This document shows, one piece after another, positions 1 to 64,000 of a stretch of 64,000 nt of DNA. The stretch spans positions 1 through 64,000 of the forward strand of contig NZ_JAKGTI010000001.1 in NCBI RefSeq assembly GCF_021568695.1, given 5' to 3'. Source of the DNA: Maritalea mediterranea. GTDB lineage: Bacteria; Pseudomonadota; Alphaproteobacteria; Rhizobiales; Devosiaceae. Each line of letters begins with the position of its first letter. The stretch's first letter is position 1. Both the position numbers and the translations under genes were made by a program. The notes under the pieces were generated by a model. That model was given only the letters and a program-made list of their open reading frames with translations, did no database searches and was not told the DNA's origin.

Positions 1-480
1 GCCCCGGCACCCCCGGCTCTTTTTAGCGCCGCCGTCGTTCGCTGCGCTCCCTACCCCGGCACCCCCGCCATCTTTCGCGCCGCCGTCGCTCACTGCGTTT
101 GCTACCCCGGCACCCCCGCCATCTTTCGCGCCGCCGTCGCTCACTGCGTTTGCTACCCCGGCACCCCCGCCAATGGGTGCCCCGCTCTTATGCTGTGCAC
201 GGCGCAGCCACACCCTCTTACGTCATTACCGGACTTGATCCGGTAATCCATGTAGCGATGGTGGGTAAGCGAAAGCACACAAGTTGTGCATCCTCATTGA
301 TGCTGCTTGGACCCCGGATCAAGTCCGGGGTGACGGCAGTGGGTGAAGATGGGCTTCAGAGTAAATCCGAAAAGAAAAAGAGTGGACGACCTAAGCGAGG
401 ACCTCGCGCGCACCGCAGCAGGCCGTTGCATAGCGGGGGGTGCAGGGACCAACCTGTCCGGCGCGAGCACATAAAAAGGG
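1..480 (-). repeat. Composite palindromic repeat, copy 1 (reverse orientation)
   Basis: This gene-free stretch is built from repeat modules. Positions 1-50, 51-101 and 102-152 are tandem GC-rich units (the last two are identical 51-mers) followed by a partial unit. Two palindromes follow at 225-247 (core CCGGACTTGATCCGG) and 311-331 (core CCGGATCAAGTCCGG), with a small hairpin GCACA/TGTGC at 275-289 between them. The part from about 345 to 480 matches, more loosely, the flanking module of the other copies. It ends just beyond the 3' end of the ThpR gene. Short reading frames here are repeat translations, not genes. The left border is not visible. Confidence 0.85.
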
Positions 481-518
481 TGCAAAGCGACCGGTGGCCT
501 CGGGCAAAAATGACCACC

Positions 519-1058
519 TCACGCCGCCAACGGATAAGCCTCTTCCACCAGATAAGGTCCGCCACCAATGGAATCCCGCGCTGAATAAAGCACAAAACGG
601 CTGACCCGGAAGCGTAGCGGATAGAAGGCGCCGGACATTTGCAAATGATGCGCCACATCTGCCGGAGACACATCTGAAAGCCGCGCCAGCGTGACATGGG
701 GCGAATATTTGCGCCCGGATGGCTTTAATCCCAATTGTTGCATCACCCGCTCCTGCTTGTCATGCAACTGCATCAAGCCCGGAGACGGATCAACGCCTGC
801 GAACAGCGCCCGCGGCTTTTTGCCGCCGAACACGCCCAAATGCGATAAGGTGACATCAAACGGTTCTTCGATCGACAATCGATCCAGCTCATGCACAATC
901 TCATGGGCGGTGCGGTGATCCACATCACCAATATAGCGTAATGTAATGTGATAATTTGAAGGATCGATCCATCGCGCGCCGTGCAGGCCACCCCGCTTCA
1001 GGGAAAGCGCGAAACCAACATCGCCCGGGATTTCCAGGCCGGTGAAGAGACGGGGCAT
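519..1058 (-). CDS. thpR: RNA 2',3'-cyclic phosphodiesterase (ThpR/LigT family)
   Basis: A 179-residue member of the 2H phosphoesterase superfamily, which opens 2',3'-cyclic phosphate ends of RNA in the cytoplasm. The two catalytic H-x-T motifs are visible as HIT at residues 37-39 and HVT at 121-123. I start it at the ATG at 1056-1058 (MPRLFTG) because a strong GGGAGG ribosome site precedes it and because the family begins with a similar R-L-F motif; a longer frame from 1112 has no such support. It is a single gene, divergent from the BI-1 family gene. The physiological substrate is not known from the sequence. Confidence 0.88.
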   Translation of the reverse strand: MPRLFTGLEIPGDVGFALSLKRGGLHGARWIDPSNYHITLRYIGDVDHRTAHEIVHELDRLSIEEPFDVTLSHLGVFGGKKPRALFAGVDPSPGLMQLHDKQERVMQQLGLKPSGRKYSPHVTLARLSDVSPADVAHHLQMSGAFYPLRFRVSRFVLYSARDSIGGGPYLVEEAYPLAA

Positions 1059-1279
1059 AAAACCTCCCTTCCAGATGCAGATTGCAGCATCGTAATAAAT
1101 TGATGTTACCATGATTCGTATGACAATTCGGCGAAAATTTTGTTTGCCGCCTCAATGACTAAACTGTTATCGCGGTTTGCACGTACATCTTGAAATTGTC
1201 CCAATTCATCGCCATATTACGGGCAAGATTATATAGACTTGGCAATCCGCCAAGAGAATTGCTGAAAGGGAACTCATCT

Positions 1280-2050
1280 ATGGCACAATATGATCGTCAA
1301 ACAATGGCCTCACGAGGCGGCGCTCAGGCCGCAATTGATGAGGGCCTACGCACCTATATGCTGGGTGTTTACAACTATATGGGCATCGCCCTGGGCATCA
1401 CCGGCGTGGTGGCCTATTTCATCTCTATGTTCGCCGCCACCAGCGACCCGGCAAATGCCGTTGGCACGCTGGGCAACGGCGTCATGCTGACCCAGTTGGG
1501 CGCCACACTTTATGGCTCACCCCTGCAATGGGTTGTGATGCTTGCCCCGTTGGCCTTTGTCTTTGCGCTAAGCTTCGGCATTCATAAAATGCAGTTTGCC
1601 ACAGCACAATTGGTGTTCTGGGGCTTCTCCGTGGCCATGGGCCTTTCGCTGTCATCGATCTTTTTGGTCTATACAGGCGAAAGCATTGCCCGTGTGTTCT
1701 TCATCACCGCCGGCACCTTCGGCGCGATGAGCCTTTACGGTTATACCACGAAGCGCGACCTGACCGCTTGGGGCTCTTTCCTCATGATGGGCCTGATCGG
1801 CATCATCCTGGCATCTGTTGTCAACATCTTCTTGCAATCAGGTGCCTTGGCCTTCGCCATCTCTATCATTGGTGTGCTGGTGTTTGTCGGCCTGACCGCG
1901 TATGACACCCAAAAAATCAAAGAGAACTATTATGAAGGCGACGGGTCTGAAACCATGGGCAAGAAAATGCTGATGGGTGCTTTGGCCCTCTATCTGGACT
2001 TCATCAACCTGTTCTTGATGTTGCTGCGCTTGTTCGGCAATCGCGAATAG
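1280..2050 (+). CDS. Bax inhibitor-1 (YccA/BI-1) family inner membrane protein
   Basis: A 256-residue polytopic membrane protein with about seven hydrophobic segments after a short polar N-terminus. The C-terminal region contains the family signature L-T-A-Y-D-T-Q-K-I and ends in a hydrophobic stretch L-Y-L-D-F-I-N-L-F. BI-1 family proteins are proposed pH-sensitive calcium leak channels or protease modulators; the bacterial role is unsettled. The ATG at 1280 is chosen over an upstream frame start at 1190 because an AAGGGA ribosome site lies just before it. It is monocistronic and followed at once by an intrinsic terminator. Confidence 0.9.
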   Translation: MAQYDRQTMASRGGAQAAIDEGLRTYMLGVYNYMGIALGITGVVAYFISMFAATSDPANAVGTLGNGVMLTQLGATLYGSPLQWVVMLAPLAFVFALSFGIHKMQFATAQLVFWGFSVAMGLSLSSIFLVYTGESIARVFFITAGTFGAMSLYGYTTKRDLTAWGSFLMMGLIGIILASVVNIFLQSGALAFAISIIGVLVFVGLTAYDTQKIKENYYEGDGSETMGKKMLMGALALYLDFINLFLMLLRLFGNRE

Positions 2051-2078
2051 CCCGAGACAGTTCAGAGCTGAAATTAAG

Positions 2079-2110
2079 ATCCCCGCTTCATTTGAGGCGG
2101 GGATTTTTTA
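2079..2110 (+). terminator. Intrinsic terminator after the BI-1 family gene
   Basis: An 8-bp stem ATCCCCGC/GCGGGGAT with a ten-base loop is followed by a run of six T. It lies 29 bases after the stop codon of the membrane-protein gene. Confidence 0.9.
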
Positions 2111-2776
2111 TAGGCCTTTTTTACTCTCACGGCTGATGGGCGGCAGCTATTTTCCCCTCGTGCCGGGAGGTGAGGCGCCTAACCTTGGGCGGGTGCGGAC
2201 CAAAAGCGGCACGGGGTCGGCGATGCGCTCGTCCACTCTATTTCCTTGGAGATTTACGCCGAAGCATCTCTCCACCCACTACCATCAACCCGGACTTGAT
2301 CCGGGGCCCAAGCAGCATCAGTGAGGGTGCACAACATGCATGTTGTTGCCCAGCCACCAGGGCTACATGGATTACCGGATCAAGTCCGGTAATGACGTGA
2401 GAGGGTGTTGTTGCGTCCTGCACAACATAGACGCGGGGCACCCATAGGCGGGGGTGCCGGGGTAGTGAGCGTAACGAACGACGGCGGCGCGCAAAAATGC
2501 CCGGGGGTGCCGGGGACGGACACGCAGTGTCCGGTGGCGGCGAGTAAAAATGCCAGAGGCCGGGGTAGTGAGCGTAGCGAACGGCGGCGGCGCGTAAAAA
2601 AGCCGGGGTGAATTTTTTCGCTCACGGTTGAGCGGTGCTTTCAGCACCTAACCTGCGCGGGCGCGGCCAAAAAGTTGGCCGGGGTCCTCGCTATACTCGT
2701 CCACTCTTCTCCATTACTTGCTCAAAGCAATTCGCTTGGCACCAATCGGCGGGGGTCCCGGGGTAGCGGCGCGAAA
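2111..2776 (+). repeat. Composite palindromic repeat, copy 2
   Basis: This 730-base gap between two convergent genes holds no gene. A loose flanking module (about 2135-2275) is followed by palindrome A1 at 2287-2306, a central hairpin ACAACAT/ATGTTGT at 2331-2346, palindrome A2 at 2371-2393, and GC-rich B units from about 2448 to 2608. A second, diverged flanking module (about 2610-2710) and a partial B unit (about 2748-2776) follow, so this copy looks like two elements fused or nested. One B unit is the variant with a GGACAC/GTGTCC centre. Confidence 0.85.
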
Positions 2777-2781
2777 ATAAT

Positions 2782-3165
2782 CTACCGCACCAAACTGATA
2801 TCGCCGTCCAGCACTTTAAGCACCTGCGCCAGCTCATGGCCGCGTTTGAGCACCTGCCCATTTTGGCCCACAACGCGATATTGCCCCTGCTTACGCCGCA
2901 GGCTGGGATCTTTCTCAACGCGAAAAACGGGCATTTCGCTGGCCCGTTTGAAGATGGAGAACACCGCACGATCTTTGAGCATATCAATGGCATAGTCGCG
3001 CCATTCGCCGCTGGCAACTTTGCGGCCATAGACATTGAGAATGGTGGAGAGTTCGCGCCGGTCAAAGCTCACATTCATCGGGGCCGGCGGCGATTTGGAC
3101 GAGGATTCGTTGGAATGCACCAAACGAATGTGTTGGCTTGCGCCCTTGCTTTGAGATGATGCCAA
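2782..3165 (-). CDS. DUF2794 domain-containing protein
   Basis: A 127-residue protein of the alphaproteobacterial DUF2794 family, whose function is unknown. Recognisable blocks are F-D-R-R-E-L near residue 34, W-R-D-Y-A-I-D near 56, and the C-terminal L-K-R-G-H-E-L-A-Q-V-L-K-V-L-D. The likely start is a TTG at 3163-3165 with AGGGTG about eight bases upstream; the next ATG (3076-3078) would remove the I-R-L-V-H-S segment that family members carry. No membrane segment or signal peptide is seen. Its 3' end abuts the repeat block on the left. Confidence 0.8.
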   Translation of the reverse strand: MASSQSKGASQHIRLVHSNESSSKSPPAPMNVSFDRRELSTILNVYGRKVASGEWRDYAIDMLKDRAVFSIFKRASEMPVFRVEKDPSLRRKQGQYRVVGQNGQVLKRGHELAQVLKVLDGDISLVR

Positions 3166-3260
3166 ATTTCACACCCTGTGGTTCAAATCACTTGGTAAAT
3201 GATTGCGCCAATTCGCAAATGTGGCAAGCCCCAAAATTGGCCCCAATTTAATCACAATTC

Positions 3261-3276
3261 CGGCAAACTGTTGCCG
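3261..3276. other. Short inverted repeat upstream of the DUF2794 gene
   Basis: CGGCAA-ACTG-TTGCCG forms a perfect 6-bp stem with a four-base loop about 100 bases before the DUF2794 start. It could be an operator or a small hairpin; nothing else here supports either reading. Confidence 0.3.
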
Positions 3277-3401
3277 AAATACATCGTTAGAAAGAAATCA
3301 TAGCCTCCAGTACCCAGCCCCTGAGCGGTTTGCCCCCAAATGAACCTGCTCAGGGCGCTGGACCTCCAAAATCAGTTTGGATGGCCTCCAGATACCCCTT
3401 G

Positions 3402-3430
3402 CGCCCCCTTTTTGGGGGCGTTTATTTTTC
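3402..3430. terminator. Hairpin next to the DUF1223 stop codon
   Basis: A 7-bp GC-only stem CGCCCCC/GGGGGCG with a five-T loop lies directly after the stop of the minus-strand DUF1223 gene. The T-rich tract (TTTATTTTT) is on the plus-strand side, where no plus-strand gene precedes it, and there is no T run on the minus side. It may still end minus-strand transcription weakly. Confidence 0.4.
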
Positions 3431-4156
3431 GATAGACGCTGCGCCCAGAATGGCCCCAGGGCCGCCATTGCCCTTGGTCTGCACTAGAACGGCCATCCCA
3501 TCCGCCCCATCCACCAATATGTCACTGAGCGGCAATTCAAGCTGATGGCTGGTTTCACCATGCCACATGCCCACGGGCATGCGGCCCCGCGCAATATGGC
3601 TGTAGGTTAAGGTTTTGCCACTGTTTTCGCCGCGTTTGATTTTGGTCTGTGCCTCTGAAATATAGGGGATCACCCAAATGGTCGCATCCGCTTCCATCGT
3701 GCCATCGCTTTTCAACTCAATGGTCAAATTCGACTGGTCCAGCGACAAATCAACTTGCAGGTTCAGATCAGCCTCTGCCAAAAAATTTTCGACCTCTTGC
3801 CGTCGCGACCCCACTGCTTCCATGGTACCATTCACGATGATTTGTGGGGTATAGACCCTTTGCGCCCCAAATGCGCGGGCATAGGCCCGCTGCAATTTTG
3901 AATATCTCGGCGCGGAAAATACATCTTTCCATCCAATGTAGTTCCAGTAATCCACATGATAGGCGATGGTGATGACATCCTCTCGTTCGCTCCAATCGCG
4001 CAACGCGGCATCTGCCTCCGGACAAGAGGAACAACCTTGCGAAGTGAACAGCTCCAACACCGCCTTAGGGTTGGTTTTCATCTCCATGGCGATAGCCGGA
4101 GAAAGGTTCAAAACGGCCCAGAGAGGGATCATCAAAATGAAGTGGATTTTTTTCAT
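3422..4156 (-). CDS. DUF1223 domain-containing secreted thioredoxin-like protein
   Basis: A 244-residue protein with an N-terminal signal peptide (basic M-K-K start, hydrophobic core, A-I-A cleavage region near residue 23), so it is probably periplasmic. The mature part opens with V-L-E-L-F-T-S-Q-G-C-S-S-C-P, a CxxC motif in the thioredoxin-like DUF1223 fold, followed by H-V-D-Y-W-N and the Y-T-P-Q block characteristic of the family. The CxxC pair suggests a redox or metal-binding role, but no function is established. It stands alone, downstream of the TetR gene on the same strand with a 55-base gap. Confidence 0.85.
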   Translation of the reverse strand: MKKIHFILMIPLWAVLNLSPAIAMEMKTNPKAVLELFTSQGCSSCPEADAALRDWSEREDVITIAYHVDYWNYIGWKDVFSAPRYSKLQRAYARAFGAQRVYTPQIIVNGTMEAVGSRRQEVENFLAEADLNLQVDLSLDQSNLTIELKSDGTMEADATIWVIPYISEAQTKIKRGENSGKTLTYSHIARGRMPVGMWHGETSHQLELPLSDILVDGADGMAVLVQTKGNGGPGAILGAASIEK

Positions 4157-4211
4157 GGGAATTTATTACGACAAGCGGGCCTAACACACCAGTCACATTG
4201 GAGTGAGGCAC

Positions 4212-4772
4212 TTACTTTTTGAATAGATAGCGGGCCACTAAAGCTTCAAACTCAGCCATCACAGCTTCATCGCGCTCGCAGGCACGTTGCGCAACGGCCG
4301 CATGCACCAGAAAAGCGCGCAATGCAACAATGTCCAAGACGTCGTTGTCATTGCCATGTGGCCATTTTTTTCCCAGCGCATCAAACAGCTGGTTCTCTGC
4401 CGGCTCGATCAGTTGGCGGCAAATATCTTGCCCCTCCCCAACAATCAAACGGATATAGACTTCATCCCGACGGATCAGGTCAAAAAACGGATCAAAAATG
4501 GTACGCAGTTGTGCCGCGTTGGTAATTTCAGATTCGGCCTCGATGCGAGCAAGACATATATTGAGCACGTCAGCAAACTGGGTCGCCGCCAACGCCAGTT
4601 TCTCACTAAAATGGGCCAGCACCGTGCCTTTGCCGACATTGGCGCTTGCGGCAATCTGCGCAACCGAGATGTCATCATAATCGTGACGGGCCATTAAATC
4701 GGCAAAACATTGCAGAATATGCGCTCGCGTGGCCTGCGCCCGCTTCTGTTTGCCTTCAACACGTAAATTCAT
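4212..4772 (-). CDS. TetR family transcriptional regulator
   Basis: A 186-residue regulator. The N-terminal 55 residues hold the TetR helix-turn-helix (I-S-V-A-Q-I-A-A-S-A-N-V-G-K-G-T-V-L-A-H-F), and the rest is the variable ligand-binding half. It is divergent from a flavodoxin-fold quinone reductase with 81 bases between start codons, and that gap carries two matching palindromes. This strongly suggests that it represses the reductase and itself, with an electrophile or quinone as possible inducer. The inducer is inference. Confidence 0.9.
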   Translation of the reverse strand: MNLRVEGKQKRAQATRAHILQCFADLMARHDYDDISVAQIAASANVGKGTVLAHFSEKLALAATQFADVLNICLARIEAESEITNAAQLRTIFDPFFDLIRRDEVYIRLIVGEGQDICRQLIEPAENQLFDALGKKWPHGNDNDVLDIVALRAFLVHAAVAQRACERDEAVMAEFEALVARYLFKK

Positions 4773-4790
4773 AAATCTTGCTTAGCACAA

Positions 4791-4804
4791 TTGACCGCGG
4801 TCAA
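4791..4804. promoter_or_regulatory. Palindromic operator 1 (TetR gene proximal)
   Basis: TTGACCGCGGTCAA is a perfect 14-bp palindrome 18 bases upstream of the TetR start codon. It shares both arms (TTGACC/GGTCAA) with operator 2 and differs only in the central two bases. Confidence 0.75.
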
Positions 4805-4819
4805 AAAGTGAAATATATA

Positions 4820-4837
4820 AATTGACCATGGTCAATT
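4820..4837. promoter_or_regulatory. Palindromic operator 2 (reductase proximal)
   Basis: AATTGACCATGGTCAATT is a perfect 18-bp palindrome 16 bases upstream of the reductase start codon. The centre-to-centre distance to operator 1 is 31 bp, close to three helical turns, so both would face the same side of the DNA. Confidence 0.78.
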
Positions 4838-4853
4838 ATAGAGAGTCAGATTC

Positions 4854-5453
4854 ATGAATATCGTCATCATCTCCGGTCACCCACGTGCCGACAGCTTCAC
4901 CCAGGCGCTGGCCGAACATTACCAACAAGGCGCTGAGGCTGGCGGCGCCAGCGTCAAACTCTTCGCCCTCTCTCAACTGAAACTGGACACCGGTCCGCTC
5001 ACCAGCGGCCCCAGCCAAAACAATTGGAATGATGAAATCCGCCAATTATGGGCCGCCATCGAACCGGCAGACCATATCGTGATTGCCCATCCCCTCTGGT
5101 GGGGCACCATGCCGGCTGAACTGAAACATCTGCTGGACCGGCTGTTGCTGCCCGGGCTTGCCTATAGCTATGCCGAAGGCAAGCCCTTACCTGTCGGACA
5201 CCTTAAAGGCAAAAGCGCCGAAGTGATCATGACCTCGGACACGCCAGACTGGTTTTACCGCCTCGCCTATGGCAAGGCGCAGTCCAAGCTGATGAAAAAC
5301 CAGATCCTGAAATTTGTCGGGCTTAAGCCTTTGCGCTTCACCCATATTTCGCCCATCCACAATATGCCCGCGCCCAAGCGTCAAAAACATCTCGACAAGG
5401 TTCGCCAAATGGCAAAGAATTTTGTGACCCAGCACAAAAAAAGCGCGGCCTGA
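4854..5453 (+). CDS. NAD(P)H-dependent quinone reductase-like flavoprotein (flavodoxin-like fold)
   Basis: A 199-residue protein of the flavodoxin-like NAD(P)H dehydrogenase (quinone) family, which includes MdaB, KefF and mammalian NQO types. The N-terminus M-N-I-V-I-I-S-G-H-P-R-A-D-S-F is the phosphate-binding loop for FMN or FAD, and H-P-L-W-W-G-T-M-P-A is the second flavin and substrate motif. The expected reaction is two-electron reduction of quinones by NAD(P)H in the cytoplasm. Twin palindromes before it and the divergent TetR gene indicate local repression. The stop codon lies in the loop of a GC-rich hairpin. Confidence 0.85.
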   Translation: MNIVIISGHPRADSFTQALAEHYQQGAEAGGASVKLFALSQLKLDTGPLTSGPSQNNWNDEIRQLWAAIEPADHIVIAHPLWWGTMPAELKHLLDRLLLPGLAYSYAEGKPLPVGHLKGKSAEVIMTSDTPDWFYRLAYGKAQSKLMKNQILKFVGLKPLRFTHISPIHNMPAPKRQKHLDKVRQMAKNFVTQHKKSAA

Positions 5454-5465
5454 GCCGCGCTTCTT
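5441..5465 (+). terminator. Terminator hairpin overlapping the reductase stop codon
   Basis: A 9-bp stem AAGCGCGGC/GCCGCGCTT with loop CTGA encloses the TGA stop codon at 5451-5453. The following tract is only moderately T-rich. The hairpin must form after the ribosome has left the last codons. Confidence 0.7.
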
Positions 5466-5477
5466 CATTCAATAAGT

Positions 5478-5499
5478 CCTCGGCCAGATTTGACCGAGG
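5478..5499 (-). terminator. Probable acnA terminator hairpin
   Basis: CCTCGG (5478-5483) pairs with CCGAGG (5494-5499), with two further pairs inside after one mismatch. It lies just beyond the acnA stop codon. The T tract on the minus strand is weak. Confidence 0.5.
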
Positions 5500-5508
5500 C
5501 CTATTCAC

Positions 5509-8190
5509 CTAGGCAACGAGGTTGCGCAATACGTAATGCAGGATGCCGCCATTGCGGTAATATTCCAGCTCATCTTCGGTATCGATGCGGCAAAGGGTAG
5601 TGAACTCTTTGTCTGACCCGTCAGCAGATTTCACCTTAACCGTCACATCGCAACGAGGGCTGATTTTGTCCAAACCTTCAATGGTGATTTCTTCGTCACC
5701 CTGCAGGCCAAGGCTTTCCCAGCTCGCACCATCTTTGAACTGCAACGGCAAGACACCCATGCCCACGAGGTTTGAGCGGTGAATACGCTCAAAGCTTTCA
5801 ACGATCACCGCGCGAACGCCGAGCAAACGTGTGCCCTTTGCCGCCCAGTCCCGTGAAGAGCCTGTGCCATATTCTTTGCCGCCAAACACAACCAATGGCC
5901 GGTCCTGATCTGCATATTCCATGGCTGCATCATACATGGCCTTAACTTCGCCATCAGGCCCTTTGGTGAAGCCGCCTTCAACGCCTGGCACCATCTGGTT
6001 CTTGATACGGATATTGGCAAAGGTGCCGCGCATCATGATCTCGTGGTTGCCTCGGCGCGAACCGTAGGAGTTGAAGTCCTTTGGTGCGACCTGACGCTCC
6101 GTCAAATAACGGCCAGCCGGTGTGTCCTGCTTAAACGAACCCGCTGGTGAAATGTGGTCCGTGGTGATGCTGTCGCCAAACAGGCTCAAAATGCGCGCGC
6201 CCTGCACATCTTCAATCGGCTTCACCTCTTTGGTGAGCCCTTCGAAATAAGGCGGGTTCTGCACATAGGTTGAAGACGAGTTCCACGCATAGGTTTCACC
6301 ACCTTCAACTTTAATGTTCTGCCAGCCTTCATCGCCTTTAAACACGTCTGAATAGCGGCCCTTGAACATTTCAGGGGTCACCGTTTCACGTACAATCTCA
6401 GCGATTTCCTGCGCGCTAGGCCACACATCTTTCAGATAAACCGGCTGACCATCTTTGCCGGTGCCCAAAGGCTCGGTGGTGATGTCGATAGTCATTTTGC
6501 CTGCCAATGCATAAGCCACAACCAATGGCGGTGACGCCAGATAGTTGGCCTTCACATCAGGGTTCACGCGGCCTTCAAAGTTCCGGTTGCCAGAAAGCAC
6601 TGAACACGCCACCAGATCTTCGGCATTCACAGCGGCAGAGATCGGCTCAGGCAATGGACCGGAGTTACCAATACATGTGGTACAGCCATACCCCACCAGG
6701 TTAAAGCCAAGCTTGTCCAAATCATCCTGCAGGCCAGAGGCGGTCAGATAATCCGTCACCACCTGCGAACCTGGCGCCAAAGATGTTTTCACCCAAGGCT
6801 GCACTTCCAACCCAAGCTCAAGCGCTTTGCGGGCCACAAGGCCAGCCGCCACCAGAACCGCCGGGTTGGAGGTGTTGGTACATGAAGTGATCGCGGCGAT
6901 CACCACATCACCATGGGTGATGGAGTAGTCTTCGCCTTCAACCTTGGCTTCACGCTTATCCGTTTTCGCAAACTCACCGGCGAGTGCTTTGGCAAACTTC
7001 TCTTTTGCCTCGGAAAGCCCCACGCGATCTTGCGGACGTTTCGGCCCGGAAATGGCAGGCTCCACGTCTTTCAGATCGAGATAAAGCACATCGGTGAACT
7101 CAGGGTCCGGGCTGTCTGTGGTGCGGAACATGCCTTGCGCTTTTGAATATTCTTCAACCAACGCCACGCGATCATCTTCGCGGCCGGTGGTGCGCAAATA
7201 AGCCAATGTTTCATTGTCGACAGGGAAGAAGCCGCAAGTCGCGCCATATTCTGGCGCCATATTGGCGATGGTCGCTTGGTCTTCCAAGGTCAGATTGTCG
7301 AGGCCTGGCCCGAAAAATTCAACGAACTTGCCCACAACGCCGCGCTCACGCAACATTTCCACCACGCGCAACACCAAGTCAGTTGCAGTGATGCCGTCTT
7401 GCATTTCGCCTTCCAGCTTGAAGCCAATCACTTCTGGCAACAACATAGAGATCGGCTGGCCCAACATGGCCGCTTCCGCCTCAATGCCGCCAACACCCCA
7501 GCCCAAAACGGCCAGGCCGTTGACCATGGTGGTGTGGCTGTCTGTGCCCACAAGCGTATCCGGGTAAGCCACCGTTTCACCATTTTCTTCTTTGGTCCAA
7601 ACGGTTTGGGCCAAATATTCAAGGTTCACTTGGTGACAAATGCCTGTGCCGGGCGGCACAACGCGGAAATTATCAAACGCTTCCTGGCCCCAGCGCAAGA
7701 ATTCATAACGCTCGCCATTGCGCTCATATTCGCGGGCCACGTTTTGGTTAAAGGCTGTACCTGTGCCGAAAAAGTCAACCATCACAGAGTGGTCAATCAC
7801 CAGATCAACGGGCACTTGCGGGTTAATTTTTTGCGGGTCGGCGCCCAGATTGGCTGTGGCATCGCGCATGGCGGCCAAATCAACAACGGCCGGAACGCCG
7901 GTAAAGTCCTGCATCAACACCCGTGCTGGACGGTATGAGATTTCATGGGAAGAGGATTTGTCTTTCAACCATGCTGCGCAGGCTTCAATATCTTTTTTGG
8001 TGACCGTACGGCCATCTTCAAAACGCAAAAGGTTTTCGAGCACCACTTTCAAAGAATGCGGCAGGCGCGAAATGCCTTCAAGGCCGTTTTTCTCTGCTTC
8101 AATTAAGGAATAATATGTGTAGGATTTATCGCCGACCTTGAGGGTCTGTTTGGCGTTAAAACTATTCAATGAGGTCTGTGTCACGTGCAT
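5509..8190 (-). CDS. acnA: Aconitate hydratase AcnA
   Basis: An 893-residue aconitase A, which interconverts citrate and isocitrate in the TCA cycle using a [4Fe-4S] cluster. The three cluster cysteines are visible at residues 437 (T-S-C-T-N-T), 503 and 506 (G-Y-G-C-T-T-C-I-G). D-S-H-T-T-M-V-N-G and the swivel-domain S-S-R-D-W motif are intact. I take the ATG at 8188-8190 (MHVTQTS); the frame runs open to 8340, but family members start about here and the upstream stretch is not conserved-looking. It is divergent from the ccm operon, an arrangement common in Hyphomicrobiales. Confidence 0.97.
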
Positions 8191-8363
8191 TGCCTGTATG
8201 TTAGGAGTTTCAACCTGAGCCTTGGGCAATTTGCCGAATTCAATCGACAAAAACCAACAAGCGTGAAACGAGTTACCATTGTCCCCATAATGGCGCTCGC
8301 GCGCTTTATAAAGAATAACACCGCCTCTTGCCAGCCTCAACTTAATGCCATTATGTGCTTCTC

Positions 8364-9020
8364 ATGAGAAAAAACGGCAAAAACCCTGAAAATATTGCAT
8401 TAAATGTCACAAATCTGGCCTGCGAACGTGGCGGATTTGAGATTTTTGCCGATGTTTCTTTCACGGCAATGCCCGGTGAAGTGATTCTTTTGCGCGGCCC
8501 GAACGGCGTAGGCAAGTCCACCTGTCTCGCGACATTATACGGGGCTCTGCCCAAATCTGCCGGGGAGATTTCCTTTGAAAATATCGATTCTGAGCGCGAA
8601 CCGCGGGAATATCTGCACATTGTGGGCTACGTGCCGGGGGTGAAAACCACCCTCACCGTGAAAGAAAATCTCATGTTCTGGGCGCAGCTTTACGGCGGCA
8701 CTGAAAATGTGCTGCCCGCCATCGAGGCGGCTGGGTTGGATGCTATTCAGGATTCTGAAGCCTCTATTCTCTCCGCAGGTCAAACCCGGCGGCTGGGCCT
8801 TGCCCGCCTGTTGGTGGCCAACCGCCCGATCTGGATTTTGGATGAGCCCACTTCAGCCCTCGATAAGCAAGGTGACCAATGGGTGGGGCAATTGATCGCG
8901 GACCATTGCGCCGAAGGTGGCATTGTGATCGCCGCGACCCATTTGGAGATTCCGCATCTCGCGCCGGAAGCCGTAAAAACTGTGATGATCGGGCATAGAG
9001 CTATGGACCATGCCTCATGA
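8364..9020 (+). CDS. ccmA: Cytochrome c biogenesis heme exporter ATPase CcmA
   Basis: A 218-residue ABC ATPase of the CcmABCD complex, which releases holo-CcmE during heme delivery to apocytochromes c. Walker A is G-P-N-G-V-G-K-S-T, the signature is L-S-A-G-Q-T-R-R-L, and Walker B is W-I-L-D-E-P-T-S-A-L-D. The start is uncertain between the ATG at 8364 and a GTG at 8355; neither has a clear ribosome site. The stop overlaps the ccmB start by four bases (ATGA), so ccmA and ccmB are translationally coupled. Confidence 0.95.
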   Translation: MRKNGKNPENIALNVTNLACERGGFEIFADVSFTAMPGEVILLRGPNGVGKSTCLATLYGALPKSAGEISFENIDSEREPREYLHIVGYVPGVKTTLTVKENLMFWAQLYGGTENVLPAIEAAGLDAIQDSEASILSAGQTRRLGLARLLVANRPIWILDEPTSALDKQGDQWVGQLIADHCAEGGIVIAATHLEIPHLAPEAVKTVMIGHRAMDHAS

Positions 9021-9682
9021 AGCCATTTCTCGCTGTATTGACCCGCGATATGAAACTGGCCACCCGGATTGGCGGTGACAGCCTGACCGTACTGCTGTTT
9101 TACATCATGACCGGCGCCATCATGCCGTTCGCTATCGGCCCGGATAAGGACCAATTGGCGCAGCTCGGCCCAGCCATCATTTGGATCAGCGCTTTGCTGT
9201 CGCTTTTGTTGGCACTCGACCGCCTGTTCCGCCTGGACCATGAAGATGGATCGCTGCTGGCCATGCGCCAGGCCAGCCTGCCGCTTGAGATGATTGTGGT
9301 CGCCAAAATCTGCGCCCATTGGGTCACAACTGCGTTACCCCTGATTGTCGCCACCCCTATTTTGGCGATATTGCTCAATCTTGAGATAGATCAAACCCTT
9401 CGGGTGATTTTCACCCTATTGGTGGGCACACCGGCGCTGATTTGCTTTGGGGCCATTGGCGCGGCGGTAACCGTATCCATCAAACGCGGGGGCCTGATTG
9501 CACCGATCTTAATCTTGCCGCTTTCGATCCCGACATTGATTTTCGGGGTCAGCGCGGTCTCCGGCGGCGCAATCGCCAACGCACAGGATGCGGCACTTTT
9601 GTTCCTTGCAGGGTTTACCTTGCTCAGTTTAGTGTTCACCCCGTTTGCGGCGGCACTCGCATTAAAAATGGCAGCAGAATAG
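9017..9682 (+). CDS. ccmB: Heme exporter permease CcmB
   Basis: A 221-residue inner-membrane permease with about six hydrophobic segments, the membrane partner of CcmA. Typical features are the N-terminal R-D-M-K-L-A-T-R-I-G-G start, the P-F-A-I-G-P-D motif near residue 34 and L-D-R-L-F-R-L-D-H-E-D-G in the first cytoplasmic loop. It lies between ccmA (four-base overlap) and ccmC (three-base gap). Confidence 0.95.
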   Translation: MKPFLAVLTRDMKLATRIGGDSLTVLLFYIMTGAIMPFAIGPDKDQLAQLGPAIIWISALLSLLLALDRLFRLDHEDGSLLAMRQASLPLEMIVVAKICAHWVTTALPLIVATPILAILLNLEIDQTLRVIFTLLVGTPALICFGAIGAAVTVSIKRGGLIAPILILPLSIPTLIFGVSAVSGGAIANAQDAALLFLAGFTLLSLVFTPFAAALALKMAAE

Positions 9683-9685
9683 TCA

Positions 9686-10471
9686 ATGACAGAGTCAAAA
9701 TCTCAAGAACCAACGCCACAAGATCTGGGCTTTTTCTCGCGGATCGCCCATCCCGGCTATTTCCTTGAATGGTCGCGCTATTTTATCTGGCCACTTCTGG
9801 GTATTACCGCCATCTTGATGGCCTATGGGCTTTATCTGGCGTTCTTCAATTCACCTGCCGATTATCAGCAAGGCGAAACCGTGCGCATCATGTATGTACA
9901 TGTGCCCAGCGCCTGGCTCTCCCAATTCTGCTATGCGATCATGGCCGCAGCCGCCATCGGCTCACTCGTATGGCGCCATCCTTTGGCCGACGTGTCAGCC
10001 AAAGCTGCTGCTCCTCTTGGCGCAACCTTCACAGCTATCGCTTTGATCACTGGCGCGCTTTGGGGCGCACCAACCTGGGGCACGTTCTGGGAGTGGGACG
10101 GACGCATGACCTCCACCCTCATCATGCTGTTTATCTATCTCGGCATTATTGCCCTGTGGCGCACCTTTGAAGATCAAGTGCGCGCGGGCCGCATCATCGC
10201 GGTGATCACCTTGGTCGGTGCGATCAATGTGCCCATCATCAAATTCTCAGTGGATTGGTGGAACACGCTGCATCAGCCCGCGTCGGTGTTCCGTTTGGAT
10301 GGACCAACCATGCCACCCTCCATTCTGCTGCCGCTATTTGTGATGTTCTTTGCCTTCTCATTCCTGTTTTTGCTGCTGCATTTCATTTCCATGCGCACAG
10401 AAATTTTGCGCCGCCGCGCCCGCGCGATTGAACGGCAATATGCGCAACAATTAAGGACCCAAAAGCCATGA
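9686..10471 (+). CDS. ccmC: Heme exporter/heme handling protein CcmC
   Basis: A 261-residue membrane protein that loads heme onto CcmE. It has six hydrophobic segments and the tryptophan-rich periplasmic WWD loop (W-G-T-F-W-E-W-D-G-R-M-T) that presents heme, flanked by conserved histidines (H-V-P-S-A-W and N-T-L-H-Q-P). The stop overlaps the ccmD start by four bases. About 30 polar residues precede the first membrane segment. Confidence 0.96.
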   Translation: MTESKSQEPTPQDLGFFSRIAHPGYFLEWSRYFIWPLLGITAILMAYGLYLAFFNSPADYQQGETVRIMYVHVPSAWLSQFCYAIMAAAAIGSLVWRHPLADVSAKAAAPLGATFTAIALITGALWGAPTWGTFWEWDGRMTSTLIMLFIYLGIIALWRTFEDQVRAGRIIAVITLVGAINVPIIKFSVDWWNTLHQPASVFRLDGPTMPPSILLPLFVMFFAFSFLFLLLHFISMRTEILRRRARAIERQYAQQLRTQKP

Positions 10472-10650
10472 TCGAATCCGGCGAACATCTCGAATATATT
10501 TTCGGGGCCTATGGCCTGTCGGCACTGCTGATTGTGTTGCTGAGCGTGTGGGTGGTCCTGTCTTACAAAAAGCAAAAGAACCGTTTGGACACGCTGAAAG
10601 CCATGGGGCTGAAACGGCGGTCTGAACGCACGCCGATCAAGCCGGAGTAG
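10468..10650 (+). CDS. ccmD: Heme exporter accessory protein CcmD
   Basis: A 60-residue protein with one membrane segment (about residues 13-33) and a basic cytoplasmic tail, as expected for CcmD, which helps release holo-CcmE from CcmABC. The aromatic Y-I-F-G-A-Y-G segment before the helix is typical. Its start overlaps ccmC by four bases. Confidence 0.9.
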   Translation: MIESGEHLEYIFGAYGLSALLIVLLSVWVVLSYKKQKNRLDTLKAMGLKRRSERTPIKPE

Positions 10651-10656
10651 CGCATC

Positions 10657-11208
10657 ATGAAACGCACGCTGATTTTCGCCCTGCCCTTGGTGTTGACCGT
10701 TGCGCTATTTGCGCTTTTTGCCAGCCAGATCAATCGCGATCCGGACCTGTTGCCCTCGGCTTTGATGAACAAGCCTGCCCCTGAGTTCACCCTTCAGCCC
10801 GTTGAAGGCCATGACCAGCCCGGCTTTTCCAGCGCCGATCTGAAAGGTCAGCTCAGTCTGGTGAATGTGTGGGCCAGCTGGTGCGTGCCCTGCCGCGAAG
10901 AGCATGAATTTTTGATGCGTTTGGCCGAGCGCGATGATATCAAATTGTTCGGCATCAATTACAATGACCAGCCCGAGAATTCCCGCGACTTCTTGCGCAA
11001 GCTGGGCAACCCTTTTGACGCTGTGGGCGCCGACCGGAACCGCCGTGTCAGCCTAGAATGGGGCGTTTATGGCGTGCCGGAAAGCTATCTCGTCAATAAG
11101 GACGGGGTGATTGTGTACAAACACACCGGTCCGATGAGCGAAGACAGCTTCCAAAACAAGGTGCTGCCCGCCATCGCCAAAGCCTTAGAGGCGCAAGAGG
11201 CGTCTTAA
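10657..11208 (+). CDS. ccmG: Thiol:disulfide interchange protein CcmG (DsbE family)
   Basis: A 183-residue membrane-anchored periplasmic thioredoxin. The N-terminal hydrophobic anchor (about residues 4-23) is followed by a thioredoxin domain with W-A-S-W-C-V-P-C-R and the downstream G-V-Y-G-V-P-E-S loop. CcmG reduces the apocytochrome CxxCH cysteines before heme attachment. It completes the local ccm set; ccmE, ccmF and ccmH are not in this window. Its TAA stop overlaps the opposing stop of ispZ in the palindrome TTAA. Confidence 0.94.
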
Positions 11209-11804
11209 GCCTCTTCGCCGCTTGGTGCATATTTGTTCAACACCGGCACCACCAGCGCAAAAGAGAAAATCAAGGTGAGTGGCATAATGCCCCACACTTT
11301 GAACGCGACCCAAAAGTCCGTTGAGAAATTGCGCCACACAATCTCATTAATCAGCGCCAAAACGAAAAAGAAAATCGTCCAACGCCAAGTGAGAATACGC
11401 CAGCCTTCATCGCGCAATTTATAGACATCGCCAAACACATAGCGCAGCAGCGAATGGCCAAACAAAAGCCCGCCCAGCAACACGCCGCCAAACAGCACAT
11501 TCACGATGGTCGGTTTGAGCTTGATAAAGGTATCGTCCTGCAAATAAAGCGTCAGCCCACCAAAAATCAGCACCACAACGCCAGTGACCAGCGGCATCAC
11601 CGCCACGCGCTTGAGGATCAACCAGCTTAGGAACAGCGACACGACCATAGCGCCCATAAACCAGGCGGTTGCGACAAAAATGCCCGCGCGGCCATTCAGA
11701 ATAAAGAACAGCACCAGCGGCCCCAATTCCAGCACCAGCTTGATCAATTGGGGCTTTAGTTCGGCCCAGTTCAGCTCTTCAGCCGGGTTCTTCTCTTCGC
11801 TCAT
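11205..11804 (-). CDS. ispZ: Inner membrane septation protein YciB/IspZ family
   Basis: A 199-residue multi-pass membrane protein of the YciB/IspZ (intracellular septation protein A) family, linked to envelope integrity and septation in other bacteria. The [13 protein letters not shown] start and the C-terminal [15 protein letters not shown] block are family hallmarks. The ATG at 11804 follows seven bases after the aldolase stop... on the minus strand it lies downstream of the aldolase gene, so the two may be co-transcribed with ftsY. It converges on ccmG. Confidence 0.93.
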
Positions 11805-11811
11805 TTAATCC

Positions 11812-12897
11812 TCATTTCGTCCGGGCTCGGGTTACGCAGTGTGCCAGATGATCGGACCATTCTTCAACGTCCAGCGACAGGCTGCCCGCCCCAATGGCCA
11901 CTTCAATCGCCTGCACTTCATCATAAATAGTGGGCAAAGTGTGGCCTGCCAACCAAACCTTATCCTGTTCAATCTGCTGTTCGAATGCACGTTCCAGCGC
12001 CACTTTGGATGCCTCAATATGCACTTGAAAACTTGGCGTTTCCGGCACCTTAGGCACCGTGCGCACCCCGTCAATTTTGTTGAACTCAACCGCCAATGCT
12101 TTGGCAAAAGCCGTAAATTCGCCAATACGCGGCAAAAACTCGTCCAACCCGATCAGCGCCGTGATCGCTTGCGGAAATTCAAATGGCACATTGCTGCCAT
12201 GGCGGGTGAACCAGACATCGCTTTCGGCCAAAAATTCTTCATCCGCCAGCAAGCCACAACCGCCAATATTGGCCAGCTCTTTGTAAAAGCTGCAATAAAG
12301 ACTGTCGCACAGCGCCATAATCTCTTTAAGGCTTTTTCCATAAGCCTCAGCCACGCCAAAAACCCTCGCCCCATCGAGATGGAAATGTACGCCCCGTTCA
12401 CGGCACCAGTCTGAAATTTTCACCAATTCCTCGAAGGGGGTTAGCTTATAGCCCGCCCGCCGCACCGGCAGCTCCACGCTGACCACGCCGGGCACTTCGC
12501 CCATCTTGTCCAAATCATCTACGGTGAAGGGCTGATAGGCTGTGCCCAACCGTCGGAACTGGATTGGGTGCAAAATCTCCACAGCCTCCATTTCGTCAAT
12601 ATCGAAATGGGTCATGCGGTGAATGGCAACTATGTTATTGCCCTGCCGCTCCACAGCCGCCCGCAAGGCGGCCATTTGCGCAATCATGCCTTTGATGCAG
12701 AAGCGCGCGCCGCTGGTGCCAAACAGCTCCTTCAGCCGTTCCACCACCACATCGCTGGCCCCGCCATCGCCATATACATCGCTGGGCAATTGCGCATAGT
12801 CAGACTGCGCCAATTTGGCGAACAAATCCGCCGGTTTAAATGGCGCAAATGCATGCAACACATGGTCACATGTCAGCATCTTCTCGCGCGCGACCAC
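11812..12897 (-). CDS. Threonine aldolase / beta-eliminating lyase family protein
   Basis: A 361-residue fold-type I PLP enzyme of the threonine aldolase/beta-eliminating lyase family. The PLP-binding Asp lies in H-F-H-L-D-G-A-R-V and the Schiff-base Lys in C-S-F-Y-K-E-L. Low-specificity aldolases cleave L-threonine or allo-threonine to glycine and acetaldehyde, but this sequence is diverged and another beta-hydroxy amino acid may be the substrate. Start options are a GTG at 12895-12897, overlapping the ftsY stop by one base (TAGTG), and an ATG at 12879 with a GAGAAG element close before it. It is probably coupled to ftsY. Confidence 0.85.
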   Translation of the reverse strand: MVAREKMLTCDHVLHAFAPFKPADLFAKLAQSDYAQLPSDVYGDGGASDVVVERLKELFGTSGARFCIKGMIAQMAALRAAVERQGNNIVAIHRMTHFDIDEMEAVEILHPIQFRRLGTAYQPFTVDDLDKMGEVPGVVSVELPVRRAGYKLTPFEELVKISDWCRERGVHFHLDGARVFGVAEAYGKSLKEIMALCDSLYCSFYKELANIGGCGLLADEEFLAESDVWFTRHGSNVPFEFPQAITALIGLDEFLPRIGEFTAFAKALAVEFNKIDGVRTVPKVPETPSFQVHIEASKVALERAFEQQIEQDKVWLAGHTLPTIYDEVQAIEVAIGAGSLSLDVEEWSDHLAHCVTRARTK

Positions 12898-14456
12898 TAT
12901 TGTACCCCCGCAATCGCTGCCGCGAAATCATCGGCCTCAAACGGCTCCAGATCTTCGATGGTTTCGCCCACGCCGATAAAGTGCACCGGCAATTTATGCT
13001 TTTGCGCGATCGCCACCAGAATACCGCCCCGCGCCGTGCCATCCAATTTGGTCATCACCAAACCAGTCACTCCGGCCCGTTTGCCAAAGATTTCCACCTG
13101 ATTAAGCGCATTCTGCCCAGTGGTCGCGTCCAGCGTCAGCATGGTGGTGTGCGGGGCGTCAGGGTCGAGCTTTTTGATCACGCGAATGATCTTTTCAAGC
13201 TCCGCCATCAATTCATCGCGATTTTGCAACCGGCCCGCCGTATCAATAATCAACAGATCGCAATTTTGTGCTTGCGCTTCTTTCACCGCGTCATAAGCCA
13301 GACCCGACGCATCAGCCCCGGTTGGCCGCGTGATCACCGGCACATTGGAGCGCTCGCCCCAAACCGAAAGCTGCTCAACCGCTGCCGCGCGAAACGTATC
13401 GCCCGCCGCCAACATCACCTTTTTGCCCTCACGGCTATATTTCGCCGCCAGCTTGCCAATGGTGGTGGTCTTGCCGGAGCCGTTCACGCCCACCATCAAC
13501 AAAATATGTGGCTTATGCGCCGTGCCCAGCTCAAACGGCACCGCCACGGGCGCCAAAACCTTGCTGACTTCATCGCGCAAAACAGAGCGGATTTCCTCTA
13601 CGCTGATTTCTTTATCAAAACGATCTTGCGCCAGCTTTTCAGTGATTTGGATCGCAGTTTCCACACCCAAATCCGCTTGGATCAGCGTGTCTTCCAACTC
13701 TTCCAGCGCCTCATCATCCAGTTTGCGCTTGGTGAAGATCGAGGAAATATTGTCCGTAAGCTGATCGGATGAGCGTTTCAGCCCATCGCGCAACCGAGCG
13801 AACCAGCCTTTCTTTTTTTCGCCGCCACCGGTCGGTGCGCTCCCGTCCCCGGCACCCCCGCCAGGTTTTTCGCCGCCGTCGCTCACTTCGTTCGCAGTTT
13901 CTGCGCTCTCGCCGCGTGGCTGCCCGGCACCCGGGGAGTCTTTTTGCGCGCCGCCGTCGCTCACTACGTTAGCTACCCCGGCACCCCCGCCGGAACCTTC
14001 ATTATTGCCGCCACCGGTCGCTGCGCTCCCGTCCCCGGCACCCCCGCCGGTCTTATCATCGCCATCGGCCGTCGTTTCTTCATTTTCAGGCTCAGAAGGA
14101 GATTGCGCAGCTTGTTCCAGCTCGGAAATCTCTTGCAACTCCTCTTCCACCGTTTCAACCGCTTTAGCCGCAGCCTCTTCCGGCGCAGGTGTGGGCGGCT
14201 CGGCGTCCGGTGCTTCCTTCAGATCTTCTTCAATCTGATCCAGCGCCTTGTCGATGGACTCATCAATGCTGTCTTTTGGCTCTTGCCAGGGCTGCTCTTT
14301 TTCAAGCGCCGCAGCGTCTTCCGGCGTCACATTGGCAGAAGTCTGATCTTCGCTTTGGTCTTTCGGCGTCTCTTTGGGTTGCGGCTCATCCTTGCCTCCC
14401 AACAGTCGCGACCAAAAGCCTCTTTTTTTGCCGCCGTCGGCTTTATCGTCCGCCAT
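12897..14456 (-). CDS. ftsY: Signal recognition particle receptor FtsY, with repeat-derived insert
   Basis: A 519-residue SRP receptor GTPase that docks ribosome-SRP complexes at the membrane. An acidic, low-complexity N-terminal region (1-213) precedes the NG domain, which begins at K-K-G-W-F-A-R-L. G motifs include G-V-N-G-S-G-K-T-T-T and D-T-A-G-R-L, and T-K-L-D-G-T-A-R-G-G is intact. Residues about 136-213 are encoded by copies of the GC-rich repeat found between genes elsewhere in this window and read as G-G-G-A-G-type peptides. They sit in a linker and leave the catalytic domain whole. The gene follows mtaB by nine bases. Confidence 0.97.
   Translation of the reverse strand: MADDKADGGKKRGFWSRLLGGKDEPQPKETPKDQSEDQTSANVTPEDAAALEKEQPWQEPKDSIDESIDKALDQIEEDLKEAPDAEPPTPAPEEAAAKAVETVEEELQEISELEQAAQSPSEPENEETTADGDDKTGGGAGDGSAATGGGNNEGSGGGAGVANVVSDGGAQKDSPGAGQPRGESAETANEVSDGGEKPGGGAGDGSAPTGGGEKKKGWFARLRDGLKRSSDQLTDNISSIFTKRKLDDEALEELEDTLIQADLGVETAIQITEKLAQDRFDKEISVEEIRSVLRDEVSKVLAPVAVPFELGTAHKPHILLMVGVNGSGKTTTIGKLAAKYSREGKKVMLAAGDTFRAAAVEQLSVWGERSNVPVITRPTGADASGLAYDAVKEAQAQNCDLLIIDTAGRLQNRDELMAELEKIIRVIKKLDPDAPHTTMLTLDATTGQNALNQVEIFGKRAGVTGLVMTKLDGTARGGILVAIAQKHKLPVHFIGVGETIEDLEPFEADDFAAAIAGVQ
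13818..14051 (-). repeat. In-frame array of GC-rich B repeats inside ftsY
   Basis: About 234 bases (78 codons) contain roughly four B units, each carrying the GGCGGGGGTGCCGGGG-type motif on the coding strand. Two have the variant centre seen in copies 2 and 4 between genes. Intergenic units often continue GCGTAAAAATG, where TAA would be a stop in the ftsY frame; the ftsY unit near 13945 reads GCGCAAAAAG, avoiding it. No shift of frame occurs. Confidence 0.85.
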
Positions 14457-14465
14457 AAAATCCTC

Positions 14466-15728
14466 TTAGGCCACTGCCAATTGCTTTTCGCCGATCAGCC
14501 CATGCTGATCCTGGCCAGTCACTTTTACATCCAAAATCTCGCCGGGTGCGCCTTCAACTTTGATCGGCACAAATTGCTCAGTGCGCCCCACATTGTCGCG
14601 CTCGATCAGCACAGATTTGGTGTCCCCCATCTGGCTGGCGCAGAACGCGTCGAACTGCTGCTCACCCAAAGCGCGCAACTTCGCGGCCCGGTCCTTCGCC
14701 ACTTTCTTATCCACTTGCGGCATTTTTGCCGCCGGGGTGCCCGGCCGGGGCGAATAGGGAAACACGTGCAAATAGGTGAGATCACATTCTTTCACGATCG
14801 CCATGGAATTGGCGAACATCTCATCGGTTTCCGTGGGGAACCCGGCGATAATGTCGGCGCCAAACACCATATCCGGCCGCATCGCTTTTGCGTCATTCAC
14901 AAATTGGATCGTGTCCTCACGCAAATGCCGCCGCTTCATGCGCTTCAAAATCATATTGTCGCCCGACTGCAGCGACAAATGCAGGTGCGGCATCAAACGA
15001 TGTTCAGACTTGATCGCCTCCATCAACGCCTCGTCCGCTTCAATGGAGTCAATGGACGAAATGCGCAGGCGCGGCAATTGCGGCACATGTTTCAAAATAG
15101 ACTGCGTCAGGGCACCAAGGCTGGGCTTGCCCGGCAAATCTGGGCCATATGAGGTGATGTCCACCCCGGTCAGCACCACTTCGCCAATGCCATTGTCGGC
15201 CAGCTTTTTGATCTGATCGACCACCACGCCCATGGGCACGGAGCGCGAAGGCCCCCGGCCATAGGGAATAATGCAGAAGGTGCAGCGATGGTCACAGCCA
15301 TTTTGTACCTGCACAAAGGCGCGGGCGCGCCCATCCATGCCCTCGATCAAATGGCCTGCGGTTTCCTTGACGCTCATAATATCATCGACAAGGATTTTCG
15401 AATTGCCGCCTATGCCAAACTTAAGACCTTCATAGGTCTCGCGCTTCATCTTTTCGCCATTGCCGACCACAAGGTCCACTTCGCCCATTTCGGCAAAGCT
15501 TTCCGCATCAGTTTGCGCCGCGCAGCCAGTCACCACAATTTTGACGTCCGGATTTTCCCGCCGCGCCTTGCGAATGGCCTGACGGGTCTGGCGCACAGCT
15601 TCCTGCGTCACCGCACAGCTATTGACGATGAGAATATTGTCGAGCCCCGCCGATCCGGCATGATCTTTCATCACTTCAGATTCAAAAGCGTTGAGCCGAC
15701 ACCCGAAGGTGAGGGTTTCAATACTCAT
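14466..15728 (-). CDS. mtaB: tRNA t6A37 methylthiotransferase MtaB
   Basis: A 420-residue radical SAM methylthiotransferase that converts t6A to ms2t6A at position 37 of ANN-decoding tRNAs. The N-terminal UPF0004 domain has the three cluster cysteines (F-G-C-R-L-N, N-S-C-A-V-T, V-T-G-C-A-A-Q). The radical SAM motif is C-D-H-R-C-T-F-C. The C-terminal TRAM-like tail ends the protein. The start overlaps the dapF stop by four bases (ATGA), so dapF and mtaB are coupled. Confidence 0.95.
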   Translation of the reverse strand: MSIETLTFGCRLNAFESEVMKDHAGSAGLDNILIVNSCAVTQEAVRQTRQAIRKARRENPDVKIVVTGCAAQTDAESFAEMGEVDLVVGNGEKMKRETYEGLKFGIGGNSKILVDDIMSVKETAGHLIEGMDGRARAFVQVQNGCDHRCTFCIIPYGRGPSRSVPMGVVVDQIKKLADNGIGEVVLTGVDITSYGPDLPGKPSLGALTQSILKHVPQLPRLRISSIDSIEADEALMEAIKSEHRLMPHLHLSLQSGDNMILKRMKRRHLREDTIQFVNDAKAMRPDMVFGADIIAGFPTETDEMFANSMAIVKECDLTYLHVFPYSPRPGTPAAKMPQVDKKVAKDRAAKLRALGEQQFDAFCASQMGDTKSVLIERDNVGRTEQFVPIKVEGAPGEILDVKVTGQDQHGLIGEKQLAVA

Positions 15729-16591
15729 GCAGCACTTTCCTCAAAAAGTTCGGCCGGTAATGTCCCCTCCCCGTCCAATTCATACGGGCCAGTCATAATA
15801 ATATGATGGTCGCTCGCGCGCCATTCCAGTTGCAAATCGCCGCCGGGCAGACTGATCGTCACTTCGCGGTCGGTCAAATCCTTGCGCACCGCCGCCACAG
15901 CCACGGCGCACGCCGCCGTGCCACAGGCTTGGGTCAACCCGGCCCCCCGCTCCCAAACGCGGATTTTGATATGATCCCGATCCAGCACCTGCGCCAATGA
16001 GATATTGGCCCGTTCTGGAAACATAGGGTGATGTTCAAGCATCGGCCCAAACCGTTCCAAATCATGGGCCTCAAGATCATCCACCCAGAAGATCGCATGG
16101 GGGTTGCCCACATTCACAACGCTCGGCGTGTGCAACACAGGCGCATCAATCGGCCCGATCTGCAATTCAATCCCGGTCGTGTCTTCAAATTCTTCCGCCA
16201 GCGGGATCTGATCCCACTCCAGATGCGGCACGCCCATATCCACGCTCACCACGTCGCCGTTCAACTCAGCGTTCAACAAGCCAGCATTGGTGTGAATGAT
16301 CACGGCTTTTTTGCCCAGCTCTTCACCCACCAGATAGCCAACACAGCGCGTGGCGTTGCCACAGGCATCCACCTCGCCCCCCTCGGCATTATAAATGCGC
16401 ATAAACACATCCACGCCATCCAGCGGGCTATGTTCCAAAACGATCAGCTGATCACAGCCAACACCTTGCTCGCGATCGGCAATCCAGCGCACCTGATCAT
16501 GCGACAGCTTGATTGGTTTTTGACGCGCATCAAGCACCACAAAATCATTCCCCAAACCGTTCATTTTCAAATATTGGACTGCATCAGCCAT
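15725..16591 (-). CDS. dapF: Diaminopimelate epimerase DapF
   Basis: A 288-residue cofactor-independent epimerase that converts LL- to meso-diaminopimelate for lysine and peptidoglycan synthesis. The two catalytic cysteines lie in D-A-C-G-N-A-T-R-C and A-C-G-T-A-A-C. The N-terminus M-N-G-L-G-N-D-F-V-V-L-D is the substrate loop. It leads the minus-strand dapF-mtaB-ftsY-aldolase-ispZ run and is divergent from ffh. Confidence 0.97.
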   Translation of the reverse strand: MADAVQYLKMNGLGNDFVVLDARQKPIKLSHDQVRWIADREQGVGCDQLIVLEHSPLDGVDVFMRIYNAEGGEVDACGNATRCVGYLVGEELGKKAVIIHTNAGLLNAELNGDVVSVDMGVPHLEWDQIPLAEEFEDTTGIELQIGPIDAPVLHTPSVVNVGNPHAIFWVDDLEAHDLERFGPMLEHHPMFPERANISLAQVLDRDHIKIRVWERGAGLTQACGTAACAVAVAAVRKDLTDREVTISLPGGDLQLEWRASDHHIIMTGPYELDGEGTLPAELFEESAA

Positions 16592-16893
16592 TGTTCATCT
16601 CATACGATTTTCGTACATCAACGCCCTATATGGCCCAGATTGGCCTAAATTACTACCCTTAGCGGGGCGCAGAGATTGACTCTTTTGTCAGCTTGCCTTA
16701 AAGCAACACCCGATATTTACCGTGTCGAGTTGTGCTCGAGTCACTACCCAAAGCGATTTTACCGATTTTGGGGGTCAACATCCATCAGCGCGTTGCGCCC
16801 GTGGATGCTATTTTTGTTTGCAAAATTTGATTTTGCATGGCGAAAGACCCACTTTGGGAAGATCAAGCACAGGCGACATATAAAGAGGTGACC
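16592..16893. other. dapF-ffh divergent intergenic region with leader hairpin
   Basis: This 302-base gap must hold divergent promoters. The clearest structure is a nested hairpin at 16779-16807, CATCCA/TGGATG enclosing GCGC-GTT-GCGC, followed by CTATTTTTG. It lies about 87 bases before the ffh start and could attenuate ffh. I do not recognise a 4.5S/SRP RNA gene here. Confidence 0.35.
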
Positions 16894-18465
16894 ATGTTTC
16901 AAAGTCTGGGCGATCGGTTAAGCGGCATTTTTGATGGGCTGACACGGCGCGGCAATCTGTCTGAAAGTGACGTGAATGCAGCCCTGCGCGAAGTTCGCCG
17001 GGCCCTGATTGAAGCCGACGTGTCTTTGGAAGTGGTGCGCGGCTTTATCGAGCAGGTGCGCGACCGGGCCGTGGGCGCCGAAGTCACCAAATCCGTAACC
17101 CCCGGCCAGCAAGTCGTCAAAATCGTCAATGACGAATTGGTCGCCGTGCTGGGCACTGAGGCCGCACCGCTTGATTTGAATGCCACCCCGCCCGTCGCCA
17201 TTATGATGGTCGGTTTGCAAGGCGCGGGTAAAACCACCGCCACAGGTAAGATCGCCAAGCGCCTCAAGGAAAAGCAAAACAAAAAGGTTTTGCTCGCCTC
17301 TCTCGATACACGCCGCCCTGCCGCGATGGAACAATTGCGGGTGCTGGGCGAGCAGATCGACGTGGATACGCTGGAGATCGTTCAGGGCCAAAACCCGGTT
17401 GAGATCGCCAAGCGGGCGCAAAAAGAAGCCAAACTGGGCGGCTATGATGTGCTGTTTCTCGATACAGCGGGCCGCACCCATATTGATGAAGAATTGATGG
17501 CCGAAACCGCTGAAATTAAAGCGGCCACCAACCCCCATGAAGTTTTGCTGGTAGCTGACGCGCTGACAGGTCAGGACGCGGTCAATCTGGCCCGCTCCTT
17601 TGATGAGCGTGTGAGCGTCACCGGCATTATGCTGACCCGTATTGATGGTGATGGCCGCGGCGGTGCCGCCCTCTCCATGCGCGCAGTGACCGGCAAGCCG
17701 ATTAAATTGCTCGGCACCGGCGAAAAGCTTGAGGATCTGGAAGATTTCCACCCCTCACGCGTCGCCGACAGGATTTTGGGCATGGGCGATATTGTGTCGC
17801 TGGTGGAAAAAGCCGCCGACACCGTGTCGCAAGAAGAAGCGGCCAAAATGGCCAAGAAAATGAAGAAGGGGGTTTTCGATCTCGATGATTTGAAAAACCA
17901 ACTGCTTCAGATGAAAAAAATGGGCGGCATGGGCGGCCTGATGGGCATGATGCCTGGCATGGGCAAGATGAAAAAGCAGCTGGATGGCGCCAACTTCGAT
18001 GAGAAGATTTTCGACCGCCAGGTGGCCATCATCCAGTCCATGACCAAAAAAGAACGCGCCACCCCAGCCTTACTGAATGCCTCCCGCCGCAAGCGTATTG
18101 CAGCCGGTTCTGGCACCTCAGTACAAGACATCAATAAGCTGATCAAAATGCACCGCCAAATGGCCGACATGATGAAAAAAATGTCCAAAGGCAAAGGCGG
18201 TTTGGCCGGTATGCTTGGGGGCATGATGCCGGGCGGTATGGGCGGCATGCCCAATATCGACCCCTCAAAGCTGGACCCCAAAATGCTGGCCGAGATGGAA
18301 AAGCAAATGGGCGCGGGCGGCGACATGCCGGATTTGCAGCAATTGCAGGATCAGACAGGCGGCAAAAAGGAATTGCCCAAAAGCGTTGATGATCTGCTCA
18401 AAGGCGGCGCGGCCCCCCGTTTTCCCGGCCTGCCCGGTCTCGGCCCCAGAGGGGGTAAGAAATAG
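16894..18465 (+). CDS. ffh: Signal recognition particle protein Ffh
   Basis: A 523-residue SRP GTPase subunit. The NG domain carries G-L-Q-G-A-G-K-T-T, the DTRRPAA motif, D-T-A-G-R-T-H and T-R-I-D-G-D-G-R-G-G; the C-terminal M domain is methionine-rich (M-G-G-M-G-G-L-M-G-M-M) and binds SRP RNA and signal sequences. It works with FtsY encoded nearby. I start at the ATG at 16894 (MFQSLG) because AAGAGGTG precedes it; an in-frame ATG at 16837 would add 19 residues unlike the family. The stop overlaps the next start by one base (TAGTG). Confidence 0.97.
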   Translation: MFQSLGDRLSGIFDGLTRRGNLSESDVNAALREVRRALIEADVSLEVVRGFIEQVRDRAVGAEVTKSVTPGQQVVKIVNDELVAVLGTEAAPLDLNATPPVAIMMVGLQGAGKTTATGKIAKRLKEKQNKKVLLASLDTRRPAAMEQLRVLGEQIDVDTLEIVQGQNPVEIAKRAQKEAKLGGYDVLFLDTAGRTHIDEELMAETAEIKAATNPHEVLLVADALTGQDAVNLARSFDERVSVTGIMLTRIDGDGRGGAALSMRAVTGKPIKLLGTGEKLEDLEDFHPSRVADRILGMGDIVSLVEKAADTVSQEEAAKMAKKMKKGVFDLDDLKNQLLQMKKMGGMGGLMGMMPGMGKMKKQLDGANFDEKIFDRQVAIIQSMTKKERATPALLNASRRKRIAAGSGTSVQDINKLIKMHRQMADMMKKMSKGKGGLAGMLGGMMPGGMGGMPNIDPSKLDPKMLAEMEKQMGAGGDMPDLQQLQDQTGGKKELPKSVDDLLKGGAAPRFPGLPGLGPRGGKK

Positions 18466-18977
18466 TGGTCACCATTCCAACGCTTGAAACAGAACGCCTT
18501 GTTCTTCGTCCCCTTAAGTCCGAAGATTTTGACAGCTATGCGCAAATCGCTGCTGACGGTGAATGGTCTCAATTCGTCGGAGGTCCAATGGACCAGGGCA
18601 AAGCTTGGCGCGCCATGGCCACATTGATTGGCCACTGGACGTTGCGTGGCCACGGCATGTTTGCGGTGGAAGAAAAATCAAGCGGCAAATTTGTCGGTAT
18701 TATCGGCCACTGGAATCCGATCAATTGGCCGGAACCGGAAATTGCATACACCTTGGCGCAACACGCAGCGGGCAAAGGCTATGCCACCGAAGCCGTGCGC
18801 AAAATGATTGACTACACCTTCAATGAGCTCAAATGGAACACTGTGGTGAGCTATATTGATGACAACAATATTCCATCCCAAAAAGTTGCCCAACGGGTGG
18901 GCGCTATTGCGGAGGATTTGATCGATTTGGGGGGAAGCCCCGCGCGGGTTTATCGACACCCCAATCCAAACAACTAA
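18465..18977 (+). CDS. GNAT family N-acetyltransferase
   Basis: A 170-residue acetyltransferase resembling the RimJ/RimL-type GNAT group: it begins [11 protein letters not shown] and has an acetyl-CoA binding segment around [15 protein letters not shown]. The substrate cannot be told from sequence; protein N-termini or small amines are possible. The GTG start at 18465 overlaps the ffh stop, so it depends on ffh translation. Confidence 0.88.
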
Positions 18978-19030
18978 ATCAACGAAATTACCGCCCGAAA
19001 GCGGTTAAAAGCCAAATTAGGAGAAGTTCA

Positions 19031-19429
19031 ATGGCCATTAAAATTCGTTTGTCACGCGGCGGTTCTAAAAAGCGCCCTTATTACCATGTTGTTGTTGCTG
19101 ACGTGCGCGCACCACGCGACGGCCGCTTTATCGAGCGCATCGGTTCTTACAACCCAATGTTGCCAAAAGACTCAGAAGACCGCATCAAGCTGGACAAAGA
19201 GCGCGTTGAGCATTGGTTGAGCGTCGGCGCCCAGCCAACTGACCGTGTGCACCGCTTCTTGGACGCTGAAGGCTTGTTGAAGCGCGAAGCACGCAACAAC
19301 CCGAAAAAAGCCCTTCCAGGTAAAAAAGCCCAAGAGCGTTTGGAAGAAAAGCGTCAAGCTGAAGAAGATGCGAAGGCTGCTGCTGAAGCTGAAGCCGAAG
19401 CACCAGCAGAAGAAAACGCTGCAGAGTAA
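19031..19429 (+). CDS. rpsP: 30S ribosomal protein S16
   Basis: A 132-residue S16 with the conserved core [14 protein letters not shown] and [10 protein letters not shown]. The last 30 or so residues are an Ala/Glu-rich tail beyond the usual 80-90-residue core, as often seen in Hyphomicrobiales. AGGAGAA precedes the ATG. A small hairpin (TTCTGA/TCAGAA, 19433-19450) separates it from rimM. Confidence 0.97.
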
Positions 19430-19473
19430 GTCTTCTGAACCTTTTCAGAAATTGACTGCATAAGGAATACGCC

Positions 19474-20016
19474 ATGGGCAGTACAAAAAACGATAATCTG
19501 GTTCTTATGGGTCAGATCGGTGCTGCCCACGGCATCAAAGGCGAAGTGCGGATCAAGAGTTTTACCGAAAATCCACTTGATCTGGCCGCCTATTCGCCAC
19601 TGTTGACCAACAGGGCAAACCAAACCATCACCATCAAAAAAGCGCGTTTGCAAAAAAACATGCTCGTCGCGGTGCTTGAAGAATCCAAAAGCCGCAACGA
19701 TGCTGAAGCGCTGAACGGCACCAAACTCTATGTGCCGCGCGAAAGCCTGCCGCAAACCGATGATGAAGATGAGTTTTACCACACCGATTTGATTGGGCTG
19801 AACGCCCGCACACCGGACGGCGACCCGCTGGGCACCGTTGCGGCCGTGCAAAATTATGGCGCTGGCGACGTGCTGGAAATTCGTCCGCCCAAAGGCCCAA
19901 CCGATCTTTATCCCTTCACCAAGCAAAGCGTGCCCACCATCAATTTGGCCGAAGGCTATTTGATCATTGTGCCTGCTGTCGAAGTGATCGTGGACGATGA
20001 TGAGGCGTTTGAGTGA
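19474..20016 (+). CDS. rimM: Ribosome maturation factor RimM
   Basis: A 180-residue 16S processing factor that binds S19 and helps mature the 30S head. The N-terminal barrel starts with [14 protein letters not shown], and the PRC-barrel half contains Y-H-T-D-L-I-G-L and the [11 protein letters not shown] block. It sits between rpsP and trmD as in most bacteria, and its stop overlaps the trmD ATG by one base. Confidence 0.96.
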
Positions 20017-20714
20017 TGGCGTTTAAAGCCGACATCATCACCCTGTTTCCTGACCTGTTCCCCGGCCCCTTGGGCGCCTCCATCATTGGCCGCGCCGCTG
20101 AAAATGGCACATGGTCTCTCAACGCCACCCAATTGCGCGATTTTGCCACCGACAAACACAAAAAGGTGGATGACACGCCTGCTGGCGGCGGCCCCGGCCT
20201 GGTGCTCAAACCCGACATTTTGGCCAAAGCCATTGACCACATCTCGCCAGAAGACGATCCGCGCCCGCGCATTTTGATGAGCCCGCGCGGCAAACCGTTT
20301 GACCAGCAAATGGCCCGCGACTGGGCAAATGGCCCCGGCGTGGTGATGGTGTGCGGCCGCTTTGAAGGCGTCGACCAACGCGTGATCGACAAGCGCCACC
20401 TCACCGAAGTCTCCATTGGCGACTTTGTGCTGTGCGGCGGCGAAGTGGCCGCCATGGCCATGCTGGAAGCCACCGTGCGCCTGCTCCCCGGCGTTATGGG
20501 CTCCGCCGAAAGCGAAGCCGACGAAAGTTTCGAAAATGGCTTGCTGGAATATCCGCAATATACCCGCCCCGCAGAGTTCGAAGGCACCCCCATCCCCGAC
20601 ATCGTCACCTCCGGCGACCACAAAAAAGTCGCGCAATGGCGACAGGAACAGTCCGAAGAACTGACCAAGCAGAACCGGCCGGATTTGTGGGTGCGGTATA
20701 AGCGCGAAACCTAA
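20016..20714 (+). CDS. trmD: tRNA (guanine-N1)-methyltransferase TrmD
   Basis: A 232-residue SPOUT methyltransferase making m1G37 in tRNA. The start [10 protein letters not shown], the [10 protein letters not shown] motif and the AdoMet knot region [10 protein letters not shown] and [11 protein letters not shown] are all present. A GTG one codon upstream is also possible; the ATG at 20016 overlapping the rimM stop is preferred. Usually rplS follows directly; here two minus-strand frames intervene. Confidence 0.97.
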
Positions 20715-20717
20715 GCG

Positions 20718-21026
20718 TTACGCCCCAAACATCTTCTCATAATGAGCGCGGACCAAAAGCGCAATCGCTGTCGCAGCACCGCCGTCAATCTCTGCATTCA
20801 CCGCATTCAGCGCAAACACCAATTGCCGCTTATGGTGCTCGACCACCCGCAAGGCTTGCCATTTCATTGCCGCCGCCGCATCCCGATTGTCCGCATCTTG
20901 CGGCGTGTCCGCAGGCTTCAATTTCGAGAAATGCTTTTCCATCGTCTCCCGGCCCAGCCGCGCCTCCAGCATCACCCGCGCCATCAACAGCTCTTCGCCA
21001 CACCAATAGGGCTCTGGTGATTGCAA
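20718..21026 (-). pseudogene. Downstream half of a stop-split hypothetical gene
   Basis: An open frame of about 102 residues, helical in character, of no family I recognise. It is in exactly the same frame as the upstream 21027-21515 frame, separated only by one TAA codon (21027-21029). Its first possible start codon is the TTG right after that stop, with no ribosome site; the first ATG is 14 codons later. Either it is a separately translated short gene or the C-terminal part of a 265-codon gene broken by a nonsense change. Confidence 0.5.
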
Positions 21027-21515
21027 TTAAAGATCAAGCAAACTCGCCACAACCCGCTCGCAGTCCGCACGAGCCGACGCAAAATGTTCACAAAACGACC
21101 CAGCCAAATAAGCGAAATGGCTGACAAAATGCACAAATTGATGCTGCGCATCGAGCACACAAAAATCATCAACCGCTTTTGCCTGCCGTACAAACAATTC
21201 AGCAATCTGGGGTGCCGCCCGTTGCGGTTCCAGCTTACCGCTATCAATCAACCCGCCGAGCATCAGCACCCCGTATGACTGAGCGATTACCCCGTCGGGC
21301 TCATCAATCCACGACAGCAACTCTTCAAGCGCGTCCTGTGCGTCTGCCGTGCTGAACGCCGCATCGGTGCAATAGTGGTAGAATGCTGTGTAGGTCTGAT
21401 CGGCTTTATCCTCCCGGAAAGTCGAAAGCATCTCGTGCAGTTTTGTTGGCATAATATCACTATAAATTTGGTCAAATTGTCCATGTCGGCTATATAAACG
21501 CCCAGTGACTGTCAA
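21027..21515 (-). CDS. Hypothetical protein, possibly truncated by an in-frame stop
   Basis: A frame of up to 162 residues; an internal start at 21452 (MPTKLHEM) would give 141. I do not recognise the family. It is rich in helix-forming residues with several aromatic and Cys/His residues in the second half (F-V-H-F-V-S-H-F). No signal peptide is seen. It ends at a lone TAA, after which the same frame continues for 102 codons. The pair lies between trmD and rplS against the direction of that operon, so it looks like an insertion there. Confidence 0.55.
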   Translation of the reverse strand: MTVTGRLYSRHGQFDQIYSDIMPTKLHEMLSTFREDKADQTYTAFYHYCTDAAFSTADAQDALEELLSWIDEPDGVIAQSYGVLMLGGLIDSGKLEPQRAAPQIAELFVRQAKAVDDFCVLDAQHQFVHFVSHFAYLAGSFCEHFASARADCERVVASLLDL

Positions 21516-21695
21516 GAATTGGCACTGGCGGCAGTTCAGTTACTGGCGGACAAGACGGTTAGGGTTTGAAGGTCACCATAAAAATCCGCCAAACCCCAAT
21601 ATTTCCGCCCTTTTCGCCAGAAAACCCATAGACTCAGTCCGTTTTTTGCGTTATAGCCCGCCAGACTAATTTTGTCTTTAAACACCAAGACCGGT

Positions 21696-21742
21696 GAATT
21701 CGTCCCTTTTTCGCGCCTTATGGCGAGGTGAAATTCGGGACG
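21696..21742 (+). promoter_or_regulatory. Possible structured leader upstream of rplS
   Basis: CGTCCC (21701-21706) can pair with GGGACG (21737-21742), enclosing an inner hairpin CGCC-TTAT-GGCG (21714-21725). It lies 34 bases before the rplS start. Ribosomal protein leaders are often autoregulatory, but no known class is matched here. Confidence 0.3.
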
Positions 21743-21775
21743 CTCTGACTGGCATCAGAACAATCGGACGAAAAA

Positions 21776-22291
21776 ATGAACATTATTCAGCAGCTTGAAA
21801 AAGAGCAGCGCGAAGAGCTTGAAGCCAAGCGCGAAATTCCAGAATTCTCTCACGGCGACACCGTTAAAGTTTGGGTGAAAGTACGTGAAGGCGACAAAGA
21901 ACGTTTGCAGGCGTATGAAGGCGTTGTAATTGCGCGTTCAGGTTCCGGCCTCAATGAAAGCTTCACCGTGCGTAAGATTTCATACGGCGAAGGCGTTGAA
22001 CGGGTTTTCCCGATCTACTCACCCATCATTGACCGCATTGAAGTGTTGCGTCGCGGTAAAGTCCGTCGCGCCAAGCTTTACTATTTGCGTGAGCGTCGCG
22101 GTAAATCTGCGCGTATCTTTGAAGCCACAAACGCCCGCACCAAGCGCATTCAGGACGGTGAGCGCCAAGCTGCTGCCGACGCCCGCGCCCAACGCGAAGC
22201 GGACAAGGCTGCTGCAAAAGAAGCACAAGAGGCCGCTGCCAAGGCTGAAGCCGAAGCCAGCGCCGCTGAAGAAGAAGCCAAATCTGAATAG
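21776..22291 (+). CDS. rplS: 50S ribosomal protein L19
   Basis: A 171-residue L19. The core ([11 protein letters not shown] through S-G-K-S-A-R-I) is about 120 residues and well conserved; a 50-residue Ala/Glu/Lys-rich tail follows, similar in composition to the S16 tail. It has its own upstream region of about 260 bases and a strong terminator, so it is probably transcribed separately from trmD. Confidence 0.97.
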
Positions 22292-22317
22292 ATTGATTTC
22301 TTTCTCTTCTCCTTTTG

Positions 22318-22350
22318 AAAACCCCGGCCTTTGTGCCGGGGTTTTTGTTT
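22318..22350 (+). terminator. rplS intrinsic terminator
   Basis: A 9-bp stem AACCCCGGC/GCCGGGGTT with a six-base loop is followed by TTTGTTTG. It lies 28 bases after the rplS stop. Confidence 0.9.
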
Positions 22351-22369
22351 GTCGAAAAAGAGTTTTACA

Positions 22370-22800
22370 CCCACGATTGAGCGGCGGCTTGTTTGCCCTC
22401 ACGCCCCGTGGCAGGGCCCCTAACCGACGCGGGCACGGCAAAAAAGCTAGCCAGCGTCCTCGCTTTACTCGTGCACTCTTTTCTCTCGCAATTAAATGCC
22501 GCAGCGCCTCCCCACCCACCGTTGTCACCCCGGACTTGATCCGGGGTCCAAGCAGCTTTAGCGAGGGTACACAACAGGTGTGTTTTCGCCAAATCACCAC
22601 CGCTACATGGATCACCGGATCAAGTCCGGTAATGACGTGAGAGAGTGACGTTGCGCCCTGCACAGCATAAGAGCGGGACACCCATCGGCGGGGGTGCCGG
22701 GGTAGTGAGCGCAGCGAACGACGGCGGCGCGTAAAAATGTCGGGGATGCCGGGGTAGCAAACGCAGTGAGCCACGGCGGCAAGAAAAACCAAACCACCCC
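22370..22800 (+). repeat. Composite palindromic repeat, copy 3
   Basis: This copy lies between convergent rplS and putA and is the clearest full-length example. A flanking module (about 22370-22510) precedes palindrome A1 at 22527-22547, a central hairpin ACACA/TGTGT at 22569-22583, palindrome A2 at 22611-22633 (one arm mismatch), a conserved link containing CCTGCACAGCATAAGAGCGG, and two GC-rich B units from about 22686 to 22790. No gene is seen in the 571-base gap. Confidence 0.88.
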
Positions 22801-22862
22801 ACCCTAAATCCCTCCCCATCAAGGGGAGGGACTTAGGTGCGTCTATACGGGCGTAAAAACCA

Positions 22863-25800
22863 CTAGCTGGTCTGTGCCAGCAGCGACGCATTGCCGCCGG
22901 CGGCGGTGGTGTCGATGCAGATGGCGCGTTCGTGCACGAAGCCGGCCACGTCGTGTGGGCTGGTGATAAAGGGCACAATCGGCCCTTCCAGCGCGGCAAT
23001 GGCGGCGCGTAGCTTTTTGATGCCGTCACCCTGGCCAGCCAGCGCTACCGCATCAATGGACAAACCATCCAGCTTTTGAGGGTCCATCGCGCCTTCAATC
23101 AGGCTGATCGGGGCCCCCGCCGCTTTAAGACGGGCCAGCTCAGATGGTAATGGCGTGCCCACAACCACCAGCTTATTGCCCCACAACAGCGCTGCCTTGG
23201 CCAGTTCAATTAGATCATTGCCGCCGCCAACAGCCAGAATGCGGCCGCGTGGCGTATAGCTGATGCGGTTGAACTCACCAGTTGGTCCGGGCAATTCCTG
23301 TGCCATTTTTGGCTCGCGATCACCCAGAATTTGCGCCCGATCGTCACGATCTGCCCATTCGATAGAGGAGATTTCCTCAAAGGCTGTGGCGATATCAATG
23401 GCGCCGATTTGCCCGGTTTCTGCAATTTTATGCGCCCGCTTGGCCACGCGGAAGCGTGGCAAATAGTTCGGGCCACCGGCTTTCGGCCCGGTGCCGGAAT
23501 AGCCTTCGCCGCCAAAAGGTTGTGAGCCGACAATTGCCCCGATTTGGTTGCGGTTGACATAGAAATTGCCCACCTTGATCCGCTTGCCAATCGCCTCAAC
23601 CCGACTGTCCATACGGGTGTGCAACCCGAAAGTAAGGCCAAAACCTATGGCGTTCACTGCATCGACGACCTTGTTGATGTCGCGCGCCTTAAAGGTGGCC
23701 ACATGCAGCACAGGGCCGAACACTTCGCGCTCCAACTCCTCAATGCCGCTAACTTTGAAGATATGCGGTTCCACAAAATGCCCGCCTTCCGGCGCCTTGA
23801 TTTTCTTGAGCAAGCGCCCTTCTTCGGTCAGCTTGGCGCAATAATCGGAAATGTCCTTTTGCGCCTCGGCATCAATCACCGGGCCAATATCGGTGGCCAG
23901 ATCCCACGGATTGCCCACCTGCATCGCTTCCAGCCCGCCATAGAGCATGTCAAGCACATGATCGGCGACATCTTCCTGCACATAAAGCATGCGCAAGGCT
24001 GAACAGCGCTGACCCGCACTCTGGAACGAGGAGGCGAGAATGTCACGGATCGCTTGTTCAGGCAGCGCGGTGCTGTCCACAATCATCGCGTTTAACCCGC
24101 CTGTTTCGGCGATCAGCATCGCATCGCTCTCCGCGGTTTGCGCCAATTGCTTGTCGATCAGCTTGGCCACTTCGGTGGAGCCAGTGAAGCAGACGCCCCC
24201 CAAACCAGGCTGAGAGGTGAGCGCTGCGCCAATATCGCCTGCGCCCGGCACCAGAATCAACGCGTCCTTCGGCACGCCAGCATCATGCAACAGCTCCACG
24301 GCCCGTGCGCCCATAAGGGGGCTTTGCTCTGCCGGCTTGGCCACAACGGCGTTGCCCGCCACCAGCGCCGCGGCCACCTGGCCGGTGAAAATCGCCAGCG
24401 GGAAGTTCCACGGCGAAATACAAGCGATCACGCCACGCGCTTCGTCCTGATCGCCCAAACGCTCGGCTTCATTGGCGTAAAAGCGCAAAAAGTCCACCGC
24501 TTCACGCACCTCGGCCACCCCGTCAAACAGGCTTTTGCCTGCCTCGCGGGTTGCCAGCGCAAACAATTCAGCCGCATGCTTTTCATAAAGGTTAGCCGCC
24601 TTGCGCAAAGCTTTCGCTCGTTCCGCCGGGGCCTTCTTGCCCCAGGCCTTTTGGCCCTTCGCCGCCAGCTCGACCGCTTTGGCCACGGCAGCGGGTGTAG
24701 CATTGGCAATCTCGCCCACATGATCTTTGGGGTTGGCCGGATTGACCAGCTTTTGCACCTTGCCCTTTTCGCCCAAAGCATCATCCAGTGCAAAAATCCA
24801 TTTGTGATCACCGGCAAACTTGGACCGGGCGGCATCCAGTTCGTGATATTCAACCGGATCGGTCAAATCCCAGCCCTTGGCGTTCAAGCGCTTTTCACCG
24901 AACAAATCCTTTGGCATCGGAATTTTGTCATTGGCGATTTGATCCAGCGCCAGCACTTCCGTAATCGGATCGGACACAATCATGCTGGGCGGAATCTTTT
25001 TGTCATAGACCTGGTTCACAAAGCTGGAATTGGCGCCATTTTCCAGCAAGCGGCGCACCAGATAGGCCAGCAGATCGCGGTGCGCCCCCACCGGCGCATA
25101 GATCCGGCAGCGGGTTTCATTCTTTTGCCGCAAGGTTTCATGCAAGCCTTCGCCCATGCCGTGCAGACGCTGGAACTCGAAACCTTCACGATCATTGCCC
25201 GCCATCTGCAGCACCGCCGTGGCGCTATGCGCATTGTGGGTGGCAAATTGCGGGTAAATACGATCGCGCATGTCCAGCAATTTGCGGGCACAGGCCAGAT
25301 AGGACACATCGGTATTCACCTTGCGGGTAAAGACCGGATAGCCCTCAAGCCCCATCACTTGTGCCCGCTTGATCTCGGTATCCCAATAAGCGCCCTTCAC
25401 CAGCCGCACCATGATTTTGCGGTCCAGCTTTTCCGCCAAAGCATAAAGCCAATCAATGGCATATGACGCGCGCGGGCCATAAGCCTGCACCACCACGCCA
25501 AACCCATCCCAACCTTCCAGGGCCGGGTTAGCCAATACTTTTTCGATAATGTCGAAAGAGAGGTCGAGACGATCTGCCTCTTCTGCGTCAATGTTCAAAC
25601 CCATTTGCGCCTTGGCTGCCGGTTTCACCAGCTCCAGCACCCGCTCAACCATTTCATCCACCATGGTTTCGCGCTTGCCATATTCATAGCGCGGGTGAAG
25701 CGCCGACAATTTAATGGAGATGCCGGGATTCTTGCGCACATCGCCATGCACCGCATCCTTGGCCAGCCGATGGATCGCATCGAGATAGGCGGCGTGATAG

Positions 25801-26426
25801 CGCTGCGCATCTTTTTCCGTACGCGCCGCTTCCCCCAACATGTCAAAAGAATAAGTATAGCCTTTGGCCATCGGCTTTGCGCCATTGGACAAGGCTTCCT
25901 CAATGGTGCGGCCCAGCACAAATTGCGAGCCCATAATTCGCATGGCCTGCCCGACTGCGGTGCGGATCACTGGCTCCGACATCCGACGGCCCAAAAGGCT
26001 CAACGGCCGAAAGACCCCGCCGCCTTTGCGGTCATTCAGCAAGGTCTTGGACACCACGAGCCCGAGCGTAGAGGCTTCCACCAAGAGGCTCTCCGCAGCA
26101 CCCAGATGTTGCGCCCAGTCTTCGTCAACAATCTTGTCTTTGATCAGATCATCAATGGTCGGCCCGTCGGGCACCCGCAACATGGCTTCGGCCAGACACA
26201 TCAGCGCAATGCCTTCATCCGTCGACAAGCCATATTCCGCTAAAAAGGTTTCCATCAGGCCCTGCTGCGCTTCATCGCGCAATTGCTGCACCAGCCGCGC
26301 CGCCTCTTCGCTGATCTTTTCCCGATCAGCAGCGTTCAGCGCCGCCATATCCAACAGGCGCTTCACCGCCTCAGCTTCGTTAGGCAGATGGTTCGCCCGC
26401 ATTTTTTCGCGAATTTGGTCCAACAT
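22863..26426 (-). CDS. putA: Bifunctional proline dehydrogenase / glutamate-semialdehyde dehydrogenase PutA
   Basis: A 1187-residue bifunctional enzyme oxidising proline to glutamate. The FAD proline dehydrogenase barrel occupies the first half (R-L-V-K-G-A-Y-W-D-T-E motif), and the ALDH half has F-T-G-S-T-E-V-A and catalytic Cys808 in G-Q-R-C-S-A-L. About 170 residues after the ALDH core form the extra C-terminal domain of long (type B) PutA. There is no N-terminal ribbon-helix-helix, so it should not repress its own gene. Regulation probably falls to the divergent Lrp-type gene. Confidence 0.97.
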   Translation of the reverse strand: MLDQIREKMRANHLPNEAEAVKRLLDMAALNAADREKISEEAARLVQQLRDEAQQGLMETFLAEYGLSTDEGIALMCLAEAMLRVPDGPTIDDLIKDKIVDEDWAQHLGAAESLLVEASTLGLVVSKTLLNDRKGGGVFRPLSLLGRRMSEPVIRTAVGQAMRIMGSQFVLGRTIEEALSNGAKPMAKGYTYSFDMLGEAARTEKDAQRYHAAYLDAIHRLAKDAVHGDVRKNPGISIKLSALHPRYEYGKRETMVDEMVERVLELVKPAAKAQMGLNIDAEEADRLDLSFDIIEKVLANPALEGWDGFGVVVQAYGPRASYAIDWLYALAEKLDRKIMVRLVKGAYWDTEIKRAQVMGLEGYPVFTRKVNTDVSYLACARKLLDMRDRIYPQFATHNAHSATAVLQMAGNDREGFEFQRLHGMGEGLHETLRQKNETRCRIYAPVGAHRDLLAYLVRRLLENGANSSFVNQVYDKKIPPSMIVSDPITEVLALDQIANDKIPMPKDLFGEKRLNAKGWDLTDPVEYHELDAARSKFAGDHKWIFALDDALGEKGKVQKLVNPANPKDHVGEIANATPAAVAKAVELAAKGQKAWGKKAPAERAKALRKAANLYEKHAAELFALATREAGKSLFDGVAEVREAVDFLRFYANEAERLGDQDEARGVIACISPWNFPLAIFTGQVAAALVAGNAVVAKPAEQSPLMGARAVELLHDAGVPKDALILVPGAGDIGAALTSQPGLGGVCFTGSTEVAKLIDKQLAQTAESDAMLIAETGGLNAMIVDSTALPEQAIRDILASSFQSAGQRCSALRMLYVQEDVADHVLDMLYGGLEAMQVGNPWDLATDIGPVIDAEAQKDISDYCAKLTEEGRLLKKIKAPEGGHFVEPHIFKVSGIEELEREVFGPVLHVATFKARDINKVVDAVNAIGFGLTFGLHTRMDSRVEAIGKRIKVGNFYVNRNQIGAIVGSQPFGGEGYSGTGPKAGGPNYLPRFRVAKRAHKIAETGQIGAIDIATAFEEISSIEWADRDDRAQILGDREPKMAQELPGPTGEFNRISYTPRGRILAVGGGNDLIELAKAALLWGNKLVVVGTPLPSELARLKAAGAPISLIEGAMDPQKLDGLSIDAVALAGQGDGIKKLRAAIAALEGPIVPFITSPHDVAGFVHERAICIDTTAAGGNASLLAQTS

Positions 26427-26472
26427 AAGACCTCCCAGATTATTTATGATTTTCCACGATTTTACCCGATAG

Positions 26473-26525
26473 TGAATAGATCATTGGTCCATTGAGGTCT
26501 GTTTTTTAGCGATATGGTCTATTCA
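26473..26525. promoter_or_regulatory. Inverted repeat in the putA-lrp divergent promoter region
   Basis: TGAATAGA (26473-26480) and TCTATTCA (26518-26525) are exact inverted repeats whose centres lie 45 bp apart. The spacing and AT-rich setting fit wrapping by an Lrp-type octamer, probably the PutR-like protein encoded next to it. Confidence 0.5.
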
Positions 26526-26576
26526 TCTTATATCTATTAGTATAATTGTTGCGTCAGATTTAAAAAGGCAGTTCAA

Positions 26577-27014
26577 ATGGATGCTATCGACCGCAAAATT
26601 ATCGCCGCCCTGGGCAAAAATGCCCGCATGTCCATGGCCAATCTGGCCGAAAAGATCGGCCTGTCCAAAACCCCCACCCAAATGCGGGTGAAAAGGCTGG
26701 AGCGGGACCGGATCATTTTAGGCTATCACACAAGGGTCAATCATGAAAAATTGGGCAATGGCCACATCGCCTTTGTGCAGGTGACTCTTTCCGACACCCG
26801 CGCCAAAGCGCTCGACAGTTTCAATGAAGCCGTACGCAACACCCCGGAAATTGAGCAATGTCACATGATTGCAGCCAGCTTTGATTATTTATTGAAGGTG
26901 CGCACCAAAGACATCTCGGCCTATCGGCGGATTCTGGGCGAGGTGATTTCATCCCTGCCCCATGTGGCGCAAACCTCCACTTTTGTGGCCATGGAAACGG
27001 TCAAAGATCAGTAG
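26577..27014 (+). CDS. putR: Lrp/AsnC family regulator, probable proline-responsive PutR
   Basis: A 145-residue feast/famine regulator with an N-terminal winged helix (D-R-K-I-I-A-A-L-G-K-N-A-R-M-S-M-A-N-L-A) and a C-terminal RAM ligand-binding domain. It is divergent from putA; in Agrobacterium and relatives the same arrangement encodes PutR, the proline-dependent activator of putA. That function is inferred from position. It converges on the arginase gene with a four-base gap. Confidence 0.85.
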   Translation: MDAIDRKIIAALGKNARMSMANLAEKIGLSKTPTQMRVKRLERDRIILGYHTRVNHEKLGNGHIAFVQVTLSDTRAKALDSFNEAVRNTPEIEQCHMIAASFDYLLKVRTKDISAYRRILGEVISSLPHVAQTSTFVAMETVKDQ

Positions 27015-27018
27015 TTGA

Positions 27019-27945
27019 TCAATATTCGCTTGTCGGACGGTCAAACACCCGACGGCCAAAGCCACTTTCAGTAAGATTGACCAACATGCGTGTGCTTTTG
27101 CCCCGTTCATCAAGATAGGGGTTCAGTTCCACCAGATCGAGTGAAGTCATCAATCCGCTATCGCAGATCATCTCCATCACCAGATGCGCCTCGCGATAGG
27201 TGGCGCCACCCGGCACAGTGGTGCCCACCCCCGGCGCATAGACCGGATCAAGAAAATCCACATCCAGGCTGACATGCAGCATGGCGTCATCGCGTTGCAC
27301 CGCTTCAAGCACCGAGCGGATCAGGCTGGCCACGCCCTTTTCATCAATGTGGCGCATATCCATCACATTCACGCCCCGCTCGTGCAGCAACTCGCCCTCT
27401 TTTTGATCGATCGAGCGCACACCAAATACATGAAAGTTTCGGGGATCAACCGGCTCAACCTTTTGTTCTAAAACACCATCAAACCCGTCTTCACCGCAGA
27501 AAAAAGCGGCCGACATGCCATGCATATTGCCGGAATGGGAGGTGTCAGGGCGGTTAAAATCCGGATGCGCATCCAACCACAACACATGCAGCTTTTTGCC
27601 CTTGGCCGCCGCATGACGCGCCGCCGCGGTCACTGTGCCCATAGAGAGCGAATGATCGCCGCCCAGAAAGATCGGCAAAAAGTCTTTTGAAAAGGCATCG
27701 ACACCGGTTTTATAAAGCGACCGCGCAAAGCCCGCCACTTCATTTTCATGATGGGTTGCACCACCCAGATTCAATTCAACTTTTTCTGGCGTGACATTGC
27801 CCCAATCTTCAACCTGGTAGCCAAGATTGCCCAGCGCACCGCCAATATTGGCGACGCGCAACGCCGCTGGCCCCATGATGCAACCTGACATACCGGCACC
27901 ACCATCAACCGGCGCGCCAATCAACGCGATTGAGCCCTTTGCCAT
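27019..27945 (-). CDS. rocF: Arginase
   Basis: A 308-residue ureohydrolase splitting arginine into ornithine and urea. The binuclear manganese ligands are visible in G-G-D-H-S-L-S-M-G, D-A-H-P-D-F-N and D-V-D-F-L-D-P, and the S-G-N-M-H-G-M substrate loop is present. It lies between two Lrp-type regulators, one convergent and one divergent. With PutA it feeds arginine- and proline-derived carbon towards glutamate; the ornithine step is not encoded here. Confidence 0.95.
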   Translation of the reverse strand: MAKGSIALIGAPVDGGAGMSGCIMGPAALRVANIGGALGNLGYQVEDWGNVTPEKVELNLGGATHHENEVAGFARSLYKTGVDAFSKDFLPIFLGGDHSLSMGTVTAAARHAAAKGKKLHVLWLDAHPDFNRPDTSHSGNMHGMSAAFFCGEDGFDGVLEQKVEPVDPRNFHVFGVRSIDQKEGELLHERGVNVMDMRHIDEKGVASLIRSVLEAVQRDDAMLHVSLDVDFLDPVYAPGVGTTVPGGATYREAHLVMEMICDSGLMTSLDLVELNPYLDERGKSTRMLVNLTESGFGRRVFDRPTSEY

Positions 27946-28033
27946 AAACCAATCCTAATTTTTACCCTAGCTCTCGCCTTTTTTGGCGTTTTGAGCAGTA
28001 TGCCGAGGCCAATGATCAACGAAAAGATGGATA

Positions 28034-28084
28034 TATGCACAAAATTGCGCTAGGCTTTCTCAATTCGAAACCAACATATGTGCA
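28034..28084. promoter_or_regulatory. Inverted repeat in the rocF-lrp divergent promoter region
   Basis: TATGCACA (28034-28041) and TGTGCA (28079-28084) are inverted half-sites; TATGCACAAAATTG also resembles a direct copy, TATGTGCATTTTG. They lie just before the second Lrp-type gene and may be its operator for itself and arginase. Confidence 0.4.
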
Positions 28085-28093
28085 TTTTGTTCA

Positions 28094-28525
28094 ATGGATG
28101 AATTGGATACCCGCCTGATTGCCCTGCTGCGCCATGATGCGCGTACACCGGTGGCCAGCCTTGCCCAAACCCTCAATGTGTCCCGCGCCACCATCAAGGC
28201 CCGTATTGATCGCCTGACCAAAAACGGCGTGATAAAAGGCTTCACCATCATCACCGGCTCGCCCCGCGATGACAAAAGCATCCACGCCATTACCTTGGTG
28301 GAGATTGAGGGCCGCTCGGCAGAAGCGGTGATCAAAACCATGCTCGGCCTGCCGCAGGTGCGCACCCTGCACACCACCAATGGCAAATGGGACATTATCG
28401 CCCAGCTCGAAACCGAAGATCTGATCGAATTTGATGATGTGTTGCGGCGCATCCGCCTGATTGAAGGCGTCAGCCTCACCGAAACCAACATTTTGCTGGC
28501 ACCGCGCAAATCACGGTTGGATTGA
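28094..28525 (+). CDS. Lrp/AsnC family regulator, probable arginase regulator
   Basis: A 143-residue feast/famine regulator, with a winged helix (L-D-T-R-L-I-A-L-L-R-H-D-A-R-T) then a RAM domain ending near T-N-I-L-L-A. It is divergent from rocF by 148 bases, so local control of arginine catabolism is likely but unproved. It is clearly different in sequence from the regulator at 26577. No clear ribosome site precedes the ATG at 28094. Confidence 0.85.
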   Translation: MDELDTRLIALLRHDARTPVASLAQTLNVSRATIKARIDRLTKNGVIKGFTIITGSPRDDKSIHAITLVEIEGRSAEAVIKTMLGLPQVRTLHTTNGKWDIIAQLETEDLIEFDDVLRRIRLIEGVSLTETNILLAPRKSRLD

Positions 28526-28740
28526 TCACAGCCGCAAACGGCCCTACGATTTGCTGCGATAAACAGACATTTCAGCAGGATCGAACCACTATTGATCTGC
28601 GCGATCTTGTTAGTTACAAAAACAACTATTACCGCTTAACGCGATAAATATTGGATATTGAGTGTCGGTCCTTGCGCGACTTGGCGGCTCAATATCGTCA
28701 CCATCCAAAAAATGGATCAGCCAATTTGAAGGAGTATATT

Positions 28741-29691
28741 ATGGCCAAAGCATTCGCTTCCCAAGGGGACACCACCGAAAAGAAAATCTCCTTTACCGAA
28801 GTCGGCGATGGTCTTTATGCCTTCACAGCCGAAGGTGACCCCAATTCGGGCGTGATCGTTGGCGACGAGTCGGTGATGATCGTTGAAGCCCAAGCAACGC
28901 CGCGCCTGGCGAATAAGGTGATTGAATGCGTGCGCTCGGTCACCGACAAGCCGATTTCCCATGTGGTGATGACCCATTATCACGCGGTGCGCGTGCTTGG
29001 CGCCTCCGCTTATGGTGCGCAGCAAGTGATCATGTCCGACAAGGCCCGCGCCATGGTGGTGGAACGCGGTCAGGAAGATTGGGACAGCGAGTTCCAGCGC
29101 TTCCCGCGTCTGTTTGAAGGCCATGAGAGCATTCCTGGCCTCACCTGGCCCACCACCACATTCAACGACAAAATGACCGTTTATCTCGGCAACCGCAAAG
29201 TTGAGATCATGCATCTCGGCCGCGCCCACACAGCAGGTGATGCAGTGATTTACGTGCCAGACCAGAATGTGATGTTCACCGGCGATATCGTGGAATATCA
29301 CTCCGCCTGCTATTGCGGCGACGGGCACTTCAATGATTGGGGCAACACGCTTGATGCCATCAAGGCCTACAATGTGGACGCCATTGCGCCGGGCCGTGGC
29401 GATGCGCTTGTGGGCGAAAAAATGGTCAACGCTGCCATTGAAAACACCCGCGACTTTGTCGCCTCAACTTATAAACCGGTGCAAAAAATCGCGGCCCGCG
29501 GCGGCAGCCTGAAAGAAGCGTGGGACGCGGTGCGCGCCGAGTGCGATCCGAAATTTGCCGACTATGCCATTTACGAGCATTGCCTGCCGTTCAACGTGGC
29601 CCGCGCCTATGACGAAGCGCGCGGCATCGACACGCCACGCATCTGGACATCGGAACGCGACATGGAAATGTGGAACCAATTGCAGGCATAA
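28741..29691 (+). CDS. MBL-fold protein with altered metal site
   Basis: A 316-residue metallo-beta-lactamase fold protein. It leads a three-gene set with an FAD hydroxylase and a DUF2783 protein. The first metal motif, normally H-x-H-x-D-H, reads H79-Y-H81-A-V-R84, so the D-H pair is missing; H163 and D182 (T-G-D-I-V) are kept, and the usual late P-G-H-G reads P-G-R-G. It may bind one metal or act on something other than a typical hydrolase substrate. AAGGAG lies just before the ATG at 28741. The 215 bases upstream hold no other gene. Confidence 0.85.
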   Translation: MAKAFASQGDTTEKKISFTEVGDGLYAFTAEGDPNSGVIVGDESVMIVEAQATPRLANKVIECVRSVTDKPISHVVMTHYHAVRVLGASAYGAQQVIMSDKARAMVVERGQEDWDSEFQRFPRLFEGHESIPGLTWPTTTFNDKMTVYLGNRKVEIMHLGRAHTAGDAVIYVPDQNVMFTGDIVEYHSACYCGDGHFNDWGNTLDAIKAYNVDAIAPGRGDALVGEKMVNAAIENTRDFVASTYKPVQKIAARGGSLKEAWDAVRAECDPKFADYAIYEHCLPFNVARAYDEARGIDTPRIWTSERDMEMWNQLQA

Positions 29692-29715
29692 AGGCCGATA
29701 TTGGGGGGAGACCAA

Positions 29716-31329
29716 ATGACCAAGATTTTTGAAACGCCGCTATATCCCTATACGCGGCATGCGGATCAGGCTGCAAAAACGCCCGTGCGCCGCAAAGTGG
29801 TGGTGATCGGCGCCGGGCCCATTGGCCTCGCCGCCGCCATCGATCTGGCGCAACAAGGCATCGAAGCCATAATTGTTGATGAAAATGACAAGGTCAGCTT
29901 CGGCTCCCGCGCCATCTGTTTTGCCAAACGCCCGCTGGAAATTTTGGACCGGCTGGGTTGTGGCGACCCCATGGTCGATAAGGGCGTGGTGTGGAATTTG
30001 GGCAAAGTGTTTTTTGATGAGCGCAAAGTCTATGAATTCAATTTGCTGCCCGAAGGCGGCCACAAGCGCCCGGCTTTTATCAATCTGCAGCAATATTATT
30101 TTGAACAATATCTGGTCAACCGCGCCCGCGAACTGGAGCGCGAGGGCGCGCCAATCGAAATTCGCGGCGGCAATAAAGTCATCGAGCTGAAGGATCAGGG
30201 CGACCATGTGGACCTGACCATTGACACGCCCGAAGGTGCCTATCAGCTGGAGGCCGATTGGGTGATCGCCTGCGATGGCGCCGCCTCACCCACCCGGCAA
30301 ATGATGGGGCTGGACTTTGTTGGTCGGGTCTTTGAAGACAATTTCCTGATCGCCGATGTGATCATGGACGCTCCGTTCCCCACCGAGCGCTGGTTCTGGT
30401 TCGATCCGCCCTTCAATAAGGGCCAATCAGCCCTGTTGCACAAACAGCCTGATGGCGTCTGGCGCATCGATTTGCAATTGGGCTGGGATATCGACAAGGA
30501 AGAAGAGAAAAAGCCGGAAAAAGTCATCCCGCGTCTCAAAGCCATGCTGGGCGAAGATGTGCAATTTGAGCTGGAATGGGTGTCCATCTACACCTTCCAG
30601 TGCCGCCGTATGGAAAAATTCCGTCATGGGCGCGTGCTATTTGCTGGTGATTCGGCGCACCAAGTTTCACCTTTCGGCGCCCGCGGCGCCAATTCCGGTC
30701 TGCAGGATACCGACAATCTGTGCTGGAAGTTGAAACTCGTGATGGACGGCAAAGCGCCCGAAAGCCTGTTGGACAGCTACGATGATGAGCGGATTTATGG
30801 CGCGGATGAGAACATTCTCAACTCCTCCCGCTCCACTGATTTCATCACGCCGAAATCCGACATGTCGCACCTGCTGCGCGATGCGGTGCTGGATCTGTCG
30901 GAGCATTATGAATTTGCCCGTCCGCTGGTTAATTCGGGACGTCTTTCGGTGCCCTGCACCTATGATCAGTCTCCCCTGAACAGCCTGGACAAGCTCGATG
31001 GTCCAGCGCGGACCCGACCTGGTTCACCTTGCCCGGACGCGCCTTTGGGCGACGGCTATTTACTGGATCAGCTGGGCGATCAGTTCACCCTGCTCATAAT
31101 CAATGCCGATGCGCCAGAAGAGCTGGAGGTGGACGGCATCAAAATCAAGCGCCTGGCCCTTTCCAGCGCCGATGATTCCACCAACGCCATCAAAGAACGC
31201 TATTTGGGCAAGGCAACTCAAGCGGTCTATCTGATCCGGCCCGACCAGCATGTGGCGGCACGGCATAAGACATTTGATCAGGACTATTTCACCACGGCGC
31301 TGCGCCGGGCCATCGGCAAATCTGCATAG
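29716..31329 (+). CDS. FAD-dependent aromatic-ring hydroxylase (PHBH/MhpA-like)
   Basis: A 537-residue group A flavin monooxygenase. The dinucleotide motif is V-I-G-A-G-P-I-G-L-A, the D-G motif C-D-G-A-A-S-P-T-R, and the FAD ribityl motif L-F-A-G-D-S-A-H-Q-V-S-P-F-G; about 130 residues at the end resemble the thioredoxin-like tail of phenol and MhpA-type hydroxylases. Such enzymes hydroxylate aromatic rings with NAD(P)H and oxygen; the substrate is unknown. GGGGGGAG precedes the ATG at 29716, 24 bases after the MBL gene. Confidence 0.87.
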   Translation: MTKIFETPLYPYTRHADQAAKTPVRRKVVVIGAGPIGLAAAIDLAQQGIEAIIVDENDKVSFGSRAICFAKRPLEILDRLGCGDPMVDKGVVWNLGKVFFDERKVYEFNLLPEGGHKRPAFINLQQYYFEQYLVNRARELEREGAPIEIRGGNKVIELKDQGDHVDLTIDTPEGAYQLEADWVIACDGAASPTRQMMGLDFVGRVFEDNFLIADVIMDAPFPTERWFWFDPPFNKGQSALLHKQPDGVWRIDLQLGWDIDKEEEKKPEKVIPRLKAMLGEDVQFELEWVSIYTFQCRRMEKFRHGRVLFAGDSAHQVSPFGARGANSGLQDTDNLCWKLKLVMDGKAPESLLDSYDDERIYGADENILNSSRSTDFITPKSDMSHLLRDAVLDLSEHYEFARPLVNSGRLSVPCTYDQSPLNSLDKLDGPARTRPGSPCPDAPLGDGYLLDQLGDQFTLLIINADAPEELEVDGIKIKRLALSSADDSTNAIKERYLGKATQAVYLIRPDQHVAARHKTFDQDYFTTALRRAIGKSA

Positions 31330-31338
31330 GAGGCAAGA

Positions 31339-31536
31339 ATGAGCGAACATTTGAACCTAAAGCCCAATATCGCCAATGCCGACGATTTCTATGCCGATCT
31401 GCTGGCGGCCCATAAAGGTTTGAGCAAAGACGAGAGCGACGCCTATAATGCACGGCTGTTGCTGATTCTGGCCAACCATATTGGGGATCGGAAGGTGCTG
31501 CGCGAAGCGCTAGAGGCGGCAAAATCCAAAACCTAG
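31339..31536 (+). CDS. DUF2783 domain-containing protein
   Basis: A 65-residue acidic, helical protein of the DUF2783 family (L-N-L-K-P-N-I-A-N-A-D-D-F-Y through L-I-L-A-N-H-I-G-D). It starts nine bases after the hydroxylase, with AGGAGG before the ATG. From memory the family recurs beside such hydroxylases, which would suit a small accessory subunit; this is inference. A terminator follows. Confidence 0.82.
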   Translation: MSEHLNLKPNIANADDFYADLLAAHKGLSKDESDAYNARLLLILANHIGDRKVLREALEAAKSKT

Positions 31537-31570
31537 CAACGCGACTTCAATATAAATTTGATCAAGACAT

Positions 31571-31601
31571 AAAAAAAGCGCCCAAGCGGCGCTTTATTTT
31601 T
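31571..31601. terminator. Bidirectional terminator between DUF2783 gene and tRNA-Gly
   Basis: An 8-bp stem AAAGCGCC/GGCGCTTT has an A run on its left and ATTTTT on its right, so it can end both the plus-strand three-gene set and the minus-strand tRNA-Gly transcript. Confidence 0.85.
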
Positions 31602-31625
31602 CGGCTGGGGTATGTGCCGAATAAT

Positions 31626-31700
31626 TGGAGCGGGCGATGAGATTCGAACTCACGACCCCAACCTTGGCAAGGTTGTGCTCTACCCCTGAGCTACGCCCGC
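31626..31700 (-). tRNA. tRNA-Gly (anticodon GCC)
   Basis: On the minus strand the sequence folds as a complete cloverleaf: acceptor stem GCGGGCG/CGCCCGC, D arm with AGCTCAGGGGTAGAGC, anticodon arm ACCTT-GCC-AAGGT, T arm with GTTCGAATC, and an encoded CCA end (31626-31628 as TGG on the plus strand). The intergenic bases around it (31602-31625 and 31701-31931) hold nothing else I can support. Confidence 0.97.
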
Positions 31701-31931
31701 CTCCGGAACGATGATCCTGCGATCAACGTTCGGCGCTTATATGCCTAATGAAGACAGCAATTGCAAGTCAAAAATTGGCATCTGTGAAACTTTTATGTTA
31801 TCCGCTCGTTCAACGTTAAATCTCGCTGGTGAAATTTGCGGCGCTATGGGCGGAATTTAGCGCTTTTCTCTTGTTTTTCACAACCGCCCGCGCCACATTC
31901 AACTCAAAGCGATCAACCCATCAGGTGTTCT

Positions 31932-32873
31932 ATGGAATTTTCTATGCAAGCCAATCTGACCCCTCAAACTGGTCAGGCCCCGGCAAATGATCTGATTAAA
32001 GATTCAGATACGGCAAACTTCGCCAAGGACGTGATGGAAACCTCCAGGTCCACGCCGGTGCTGGTCGATTTTTGGGCACCATGGTGTGGTCCCTGCAAAC
32101 AATTGGGGCCGATGATTGAAAAAGCAGTCACCGAAGCCGGCGGCAAGGTAAAATTGGTCAAGATCGACATTGACCAGAACCAGGGCATTGCCGGCCAATT
32201 GGGCATTCAATCCATTCCGGCCGTGATCGCCTTTGTGGGTGGCCAGCCGGTGGATGGCTTTATGGGCGCGGTGCCCGAAAGCGAAATCAAGGCCTTTATC
32301 GATAAAATCACCAGCCAGGCGCCCAAAAATCCCAATGATCCGCAGGCGCAGATCGAGGCTGCCCTTGAACAGGCGCAGGCGGCTATGGATTCGGAGGATT
32401 ACGGGACCGCCTCACAAATTTACGCCCAGATTTTGCAATTTGACCCGCAAAATGATGCGTCCATGATCGGGATTGCCACCATCCACCATAAGATGGGCAA
32501 TGATGACAATGCCCGCGAGGCGATGAGCAAAGTATCCGAAGAAGGCCAGAAAAGCGCTGCCTATAAAAGCCTTGAAGCGGCCTTCAAGCTGGATGAAGAA
32601 GCCTCAGAAGTGGCGGACGCCGGCAAGTTGGAAGCCGAACTGGCCAATGATCCGGAAAACCATCAATTACGTTACGACCTTGCCTTGGCCTATAATGCCC
32701 AAGGTGAAAAATTGAAGGCTGCAGAGCAATTGCTGCACATTATGAAAGCGGACCGGGAATGGAATGAGGACGGCGCCCGCACCAAGCTGCTCGAATTGTT
32801 CGACGCCTGGGGCCCGGCCGATCCGGCCACCGCCAAAGCCCGTCGCATGCTCTCTGGCCTGTTGTTTAGCTAA
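31932..32873 (+). CDS. Thioredoxin-TPR protein (CnoX/YbbN family)
   Basis: A 313-residue protein with an N-terminal thioredoxin domain (V-D-F-W-A-P-W-C-G-P-C-K-Q-L) and a C-terminal TPR-like region from about residue 140. CnoX proteins are redox chaperones that work with GroEL under oxidative stress. E. coli CnoX lacks the CxxC pair, whereas this one keeps W-C-G-P-C and may be redox active. I start at the ATG at 31932 (MEFSMQ); the longer frame from 31836 reads through unconserved sequence. Confidence 0.88.
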   Translation: MEFSMQANLTPQTGQAPANDLIKDSDTANFAKDVMETSRSTPVLVDFWAPWCGPCKQLGPMIEKAVTEAGGKVKLVKIDIDQNQGIAGQLGIQSIPAVIAFVGGQPVDGFMGAVPESEIKAFIDKITSQAPKNPNDPQAQIEAALEQAQAAMDSEDYGTASQIYAQILQFDPQNDASMIGIATIHHKMGNDDNAREAMSKVSEEGQKSAAYKSLEAAFKLDEEASEVADAGKLEAELANDPENHQLRYDLALAYNAQGEKLKAAEQLLHIMKADREWNEDGARTKLLELFDAWGPADPATAKARRMLSGLLFS

Positions 32874-32887
32874 AACCGGGAACGCAC

Positions 32888-33511
32888 ATGTCCTTGCCCT
32901 CTTCCATACCGATCTTTCCGTTAGAAGGGCTATTATTGTTTCCCCGCGCGGTGTTGCCCTTGCATATTTTTGAACCACGCTATGTGGCGATGGTCGATGC
33001 TGCGCTTAAAACCGATCGGCATATCGGCGTCATTCAACCGGCTCTTGAGGATAAAGAATCACTCGAAAAAGTCGGCACCCTCGGACGGATCACCCATTTT
33101 GAGGAATTGCCGAAAAATCGCTATATGATCGGACTGACCGGCATTTCAAGGTTCCATCTTGTAAAAGAACGGGAATCAATCGACACACCCTTCAGGGTCG
33201 CCAATGTGAATTATCGTGATTTTCGCAACGACCTGGACGAACCAGACGAGCTGAGCGAGTTGGACCGCAGACGCTTTGAAAAAGTGCTGAAAAATTACGC
33301 TCAATTTGCCGAGTTCGAGCTGGACTGGTCGGAAATCAAGGATACAGAAACCGAAGATCTGGTGAATAGTTGCGTGATGGCCAGTCCCTATCCAGCGCGC
33401 GAGCGGCAAGCCTTATTGGAAGCCGCCACCTTGAAGGAACGCGCGGAAATGCTGATGGCGCTGGCCGAAGTGGAGATGTCACGCAGCGACCCGACCCAGC
33501 GGATGCAATAA
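32888..33511 (+). CDS. LON peptidase substrate-binding domain protein
   Basis: A 207-residue protein consisting of the N-terminal (LAN) domain of Lon without ATPase or protease parts. The L-P-S-S-I-P-I-F-P-L-E-G-L-L-L-F-P-R start and H-I-F-E-P-R-Y motif are typical. Function is unknown; protein-quality-control roles are assumed. It follows the CnoX gene by 14 bases and overlaps the next start by one base (TAATG). Confidence 0.9.
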   Translation: MSLPSSIPIFPLEGLLLFPRAVLPLHIFEPRYVAMVDAALKTDRHIGVIQPALEDKESLEKVGTLGRITHFEELPKNRYMIGLTGISRFHLVKERESIDTPFRVANVNYRDFRNDLDEPDELSELDRRRFEKVLKNYAQFAEFELDWSEIKDTETEDLVNSCVMASPYPARERQALLEAATLKERAEMLMALAEVEMSRSDPTQRMQ

Positions 33512-33705
33512 TGGAAAATCATAATATTGATCCCAAAATGCTTGAAATGCTGGTCTGCCCCTTCACCAAAACCCGGCTGGAGCTTTCCGCCAGCGGCAAA
33601 GAACTTGTCTCCCATGCGGCCCGTTTGGCTTTTCCCATAGAAGAAGGCGTGCCGCTTCTGGTGCTCGACAGCGCCCGCCGCCTCAAAGAAGACGAATTGC
33701 GGTAG
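33511..33705 (+). CDS. Trm112 family protein (YcaR/UPF0434-like)
   Basis: A 64-residue protein with M-L-V-C-P-F-T-K and F-P-I-E-E-G-V-P-L-L, the Trm112/YcaR signature. Eukaryotic and archaeal Trm112 activates methyltransferases; bacterial members are uncharacterised. Only one cysteine is left of the usual zinc-ribbon pairs. The ATG overlaps the preceding stop, so CnoX, LON-domain and Trm112 genes form one operon. Confidence 0.85.
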   Translation: MENHNIDPKMLEMLVCPFTKTRLELSASGKELVSHAARLAFPIEEGVPLLVLDSARRLKEDELR

Positions 33706-33779
33706 GTTTTCCGCTTGCGGTGGAGCGATTTAGTTCTCGCATTGCACTTCCATTCTTTTTCCTTGCAGGTTTTCACCTC

Positions 33780-34100
33780 AGCGCTGCCTCAACTCTCCAC
33801 CGTCACCCCGAACTTGATCCGGGGTCCAAGCAGCTTTGGCGTAGTAGCAAGACATCAGTGTTGCATCGCCCAATGCCGCCGCTACATGGATTACCGGATC
33901 AAGTCCGGTAATGACGTGAGGGGATGTTTTTGCGCCCTGCGCAGCATAAGAGCGAGGCACCCATTGGCGGGGGTGCCGGGGACGGACACGTAGTGTCCGG
34001 TGGCGGCGCGAAAAAAAGAGCCGGGGGTGCCGGGGTAGCGAACGCAGTGAGCGACGGCGGCACGTAATTATGCCGATGGCCCCGGATCAAGTCCGAGGCG
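33780..34100 (+). repeat. Composite palindromic repeat, copy 4
   Basis: Between the convergent Trm112 and ubiquinone hydroxylase genes (431 bases, no gene). Palindrome A1 is at 33805-33825 (one mismatch), the central hairpin GCAA-GAC/GTG-TTGC at 33847-33864, palindrome A2 at 33890-33912, and B units run from about 33966 to 34067, the first with the GGACAC/GTGTCC centre. An extra diverged palindrome is at 34080-34098. The flanking module to the left is weak. Confidence 0.87.
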
Positions 34101-34136
34101 GCCCAAAGGGGAAAACGGCCACTAAATCCAAACTGC

Positions 34137-35372
34137 CTAAAGCGGCAACCCTTTCAGCAGCCGCAGATCATCATTCGCTGCAGCCGCGTGGCCGATAAAC
34201 GCCTTTTTCAAAAACGGCGCCCGATCCACCAGCCCCAACCCCACATCGCGAACCACACGGACCAGCGGCTGGTCATTGGAAAACAGAATATTAAGCGCAT
34301 CGGTGGCCAGGGCCATCAGGCCGGTGTCGAGTCGGCGCAGTTTCTGATAGCGATCGAGCACATCAACGCCCCCCAGATCTTCGCCATGACGTAACGCTTC
34401 AACTAAGACCTCCGCCAATGCGGCGACATCTTTCAGGCCCAAATTCATGCCCTGCCCGGCAATCGGGTGCACCACATGGGCCGCATCTCCGATAAGTGCC
34501 AAGCGGTCGCCAACAAAGTTCTTGGCAATTTGTAACCGCAGAGGAAAGGCCTGGACGGGGGCGAGGATCTTCACTTTGCCCAAACTCGAACCCATCTTGC
34601 GTTCAATCTCACGCGCCAATTTGTCTTCCGGCAGCGCCAATATCTCTTGCACCAGCGTTGTTTTTTCTGACCAAACCAAACTGGATCGCCGCTTCGGCAG
34701 CGGCAAACTGGCGAAAGGACCGTTGGGCAGAAAATGTTCATAGGCCACATTCTTGTGATCAAGCTCATGCTCAATCGTCGTGACGATGCCGGACTGGCCA
34801 TAATCATGGCCGGTTGTCTCAATGCCTGCCATTTGTCGCACCATAGACCGGGCCCCATCTGCGGCGACCACCAACCCCGCCTGTACCTGATGTCCACTTT
34901 CAAACATCACGGTCGAATAGGCAGCTCCGGCTTCGATCGAGCGGATCTTATCCGGCGCGATTTTGCTGATCTCGAATCCATCTAACTTCGACATCAACGC
35001 GTTTATGGTGGTTTTGTTCGGCACCATATGGGCGAATGGCCGCCCCGGTTGAACATCACCTTCAAACCGCAAGAACAAGGGGCGCGTTAAATCCTTGTCT
35101 GAACTGTCGGTGATGTGCATTCCGTCTATCGGGCTGGCGGCCGGCAGCATATCTGCCCACACCCCGAGTGCTTCAAACACGGAGGTCACGCCCAAGGCCA
35201 AGGCTGAGGCGCGCCCATCTTCTTTCGGCACCTCAATCTTGCGCACATCATTTAACCCAACCCGCAAGTCGGGCATGGCTTGTTTTAACGCCAACGCCAA
35301 GGTCAGACCGGCTGGCCCCGCCCCCACAATCAGAATATCAAGCTTGGTGATGTTCGCTTTCGCACGCGCCAT
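34137..35372 (-). CDS. UbiH/UbiF/COQ6 family FAD-dependent hydroxylase
   Basis: A 411-residue flavin hydroxylase of ubiquinone synthesis. It has L-I-V-G-A-G-P-A-G-L-T-L-A near the N-terminus, A-D-G-A-R-S in the middle and L-I-G-D-A-A-H-V-V-H-P-I-A-G-Q-G-M-N-L-G, the family hallmark. Which ring position it hydroxylates (UbiH, UbiI, UbiF or the alphaproteobacterial UbiL type) cannot be told by eye. It is a single gene, divergent from glnK-amtB. Confidence 0.88.
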   Translation of the reverse strand: MARAKANITKLDILIVGAGPAGLTLALALKQAMPDLRVGLNDVRKIEVPKEDGRASALALGVTSVFEALGVWADMLPAASPIDGMHITDSSDKDLTRPLFLRFEGDVQPGRPFAHMVPNKTTINALMSKLDGFEISKIAPDKIRSIEAGAAYSTVMFESGHQVQAGLVVAADGARSMVRQMAGIETTGHDYGQSGIVTTIEHELDHKNVAYEHFLPNGPFASLPLPKRRSSLVWSEKTTLVQEILALPEDKLAREIERKMGSSLGKVKILAPVQAFPLRLQIAKNFVGDRLALIGDAAHVVHPIAGQGMNLGLKDVAALAEVLVEALRHGEDLGGVDVLDRYQKLRRLDTGLMALATDALNILFSNDQPLVRVVRDVGLGLVDRAPFLKKAFIGHAAAANDDLRLLKGLPL

Positions 35373-35474
35373 ATTGCACCTATTTCCGGTTTCTCGCGCA
35401 TTTTGGACCCAAGTTCACCTAAAAACAAGGGTCGCCTTGTCGCAGTAGATGAATCTTTAGGCACACATCGGATT

Positions 35475-35493
35475 CTGCACATTTATTATGCAG
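35475..35493. promoter_or_regulatory. Possible NtrC-type enhancer site
   Basis: CTGCA (35475-35479) and TGCAG (35489-35493) form a palindrome about 85-100 bases upstream of the putative sigma-54 promoter. It departs from the NtrC consensus in its inner bases, so this is only suggestive. Confidence 0.3.
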
Positions 35494-35577
35494 GTAAAAT
35501 AAGCATATGGTGAATCATCGCACATGGCCGATTTGATTCATTCAATAGATTCAAAAGATTATCTGATTCACAAAAAC

Positions 35578-35593
35578 TGGCACGCATTTTGAT
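35578..35593 (+). promoter_or_regulatory. Putative sigma-54 promoter of glnK-amtB
   Basis: TGGCACGCATTTTGAT matches the -24/-12 consensus (TGGCACG-N4-TTGC) except for A in place of C in the -12 element. Transcription would begin near 35605, about 40 bases before the glnK start. Nitrogen-regulated glnK-amtB operons commonly use sigma-54. Confidence 0.65.
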
Positions 35594-35645
35594 TCCCTAT
35601 TGGTGACCATTGCCCCGCCGGGCAATCAACCAAGAGGAACCGATC

Positions 35646-35984
35646 ATGAAACTGATAAGTGCCATAATCAAACCGTCCCGTCTTGAAGATGTACGCACCG
35701 CTTTGAGCGAAAAGGATATTCACGGCATGACCGTGGCCGAGGTGCGTGGCTATGGACGGCAAAAGGGCCACACCGAGATTTACCGCGGCGCAGAATATGC
35801 GGTGAACTTTCTACCCAAGCTCAAGCTCGACATCGCTGTATCTGACGACCACAGCGCCGATGTGGTGGAAACCATCGCAAACGCCGCCCGTTCAGGCCGC
35901 ATTGGTGACGGCAAAATCTTTGTCCTTGATCTGGAAGAAGCCATGCGCATTCGCACAAGCGAAACCGGCGTTGAAGCGCTTTAA
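35646..35984 (+). CDS. glnK: Nitrogen regulatory protein P-II (GlnK)
   Basis: A 112-residue P-II signal protein that binds ATP, ADP and 2-oxoglutarate and gates AmtB. The T-loop (Y-G-R-Q-K-G-H-T-E-I-Y-R-G-A-E-Y) holds Tyr51, the uridylylation site. The start ATG at 35646 follows AAGAGGAACC. It lies 28 bases before amtB, the usual paired arrangement, so GlnK rather than GlnB is the better name. Confidence 0.95.
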   Translation: MKLISAIIKPSRLEDVRTALSEKDIHGMTVAEVRGYGRQKGHTEIYRGAEYAVNFLPKLKLDIAVSDDHSADVVETIANAARSGRIGDGKIFVLDLEEAMRIRTSETGVEAL

Positions 35985-36012
35985 CTCAAGAAAAATTGTG
36001 CTGGAGAAGAAA

Positions 36013-37317
36013 ATGAACAGCTTAACTTTGAATCGCGCGCTGAAAGCAGCGCCGCTTGTCGCCCTCGGCCTGATGTTGCCCACAGCAGCCCAGGCCCAAG
36101 AAGCGGCGGCCACACCTGAATATGCCCTGATCTTTAACACTTTGCTGTTTTTGGTCGGCGGCTTCCTCGTCATGTGGATGGCCGCGGGCTTTGCCATGCT
36201 GGAGATGGGCCTTGTGCGGTCTAAAAACGTTTCCATGCAGGGCCTTAAAAACATCGCCCTTTATTCCATTGCTGGGATCATGTTCTGGTTCACCGGCTAT
36301 AATTTGATGTATACCGGTGTTGACGGTGGTTTTATCGGTTCATTCGGGCCATACAATTTCCCTGCACCAGGCGCTGATGACGGTGCGGCAGGCTATTCCG
36401 TGGCGTCAGACTGGTTCTTCCAGATGGTCTTTTGTGCCACCACCGCCTCTATCGTATCCGGCACCATGGCCGAGCGTATCAAATTCTGGCCGTTTCTGAT
36501 CTTTACGGCCATTCTGACCGGTATCCTTTACCCGATCACTGGGTCTTGGCAGTGGGGTGCAGGCTGGTTGGCCGAGATGGGCTTTGCTGATTTTGCCGGC
36601 TCAACCCTTGTGCACTCTGTAGGTGGCTGGGCCGCTTTGGCCGGTGCCATCATCCTGGGTGCCCGGAAAGGCCGTTATGGGCCAAACGGACACATCACGC
36701 CAATGCCGGGTTCTTCCATTCCATTGGCCACATTGGGGATGTTTATCCTGTGGCTCGGCTGGTTCGGCTTTAACGGCGCGTCACAATTGGCCATGGGCAC
36801 CATTGCCGATGCAGGTGACATTTCCCGCATCTTCGCCAACACCAATTTGGCCGCTGCCGCTGGTGCTGTTTCCACCATTATCCTGATGCAGCTGATCTAT
36901 AAAAAGATCGACGTGACCATGGTGATCAACGGCGCATTGGCTGGCCTTGTGTCCATCACAGCAGAACCTTTGGCCCCAAGTGTGCCAATGGCCCTGTTGA
37001 TCGGTGCTATTGGTGGTGCGATCGTCGTGTTCGCTGTGCCTTTGCTCGACAAACTGAAAATTGACGATGTTGTCGGTGCCATCCCGGTTCACCTGCTGGC
37101 TGGTATTTGGGGCACATTGGTCACCCCACTTAGCGGCTCTGGCACCTTTGGGGTACAGATTGTGGGCATCTTGTCGATCGGCGCCTTCACTCTGGTCGCC
37201 TCTTCCCTGGTCTGGATGGCCTTGAAAGTGACCATGGGCATTCGCGTTAGCGAAGAAAATGAGTCACTTGGTTTGGACAAATCCGAAGTTGGGGTGGAAG
37301 CCTACCCTGAATTCTAA
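36013..37317 (+). CDS. amtB: Ammonium transporter AmtB
   Basis: A 434-residue Amt/Rh channel with an N-terminal signal peptide (cleavage near A-Q-A-Q-E) and eleven predicted membrane segments. Family motifs include F-A-M-L-E-M-G-L-V-R-S-K-N, the D-F-A-G-S-T-L-V-H-S-V-G-G signature with the first pore histidine, and the second pore histidine in I-P-V-H-L-L-A-G-I-W-G-T. It imports ammonium and is closed by GlnK. The ATG at 36013 follows GGAGAAG. Confidence 0.96.
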   Translation: MNSLTLNRALKAAPLVALGLMLPTAAQAQEAAATPEYALIFNTLLFLVGGFLVMWMAAGFAMLEMGLVRSKNVSMQGLKNIALYSIAGIMFWFTGYNLMYTGVDGGFIGSFGPYNFPAPGADDGAAGYSVASDWFFQMVFCATTASIVSGTMAERIKFWPFLIFTAILTGILYPITGSWQWGAGWLAEMGFADFAGSTLVHSVGGWAALAGAIILGARKGRYGPNGHITPMPGSSIPLATLGMFILWLGWFGFNGASQLAMGTIADAGDISRIFANTNLAAAAGAVSTIILMQLIYKKIDVTMVINGALAGLVSITAEPLAPSVPMALLIGAIGGAIVVFAVPLLDKLKIDDVVGAIPVHLLAGIWGTLVTPLSGSGTFGVQIVGILSIGAFTLVASSLVWMALKVTMGIRVSEENESLGLDKSEVGVEAYPEF

Positions 37318-37339
37318 GCGATCCGAACGCAATATTCAG

Positions 37340-37370
37340 AAGCCCGGCCATAATGGTCGGGCTTTTTTTG
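37340..37370 (+). terminator. amtB intrinsic terminator
   Basis: AGCCCG/CGGGCT with further G-U-containing pairs in the stem is followed by seven T. It lies 24 bases after amtB. Confidence 0.9.
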
Positions 37371-37475
37371 GCCAATAGATCACCGCTTTTTCGCCCAAAA
37401 TTAGGGTCAAATTAACTATAGCATTCTAGCTTTATCGTTTGAGTAACTGCGTAACAAGAGATCTGTTGAAGCCGC

Positions 37476-40061
37476 ATGCCAACATCAACCGCCATTGAAA
37501 AACAAGAAAAACGCGATGCGGCCATTGCCGTGAAGATACCCCTGCGCCTAATGGGGATCCTTTTTTTGTGCGCGCTCTCGCTGATCTTTCTGGCGCTCAT
37601 GTCCTGGTCGGTCAACGACCCAAGCCTCAGCTATGCAAGCGATTCGCCCGTCTCCAACTGGCTTGGTTTTCCTGGTGCGGTTATTGCCGATATCGGCTTT
37701 CAATTTTTTGGTCTCGGCATTCTCGCTTTAATGATTCCGCCAGTGCTCTGGTCGATGAAAATGATCAAACGAAATCTGCCCAGCCATATGGCATTACGCA
37801 GCCTATTGTGGCTGATCGCATCTGCCCTGATCTGTGGCATGTTGGCCTTTTTTAATGCGCCGGAAACATGGCCCCTGCCCTCTGGATTGGGGGGGATCAT
37901 CGGTTTGGGCTTTGCCGGACTAGCCGGCTTCGTCGCTGGTGATCTGGTGGTGCAACAGGCGGGCTGGCTGTTTGCCCTGATTCTATTCACCCCCGCAGCG
38001 GTTTCATTTTGGCTGGCCGTGCGCACGCTTGACCCATTCGCCATGCATGTGCCCAAAACGCCAAAGCAGAAGGATACGCCAAAATCGGTGAGCATGGCGA
38101 TCCTGTCGGCAATTGGAAATTTGGGTGCCATTACCCTTGGCGCCATCACCCACTCTATTTTTTCGGCCAGCATTGCGCTGAAAAAGGCGCGTATGCGGCA
38201 GCAGGAAAAACGGGCACAGCAAAATGATTCACGTGAAAACATTGAGCCAGTGCTTGACAGCGGACACGCTCAGCAGCCCCAACCGACCCCGGCCCGCGCA
38301 CCACGGATAGAGCCGCATTTTACAAACGATATGGCCCGGACCGCTCAAAGCCATGTGGAAGGCAATGCCACCGCTGACTTCGCCGACGATTACATCGATT
38401 ATCCGGATTTTGATGACGAACCGGTGGAGCCTCAAATTGCTCAACCGCAAGCGCCACAGGCCCCAGTGACCAAGCCGCGCGTTGCCGCCCCAGCCCCGCG
38501 TCCAGCGCCCGGTCGTCGCGTCACAGAAGAAGCTCAAGCCTCACTGTTGCAAGATGATGGATTCGAATTACCCGAATTATCCTATCTGACAGATGTGCCC
38601 AACACGGCAACTGCTAAAGAACATATGCCCGAAACGCTGGAAGAAAATGCGCGTCGGCTGGAAGGTGTGTTGGAAGATTTTGGGGTGAAGGGCGACATCA
38701 TCAATGTGCGCCCTGGCCCTGTGGTCACGCTCTATGAGCTGGAGCCTGCCCCCGGCATTAAATCCTCTCGCGTGATCGGCCTGGCTGACGATATTGCCCG
38801 GTCTATGAGCGCCATCTCTGCCCGCGTCGCCGTGGTGCCGGGCCGCAACGCCATTGGCATCGAGCTACCCAACGAGACGCGCGAAACCGTCTATTTACGC
38901 GAACTGCTCGCCTCGCAGGATTTTGAAAAGGTCAAAGGCAAGCTGCCGCTTTGCCTGGGCAAAACAATTGGCGGGGAATCCATCATCGCCGATTTGGCGC
39001 GCATGCCACACCTCTTGATCGCCGGTACAACCGGTTCCGGTAAATCCGTAGCGGTGAATACGTTCATTCTGTCGTTGCTCTATCGATGGACGCCCGAGCA
39101 ATGCCGCCTGATCATGATCGACCCGAAAATGCTCGAGCTGTCGATCTATGATGGCATCCCCCATTTGCTGACCCCCGTGGTAACCGATCCAGCCAAAGCC
39201 GTCACCGCTCTCAAATGGGCCGTGCGCGAAATGGAAGACCGGTACAAGAAAATGTCGAAGGTGGGCGTACGCAATATTGATGGATTCAACCAGCGCGTTG
39301 CGGAAGCCAAGAAAAAGGGCGAGGTAATCACCCGAACCGTGCAAACCGGATTTGACCGCGAGACCGGGGAAGCCATTTTCGAAAGCGAAGAATTTGATCT
39401 CGAGCCGCTCCCCTTCATTGTGGTGATCGTAGACGAGATGGCCGATTTGATGATGGTGGCGGGCAAAGACATTGAAGGCGCAATCCAACGTCTGGCGCAA
39501 ATGGCGCGGGCCGCCGGCATCCATTTGATTATGGCCACCCAGCGCCCATCTGTTGATGTGATCACCGGCACCATCAAAGCCAACTTCCCCACCCGGATTT
39601 CGTTTCAGGTGACCTCCAAAATCGACAGCCGCACCATTTTGGGTGAACAAGGCGCTGAGCAATTGCTGGGCATGGGCGACATGCTCTATATGGCTGGTGG
39701 CGGCCGCACCAGACGCTTACATGGTCCATTTGTTTCTGATGGTGAAGTGGAAGCCGTGGTGCAGCATCTCAAGTCGCAAGGTACACCCGAATATCTTGAT
39801 AATGTCACCGAAGAAGTCGAAGAGGACGGCGTTGGCAATTCCAACCTCGGCAATTCCGGTGATGAGCTTTACGACAAGGCCGTCAATATCGTGTTGAGCG
39901 ACCGCAAGGCCTCCACCAGCTATATTCAGCGCCGCCTCTCCATCGGCTACAACAGGGCCGCCACCCTGATTGAACGGATGGAAGAGGAAGGGGTGATTTC
40001 TCCCGCCAACCACGCGGGCAAACGAGAAGTGTTGGTAGGTGATGAGGAATCTGCCCTATAA
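37476..40061 (+). CDS. ftsK: DNA translocase FtsK
   Basis: An 861-residue septal DNA pump. Four to five membrane segments occupy about residues 20-185, a Pro/Gln-rich linker runs to about 370, and the RecA-like motor follows with Walker [10 protein letters not shown] and [13 protein letters not shown] as Walker B. The gamma winged-helix (residues about 790-850, [14 protein letters not shown]) reads polar motifs and activates XerCD. It clears the terminus from the closing septum. It is followed by lolA, as in many Hyphomicrobiales. Confidence 0.97.
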
Positions 40062-40151
40062 AGGCACTAATTTTATCATCATTTACTCATGTGATCGCCA
40101 CAATCTTTGCGCACCATGAGGGCAAATGAATTTGCGATAAAGGACGACTCG

Positions 40152-40775
40152 ATGCGTTTTTTCAAGCTTGGCTTCGCGGTGCTGATCATGACCATCAGCA
40201 CCATTTTTTCGGCCCACGCGCTCACCCAAGAATTGACGGAAGAAGAAGTGGCGTTGATTCAGGAGATCAGCGCCCATCACTCTGCCATCGAGCAAATGGC
40301 AGGACGCTTCATCCAGCTTGATAGTTCGGGCAATCGGGCCGAAGGGATATTCTACATCAAACGTCCCGAAAAAATTCGGATCAAATATGCCCCTCCCTCC
40401 CGTGAGGAAGTGGTCTCTGTGGGTCGCGGATTTTATGTACTGAACCGAAAAGAAGAAACCAAATATGCCTACCCGCAACATCGGGTACCGCTGCGTCAGT
40501 TCCTTTCTGACCAGATCAATCTGTTTGACACCAACATTACTGGTGTGACCAAAACTGAAGAAATGATTGCCATTTCAGTATCAGACGAAACACCAGTTGG
40601 GCTCGTGTCGGTTACGATGATTTTCGACTTGAAAACCAAAGAACTGAATCAATGGACACTTACGGAGCCGAACGGCAATGAAGTGACATTCTCAGTGTAC
40701 GATACCACGACTGATATCGAAATCCCCAAAGCCTATTTCTATATCCCAGCGGATTACGGCTCGCCAGACCGGTAA
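40152..40775 (+). CDS. lolA: Outer-membrane lipoprotein carrier LolA family protein
   Basis: A 207-residue periplasmic protein with a signal peptide (M-R-F-F-K-L-G-F... cleavage near A-H-A) and a LolA fold: G-R-F-I-Q, the G-I-F-Y-I-K-R-P-E-K-I-R-I-K-Y strand and P-L-R-Q-F-L. LolA carries lipoproteins from LolCDE to the outer membrane. I start at the ATG at 40152 because the signal peptide begins there and AAAGGACG precedes it. It sits between ftsK and xthA. Confidence 0.9.
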   Translation: MRFFKLGFAVLIMTISTIFSAHALTQELTEEEVALIQEISAHHSAIEQMAGRFIQLDSSGNRAEGIFYIKRPEKIRIKYAPPSREEVVSVGRGFYVLNRKEETKYAYPQHRVPLRQFLSDQINLFDTNITGVTKTEEMIAISVSDETPVGLVSVTMIFDLKTKELNQWTLTEPNGNEVTFSVYDTTTDIEIPKAYFYIPADYGSPDR

Positions 40776-40890
40776 CACAGTCCACCCATAAATTCCGGGT
40801 TGCCCCCACCTGCTGATCCGTCATTATGAGCGCTCATGATTCGACTGATTCTGGCGGGTGGCGCGCACCCGAGGTAAATGGGGGATAGTA

Positions 40891-41694
40891 ATGGCGCTTT
40901 CAATTGCAACTTGGAACATCAATTCGGTACGTTTGCGCCTGCCTCTGGTGCTGGAGTTTTTGGAAAACCATCAGCCAGACATTTTGTGTCTGCAGGAAAT
41001 CAAATGCCAGAATGAGCAGTTCCCGACCAAAGCCCTCGCCAAAGCCGGCTATGAATATCAGGCCGTGAATGGCCAAAAAAGTTATCATGGGGTCGCGACC
41101 GTGTCCCGCCTGCCGATCATTGATCAGGACAAGCGTGAGTTCTGTCAGATGGGCGATGCCCGCCATGTATCGGTCAAACTGGATGCGCATTTCGGTCCGC
41201 TCAATGTGCATAATTTCTATATCCCCGCGGGGGGCGATGAGCCCGATCCGGTGAGCAATCCAAAATTCAAGCACAAGCTGGATTTTCTCGAAGAGATGGA
41301 AAACTGGTTCGATGGGCCGGATTTCGACAAGGGCCATGTGATTGTGGGTGACTTCAATATCGCGCCGCACGAAAATGATGTCTGGTCGCACAAGCAGCTT
41401 CTAAAAGTCGTCAGCCACACACCCATTGAGACAGACAAGCTGAACGCCATTCAGGCCAAACGTGCCTGGGCGGATCTGGTGCGCCAACATATTCCTCACG
41501 ATCAGCGGCTCTATTCATGGTGGAGCTATCGCTCAAAAGATTGGTCCGCGTCAGACCGGGGACGGCGGCTAGACCATATATGGGCCACTAAGGACGTGGC
41601 ACCTTACGCCCACAAAACGGAAGTACTGCGCGATGCCCGCGGCTGGGCACCAAAGCCCTCGGACCACGTGCCGATCATCACCCATTTTAAATAA
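40891..41694 (+). CDS. xthA: Exodeoxyribonuclease III
   Basis: A 267-residue ExoIII-family AP endonuclease/3' exonuclease. The motifs W-N-I-N-S-V-R, L-Q-E-I-K-C-Q, G-D-F-N-I-A-P and R-R-L-D-H-I-W, followed by S-D-H-V-P-I, supply the metal and catalytic residues. It repairs abasic sites and oxidised ends. The ATG at 40891 follows GGGGGAT; an in-frame start 33 bases upstream lacks support. It converges on the cNMP-domain gene with a four-base gap. Confidence 0.96.
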   Translation: MALSIATWNINSVRLRLPLVLEFLENHQPDILCLQEIKCQNEQFPTKALAKAGYEYQAVNGQKSYHGVATVSRLPIIDQDKREFCQMGDARHVSVKLDAHFGPLNVHNFYIPAGGDEPDPVSNPKFKHKLDFLEEMENWFDGPDFDKGHVIVGDFNIAPHENDVWSHKQLLKVVSHTPIETDKLNAIQAKRAWADLVRQHIPHDQRLYSWWSYRSKDWSASDRGRRLDHIWATKDVAPYAHKTEVLRDARGWAPKPSDHVPIITHFK

Positions 41695-41698
41695 GGGA

Positions 41699-42154
41699 TC
41701 AGCCGCGTTTTAGTTTGGCACCCACCGAAGATAACGCATCAACATAACTGGATAAAGATTGCCGGATATGGGCGGCCATCATTTCGCCCAGTTCAGGATA
41801 GGTCTGGATCAGTTTCTTGAAATGGGTGCGCGGTACAAACACAACATCACAATTGGTGCGGGCGCGGATGCTGACCGCGCGTGGCGTTGCCGCCAAAAGG
41901 GCCATGTCGCCGATCAGCGCCCCGGGCTGATCGATCACACTGTCCGGATGCTTACCGCCCTCATGTTCGGTGACCAACTCACCAGACACCAGAATAAACG
42001 CGCCTTCGGCAACGTCACCTTGTTTCACCAAAAGATCGCCGGCAGGAATCTGACGAAAATCAGATACAAAGGCCACCAGATTGATCTGGTCTTTTGAGAA
42101 GTTTTTGAAGAATTCGACCTGCCCCAAAACTTCAATCATTTTCTCCAGCGCCAT
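41699..42154 (-). CDS. Cyclic nucleotide-binding domain protein without DNA-binding domain
   Basis: A 151-residue protein that is nearly all Crp-type cNMP-binding barrel (A-G-D-L-L-V-K-Q-G-D-V-A-E-G-A-F-I-L and I-G-D-M-A-L-L-A-A-T-P-R-A). The phosphate-binding cassette arginine is plausible at P-R-A, but no C-terminal helix-turn-helix follows, so it is not a transcription factor. Ligand and target are unknown. It lies 21 bases downstream of the response regulator gene and is probably co-transcribed. Confidence 0.85.
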   Translation of the reverse strand: MALEKMIEVLGQVEFFKNFSKDQINLVAFVSDFRQIPAGDLLVKQGDVAEGAFILVSGELVTEHEGGKHPDSVIDQPGALIGDMALLAATPRAVSIRARTNCDVVFVPRTHFKKLIQTYPELGEMMAAHIRQSLSSYVDALSSVGAKLKRG

Positions 42155-42175
42155 TTTGCCCCCAAGTGTTCGCCC

Positions 42176-42859
42176 TTATGGAACCAGACGATAGCCGCCT
42201 TCTTCTGTGACAAGCAAGCGTGCATGAGTCGGATCGCGCTCGATTTTTTGCCGCAACCGATAAATATGGGTTTCCAAAGTGTGGGTGGTCACCCGATTAT
42301 TATAACCCCACACTTCTTGCAGCAGCACATCCCGCGACACGGTTTTTGATCCCTGACGGTACAGGAACTTCAAGATCGAGGTTTCTTTATCGGTCAGCCG
42401 AATTTTTTGATTGTCGTCGTCTTCCAAGGTTTTGGTCGACGGATGAAAACGATAAGGCCCAATCGAAAACACCACATCTTCGCTTTGATCATGTTGCCGC
42501 AACAGCGCCCGCACCCGCGCCAGCAACACAGAAAAACGAAACGGCTTGGTGACATAATCATTGGCGCCGCTCTCCAGCCCCAGAATCTGGTCGGCATCGC
42601 TATCGTGACCGGTCAGCATCAAAATAGGCGATTTCACCCCATCCTGGCGCAAGATTTTCACCGCTTCCCGACCATCCATATCGGGCAGACCCACATCCAA
42701 AATCAGCAAATCAAAGTGACCATCCTTGGCCAGCTGTAACGCGCTGTTGGCATTTTCGGCCTCTACAATTTCAAATTCCCGATAATGCGCCAGCTGGTCC
42801 ACCAGCCTCTGGCGCAGCTCCGCTTCATCATCCACAATCAACAAACGACGCTTATTCAT
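42176..42859 (-). CDS. OmpR-type response regulator, CenR-like
   Basis: A 227-residue response regulator: receiver domain (L-L-I-V-D-D-E, phospho-Asp in L-L-I-L-D-V-G-L-P-D, K-P-F motif) and OmpR winged helix ending in E-G-G-Y-R-L-V-P. No histidine kinase is nearby. Its chromosomal setting near leuS and parAB recalls CenR, the essential envelope regulator of Caulobacter; this identification is tentative. The ATG at 42857-42859 is chosen because the family starts right before L-L-I-V-D-D. Confidence 0.88.
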   Translation of the reverse strand: MNKRRLLIVDDEAELRQRLVDQLAHYREFEIVEAENANSALQLAKDGHFDLLILDVGLPDMDGREAVKILRQDGVKSPILMLTGHDSDADQILGLESGANDYVTKPFRFSVLLARVRALLRQHDQSEDVVFSIGPYRFHPSTKTLEDDDNQKIRLTDKETSILKFLYRQGSKTVSRDVLLQEVWGYNNRVTTHTLETHIYRLRQKIERDPTHARLLVTEEGGYRLVP

Positions 42860-42984
42860 AAATCTTGTCCAAAATTGTTGGGGCCACTCGGGCAAATCAC
42901 TTGGCTTGTTATCTGTCTACATCATGCGTGTTTCACACGCTCATCACAAGGGCGTTAGCCACTTGTGTGGTTAACAGGCTTGGC

Positions 42985-43653
42985 TCAGCCATAATCTCGG
43001 GCGCCAAAAATGGCCGACCCGACCCGCACATAGCTGGCGCCCATTTCGATCGCAGTTTCATAATCGGCACTCATGCCCATCGAGAATTTTGAAAGCCCGG
43101 CCAATTTACCCAGCTCCACCAGTCGGGCGAAAAACGGCGCAGCTGGTTCACCCACAGGCGGGATCGCCATCAGCCCCTGAATATCCAAGCCCAAATCTTC
43201 CCGGCAATAACGCACAAACTCAACCGTATGATCCGGGGCAATGCCGCTCTTTTGCTCTTCTTCGCCAATATTGACCTGAACAAAAAGCGGAATATTTTTA
43301 CCTTGAGCGTCCATCTCTTTTTTCAAATAACGCGCGACCTTCTCCCGGTCCACCGAATGGATCACATCAAACAGCGCCACCGCATCTTTGGTTTTATTGG
43401 TTTGCAAGGGGCCAATCAGATGCAAGGTGAGATCAGGATATTGCGCGCGCAGTTCCGGCCATTTGCCTTGAGCTTCCTGCACCCGGTTTTCGCCAAAATC
43501 ACGCTGCCCCGCTTCGATCACCGGCACAATATCGTCAGCGCCATAGGTTTTGGACACGGCGATCAGCTTGGGTGGCTCACGCTCATCACCATCAAATCTT
43601 TTGGCGGCCCGCGCCATATTTGCCCAAACCTGTTCCAACTCCTTTGCACCCAT
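42985..43653 (-). CDS. YggS family PLP homeostasis protein
   Basis: A 222-residue PLP-binding protein of the YggS/PROSC family, which buffers pyridoxal phosphate. The Schiff-base lysine is in L-I-A-V-S-K-T-Y, with G-E-N-R-V-Q-E-A and S-M-G-M-S-A-D-Y-E-T-A-I as family motifs. AGAGGT precedes the ATG at 43651-43653; the longer frame to 43824 runs into the leuS promoter region and is rejected. It is divergent from leuS. Confidence 0.93.
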   Translation of the reverse strand: MGAKELEQVWANMARAAKRFDGDEREPPKLIAVSKTYGADDIVPVIEAGQRDFGENRVQEAQGKWPELRAQYPDLTLHLIGPLQTNKTKDAVALFDVIHSVDREKVARYLKKEMDAQGKNIPLFVQVNIGEEEQKSGIAPDHTVEFVRYCREDLGLDIQGLMAIPPVGEPAAPFFARLVELGKLAGLSKFSMGMSADYETAIEMGASYVRVGSAIFGARDYG

Positions 43654-43857
43654 ATGCTTACCTCTTTTGATTTGGCCATGCCCCAATCCAAGCCCTGAGG
43701 CCACCTGCTCCCGATGAAAGCTTGACCGCCACGGCAAATTCTGGTGAAGGTCAATATTGTCATCATATGGACCAAGATATGCTGATTGGGCCTGGCTCGT
43801 TTCTGGCCCTATGGTTTGAACCACAGATCAATAATATTCAAGGACAAAAGAACCGGT

Positions 43858-46476
43858 ATGACTTCGGAACGTTATAATCCGCGAGAGAGCGAACCCCATT
43901 GGCAAAAAGTTTGGGCGGACAACCAAAGCTTTGCTCTAAATGAGGACAGCGACAAGCCGAAATATTATGTCCTGGAAATGTTCCCCTACCCGTCTGGCCG
44001 CTGCCATGTGGGTCACGCGCGGAACTACACGATGGGCGATGTGATTGCCCGGTTCAAACGCGCCAAAGGCTATAATGTGTTGCACCCCATGGGGTGGGAC
44101 GCCTTCGGCATGCCAGCTGAAAATGCCGCCATGCAGAACAATGCACACCCCAAAGAGTGGACCTATAAAAATATCGAGTCCATGAAAGAGCAATTGGTGG
44201 CGCTGGGCTTGAGCCTTGATTGGTCTCGCGAGTTCGCGACGTGCGATCCGGAATATTATCACCAACAGCAAAAACTTTTCCTCGACTTTTTAAACGAAGG
44301 TCTGGTTTATCGCAAAAGCTCGAAGGTCAATTGGGACCCTGTCGACCATACTGTCTTGGCCAACGAACAGGTCATTGATGGCCGCGGCTGGCGCTCGGGC
44401 GCGCTGGTCGAGCAAAAAGAGCTGACCCAATGGTTCTTCAAAATCACTGATTTTGCCGAAGATCTGCTCAACGAGATCGACAATCTCGATGGATGGCCAG
44501 ACAAAGTGCGCCTGATGCAGGCCAACTGGATCGGCAAATCTGAGGGCCTGTTGGTCCGCTGGGCCCTGGAAGAAGCGACCGCGCCTAAAGGTCATTCGGA
44601 GTTGGAAGTCTATACAACCCGCCCGGACACAATTTTTGGCGCGTCCTTTATGGCCGTCGCGGCTGACCACCCGCTGGCACTGGCTGCCGCCAAGGACAAT
44701 CCGGACTTGAAAGAGTTCATCGAAGAATGTCGCCGCATGGGCACGTCTGTCGCCACCTTGGAGACGGCTGAAAAAAAAGGCTTCGACACTGGGATTCACG
44801 TGAAACATCCGTTTGACGAGAATTGGACTCTGCCCGTTTATGTCGCCAATTTCGTCCTGATGGACTATGGCACCGGGGCGATTTTTGGTTGCCCTTCGGG
44901 TGACCAGCGCGACCTAGACTTTGCCCGCAAATATGATCTGCCCGTGGTGCCCGTCGTCATGCCGAAGGATGGCGACGCGGCCAGCTTTGAGATTGGCGAT
45001 GAGGCCTACACAGATGATGGCGTGATGATCAATTCCAAATTCTTGGATGGCATGACACCCGAAGAGGCCTTTGACGAAGTGGCCCGTCGGCTGGAAAATG
45101 TCAGTATCAATAATCGTGAACAGGGCGAGCGCAAAGTGAATTACCGCTTGCGTGACTGGGGCGTCTCCCGCCAGCGTTATTGGGGCTGCCCGATCCCGAT
45201 CATCCATTGTGACAATTGCGGCGTGGTGCATGTGCCCGACGATCAATTGCCGGTTGAATTGCCCGATGACGTCACCTTCGATAAGCCGGGCAACCCGCTG
45301 GACCATCACCCCACGTGGAAACATGTGAACTGCCCCAATTGCGACAGCCCGGCCCGGCGCGAGACAGACACCATGGACACTTTTGTGGATTCCTCGTGGT
45401 ATTTCGCGCGCTTCACCGCGCCCCATGCCAAAACCCCGACCGTGAAAGACAAAGCGGACCATTGGCTGCCGGTCGATCAATATATTGGCGGCGTCGAGCA
45501 CGCGATTTTGCACTTGCTCTATTCGCGCTTCTTCGCCCGCGCCATGAAACAAACCGGACATTTGTCGGTCACCGAACCGTTCAAGGGTCTGTTCACCCAG
45601 GGCATGGTGACCCACGAAACCTATAAATCAGAAGATGGTGAATGGATCGCCCCCACTGATATTGACCTGAAAGAAGATGGTGACAAGCGCGAAGCCATTC
45701 ACAAAGACACGGGCAAACCGGTCAAAATCGGCTCGATCGAAAAAATGTCCAAGTCGAAAAAGAATGTGATCGATTTGTCATCCATGGCCGAAAGCTTCGG
45801 CGCCGATGCCACCCGCTGGTTCGTTTTGTCAGACTCCCCACCGGAGCGAGACGTGCAATGGACTGAATCGGGCATTGAAGGGGTATGGCGCTTCATCCAA
45901 CGGGTGTGGCGTTTGGTGGACGATGCCAAAACTATTCTGGCCAATCAGGAGATCGGCGCCAAAGCCCAGATTGATGCGGAAGATTTGCTGAAATCGGCGC
46001 ACCGGGCGATCGATCAGGTCACCGATGCGTACGACAATTTGCGCTTTAACCGCGCCATTGCCCAGATTTATGAATTGACCAATTCAATCTCAAAAGCCAT
46101 GGCCAAGATCAAAGGTGATGCCGCCAGCGATGAACGCAAAGCACTGAAATTTGCCATCGAAACCTTGGTGAAATTGTCCAACCCCATCGTCCCGCATTTG
46201 ACCGAAACCTGCTGGACCCATTTGGGCCACGAGGACTTGTTGGTGAATGAGGCTTGGCCAGAGGCAGATGAGAAATATCTGACCGATGACACCATCATGC
46301 TGCCCATCCAGGTAAACGGCAAAAAGCGTGCTGAATTGACCATCGCCAAAGACGCCACCAAAGCACAAATCGAGCAGGCTGCCTTGTCAGAAGCGCCAAT
46401 TGCGCGCATGCTGGACGGCAACAGCCCGAAAAAGGTGATTGTCGTCCCAGGTAGAATTGTCAATGTTGTCATCTAA
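43858..46476 (+). CDS. leuS: Leucyl-tRNA synthetase
   Basis: An 872-residue class I synthetase. The HIGH-type motif is H50-V-G-H53 and KMSKS is at 629-633; the CP1 editing domain lies between (T-T-R-P-D-T and the G-T-G-A region). The ATG at 43858 precedes T-S-E-R-Y-N-P; earlier in-frame starts lack family similarity. It leads the leuS-lptE-holA operon: lptE begins within or just after its last codons. A parS-like sequence lies inside it at 44792. Confidence 0.97.
44792..44807. promoter_or_regulatory. parS: parS-like site in leuS
   Basis: GGATTCACGTGAAACA differs from the perfect site at 50520 at two positions. It has the full CACGTGAAACA right half. It lies about 5.7 kb from the perfect site and could be a weak ParB site or chance. 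Confidence 0.45.
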
Positions 46477-46963
46477 ATCTATGAAACTGGCCGCCCTGGC
46501 GGCCCTCACCGCAGCTCTGTTGGCCGGATGCACCCTGCGCCCGGCCTATCAGAGCACAGATCGGAATGCTCAATTTGATCTCAGCTATGCCGAACCTGAT
46601 TCGCGGCTGGAACAGATCATTTTTCAAAAAATTCGGTTCGATCTGGGTGAAGAGCAAGCCGCCGCCTATAAGCTGGATCTGAACGCCAGCGCCAGCGCGC
46701 GCAGCCTTTTTAAAGCTGGATCTCAATTCGCCCGAAACGAACAAGAAATGAAGGTCACCATTTCCTATCAGTTGATCCAGCTCGATAGCGAGGAAACGGT
46801 GCTTTCGGGTTCCCGTTTTGCCACGGCCACCTATCTCACGTCCGGGCAGTTGGTCGCCGACAAGGCCGCCAGTCAGGATGCGGAAAAACGCGCCGGCGAA
46901 GCCGCGGCCAAGCTGGTGGAAATTGATCTGTTGCAATTTTTCAATGAGGCACCGACCCAGTGA
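46463..46963 (+). CDS. lptE: LPS-assembly lipoprotein LptE
   Basis: A 166-residue outer-membrane lipoprotein with signal peptide and lipobox L-L-A-G-C, the acylated Cys being about residue 23. LptE plugs LptD and delivers lipopolysaccharide to the outer leaflet. The start is either the ATG at 46463, overlapping leuS by 14 bases, or the ATG at 46481; both leave the lipobox intact. Position between leuS and holA supports the name, since the mature sequence is poorly conserved in this family. Confidence 0.85.
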
Positions 46964-47982
46964 CCGCCCTTAAAGCGCGCGATGTGCCCGGCTTTTTGAA
47001 AAAGCCCGACCTTAAATCCGGCATTGTCCTGATTTACGGGCCGGATGCGGGCCGCGTGCGCGAAACAACGGATCAGCTGCAAAAGCATTTTCAGGGCAAA
47101 GATGCTGATCCGATGAATTTGATCAGCCTGCAATTTGCAGATCTCGACAATCCCGACGCCACCATTGAGACCGAGGCCAACACCAGTTCCATGTTTGGCG
47201 GACAGCGCATTGTGCGGGTGCGCGGCGCCACCAACGCCCTCGCCCCGACACTTGAGCGGTTGGCCGCCGAAAATGTCCCTGCCATTTTGTTGGTGGAGGC
47301 CGGTAAATTGACCCCGAAAGACAAATTGCGCAAGGTGATGGAAAAGGCCAAATCGGCCCGCGCCCTGCCCTGTTTTGCTGATGATGCGCGCAGTTTGGAC
47401 CAGTTGATGCGCGAAATGTTTCGCGAAAATCAGATCCAAATTGATAATGACGCCCTGCAAGCCCTGAAAGACCAATTGGGCAATGACCGGCAGATCACGC
47501 GATCCGAGGTCGAAAAACTGATCCTATATGCCGCCCACAGCAGAAAAATCACGCTGGAAGATGTGATGGTGCTGTGTGGTGACAATGCCATGCTGGCGTT
47601 AGACGAGATTATCGACAGCGCCGGCACCGGCCATGTTCAAAAATTGGATCAAGCTCTGTCCCGCGCCTTCGATAGCGGTATCCATTCTTCCGCCATTCTC
47701 ACCCGGTCGCTGATGCACTTTACCTGGCTGCGCGCCCAACGCGCCAAATTGGACGAAGGCGCCGCCCTCGACCAATTGGTGAACAGCGCCCGCCCGCCGA
47801 TCCATTTTTCCCGCAAGGCCAAAGTACAGACCCAAATTCGCACCTGGTCCGCTCAAAATCTATCGTCAGCCTGCGCCCGCATTTACGACGCGATCGCCCA
47901 AACCCGCAAAAATGCCAGCCTCGATCTGGCCCATACGCGCCAGGCCCTCCTCGCCATCGCCACCATCGCAGCCCGACATTAG
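46960..47982 (+). CDS. holA: DNA polymerase III subunit delta
   Basis: A 340-residue clamp-loader delta subunit that opens the beta clamp. It starts with a GTG overlapping the lptE stop by four bases (GTGA). Family features are L-I-Y-G-P-D-A-G-R-V, the three-domain length, and the Q-L-G-N-D-R block near the middle. It ends the leuS-lptE-holA operon and converges on parB across a 299-base gap. Confidence 0.92.
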   Translation: MTALKARDVPGFLKKPDLKSGIVLIYGPDAGRVRETTDQLQKHFQGKDADPMNLISLQFADLDNPDATIETEANTSSMFGGQRIVRVRGATNALAPTLERLAAENVPAILLVEAGKLTPKDKLRKVMEKAKSARALPCFADDARSLDQLMREMFRENQIQIDNDALQALKDQLGNDRQITRSEVEKLILYAAHSRKITLEDVMVLCGDNAMLALDEIIDSAGTGHVQKLDQALSRAFDSGIHSSAILTRSLMHFTWLRAQRAKLDEGAALDQLVNSARPPIHFSRKAKVQTQIRTWSAQNLSSACARIYDAIAQTRKNASLDLAHTRQALLAIATIAARH

Positions 47983-48281
47983 GCAGTGCGGCGTGTCAAT
48001 TTTGTAAAGAATCGACCGAAACCGGGCGATTTTTGACATTTTACCCCTTTTCTCTCGTGCCCTTCAGCGTGCATTGACCCGACTTTTGAAGCTGAAGGCG
48101 ACGAGAGAAACGCACTATTTTGGACATAATGGCGGCAAAATCACAATGAACGCCCAAAATCCGGGACCAATTTTGTTGGACAACGAGGTATTTTTTGAAA
48201 ATTATTGACTCAGCGCCGACCGCACATAAAAAAAGGCGGGCCAAATTGACCCGCCCTTTCACTTGAATCACGTGCTGTGAA
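47983..48281. other. holA-parB convergent gap with a long inverted repeat
   Basis: Besides the parB terminator, this gap holds 19-base inverted arms at 48050-48068 and 48091-48109 (17 of 19 pair; the two odd bases are a GC/CG swap) around a 22-base loop. A second, weaker pairing may exist between CCGGGCGATTTTTG near 48023 and CCCAAAATCCGGG near 48153. No T run follows, so the main hairpin is not an obvious terminator. Confidence 0.6.
48228..48257 (-). terminator. parB intrinsic terminator
   Basis: On the minus strand a GGCGGG/CCCGCC stem with an eight-base loop is followed by seven T. It lies about 25 bases after the parB stop codon. Confidence 0.85.
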
Positions 48282-49181
48282 CTACTTTAACTTTGAACCC
48301 TGCAGCCGCGAGCACACATCGTCAAGCTGATCCAACGTGCGATATTTAATCTCAATTTTACCGCCGCGCTCTTTATGGTCGATAGAGACCTTAAGACCCA
48401 ACATATCGGACAGCTCTTTTTCCAACGCCAACGTGTCCGAGTCTTTTTGTTTTTTCTTACTGCCAGCTGCAGACGAACCGCCCGCCTCATCAGCGCGCAA
48501 TTGTTTTTGCACCAGATTTTCGGCTTCACGCACGCTCAAACCGCCATCCACAATTCGTTGCGCTAATGCGGACGGATCTTTAGCGGTGATCAATGCCCGC
48601 GCATGCCCGGCAGACAGAGCCCCATCGGCCACATAGCCCTGCACGCTCTCCGGCAATTTCATCAACCGCAACGTGTTGGCCACGTGGGACCGGCTTTTGC
48701 CAATCACCTGTGCCAAATCAGACTGTGTATAGCCAAATTGCTGCATTAACTGGTCATAACCTCTTGATTCCTCTAAAGGATTCAGGTCAGACCGTTGTAC
48801 GTTTTCAATGATCGCCAGCTCAAGGGCTTCCCGATCATCCAACTCGCGGATAATAACGGGGACTTCATGCAAGCCTGCCCGTTGGGCTGCGCGCCACCTG
48901 CGTTCACCTGCCACCAACTCATATTGGTCCGGCTCAACTTTACTCGGCCGCACCAGAATGGGCTGCATAATGCCCTTTTCTTTGATTGAATTGGTGAGAT
49001 CTTCCAATTCTTCGACAGAAAAGTGCCGTCGCGGGTTGTTGGGACTGGCAACGATAAATTCAACCGGCAACCGACGAATGCCAGAACTATCCGCATGACG
49101 CGGTGCATCCATTGGCGGAGTATCGCCGATGAGCGCCGCAAGTCCCCGACCCAACCGATTATTAGGATTCTTTTCATTCAT
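48282..49181 (-). CDS. parB: Chromosome-partitioning protein ParB
   Basis: A 299-residue CTP-dependent clamp that loads at parS and slides along DNA. The N-terminal ParA-stimulating segment (L-G-R-G-L-A-A-L-I) is at residues 10-18, the CTP motif G-E-R-R-W-R-A at 92-98, E-N-V-Q-R at 126-130, and the helix-turn-helix near 150-172. A dimerisation domain ends the protein. It is 11 bases downstream of parA. The matching parS sites are in the adjacent rsmG-mnmE region. Confidence 0.97.
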   Translation of the reverse strand: MNEKNPNNRLGRGLAALIGDTPPMDAPRHADSSGIRRLPVEFIVASPNNPRRHFSVEELEDLTNSIKEKGIMQPILVRPSKVEPDQYELVAGERRWRAAQRAGLHEVPVIIRELDDREALELAIIENVQRSDLNPLEESRGYDQLMQQFGYTQSDLAQVIGKSRSHVANTLRLMKLPESVQGYVADGALSAGHARALITAKDPSALAQRIVDGGLSVREAENLVQKQLRADEAGGSSAAGSKKKQKDSDTLALEKELSDMLGLKVSIDHKERGGKIEIKYRTLDQLDDVCSRLQGSKLK

Positions 49182-49192
49182 CGCTTTAACCC

Positions 49193-49993
49193 TTATGCCG
49201 CTTTCAACCGGCGTTCACGCTTAATCACTTCGGTGGCCAACCGCAAATAGGCCTGGGATCCCGCACATTTCAAATCATACAGCAAGGCGGGCTTGCCATA
49301 AGACGGCGCCTCAGAAAGCCGAACATTACGCGGGATCACCGTGTCATAAACCAACTCTCCCAAATGTGCGCGCACATCGTCCAGAACCTGCATGGACAGA
49401 TTGTTGCGCTTGTCAAACATGGTCATAATCACACCCTGCACATAAAGGTTCGGGTTGAGATTGGTCTTGATTTGTTCAATGGTTTGAAGCAATTGGCTCA
49501 AACCTTCCAAAGCAAAAAACTCGCACTGCATCGGCACCAATACCGCATCAGCTGCCGCCAGGGCGTTAATCGTCAATAGGTTAAGCGAGGGTGGACAATC
49601 AACCAGAATGTAGGTAATGGGCTTACCTTCATGATAAAGGCTGCCGGCATTATCCAACGCATTGCGCAAGCGATAGGCCCGATCCTTTTCCTCGGCTATC
49701 GCCAATTCCAAGCCCAACAAATCCATGGTAGACGGCACAATCGCCACATTGGGCACATTGGTGTGCAAAATCGCTTCTTCCAGCTCCACCTCACCCGTCA
49801 TCAGATCATAGGCGGAGTACTGGCGCGTACTGCGCTCGACACCAATGCCGGTACTGGCGTTCCCCTGGGGGTCGATATCCACAATCAACACCCGCTCGCC
49901 AATGGCGGCCAATGCCGTCGCAAGATTAATCGCAGTTGTGGTTTTACCCACACCACCCTTTTGGTTTGCCAAAGTCAGAATACGCGGCCGCAT
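49193..49993 (-). CDS. parA: Chromosome-partitioning ATPase ParA
   Basis: A 266-residue deviant Walker ATPase that binds DNA non-specifically and moves ParB-parS complexes. The P-loop K-G-G-V-G-K-T-T is at residues 12-19, and D-C-P-P-S-L and D-I-D-P-Q-G-N are present. I start at the ATG at 49991-49993 because AGGAGG lies seven bases before it; a TTG six codons upstream is less likely. It is co-directional with rsmG, 25 bases downstream of it. Confidence 0.97.
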   Translation of the reverse strand: MRPRILTLANQKGGVGKTTTAINLATALAAIGERVLIVDIDPQGNASTGIGVERSTRQYSAYDLMTGEVELEEAILHTNVPNVAIVPSTMDLLGLELAIAEEKDRAYRLRNALDNAGSLYHEGKPITYILVDCPPSLNLLTINALAAADAVLVPMQCEFFALEGLSQLLQTIEQIKTNLNPNLYVQGVIMTMFDKRNNLSMQVLDDVRAHLGELVYDTVIPRNVRLSEAPSYGKPALLYDLKCAGSQAYLRLATEVIKRERRLKAA

Positions 49994-50018
49994 CGACGCC
50001 TCCTGTGCCAAATTTGCC

Positions 50019-50678
50019 CTAAAACTGCTCTAGATCCGTGATTTGGACAATAGCAGCGTCATTTTGGGTCTTACTGATCACTGTTGAGTAAGTATAGCGC
50101 CATTTTTGCAAAGATTCTTCTATTTCTTTGCTATATCCCCGGCCTTTTTGGAATAATCCCACAGAATTTTCCTGCCAAAAGGGCGAAACATGAGTCAAAA
50201 TATCGGTCAAAGGGGCAAAAGCGCGGGCGGTAAACACATCTACCGGCCCAATTTCCTTAGGGTTGAGCGACTCTGCCCGCTCTGTATGAATCTTCGCGTT
50301 GAGGTCCAGTTCACGCACCATTTGGCGCAAAAAAGAACCCTTTCGGCCATTGGACTCAACCATATGAATGGTGGTATTCTGCTGTTTCAAGGCAATTGCA
50401 AGCGGGATCGCTGGAAATCCACCGCCACTACCAAAGTCAACCAAAGTGCGCGAATCAGCGCGAATCATTGGGATAAGTTGTAGACAATCGAGGAAATGCC
50501 TTGACCATATTTCAGACAGTGTTTCACGTGAAACAAGGTTCTTGATTTTCTGCCATTTGATCAGACTTGCTTCGTAAAAAAGCAGATGCTCGACGATCGA
50601 ATCAACCTGCTCTCCATTGCCTGCCCACGCATCCAGTGACGCCAAATAGGTGGCAACTGCGGCTTGCTCGCTGCCCAT
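50019..50678 (-). CDS. rsmG: 16S rRNA m7G527 methyltransferase RsmG (GidB)
   Basis: A 219-residue AdoMet-dependent methyltransferase modifying G527 of 16S rRNA; loss gives low-level streptomycin resistance in other bacteria. The AdoMet motif L-V-D-F-G-S-G-G-G-F-P and the F-T-A-R-A-F-A-P-L block are intact. Its ATG overlaps the mnmG stop by one base (TAATG). A perfect parS site lies within the coding region near its 5' third. Confidence 0.95.
   Translation of the reverse strand: MGSEQAAVATYLASLDAWAGNGEQVDSIVEHLLFYEASLIKWQKIKNLVSRETLSEIWSRHFLDCLQLIPMIRADSRTLVDFGSGGGFPAIPLAIALKQQNTTIHMVESNGRKGSFLRQMVRELDLNAKIHTERAESLNPKEIGPVDVFTARAFAPLTDILTHVSPFWQENSVGLFQKGRGYSKEIEESLQKWRYTYSTVISKTQNDAAIVQITDLEQF
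50520..50535. promoter_or_regulatory. parS: Perfect parS site in rsmG
   Basis: TGTTTCACGTGAAACA is the full 16-bp palindromic ParB-binding consensus. It is inside rsmG, under 1.4 kb from parB and about 6.3 kb from the putative origin. Confidence 0.95.
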
Positions 50679-52558
50679 TAGCCTGTCCGGGTCTTCTTGA
50701 CGAGATAGCCCCGCTTGATCACGGCCAGGATCAAGGTAATCGCCGCCGGGGTGATGCCTTCAATCTTCTGGGCATGAGCTATGGTCTTGGGCCTTGCCTG
50801 CTCCAACTTCTGCCGCATTTCCCCTGAAAGACCTGACAGCTGGCTATAATCCATCCACTCGGGGATTGCCCGCTTTTCATCGCGTTGCATAGCCTCTACA
50901 TCTGCCTGCTGCCGATCCAGATAGACTGCATATTGCGCATCGACGCTGACTTGCTCCACGACCTTTTCGTCAAGGTTTTTGAGCTCCGGCCAAACGCGTT
51001 GCAGATCGGCAAACTCGATGGTCGGATAGGACAACAAATCAAAAGCCGTCCGCCGCACCCCATCAGCATTAATTTTCAAACCATGTTTTGCTGCTTCATT
51101 CGGCGTGATGGTTAACGATTTCAAAAGGCCGCTTGCATGATCCAACGCGGCCATCTTGCGTGTAAAGGCAGAGTTACGTGTGGGCCCAACCAATCCATAC
51201 CGCACACCAATTGGTGTCAAGCGCTGATCAGCATTGTCCGCGCGCAAATGGAGCCGAAATTCGGCGCGTGAGGTAAACATACGATAGGGTTCCGTCACCC
51301 CACGTGTCACCAAATCATCAATCATTACAGCCAGATAGCTTTGTGTCCGTGACAGATGCATGCCCGCTTCACCGCGTGCCGCCAAGGCTGCGTTCGCGCC
51401 GGCCAGCAAGCCCTGAGCCCCCGCTTCCTCATAGCCTGTGGTGCCGTTTATCTGCCCTGCCAGATAAAGCCCGGGCTGCTTTTGCAACTCCAGCGCATGA
51501 GTAAGTTCGCGTGGGTCCACATAATCATATTCGATGGCATAACCGGGCTGAATAATCTCAGCGTTCTCTAAGCCTGGCAATGCACGGATGAACTTCAACT
51601 GCACCTCTTCCGGCAAGCTGGTGGAAAGACCATTGGGATAGATGGTGTGATCGTCTAGCCCTTCAGGTTCCAAAAAGATCTGATGACTGTCCCGGTCATT
51701 AAACCGCACAATTTTATCTTCAATCGACGGGCAATAGCGTGGGCCCTTGCTGTCAATCTGGCCAGAATACATGGCCGAAAAATGCAGATTGTCCACAATG
51801 ATCTGATGCATCTTCTTATCGGTTCGTGTGATATAGCACGGCACCTGGGGCACAGTAATTTCATCGGTGAGCATAGAGAAGGCTTCCTTCTCTTCATCCC
51901 CGTGTTGCACCTCCAGAACATCCCAATTGATGGTTCGGCCATCAAGCCGCGGTGGTGTGCCGGTCTTAAGTCGACCCAGCTGCAGGCCCAACTTTTCCAA
52001 ACGGTCCGAAAGGCCAAGCACCGGCGCTTCACCGACGCGTCCTGCGGGAATCTTCTTTTCCCCCAAATGAATGAGCCCACGCAAAAAGGTGCCAGTGGTC
52101 AAGACAACTTTCTTCGCCCCAATGATCTCGCCACCGCCGAGCTTTACGCCCTTTACAATGCCGTCCTGCGTCGAGATGTCATTGACTTCGCCTTCAATTA
52201 CCGTCAGATTGTCCTGCGCACCTATAGCCGCCTGCATCGCCCTTTTATAGAGCTTGCGATCCGTCTGTGCCCGCGGTCCGCGCACCGCCGGACCTTTCCG
52301 GCGATTAAGCAGTCTGTATTGAATGCCCGCCTGGTCAGCCACGCGCCCCATCAGCCCGTCGAGCGCGTCAATCTCACGCACCAAATGTCCTTTACCCAAA
52401 CCACCAATGGCCGGGTTGCATGACATTTCGCCCAGTTTATCAAACTGGTGGGTCACCAAGGCGGTTTTTGCGCCGATGCGGGCCGATGCTGCGGCCGCTT
52501 CACATCCGGCGTGGCCGCCACCGACAATGATGACATCAAATTGTTCGCATTCACTCAT
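50678..52558 (-). CDS. mnmG: tRNA uridine carboxymethylaminomethyl synthase MnmG (GidA)
   Basis: A 626-residue FAD protein that with MnmE makes cmnm5U34 in tRNA. The dinucleotide motif [14 protein letters not shown] is at the N-terminus, and the G-L-G-K-G-H-L, C-P-S-I-E-D-K and G-T-T-G-Y-E-E-A motifs are present. It lies between mnmE and rsmG in the origin-proximal operon. Confidence 0.97.
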
Positions 52559-52574
52559 GTTGAAAGCACCTTTT

Positions 52575-52590
52575 GTTTCACGTGAATCCG
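52575..52590. promoter_or_regulatory. parS: parS-like site between mnmG and mnmE
   Basis: TGTTTCACGTGAATCC matches the perfect site except at positions 14 and 16. It lies in the 54-base gap before mnmG, 26 bp from the next site. Confidence 0.8.
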
Positions 52591-52600
52591 CTTCCGGATT

Positions 52601-52616
52601 GTTTCACGTGAATCAT
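52601..52616. promoter_or_regulatory. parS: parS site at the mnmE 3' end
   Basis: TGTTTCACGTGAATCA differs from the perfect site at one position. Its centre is 26 bp from the previous site's centre, and it overlaps the mnmE stop codon. Confidence 0.85.
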
Positions 52617-53911
52617 TTGCCTATGCAAAAGCCGGCAAAAAGCCGGTCCAATATGTCTTCTGCGTCAACCAAACCGATCAGGCGGGAAAGGCATACTGTT
52701 CCACGGCGCAAATCTTCGGCGACAAGTTCGAGAGGTTTAGTCAAATCCTGCGCGCTCTGCAAGTGTTTGATCGTTTCTTCGATCGCTTGTTTATCTCGGG
52801 TATGTGAAATCAGCTGGGTTTCCCGTGAATCCTTTTGGCGCAGCGCCTGTTCAGTCAATCGGTCTAAAAGGTCAGCGATTCCTAAGCCCGATTTGGCGGA
52901 TATCGGGAGAGTTTCACGTGAATCCATGGATGTTGCCGTAAGGTCGGACTTTGTTAAAATATGCCAGTCGGCTTTTGGATAGACCGGCCCCTCATTCCGC
53001 GTGCCGTCTATAAGTTCTATGACAAGATTGGCCTGTTCGATGGCGCGGTATGACCGGCTGATGCCCTCAATTTCAACAATATCGTCGGTTTCTCGAATAC
53101 CGGCTGTGTCGTAAAGGCTGAATAGCTGTCCACCAATATCAATCTCAACTTCAATCACATCACGAGTTGTGCCGGGCACGTCGGTCACAATGGCTTTATC
53201 CGTTTGGGCCAATCGATTCAGCAAAGTAGATTTGCCCACATTCGGTCGGCCAACCAAAGCCACGCGATAGCCATCTCGAATGATTTGACCTTGTTCGAAG
53301 CTATCCAGAGCTGTGGTTAAGTCTTGAATAAGTTTGTCGATATCTTGTTGAAAGGCTGGGGGCAATTCATCCTCGACATCGCCTTCGTCGCTGAAATCCA
53401 GTCGAGCTTCAGCCTCAGCCAGCAGATCGACAATGGATGTGCGCCAATGATGAACCTTTTGTGAAAGGCCGCCACGCATTCGGCGCATCGCCAGCGCCCT
53501 TTGTCCCTCGGTTTTGGCATCCAACAGATCCCCCAAACCCTCTATTTCGGTCAGATCCATTTTGCCATTTTCAAAAGCACGTTGCGAAAATTCACCCGCT
53601 TCAGCCAACCGTACACCCTCATGGCCGATGGCTAACTGCAAAAGTTTTTGGACGACAGCCTGGCTGCCATGGCAATGCAACTCCACCACATCCTCACCTG
53701 TAAAGCTGTGTGGTGCGGGAAAATACAGCACAATTGCTTCATCCAGCGGTTGGCCTGTTTCGTCCTTAAGTGTACAAAATTTGGCGCGGCGTGGTTGGGG
53801 ACAGTCCGCCCCCAACGCGGAAAGCACCTGGCGGGCAGATGGGCCGGAAAGCCGCAACACTGCCACCCCGGAAGGAAGGCCACCACTGGACAACGCAATA
53901 ATGGTCTCCAT
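52613..53911 (-). CDS. mnmE: tRNA modification GTPase MnmE
   Basis: A 432-residue GTPase partner of MnmG. The N-terminal tetrahydrofolate-binding domain is followed by a G domain (G-R-P-N-V-G-K-S-T, D-V-P-G-T-T-R-D, D-T-A-G-I-R-E) inserted in a helical domain. The C-terminal F-C-I-G-K motif, which supplies the catalytic Cys, is intact. At least one parS-like site lies inside the gene. It is downstream of rho on the same strand. Confidence 0.96.
   Translation of the reverse strand: METIIALSSGGLPSGVAVLRLSGPSARQVLSALGADCPQPRRAKFCTLKDETGQPLDEAIVLYFPAPHSFTGEDVVELHCHGSQAVVQKLLQLAIGHEGVRLAEAGEFSQRAFENGKMDLTEIEGLGDLLDAKTEGQRALAMRRMRGGLSQKVHHWRTSIVDLLAEAEARLDFSDEGDVEDELPPAFQQDIDKLIQDLTTALDSFEQGQIIRDGYRVALVGRPNVGKSTLLNRLAQTDKAIVTDVPGTTRDVIEVEIDIGGQLFSLYDTAGIRETDDIVEIEGISRSYRAIEQANLVIELIDGTRNEGPVYPKADWHILTKSDLTATSMDSRETLPISAKSGLGIADLLDRLTEQALRQKDSRETQLISHTRDKQAIEETIKHLQSAQDLTKPLELVAEDLRRGTVCLSRLIGLVDAEDILDRLFAGFCIGK
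52910..52925. promoter_or_regulatory. parS: Degenerate parS-like site in mnmE
   Basis: AGTTTCACGTGAATCC keeps the GTTTCACGTGAA core with three changes from the perfect site. A weaker match with a broken core (GGTTTCCCGTGAATCC) is at 52817-52832. Confidence 0.6.
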
Positions 53912-53928
53912 GCGCCGCCTCCACGCTA

Positions 53929-55194
53929 TTAAGTGTTCATAGAATCAAAGAATTCTGCGTTGGATTTGGTCTGACGCAGCTTATCCAACAAGAATTCGAT
54001 GGAATCCACCGTGCCCATCGGGTTCAGAATGCGGCGCAGGACATACATTTTTTTCAGTGTATCCTTATCGACCAGCAAATCTTCTTTCCGAGTGCCGGAT
54101 TTGGTGATGTCGATCGCCGGGAAGACACGCTTGTCCGCAACCTTACGGTCTAGGATGATCTCGGAGTTACCCGTGCCTTTGAATTCTTCAAAGATCACTT
54201 CATCCATGCGGCTGCCGGTATCAATCAGCGCGGTAGAGATGATGGTCAAAGACCCACCATCTTCGATGTTCCGTGCGGCACCAAAGAAACGTTTGGGACG
54301 TTGAAGGGCGTTGGCATCCACACCACCGGTCAATACTTTACCGGAGGATGGCACGACCGTGTTGTAGGCGCGGCCCAGGCGGGTAATCGAATCCAGCAAA
54401 ATCACCACATCGCGCTTATGCTCGACCAGGCGTTTGGCTTTTTCGATCACCATTTCCGCCACTTGCACGTGCCGGGAAGCAGGCTCGTCAAAGGTTGATG
54501 AAATCACCTCGCCGCGCACAGAGCGTTGCATATCGGTCACTTCTTCCGGCCGCTCATCAATCAGGAGCACGATCAAATAACATTCAGGGTGGTTGGTGGC
54601 GATGGATTGAGCAATATTTTGCAGCAACACGGTTTTACCGGTGCGCGGCGGCGCCACAATCAAGCCCCGCTGGCCTTTGCCCAAGGGCGCGACCAAATCA
54701 ATAATACGCGCGCTTTTATCCTTGCTGGTCGGATCGGCCAGTTCCATATTGAAGCGTTCATCGGGATAAAGCGGCGTCAAATTGTCAAAATTGACTTTGT
54801 GCCGCGCCCGATCCGGCTCTTCAAAATTGATGGAATTGACTTTCAGAAGCGCGAAATAACGTTCGCCATCTTTGGGAGAGCGAATTTGGCCCTCAACCGT
54901 ATCGCCGGTGCGCAAGGAAAAGCGCCGAATTTGCGAGGGGCTGACATAAATATCGTCAGGCCCGGGCAAATAGTTAGCGTCTGGACTGCGCAAAAAGCCG
55001 AACCCGTCGGGCAGCACTTCAACAACGCCTTCCCCGGTAATATCGACATCATTTTCGGCCAATTGTTTGAGGATCGCAAACATCAATTCCTGCTTGCGCA
55101 GGGTGCTTGCATTTTCAACTTCAACTTCTTCGGCAAATGCTAAAAGTTCGGCTGGTGTTTTAGCCTTAAGCTCGCGGAGCTTCATATTCTGCAT
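53929..55194 (-). CDS. rho: Transcription termination factor Rho
   Basis: A 421-residue hexameric RNA helicase. The N-terminal helical domain ([13 protein letters not shown]) and cold-shock-like RNA domain (G-F-G-F-L-R-S) precede the motor with [11 protein letters not shown] and the Q-loop/R-loop blocks. ATG starts at 55194 and 55185 are both possible; the first is kept. A promoter with good -35 and -10 elements lies about 95 bases upstream. Confidence 0.97.
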
Positions 55195-55289
55195 GAAGGA
55201 CGTATCCTAAGTGTGGGCAGATAAAACTAGGGGTGGGATATTGTGTGCGGAACCGAATTCGTCGAACCCGTTCGCATCAAGTGGATGAG

Positions 55290-55318
55290 CTTATAACTCA
55301 ATTCCAATGACGGTTCAA
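55290..55318 (-). promoter_or_regulatory. Sigma-70 type promoter of rho
   Basis: On the minus strand TTGAAC (55313-55318) and TATAAG (55290-55295) are separated by exactly 17 bases. A start near 55283 would give a leader of about 90 nucleotides before rho, where autoregulation could act. Confidence 0.6.
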
Positions 55319-55344
55319 GAAATCTATTGGCTCAACCAATTTAA

Positions 55345-55770
55345 CTAAAACGGCTTAACCACCACCATAATGACAATAATAATCATCAATAGAGTGGGCA
55401 CTTCATTAATCATGCGAAAGAATTTCGCCGATCTTTCATTTTGATCTTGGGCAAATGCTTTCACCTGTTTGGACAAAAAGCCATGCATGCCCGAAAGCGC
55501 CAGCACCCCGATCAATTTCACCAGAAACCAGCCATCGGTAAAGCTGGCGACCTGATAACCGAGCACAAGCCACAGGCCAAAAATCCAGCTGGCCACCATG
55601 GCCGGTGTCATAATCGCCTTCAGAAGCCGACGTTCCATAATCTTAAAGGTTTCGCTTTGGGCCGAGCCTTTTTCCACATCGGCGTGATAGACCATCAAGC
55701 GAGGCAAATAGAGCATGCCTGCCATCCAGGCGATGATCGAAATAATGTGTAAAGACTTGACCCAAAGCAT
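55345..55770 (-). CDS. hemJ: Protoporphyrinogen oxidase HemJ
   Basis: A 141-residue membrane protein with four hydrophobic segments, the heme-dependent protoporphyrinogen IX oxidase of many alphaproteobacteria. The conserved histidine in the first helix (K-S-L-H-I-I-S) and the M-A-G-M-L-Y-L-P-R-L-M-V-Y-H block are family hallmarks. It lies four bases after hemE, another heme-pathway gene, and before rho. Confidence 0.93.
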   Translation of the reverse strand: MLWVKSLHIISIIAWMAGMLYLPRLMVYHADVEKGSAQSETFKIMERRLLKAIMTPAMVASWIFGLWLVLGYQVASFTDGWFLVKLIGVLALSGMHGFLSKQVKAFAQDQNERSAKFFRMINEVPTLLMIIIVIMVVVKPF

Positions 55771-55774
55771 TTGT

Positions 55775-56809
55775 TTAACCCTTCACCCGGCGCACCAATT
55801 GTTCCACATGCTCAATCGGCGTTTGTGGCACAATGCCATGGCCCAGATTGAAAATATGCGGCGTGTCAGAAAAAGCCTCTAGGATGGCATCTACAGCGCG
55901 ATTCATCTGATCGCCGCCCGCCACCAGCCGGAGGGGGTCCAAATTGCCCTGTACGGTCGCCAGTGGCGCAATATGCTGCTTTGCATAATCAAGCGGCATA
56001 GCATAATCGATCCCTACACTATTTACGCCGGTTTCACGAATATAGCGCGGCACATTCGCTGCCGCCCCGCGGGGGAAGCCAATAATCGGTGCATTGGGGA
56101 TTTCGGCGCGGATCTTGTTGATCAGCTTGACCGTTGGCGCAACCACATAGGTATCAAACGCCACTTCATCCAAATTCAGCGCCCAGCTCTCAAAAATCTG
56201 CACCACATCGGCCCCGGCCTTGAATTGAGCGATCAGATATTTGGCGCTCGCCTCCACCAGCACGTCCATCAGTTCTGCAAAAGCTTCTGGCTGTTGCAGG
56301 GCAAAAAGCCGCGCCGCCGCCTGATCTGGTGAGCCTTTGCCGCCGATCATATAGGTCGCCACGGTCCAGGGCGCACCACAAAACCCAATCAGGGTCTTGT
56401 CGTCATCAATGGTTGAACGCAAACCCGCCACTGTCTCCAACACCGGGTTGAGATGATCCAAGACCTTGTCCACCGACAGCGCCTTCACATCATCCATACC
56501 CTCTAATGGCTCCAGCAAAGGCCCCTCACCGGGTTGGAATTGTACAGATTGTCCAAGCGCATCTGGGATGACCAAAATGTCGGAAAACAGAATGGCGGCA
56601 TCCAGATCAAAGCGACGCAGAGGCTGCAAGGTCACTTCAATTGCCTTTTCCGGCGTATAGCAAAGATCGAGAAAACCCTTGGTGGAGGCACGCACTTCTC
56701 GATATTCTGGCAAATATCGACCAGCCTGCCGCATGATCCACATGGGGGGCACATCAAATTTCTGTCCTAATACACATTGAAGCAATTTGCGGTTGGTCAA
56801 TCGGTCCAC
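55775..56809 (-). CDS. hemE: Uroporphyrinogen decarboxylase HemE
   Basis: A 344-residue enzyme converting uroporphyrinogen III to coproporphyrinogen III. P-P-M-W-I-M-R-Q-A-G-R-Y-L-P-E-Y is the N-terminal signature and G-F-C-G-A-P-W-T-V-A-T-Y the second. It starts with a GTG preceded by AGGGAAAAG. In Caulobacter and relatives the chromosomal origin is next to hemE, as appears to be the case here. It heads the minus-strand hemE-hemJ pair. Confidence 0.97.
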   Translation of the reverse strand: MDRLTNRKLLQCVLGQKFDVPPMWIMRQAGRYLPEYREVRASTKGFLDLCYTPEKAIEVTLQPLRRFDLDAAILFSDILVIPDALGQSVQFQPGEGPLLEPLEGMDDVKALSVDKVLDHLNPVLETVAGLRSTIDDDKTLIGFCGAPWTVATYMIGGKGSPDQAAARLFALQQPEAFAELMDVLVEASAKYLIAQFKAGADVVQIFESWALNLDEVAFDTYVVAPTVKLINKIRAEIPNAPIIGFPRGAAANVPRYIRETGVNSVGIDYAMPLDYAKQHIAPLATVQGNLDPLRLVAGGDQMNRAVDAILEAFSDTPHIFNLGHGIVPQTPIEHVEQLVRRVKG

Positions 56810-56992
56810 CTTTTCCCTATAAATCCAATAGATAAGATATTTATATCTTTCTTCTTTTTCTTCTTATCTGTGTTTTGCAGGAATTCTTTGTTTCCCACAA
56901 CCCTAATCCACATGCGGCACTTGGCCCCGTCCATGTTGATCAAAAAAATATGGCCAATTGCAAAATGTTAATGAAAGGTAAATTTTTCCCGG

Positions 56993-57007
56993 TTAACAAA
57001 GCATTAA
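56993..57007. promoter_or_regulatory. CtrA-type binding site 1 in oriC
   Basis: TTAACAAAGCATTAA is an exact TTAA-N7-TTAA, the CtrA consensus of alphaproteobacteria. A looser copy (TTAA-N7-TAAA) is just to the left at 56968-56982. Confidence 0.7.
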
Positions 57008-57105
57008 TGGTTAAAAATCCATTACTGGATAACGGGTGGAAAAGCTGTGCACAAATCAGGTACAGTTTTGGATAAGGAGTCTTTTGCCCGAAATCCACAT
57101 TTTCC

Positions 57106-57120
57106 TTAAGAACTTTTTAA
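57106..57120. promoter_or_regulatory. CtrA-type binding site 2 in oriC
   Basis: TTAAGAACTTTTTAA is a second exact TTAA-N7-TTAA, 113 bp from the first and just beside the AAATCCACA DnaA box. Confidence 0.7.
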
Positions 57121-57248
57121 CCATGGCAAAAGCTGTGCATGAAATTTGAGCCATCGGTGAAAAAAGTGCTAGAAAATAGCGTTGAGGGTGCGCGGATAGG
57201 CTTGGGGACATTTTGCCCACAGCCTAACGGGGATAACTGGATAAGCAT

Positions 57249-57842
57249 ATGAAAAATAATATCATTCTAGCTTCAGAAAGTCCCTTTCGGGCACAATTGT
57301 TGCGCAATGCAGGGGTAGATTTTGAGACCATCCCCGCCCGTGTGGATGAACGCGCGATTGAACAGGATAACCAGCTTTCCAAACTTGGTCAGGCGGCGCG
57401 CACTGCGCATTTGGCGGCAGCTAAGGCCTTCGCCGTGGCCCGGCAATATCCCGATTGCTTTGTTATTGGTGCCGACCAGACCATTATGCTGGGGCAGACC
57501 GTCTTGCATAAACCGCGCGATGGTGCGCATTTGCGCGAACAGCTAAAGATGATGCGCGGCAAAACCCATCGTCTGGTGAGTGCGGCCGTGATCGCCCAAA
57601 GTAATGAAATTCTGGCGCAAACCAGCCAGACCGTGAAATTGACCATGCGCCAATTCAGCGATGAGGAAATGGAGCATGTGATTGATATTGAGGGCGAAAA
57701 ATTGCTGAAATGCGCTGGCGGCTATCAGTTGGAAGGGGCCAGCGTGCAATTGTTCGAGCAAGTGGACGGCGATTATTTCACCGTTTTGGGCCTCCCCTTG
57801 CTGCCGCTGCTCAAGGCGTTAAGACAGGTAAAGGCGATCTAG
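57249..57842 (+). CDS. maf: Maf family nucleotide pyrophosphatase
   Basis: A 197-residue Maf-like protein, a house-cleaning nucleoside triphosphate pyrophosphatase that removes modified nucleotides. It begins L-A-S-E-S-P-F-R, a variant of the usual L-A-S-x-S-P-R-R, and has G-A-D-Q-T. The substrate class (dTTP/UTP or m7GTP type) is not clear. It leads the maf-aroE-coaE-dnaQ run reading away from the origin. Confidence 0.9.
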   Translation: MKNNIILASESPFRAQLLRNAGVDFETIPARVDERAIEQDNQLSKLGQAARTAHLAAAKAFAVARQYPDCFVIGADQTIMLGQTVLHKPRDGAHLREQLKMMRGKTHRLVSAAVIAQSNEILAQTSQTVKLTMRQFSDEEMEHVIDIEGEKLLKCAGGYQLEGASVQLFEQVDGDYFTVLGLPLLPLLKALRQVKAI

Positions 57843-57855
57843 TCGAAATAGATTT

Positions 57856-58689
57856 ATGACCAAAAAAGCATTTGTCACCGGCAATCCGATCAAACATTCC
57901 AAATCCCCGCGTCTACATGGCGCCTGGCTGCAAAAATACCAGATCGATGGCAGTTATGAGGCTGTGGAAACGGATGAAGCCAGCTTCAAGGATTTGATCG
58001 CGGCCATCCGTGCAGAAGAATGGCAGGGTGGCAATGTCACCCTGCCCCACAAGCAATTGGCCTTCGATCAGTGCGACCAACTCACGCCGACCGCCACAAA
58101 TATTGGCGCAGTGAACACAATCTGGCGGAAAGGCAATCAGATTTGGGGCGACAATACAGACGGTTATGGATTTGTCGCCAATCTCGACCATCAGATCCTA
58201 GGTTGGGATCAAAATAGAGGTGTGGCGATCATTCTGGGCGCCGGCGGGGCCGCCCGCGCCATTCTTTATGCCCTTGTGGAAAAGGGCTATAAAAAGATCT
58301 ATCTGCTCAACCGGACCTTGGCACGCGCTGAACAATTGGCCGCAGAATTTGACGGGACGATTACGCCGCAAACCCTTGATCAATTTAATCAATTGGCGCC
58401 AAATGCAGATTTTGTCGTCAATACCAGCGCCGTTGGCATGCAAGGTAGCCGGTTTGAGAATTTGGATGTGGATAAACTGCCCAAAAGCGCCATTGTCACC
58501 GATATTGTATATACGCCCTTGATGACGCCATTGCTGCAAGATGCCGAAGCGCACGGGCTGAAAATCGCCACTGGCATGGGCATGCTGGTGTTTCAGGCCG
58601 TGCCGGGTTTTGAACGCTGGTTTGGCCAAAAACCGGAGGTGGATCAACAGCTTATGGACAAGATGCTGGCGGAGATTGAACATGGCTGA
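57856..58689 (+). CDS. aroE: Shikimate dehydrogenase AroE
   Basis: A 277-residue NADPH-dependent enzyme of aromatic amino acid synthesis. The shikimate site is G-N-P-I-K-H-S-K-S-P, the catalytic Lys lies in N-V-T-L-P-H-K, and G-A-G-G-A-A-R-A-I-L is the NADP loop. It follows maf by 13 bases and overlaps coaE by eight. Confidence 0.96.
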   Translation: MTKKAFVTGNPIKHSKSPRLHGAWLQKYQIDGSYEAVETDEASFKDLIAAIRAEEWQGGNVTLPHKQLAFDQCDQLTPTATNIGAVNTIWRKGNQIWGDNTDGYGFVANLDHQILGWDQNRGVAIILGAGGAARAILYALVEKGYKKIYLLNRTLARAEQLAAEFDGTITPQTLDQFNQLAPNADFVVNTSAVGMQGSRFENLDVDKLPKSAIVTDIVYTPLMTPLLQDAEAHGLKIATGMGMLVFQAVPGFERWFGQKPEVDQQLMDKMLAEIEHG

Positions 58690-59296
58690 CAACAAACAAA
58701 AACCAGTGGTTCTGGGTCTCACCGGCTCCATCGCCACCGGCAAATCCACGGTCGCCAGGATGTTCGCCAAGCGCGATATCCCGATTTATGACGCCGACAA
58801 AGCCGTACACGAGCTTTATGCGGGCGAAGCGGTGGAAGCCATGCGGGAACTGTTTCCCGACGCCATCATTGACGGCAAAATCGACCGCACTGCCCTCTCC
58901 AAACAGGTAGTGGGCCAGCCGAAAAATCTGGCCAAACTGGAAGCATTGATCCACCCGATGGTGCAAGATAAGATGCATCAATTCCTGGCTCAAGCCGCTG
59001 AAAAAAATGAAAAATTAGCGATTTTAGAAATTCCATTGTTGTTTGAAACCGGCAGATCCTATCCCACAGATTTCATCGCCGTCACCTTCTGCGACCCGGA
59101 CATTCAAAAGCAACGTGCTTTGGCCCGCGACGGCATGAGCGAAGAAAAATTCAACGCCATTGTCGCCCGGCAAATGCCGCAAATGGAAAAGCGTGCCCGC
59201 GCCGACTTTGAAATCGACACCGGCACCAGCCTTGAGGCAACGCAATCGGCTGTGGATGAGATCATCAAGGCTTGTTTGGCGGCCAAAGCCCACTAA
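58682..59296 (+). CDS. coaE: Dephospho-CoA kinase CoaE
   Basis: A 204-residue P-loop kinase for the last step of coenzyme A synthesis. The P-loop G-S-I-A-T-G-K-S-T lies near residues 15-23, with D-A-D-K-A-V-H after it and V-V-G-Q-P-K-N-L-A-K-L-E-A as the lid region. The ATG at 58682 overlaps the end of aroE; an earlier in-frame start inside aroE is rejected. Confidence 0.95.
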   Translation: MADNKQKPVVLGLTGSIATGKSTVARMFAKRDIPIYDADKAVHELYAGEAVEAMRELFPDAIIDGKIDRTALSKQVVGQPKNLAKLEALIHPMVQDKMHQFLAQAAEKNEKLAILEIPLLFETGRSYPTDFIAVTFCDPDIQKQRALARDGMSEEKFNAIVARQMPQMEKRARADFEIDTGTSLEATQSAVDEIIKACLAAKAH

Positions 59297-59332
59297 AATG
59301 CAGGGCAGACTTGCGGTGCGGGAGCCAAATCA

Positions 59333-60028
59333 GTGAAGCGTGAAATTGTCTTGGATACGGAAACCACCGGCCTGAACCCGGCGACGGGCGACCGGCTGGT
59401 GGAAATTGGCTGTGTCGAACTGATCAACCACATTCCCACCGGCCAAAATTTTCACGTTTACTGCAATCCCGAACGCGATATGCCTGAAGAAGCCTTTAAG
59501 GTGCACGGGCTGGGCAATGAGTTTTTGGCCGACAAGCCGCTTTTTAAAGATGTGGCCGACGATTTTCTCGAGTTCATCACTGATTCGGTGCTGGTGATCC
59601 ACAATGCGCCTTTTGATATGGGTTTTTTGCAGGCCGAACTGGAGTGGGCGAAAAAGCCGCGCTTGGAAAATGATGTCATCGACACGGTGATGTTGGCGCG
59701 CAAAAAACACCCCGGCGCCCGGGTCAATCTGGATGCGCTGTGCCGCCATTATGGCATCGACAATACCCGCCGCACCCTGCACGGCGCGCTGCTCGACAGT
59801 GAAATTCTCGCCGAAGTCTATCTGGAATTGCTGGGGGGACGGCAAGTAGGTCTTTCGCTGGCGGCCCAGACCGAAAGCCAGAATGAAGGCATGGCCATTA
59901 AAAAAGAGGCCGCGCGCCAGCGCCCGACCCCTTTACCATCGCGTTTGACCCAAGACCAAATAGAGCGCCACAAACAATATGTGCTTCAAATGAATGAAGA
60001 GGCGCTCTGGGCCAAATATTGGTCGTAA
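59333..60028 (+). CDS. dnaQ: DNA polymerase III epsilon subunit DnaQ
   Basis: A 231-residue DEDDh proofreading exonuclease. D8 and E10 are in L-D-T-E-T-T-G, followed by N-A-P-F-D-M and the H-x-x-x-x-D of H-G-A-L-L-D-S. The C-terminal tail would contact the polymerase subunit. It starts at a GTG with GGGAG nine bases before. It converges on secB with three bases between. Confidence 0.96.
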   Translation: MKREIVLDTETTGLNPATGDRLVEIGCVELINHIPTGQNFHVYCNPERDMPEEAFKVHGLGNEFLADKPLFKDVADDFLEFITDSVLVIHNAPFDMGFLQAELEWAKKPRLENDVIDTVMLARKKHPGARVNLDALCRHYGIDNTRRTLHGALLDSEILAEVYLELLGGRQVGLSLAAQTESQNEGMAIKKEAARQRPTPLPSRLTQDQIERHKQYVLQMNEEALWAKYWS

Positions 60029-60031
60029 AAT

Positions 60032-60535
60032 CTAGTTTGGCTTGGCGTCGCCACCCTGACCATTTTGCTGCTGCTGCTTTGCAGCCGCTTCCAGATTTTG
60101 GCGATAGATCGAAGAAAAATCCACCGGCTCCATCAGAAGTGGTGGGAACCCACCCGTCTGGGTCACGGTTGCCAGCAATTGCCGCGCAAATGGGAAGATC
60201 AGGCGCGGACATTCGATCATCACCAAAGGATGCAGCTGGTTTTCTGGGAAATTCTTGATAGAGAACAACCCGCCATAAACCAATTCAACGCTGAACAACA
60301 CTTTGTTGTCGCGTTCAGCCTTGGCATTAATGGTCAGCTCCACCGCATAAAGCTCGTCCTGCTGCTTTTGGGCGCCCACATTGATCGAAATACCGATTTG
60401 CGGTGCTTCACCGGCGCTCAGCGACGCTGGCGCATTTGGGTTTTCAAAGCTCAGATCTTTAATATATTGCCCAACAATATTGAGCGACGGTGCGGGTTGA
60501 TCCCCGGCGGGTGTTTTCTTTTCTTCTTCGGCCAT
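60032..60535 (-). CDS. secB: Protein-export chaperone SecB
   Basis: A 167-residue chaperone that keeps precursors unfolded and passes them to SecA. Family blocks are Q-Y-I-K-D-L-S-F-E-N-P, the Y-G-G-L-F region and C-P-R-L-I-F-P-F-A-R. I start at the second Met (MAEEEKK, 60535); the first, four codons upstream at 60547, is also possible. The tail is Gln/Gly-rich. Confidence 0.95.
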   Translation of the reverse strand: MAEEEKKTPAGDQPAPSLNIVGQYIKDLSFENPNAPASLSAGEAPQIGISINVGAQKQQDELYAVELTINAKAERDNKVLFSVELVYGGLFSIKNFPENQLHPLVMIECPRLIFPFARQLLATVTQTGGFPPLLMEPVDFSSIYRQNLEAAAKQQQQNGQGGDAKPN

Positions 60536-60619
60536 AGTCCTGCCCATTTTGGTTTAATTTAGTTGACCCTGTGGCTATCACTTTTCAACCGGCACGACAA
60601 GAAGCCAACGACCAAACAG

Positions 60620-61093
60620 CTATCGCTTATCATCCCGCCAATGATCATCTTCCAGATCGATCACATCTTCATCATCCTGACGATGAAATCCGCCGGGCCC
60701 AGGGCCTTGATGATAAGACTGATAGGATGTGGCAGATACCACCTTCACCCGCTTGCGCAACTCCGTAAATAAGTTTTGGCGCACCAGCGGCACAAACAGC
60801 GAAAAGCCTACCGCATCTGTAAAAAAGCCGGGCGTCAGCAACAGCGCCCCGGCGATGGCCAGCATCACGCCGTCCACGATCTCTTGCGCCGGAAACCCAC
60901 CCGCATTGAGCTTATTCTGAATCGAAAACAAAACCGACATGCCCTGTTGTCGCAACAGGATCGAGCCCAAAATCGCGGTAAACACAATGCCGCCCATGGT
61001 CCACCAGAAGCCGATCAGGCCACCAAGCGCCACGAAAATAGCGATTTCAATAATGGGCACCACCACAAACAGGGCAAATAAGATCCGGGACAA
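60620..61093 (-). CDS. fxsA: FxsA family inner membrane protein
   Basis: A 157-residue membrane protein of the FxsA family (in E. coli linked to phage exclusion by F plasmid; function otherwise unknown). It has P-I-I-E-I-A-I-F at the start of helix one and G-A-L-L-L-T-P-G-F-F-T-D-A-V-G-F-S-L-F, the family signature. The start is a TTG at 61091-61093 because AAGGAG lies seven bases before it; earlier in-frame codons lack similarity. The C-terminus is acidic and soluble. Confidence 0.87.
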   Translation of the reverse strand: MSRILFALFVVVPIIEIAIFVALGGLIGFWWTMGGIVFTAILGSILLRQQGMSVLFSIQNKLNAGGFPAQEIVDGVMLAIAGALLLTPGFFTDAVGFSLFVPLVRQNLFTELRKRVKVVSATSYQSYHQGPGPGGFHRQDDEDVIDLEDDHWRDDKR

Positions 61094-61239
61094 GGTCACT
61101 CCTTTTCCGCATTCATGTGACAAAATGACAATTCTTTCGCGAATGACTGGTCTCAATGCTGGCCATTAGCGTATCTTGGCATATATATAGGGAGAAATAA
61201 TGAAATTGCGAGCGCGCATTCGCGCATAATGAGGCAAAT

Positions 61240-61986
61240 ATGCAAGACTTTCTAGATCCAACCACCCTTATCTTCTTGATTATTGCTGTGGTTGTGCTTT
61301 TTCGGTTGCGCTCCGTTTTGGGCACCCGCACCGGCCATGAGCGCCCGCCTTATCAGCGGGACGACAAAAATGAGCAGGACAATGCCCCCCAATCTGAAAG
61401 CGCCCGGGAACAGGATGCTGGCAATGTGATTGACTTGGGCAGGCGCGACCAGAACAGCAGGCCCCAGCTTGACGCGCAAAAACGGCGCTTAAAGATCGAA
61501 GCGGAAATTGACCGCATTGCCGGAAGCCGTGAGAATGTGGCCAAAGGCTTGAAGGAACTGGCAGATCTGGACCGTGATTTTTCCCCCAAACAATTTCTGG
61601 ATGGGGCCATCTCCGCTTATGAAATGATTGTGGTGGCCTTTGCCCAAGGGGACAAAAAGACCCTGAAAATGCTGCTTGACCGGTCCATTTATGATGAGTT
61701 TGAAAAAGCCATCAATGAGCGGGAGGCTCAAGGCCAAACCAACCAATTCACCTTTGTCGGCTTTAAAAATGTCGAGATTGTTGATGTGGAATTTGAAAAC
61801 AAAGATGCGTTGATCACCATCGATTATCGCGCCCAGGTGGTCAGCGCTGTGCGTGACAAGTCTGGCGAAGTGATTGAGGGCGACGTGGATGCCATCGTTG
61901 ACATTGCCGACGAATGGACCTTTGCCCGTCCGATCAAATCACGGGATCCGAATTGGAAGCTGGTCCGCACCGATCAGCTGGACTAA
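61240..61986 (+). CDS. Tim44/TimA family adaptor protein
   Basis: A 248-residue protein with an N-terminal membrane anchor (about residues 7-24), a charged linker and a C-terminal Tim44-like domain beginning near residue 95. The related Caulobacter TimA is an inner membrane protein with a Tim44-like fold; its role is not settled. It is divergent from fxsA and leads the timA-smr-xre group. In other Hyphomicrobiales a murein transglycosylase gene (mltA) often follows; here smr does, four bases later. Confidence 0.88.
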   Translation: MQDFLDPTTLIFLIIAVVVLFRLRSVLGTRTGHERPPYQRDDKNEQDNAPQSESAREQDAGNVIDLGRRDQNSRPQLDAQKRRLKIEAEIDRIAGSRENVAKGLKELADLDRDFSPKQFLDGAISAYEMIVVAFAQGDKKTLKMLLDRSIYDEFEKAINEREAQGQTNQFTFVGFKNVEIVDVEFENKDALITIDYRAQVVSAVRDKSGEVIEGDVDAIVDIADEWTFARPIKSRDPNWKLVRTDQLD

Positions 61987-61989
61987 TCT

Positions 61990-62643
61990 ATGGCGCGGCG
62001 AGGCAAGAAACAGGCGCGCGACCTGGGCGATTGGCATTTATGGACCGAGGTGACAAGGTCCGTCTCGCCGCTTAAGCCGGAAAAGAGGCACTCAGTCCGC
62101 AAAATTACCCCGCCGGAAGCGGGGCATTCTGGACCGAACAACAGCGTGGCCGATAATAAGCAGCGCTTAAAGGCCAGCACAGCTAAACCACCTTCCGGCA
62201 AACGCCAATGGGCGCCGTTGGTGCCACACACAGCGCATCAGCAAGCGACCGCGCAGCCACACATCAATTCGGTCATGCGCGCCCGGGTGAGCGATAAACG
62301 CATTGACCCCAGAACCAAGCGCAAACTCACCCGTGGTCGCATGCCGATTGATGCCACGCTTGATTTGCATGGCATGCGCCAGCACGAAGCCCATGGGGCA
62401 TTGAGCCATTTTGTGGCCAGCGCTTTCGCCCGCGGCCACCGCAATTTGCTGGTGATCACCGGCAAGGGCGTGCGCCGCACGGATTTTGCCCAATTTGAGC
62501 AAAAGGGCGTGTTGCGCTATCGTGTACCCCAATGGTTGGAGGAACCACATTTACGGGGAATGATTGCCGGCATTGAGGGGGCCGGCCAAACACACGGCGG
62601 CGAAGGCGCGCTCTATATTAGGTTGAAACGGAACCCTAAATGA
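61990..62643 (+). CDS. Smr/MutS2-type domain protein
   Basis: A 217-residue protein with a basic, low-complexity N-terminal half and an Smr domain in the C-terminal half (L-D-L-H-G-M-R-Q-H-E-A and V-I-T-G-K-G). Smr domains are endonuclease or nucleic-acid-binding modules; stand-alone members act in ribosome rescue or are unknown. Its stop overlaps the next start by four bases (ATGA). Confidence 0.88.
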   Translation: MARRGKKQARDLGDWHLWTEVTRSVSPLKPEKRHSVRKITPPEAGHSGPNNSVADNKQRLKASTAKPPSGKRQWAPLVPHTAHQQATAQPHINSVMRARVSDKRIDPRTKRKLTRGRMPIDATLDLHGMRQHEAHGALSHFVASAFARGHRNLLVITGKGVRRTDFAQFEQKGVLRYRVPQWLEEPHLRGMIAGIEGAGQTHGGEGALYIRLKRNPK

Positions 62644-63017
62644 CCCCACTCGGTGCAAAAATGCGCCAGATGCGACGTGAACGCAAAATCACACTGAAGC
62701 AGATGGCCACAGATCTGAACGTCTCAAGCGCCTATTTGTCGGCGCTCGAACATGGCCATCGTGGCAAACCAACCTGGTATATGCTGCAACGCATTATCGC
62801 CTATTTTAATGTGATCTGGGACGAAGCTGAGGAATTGCAACGGCTTGCTGAACTGTCTGATCCAAAAATTACAATTGATACAGCAGGACTTGACCCCAAG
62901 GCCACCGAACTGACCAATAAGTTGACACAAAATATCAAATCTTTGGAACCAGATGATTTGCATTTTCTTATTCAAGAGGTGGAACAGCGCGGTGCCCGGG
63001 CCAGAGCCAAGAAATAA
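62640..63017 (+). CDS. XRE family helix-turn-helix regulator
   Basis: A 125-residue regulator with an N-terminal Cro/CI helix-turn-helix (R-E-R-K-I-T-L-K-Q-M-A-T-D-L-N-V-S-S-A-Y-L-S) and a helical tail. The start overlaps smr by four bases, so they are co-translated. Targets are unknown; this timA-smr-xre order is common in the order. Confidence 0.88.
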   Translation: MTPLGAKMRQMRRERKITLKQMATDLNVSSAYLSALEHGHRGKPTWYMLQRIIAYFNVIWDEAEELQRLAELSDPKITIDTAGLDPKATELTNKLTQNIKSLEPDDLHFLIQEVEQRGARARAKK

Positions 63018-63099
63018 TTTCATCCGTATGGCGAAACGCTGCGTAAACTAAAATAGGTCTCTTTTTTAATTCATGGTCCATTGGACCAAAGGTGAGCAT

Positions 63100-63663
63100 A
63101 TGACCGACGCGCGACGCGACATCAGCGCCAAAACGCTTGAATATTTGATTGGGCGGACAGCCCTTGGCGATAAAAAAGCATTTGCAGAACTATATTCTTC
63201 CATGGCGCCGAAACTTTTTGGCGTTTGCTTTCGTATCTTAAGGGACAAGCAAGAAGCAGAAGATGTGCTGCAGGATGCCTTTGTGAAGATCTGGCAGAAA
63301 GCCGATCGTTACGCACAGGGGCGGGCAACGCCGGTGGCGTGGCTTTCAACAATTGTGCGCAACCAGGCGATTGACCGGGTGCGCATGCGCGGCAAACCGA
63401 CCGAGCAGATTGATGATCACTTTGATTTGCCCGATAAAGATCCAACGCCGGAGCAACATACAATCTCCGGCCAGGTCGCCAAGCAGATCGATCTGTGTCT
63501 TGAGGAATTAAAACAGGACCATGCCCAATGCGTGCGACGCACATATTTGGGCGGCTGGTCTTATCAGCAAGCAGCGGATGAGCTAAAAGTGCCGATCAAT
63601 ACGGTGAAAACATGGATTAGGCGCTCGCTGTTGTCGCTAAAAGAATGTCTGGGGAATGAATAG
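63100..63663 (+). CDS. ECF-type RNA polymerase sigma factor
   Basis: A 187-residue extracytoplasmic-function sigma factor. Region 2 runs from L-R-D-K-Q-E-A-E-D-V-L-Q-D-A-F to I-V-R-N-Q-A-I-D-R, and region 4 carries G-W-S-Y-Q-Q-A-A-D-E-L. AAAGGTG precedes the ATG at 63100; the upstream in-frame start at 63073 is weaker. It is coupled to an anti-sigma gene by an eight-base overlap. The layout resembles SigK/RskA pairs. Confidence 0.92.
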   Translation: MTDARRDISAKTLEYLIGRTALGDKKAFAELYSSMAPKLFGVCFRILRDKQEAEDVLQDAFVKIWQKADRYAQGRATPVAWLSTIVRNQAIDRVRMRGKPTEQIDDHFDLPDKDPTPEQHTISGQVAKQIDLCLEELKQDHAQCVRRTYLGGWSYQQAADELKVPINTVKTWIRRSLLSLKECLGNE

Positions 63664-64000
63664 CGTGAACAAGAGTGAACTGAGCGAAAAAGAGCGATGG
63701 TTGGCGGCTGAGTTCGCTATGGGCGTGCTTGAAAAAGATCAGCACGATCAAGCCAGCATGCTCTATGATCAGAACGTTGCGTTCCAGCATGAAGTGGACA
63801 CGTGGACGTCGCGCCTGACCCCCATGTTGGATGATGTGGAGCCGCAAATGCCTTCGCCGGCCGTGTGGAGCCAGATTGAAAATCGCCTCGGGCTGGTCGA
63901 CAGTCAAACGCCAGCTGAAGGCTTTGCCGCCTGGTGGCAAAGTGTCAATCTGTGGCGTGGCTTAAGCTTCGGCACCAGCGCTGTTGCCGCCATTGCCTTG
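63656..64000 (+). CDS. Anti-sigma factor (RskA-like), partial
   Basis: The first 115 codons of a gene that runs off the window. The ATG at 63656 overlaps the sigma stop by eight bases; a GTG at 63665 is an alternative. The product has A-A-E-F-A-M-G-V-L-E near its start and a V-W-S-Q-I-E block before an L-W-R-G-L-S junction, as in the N-terminal sigma-binding part of RskA-type anti-sigma proteins; the last residues begin a hydrophobic segment. It should hold the sigma factor inactive at the membrane. Confidence 0.85.
   Translation, partial: MNSVNKSELSEKERWLAAEFAMGVLEKDQHDQASMLYDQNVAFQHEVDTWTSRLTPMLDDVEPQMPSPAVWSQIENRLGLVDSQTPAEGFAAWWQSVNLWRGLSFGTSAVAAIAL

Follow-up and report, generated by a model that had tools for sequence, protein, structure and literature searches.

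CGTC-tagged REPs carry a CGTC (or TGTC/CCTC) tag that lies outside the palindrome, and combine it with stems of 8-9 bp, loops of 4-5 bases and an unpaired tail that is mostly CCA (PMC3733652). Head-head arrangements predominate among their dimers, tail-tail arrangements are rare and head-tail ones negligible, and heterodimers are the predominant form in CGTC-2 and CGTC-3, though not in every species. The dimer spacers mostly span 20-100 bases, and some have complementary ends or stem-loops, two stem-loop spacers having already been described in A. tumefaciens. C. crescentus is named in the same paper as a CGTC-positive species. dRS3, which is identical to CGTC-1, is found in neisserial mosaic intergenic regions. 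As far as that description goes, no transposase is associated with CGTC repeats, and in 2013 its authors left the mechanism of their spread open (PMC3733652). In a literature search by name, 'CGTC-tagged' appeared beyond this paper only in single mentions in seven papers, which in PMC12306157 is an entry of the reference list, and the palindrome 15-mers, searched as printed words, had no match in the literature.

Pattern matching across the window, by which we mean the whole stretch of 64,000 nucleotides analysed here, revealed four inverted palindrome pairs, i.e. eight palindromes. The 15-mer CCGGACTTGATCCGG and its reverse complement are paired at window positions 229/314, 2290/2375, 22530/22615 and 33808/33894, with 70, 70, 70 and 71 bases between them and one mismatch in the copy at 33808. 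The plan proposed in the initial annotation, a palindrome A1 followed by a reverse-complementary A2, was thereby recovered at all four sites. With up to three mismatches allowed, the 15-mer matched 11 times in the window (the eight paired palindromes and positions 34082, 768 and 51460) compared to 2.09 expected matches, and 11 or more matches occurred in none of 100 shuffles. The features are listed in Table 1.

Table 1 Repeat features of the window, with positions counted from its first nucleotide.
Feature	Position	Strand	Remark
CGTC-REP head-head heterodimer 1	221..335	-	ATTA-stem unit left and C-rich unit right on the + strand
CGTC-REP head-head heterodimer 2	2283..2397	+	left tag CATC, not CGTC
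CGTC-REP head-head heterodimer 3 (element under study)	22523..22637	+	
CGTC-REP head-head heterodimer 4	33801..33916	+	
Dimer 3, unit A1	22523..22550	+	tag TGTC, stem, loop CTTGA, stem, tail TCCA
Dimer 3, unit A2, inverted	22608..22637	-	tail TCCA, stem, loop CTTGA, stem, tag CGTC
Claimed third hairpin ACACA-ACAGG-TGTGT, dimer 3 spacer	22569..22583	+	weakly supported
Mosaic 5' module	22420..22489	+	occurs elsewhere without the dimer at one site
Mosaic 3' module	22687..22786	+	two units, ~52-base GGCGGGGGTGCCGGGG...GGCGGC repeat
Composite block around dimer 4	33706..34136	+	
Lone extra unit, 1 mismatch	34082..34096	-	within the dimer 4 block
Separate ~52-base repeat	18-204, 2440-2608, 13811-14081, 22680-22797, 33959-34078		

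Each core is almost certainly a head-head heterodimer of CGTC-tagged REPs, filed as such on the traits described in PMC3733652. The initial annotation knew no named family of this design, a statement that has to be withdrawn, as the CGTC REP head-head heterodimers of that description agree with the cores in tag, loop and tail and also in the inverted dimer and the structured spacer. The units follow the plan [CT]GTCA, stem, CTTGA, stem, TCCA. Of the eight outward-facing ends in the four dimers of the window, six read CGTC, one TGTC and one CATC (left end of dimer 2), and in the aligned copies CCA stands 3' of A1 in 20 of 22 and its complement 5' of A2 in 21 of 22. In the genome as a whole, 16 of 19 unit pairs with a distance of at most 120 bases were arranged head-head with the tags outside, one was tail-tail and two were head-tail. 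Among the 17 copies that were folded, one unit of each heterodimer has a C-rich stem base and its partner has ATTA or ATCA there. The spacer between the 15-mers measures 61-84 bases in CCGG-type dimers and 74-108 bases in dimers of the genus that contain a CAAG unit, four of which exceed 100 bases. In the genus there is a further subfamily of dimers, which has CAAGACTTGATCTTG stems and longer spacers, as well as CAAG/CCGG hybrids (L049, L050, L054, L058, L061-L065).

Two of the four cores were folded in comparison to shuffled sequences and gave z values of -9.4 and -5.5. In all 17 folded copies the predicted minimum-energy fold consists, entirely or for the most part, of A1 paired with A2, which bears out the suggestion in the initial annotation of an alternative pairing across the whole core. 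That the core might be just two unrelated palindromes at variable spacing does not hold, since both units are inverted copies of one repeat. A known RNA family was rejected as an identity for the element, since a search of the whole window placed no Rfam family over any core at or above its gathering score. The Rfam matches in the window are an ffh RNA (RF01793, 16764-16815) and a tRNA-Gly (31626-31700).

The genome (3.32 Mb, 18 contigs) contains 97 CCGG-type units at one mismatch or fewer, compared to 0 for a reversed control, and these units are located on contigs C8, C11, C12, C13 and C14. A 204-base query around dimer 3 had 62 matches in the genome, 16 of which cover at least 179 of the 204 bases. 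The first 115 kb of C8 hold ten of these 16 full copies (binomial 1.6e-11) and 20 of the 97 units (1.2e-10); these statistics indicate clustering and no more, since duplicates are not independent, the 115 kb bound was chosen after the data had been seen and the query was taken from the same region. Such clustering fits local duplication better than dispersed transposition. A scan of a genome collection for an exact inverted pair with a spacer of 55-85 bases returned at least 116 stretches. Among the matches listed, 78 of the 80 titled stretches are alphaproteobacterial by name, and the remaining two belong to one Alloalcanivorax and one Tannerellaceae MAG. From these hosts and from its best rplS matches, we take the own genome to be that of an alphaproteobacterium. 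Phage records gave no match.

In about 1.49 Mb of DNA, units were recognised by their tag, loop and tail, which gave 42 distinct stems of 8-9 positions. In 40 of these 42, no more than one position is unpaired when G-T pairs are allowed. Stems with nine positions (n = 25) form on average 8.80 pairs compared to 6.77 (sd 0.19) when partners were reshuffled, and those with eight positions (n = 17) form 7.53 compared to 6.90 (sd 0.14); in this set tag, loop, tail and first pair are fixed by the search pattern, and CCGG stems are over-represented because most of the DNA had been chosen for a CCGG palindrome. Base changes with pairing kept are clear for the palindromes, across species. Repeat identity, dimer geometry and unit-stem covariation are direct observations on the DNA.

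The third hairpin, which the initial annotation placed at the same position in each spacer, behaves differently. Gaps ignored, the loop centres of the four claimed stems lie at offsets of 21, 21, 23.5 and 22.5 from the left anchor, and therefore copies 2 and 4 pair with other partners; the claimed stem occurs in three registers among the four window copies, so that a shared position is not confirmed. Spacer folding gave a mean z of -0.40 for 33 distinct spacers compared to -0.19 (sd 1.1) for 181 control stretches, the spacer set being a wide one that includes the CAAG type and one probably spurious row. We counted structure pairs on 21 aligned copies (17 from the own genome, four congeneric) with 500 shuffles. 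Cells of the claimed stem were paired in 70.2% of cases compared to 66.1% in shuffled data, with 13 of 500 shuffles as high. Three pairs showed a double change (112 of 500 shuffles), six cells did so (11 of 500), eight further pair types were present (302 of 500) and the covariation score was 0.277 (1 of 500), where kinship among the sequences can produce both a high score and an excess of double-change cells over shuffles.

A tree-based null at the level of the helix is the better contrast in comparison to single-pair testing. In this test, run on slightly different 21 copies (L015 left out by length, L031 included), 51, 20, 25 and 17 of 500 null sets were as good as the claimed stem for paired cells, double changes, pair types and score, respectively, a result in favour of the initial annotation; counting against it, an outer spacer helix gave 57-480 of 500. 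Without the four copies of the window (n = 17), 141, 90, 62 and 34 of 1000 null sets were as good, and the outer four pairs alone gave 322, 122, 136 and 44 of 1000 on the same held-out copies, in which the covariation score put the claimed stem 8th among 279 possible stems. When 21 copies were examined by a G-test with APC, no column pair exceeded the tree-based null (best E 0.9) and none of the stem's five pairs was among the top 25 column pairs; this negative single-pair result weighs little because the power of the test is low, the best pair of the positive-control set of Rhizobiaceae-type spacers reaching an E of 0.175. Taken together, the data on the third hairpin in this genus are suggestive and fall short of establishing it.

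In 23 Rhizobiaceae-type spacers, each of two spacer hairpins was equalled by 0, 0, 3 and 0 of 500 sets in the tree-based helix test; this set was chosen by a loop octamer that fixes the inner pairs of the second hairpin, and its label is partly inferred, since 8 of the 23 rows carry no title. The spacer hairpins covary strongly in these spacers. The principle that had been read from changed bases with kept pairing, namely selection on the fold, consequently stands for the palindromes across species and for the Rhizobiaceae-type spacers of relatives of the element, whereas it is unproven for the spacer in the own genus, where the third hairpin is weak. In the Rhizobiaceae-type dimers the spacer is part of a constrained fold, which is testable.

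The repeat reaches past the core, in that the dimer is preceded by the 5' module and followed by a ~52-base repeat. The ~52-base repeat (GGGGGTGCCGGGG...GGCGGCGCG with an A run) is often tandem and variable in its inner part, and no CCGG palindrome is listed near its occurrence at 13811-14081. Dimer 2 separates a Bax1-I gene (+) from a DUF2794 gene (-), dimer 3 separates rplS (+) from putA (-), and dimer 4 separates a gene for a Trm112p-like protein (+) from one for a FAD-binding protein (-); the two genes are convergent in each case. Convergence was read for these three dimers, as dimer 1 is situated near the contig end, where the left neighbour is unreadable. Terminator hairpins with T runs are present 3' of rplS and of the Bax1-I gene, separate from the dimers, and the latter hairpin is kept in the congener G001, where the dimer is missing. 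Because of these separate hairpins, we rejected the idea that the dimers themselves terminate transcription at sites 2 and 3. Consensus scans gave 1, 2 and 2 terminator-like sites compared to 1.1, 1.1 and 1.0 in shuffles and left both of these hairpins unlisted.

Comparison with the congeners G001 and G005 revealed presence and absence, swap and inversion of elements. At site 4, both congeners lack the composite block with dimer 4, and the same two genes are separated by 6 bases in G005, 58 bases in G001 and about 440 bases of mosaic in the own genome. Site 3 (rplS|putA) holds a CAAG/CCGG hybrid dimer in G005. At site 2, G005 carries an orthologous dimer and G001 carries no dimer. At the C8:77854 site, both modules, 5' and 3', are present in G001 with the dimer missing, and in G005 the dimer is present with the 5' module missing. 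The element at C8:75750-76056 (L049:11750-12056) is inverted in the own genome, and G001 and G005 share the other orientation; compared to G001 the identity is 93.8% over 307 bases inverted and 75.6% over 521 bases collinear. Inverted copies of the ~52-base repeat module flank this element. Ends of syntenic blocks between the own genome and G001 were observed at or adjoining dimers at C8 82.4-82.9, 100.4-102.1 and 114.1-114.4 kb (L049, L050, L051); at the first of these places the break extends over about 6 kb, and the dimer lies at the margin of this region. One and the same pair of ABC transporter genes, on plasmids of Rhizobium phaseoli and relatives, encloses either a dimer-bearing or a different stretch (seven records aligned, two with the dimer, L211 and L227, and five without, L222-L226; the search had 226 matching records, and six were taken among the 40 matches listed). 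As the whole intergenic stretch is replaced, recombination explains this difference as well as transposition does. In close Rhizobium plasmids a second dimer is present or missing between records. A clean insertion of a single dimer with defined ends or a target duplication was not seen at the congener sites or in the close Rhizobium plasmids.

We favour, at a probability of roughly 70% for the whole explanation, CGTC dimers that spread in trans and were then recombined as mosaic modules. The dimer would be non-autonomous repetitive DNA composed of two inverted self-complementary units; in single-stranded DNA or RNA, these can each form a hairpin of their own or combine into a single long one. 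An enzyme that acts in trans and recognises the folded strand as its substrate would have dispersed the dimers. Nowadays they would for the most part be inherited, with recombination homogenising, exchanging and inverting them as modules of intergenic mosaics with convergent genes on either side. The transposition step, the route through recombination and any role as RNA are what we infer from the patterns described above. We know of no mobilising enzyme for CGTC dimers. In the own genome (assembly completeness 98.75%) no Y1_Tnp match was found, this being the only family searched, and no transposase was present among the flanking genes scanned. Nine of 144 genomes of the class are rich in units (at least 16 unit-pattern hits, a bound set after the counts had been seen).

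The nearest competitor dispenses with transposition in the lineage and regards the dimers as pure recombination cassettes, shuffled as modules and locally duplicated by homologous recombination. The inversion at C8:75750-76056 between inverted repeats, the differing module combinations at one site, the clustering within 115 kb and the whole-intergenic differences in R. phaseoli and relatives all fit this account, which we nevertheless consider unlikely, since the same dimer geometry recurs with unrelated flanks across the class and units are spread over five contigs, so that some past dispersal is needed. Another rival is mobilisation as a REPIN by a resident RAYT of the GTAG family, where inverted REP pairs, of similar size to the pairs here, are the mobile unit. 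We rejected it as highly improbable on the tag, which is CGTC here and GTAG there, and on the missing Y1_Tnp, as no Y1/RAYT match exists in the own genome; moreover, a Y1 match is present in two of the nine unit-rich genomes compared to 36 of 144 overall.

It may also be speculated that the element is a structured RNA at gene 3' ends with a post-transcriptional or termination role, kept for its fold including the third hairpin. The convergent placing of all three dimers with two readable neighbours, the z values of the cores, the strong covariation of Rhizobiaceae-type spacer hairpins and a report of 26 transcriptionally active REP elements in S. meliloti, whose kind may differ as far as that source describes them (PMC2873474), are in line with this idea. 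It appears improbable given that site 4 is empty in two congeners, that Rfam recognises only the tRNA and the ffh RNA in the window, that the third hairpin is weak in the own genus and that rplS and the Bax1-I gene have terminator hairpins of their own, the latter also in G001, which is missing the dimer at this site. Because of the separate terminator hairpins at two sites, we rate an RNA role as secondary. A further proposition, doubtful in our estimation, is that each dimer is retained as one folded whole together with its spacer hairpins because a hypothetical non-RAYT enzyme of alphaproteobacteria recognises the multi-hairpin single strand, and that lineages have evolved spacer hairpins of their own, two in Rhizobiaceae and a weak one here, matched to that enzyme.

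The kind of element is already known; what the genus contributes are sites at which congeners differ by gain, swap or inversion, and a genome that has 97 CCGG-type units but no Y1 match. Rhizobial RIME elements (Osteras et al. 1995) reportedly comprise about 108 bp with two large palindromes; by this description, they resemble the dimers here in size and in having two palindromes. In neisserial mosaics, by their description, CGTC units are likewise interleaved with other repeat families, but the companion repeats and the hosts differ from those found here. Among the described systems, the CGTC REP dimers of PMC3733652 share with our elements the tag, the stem length, the 5-base loop, the CCA tail, the inverted heterodimers, the stem-loop spacers, the placing between convergent ORFs and the alphaproteobacterial hosts. 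Unlike the CGTC REPs in what that paper describes, the dimers here form a mosaic together with a 5' module and a ~52-base repeat, are clustered in one region with one inversion and, in the CAAG type, have spacers of up to 108 bases.
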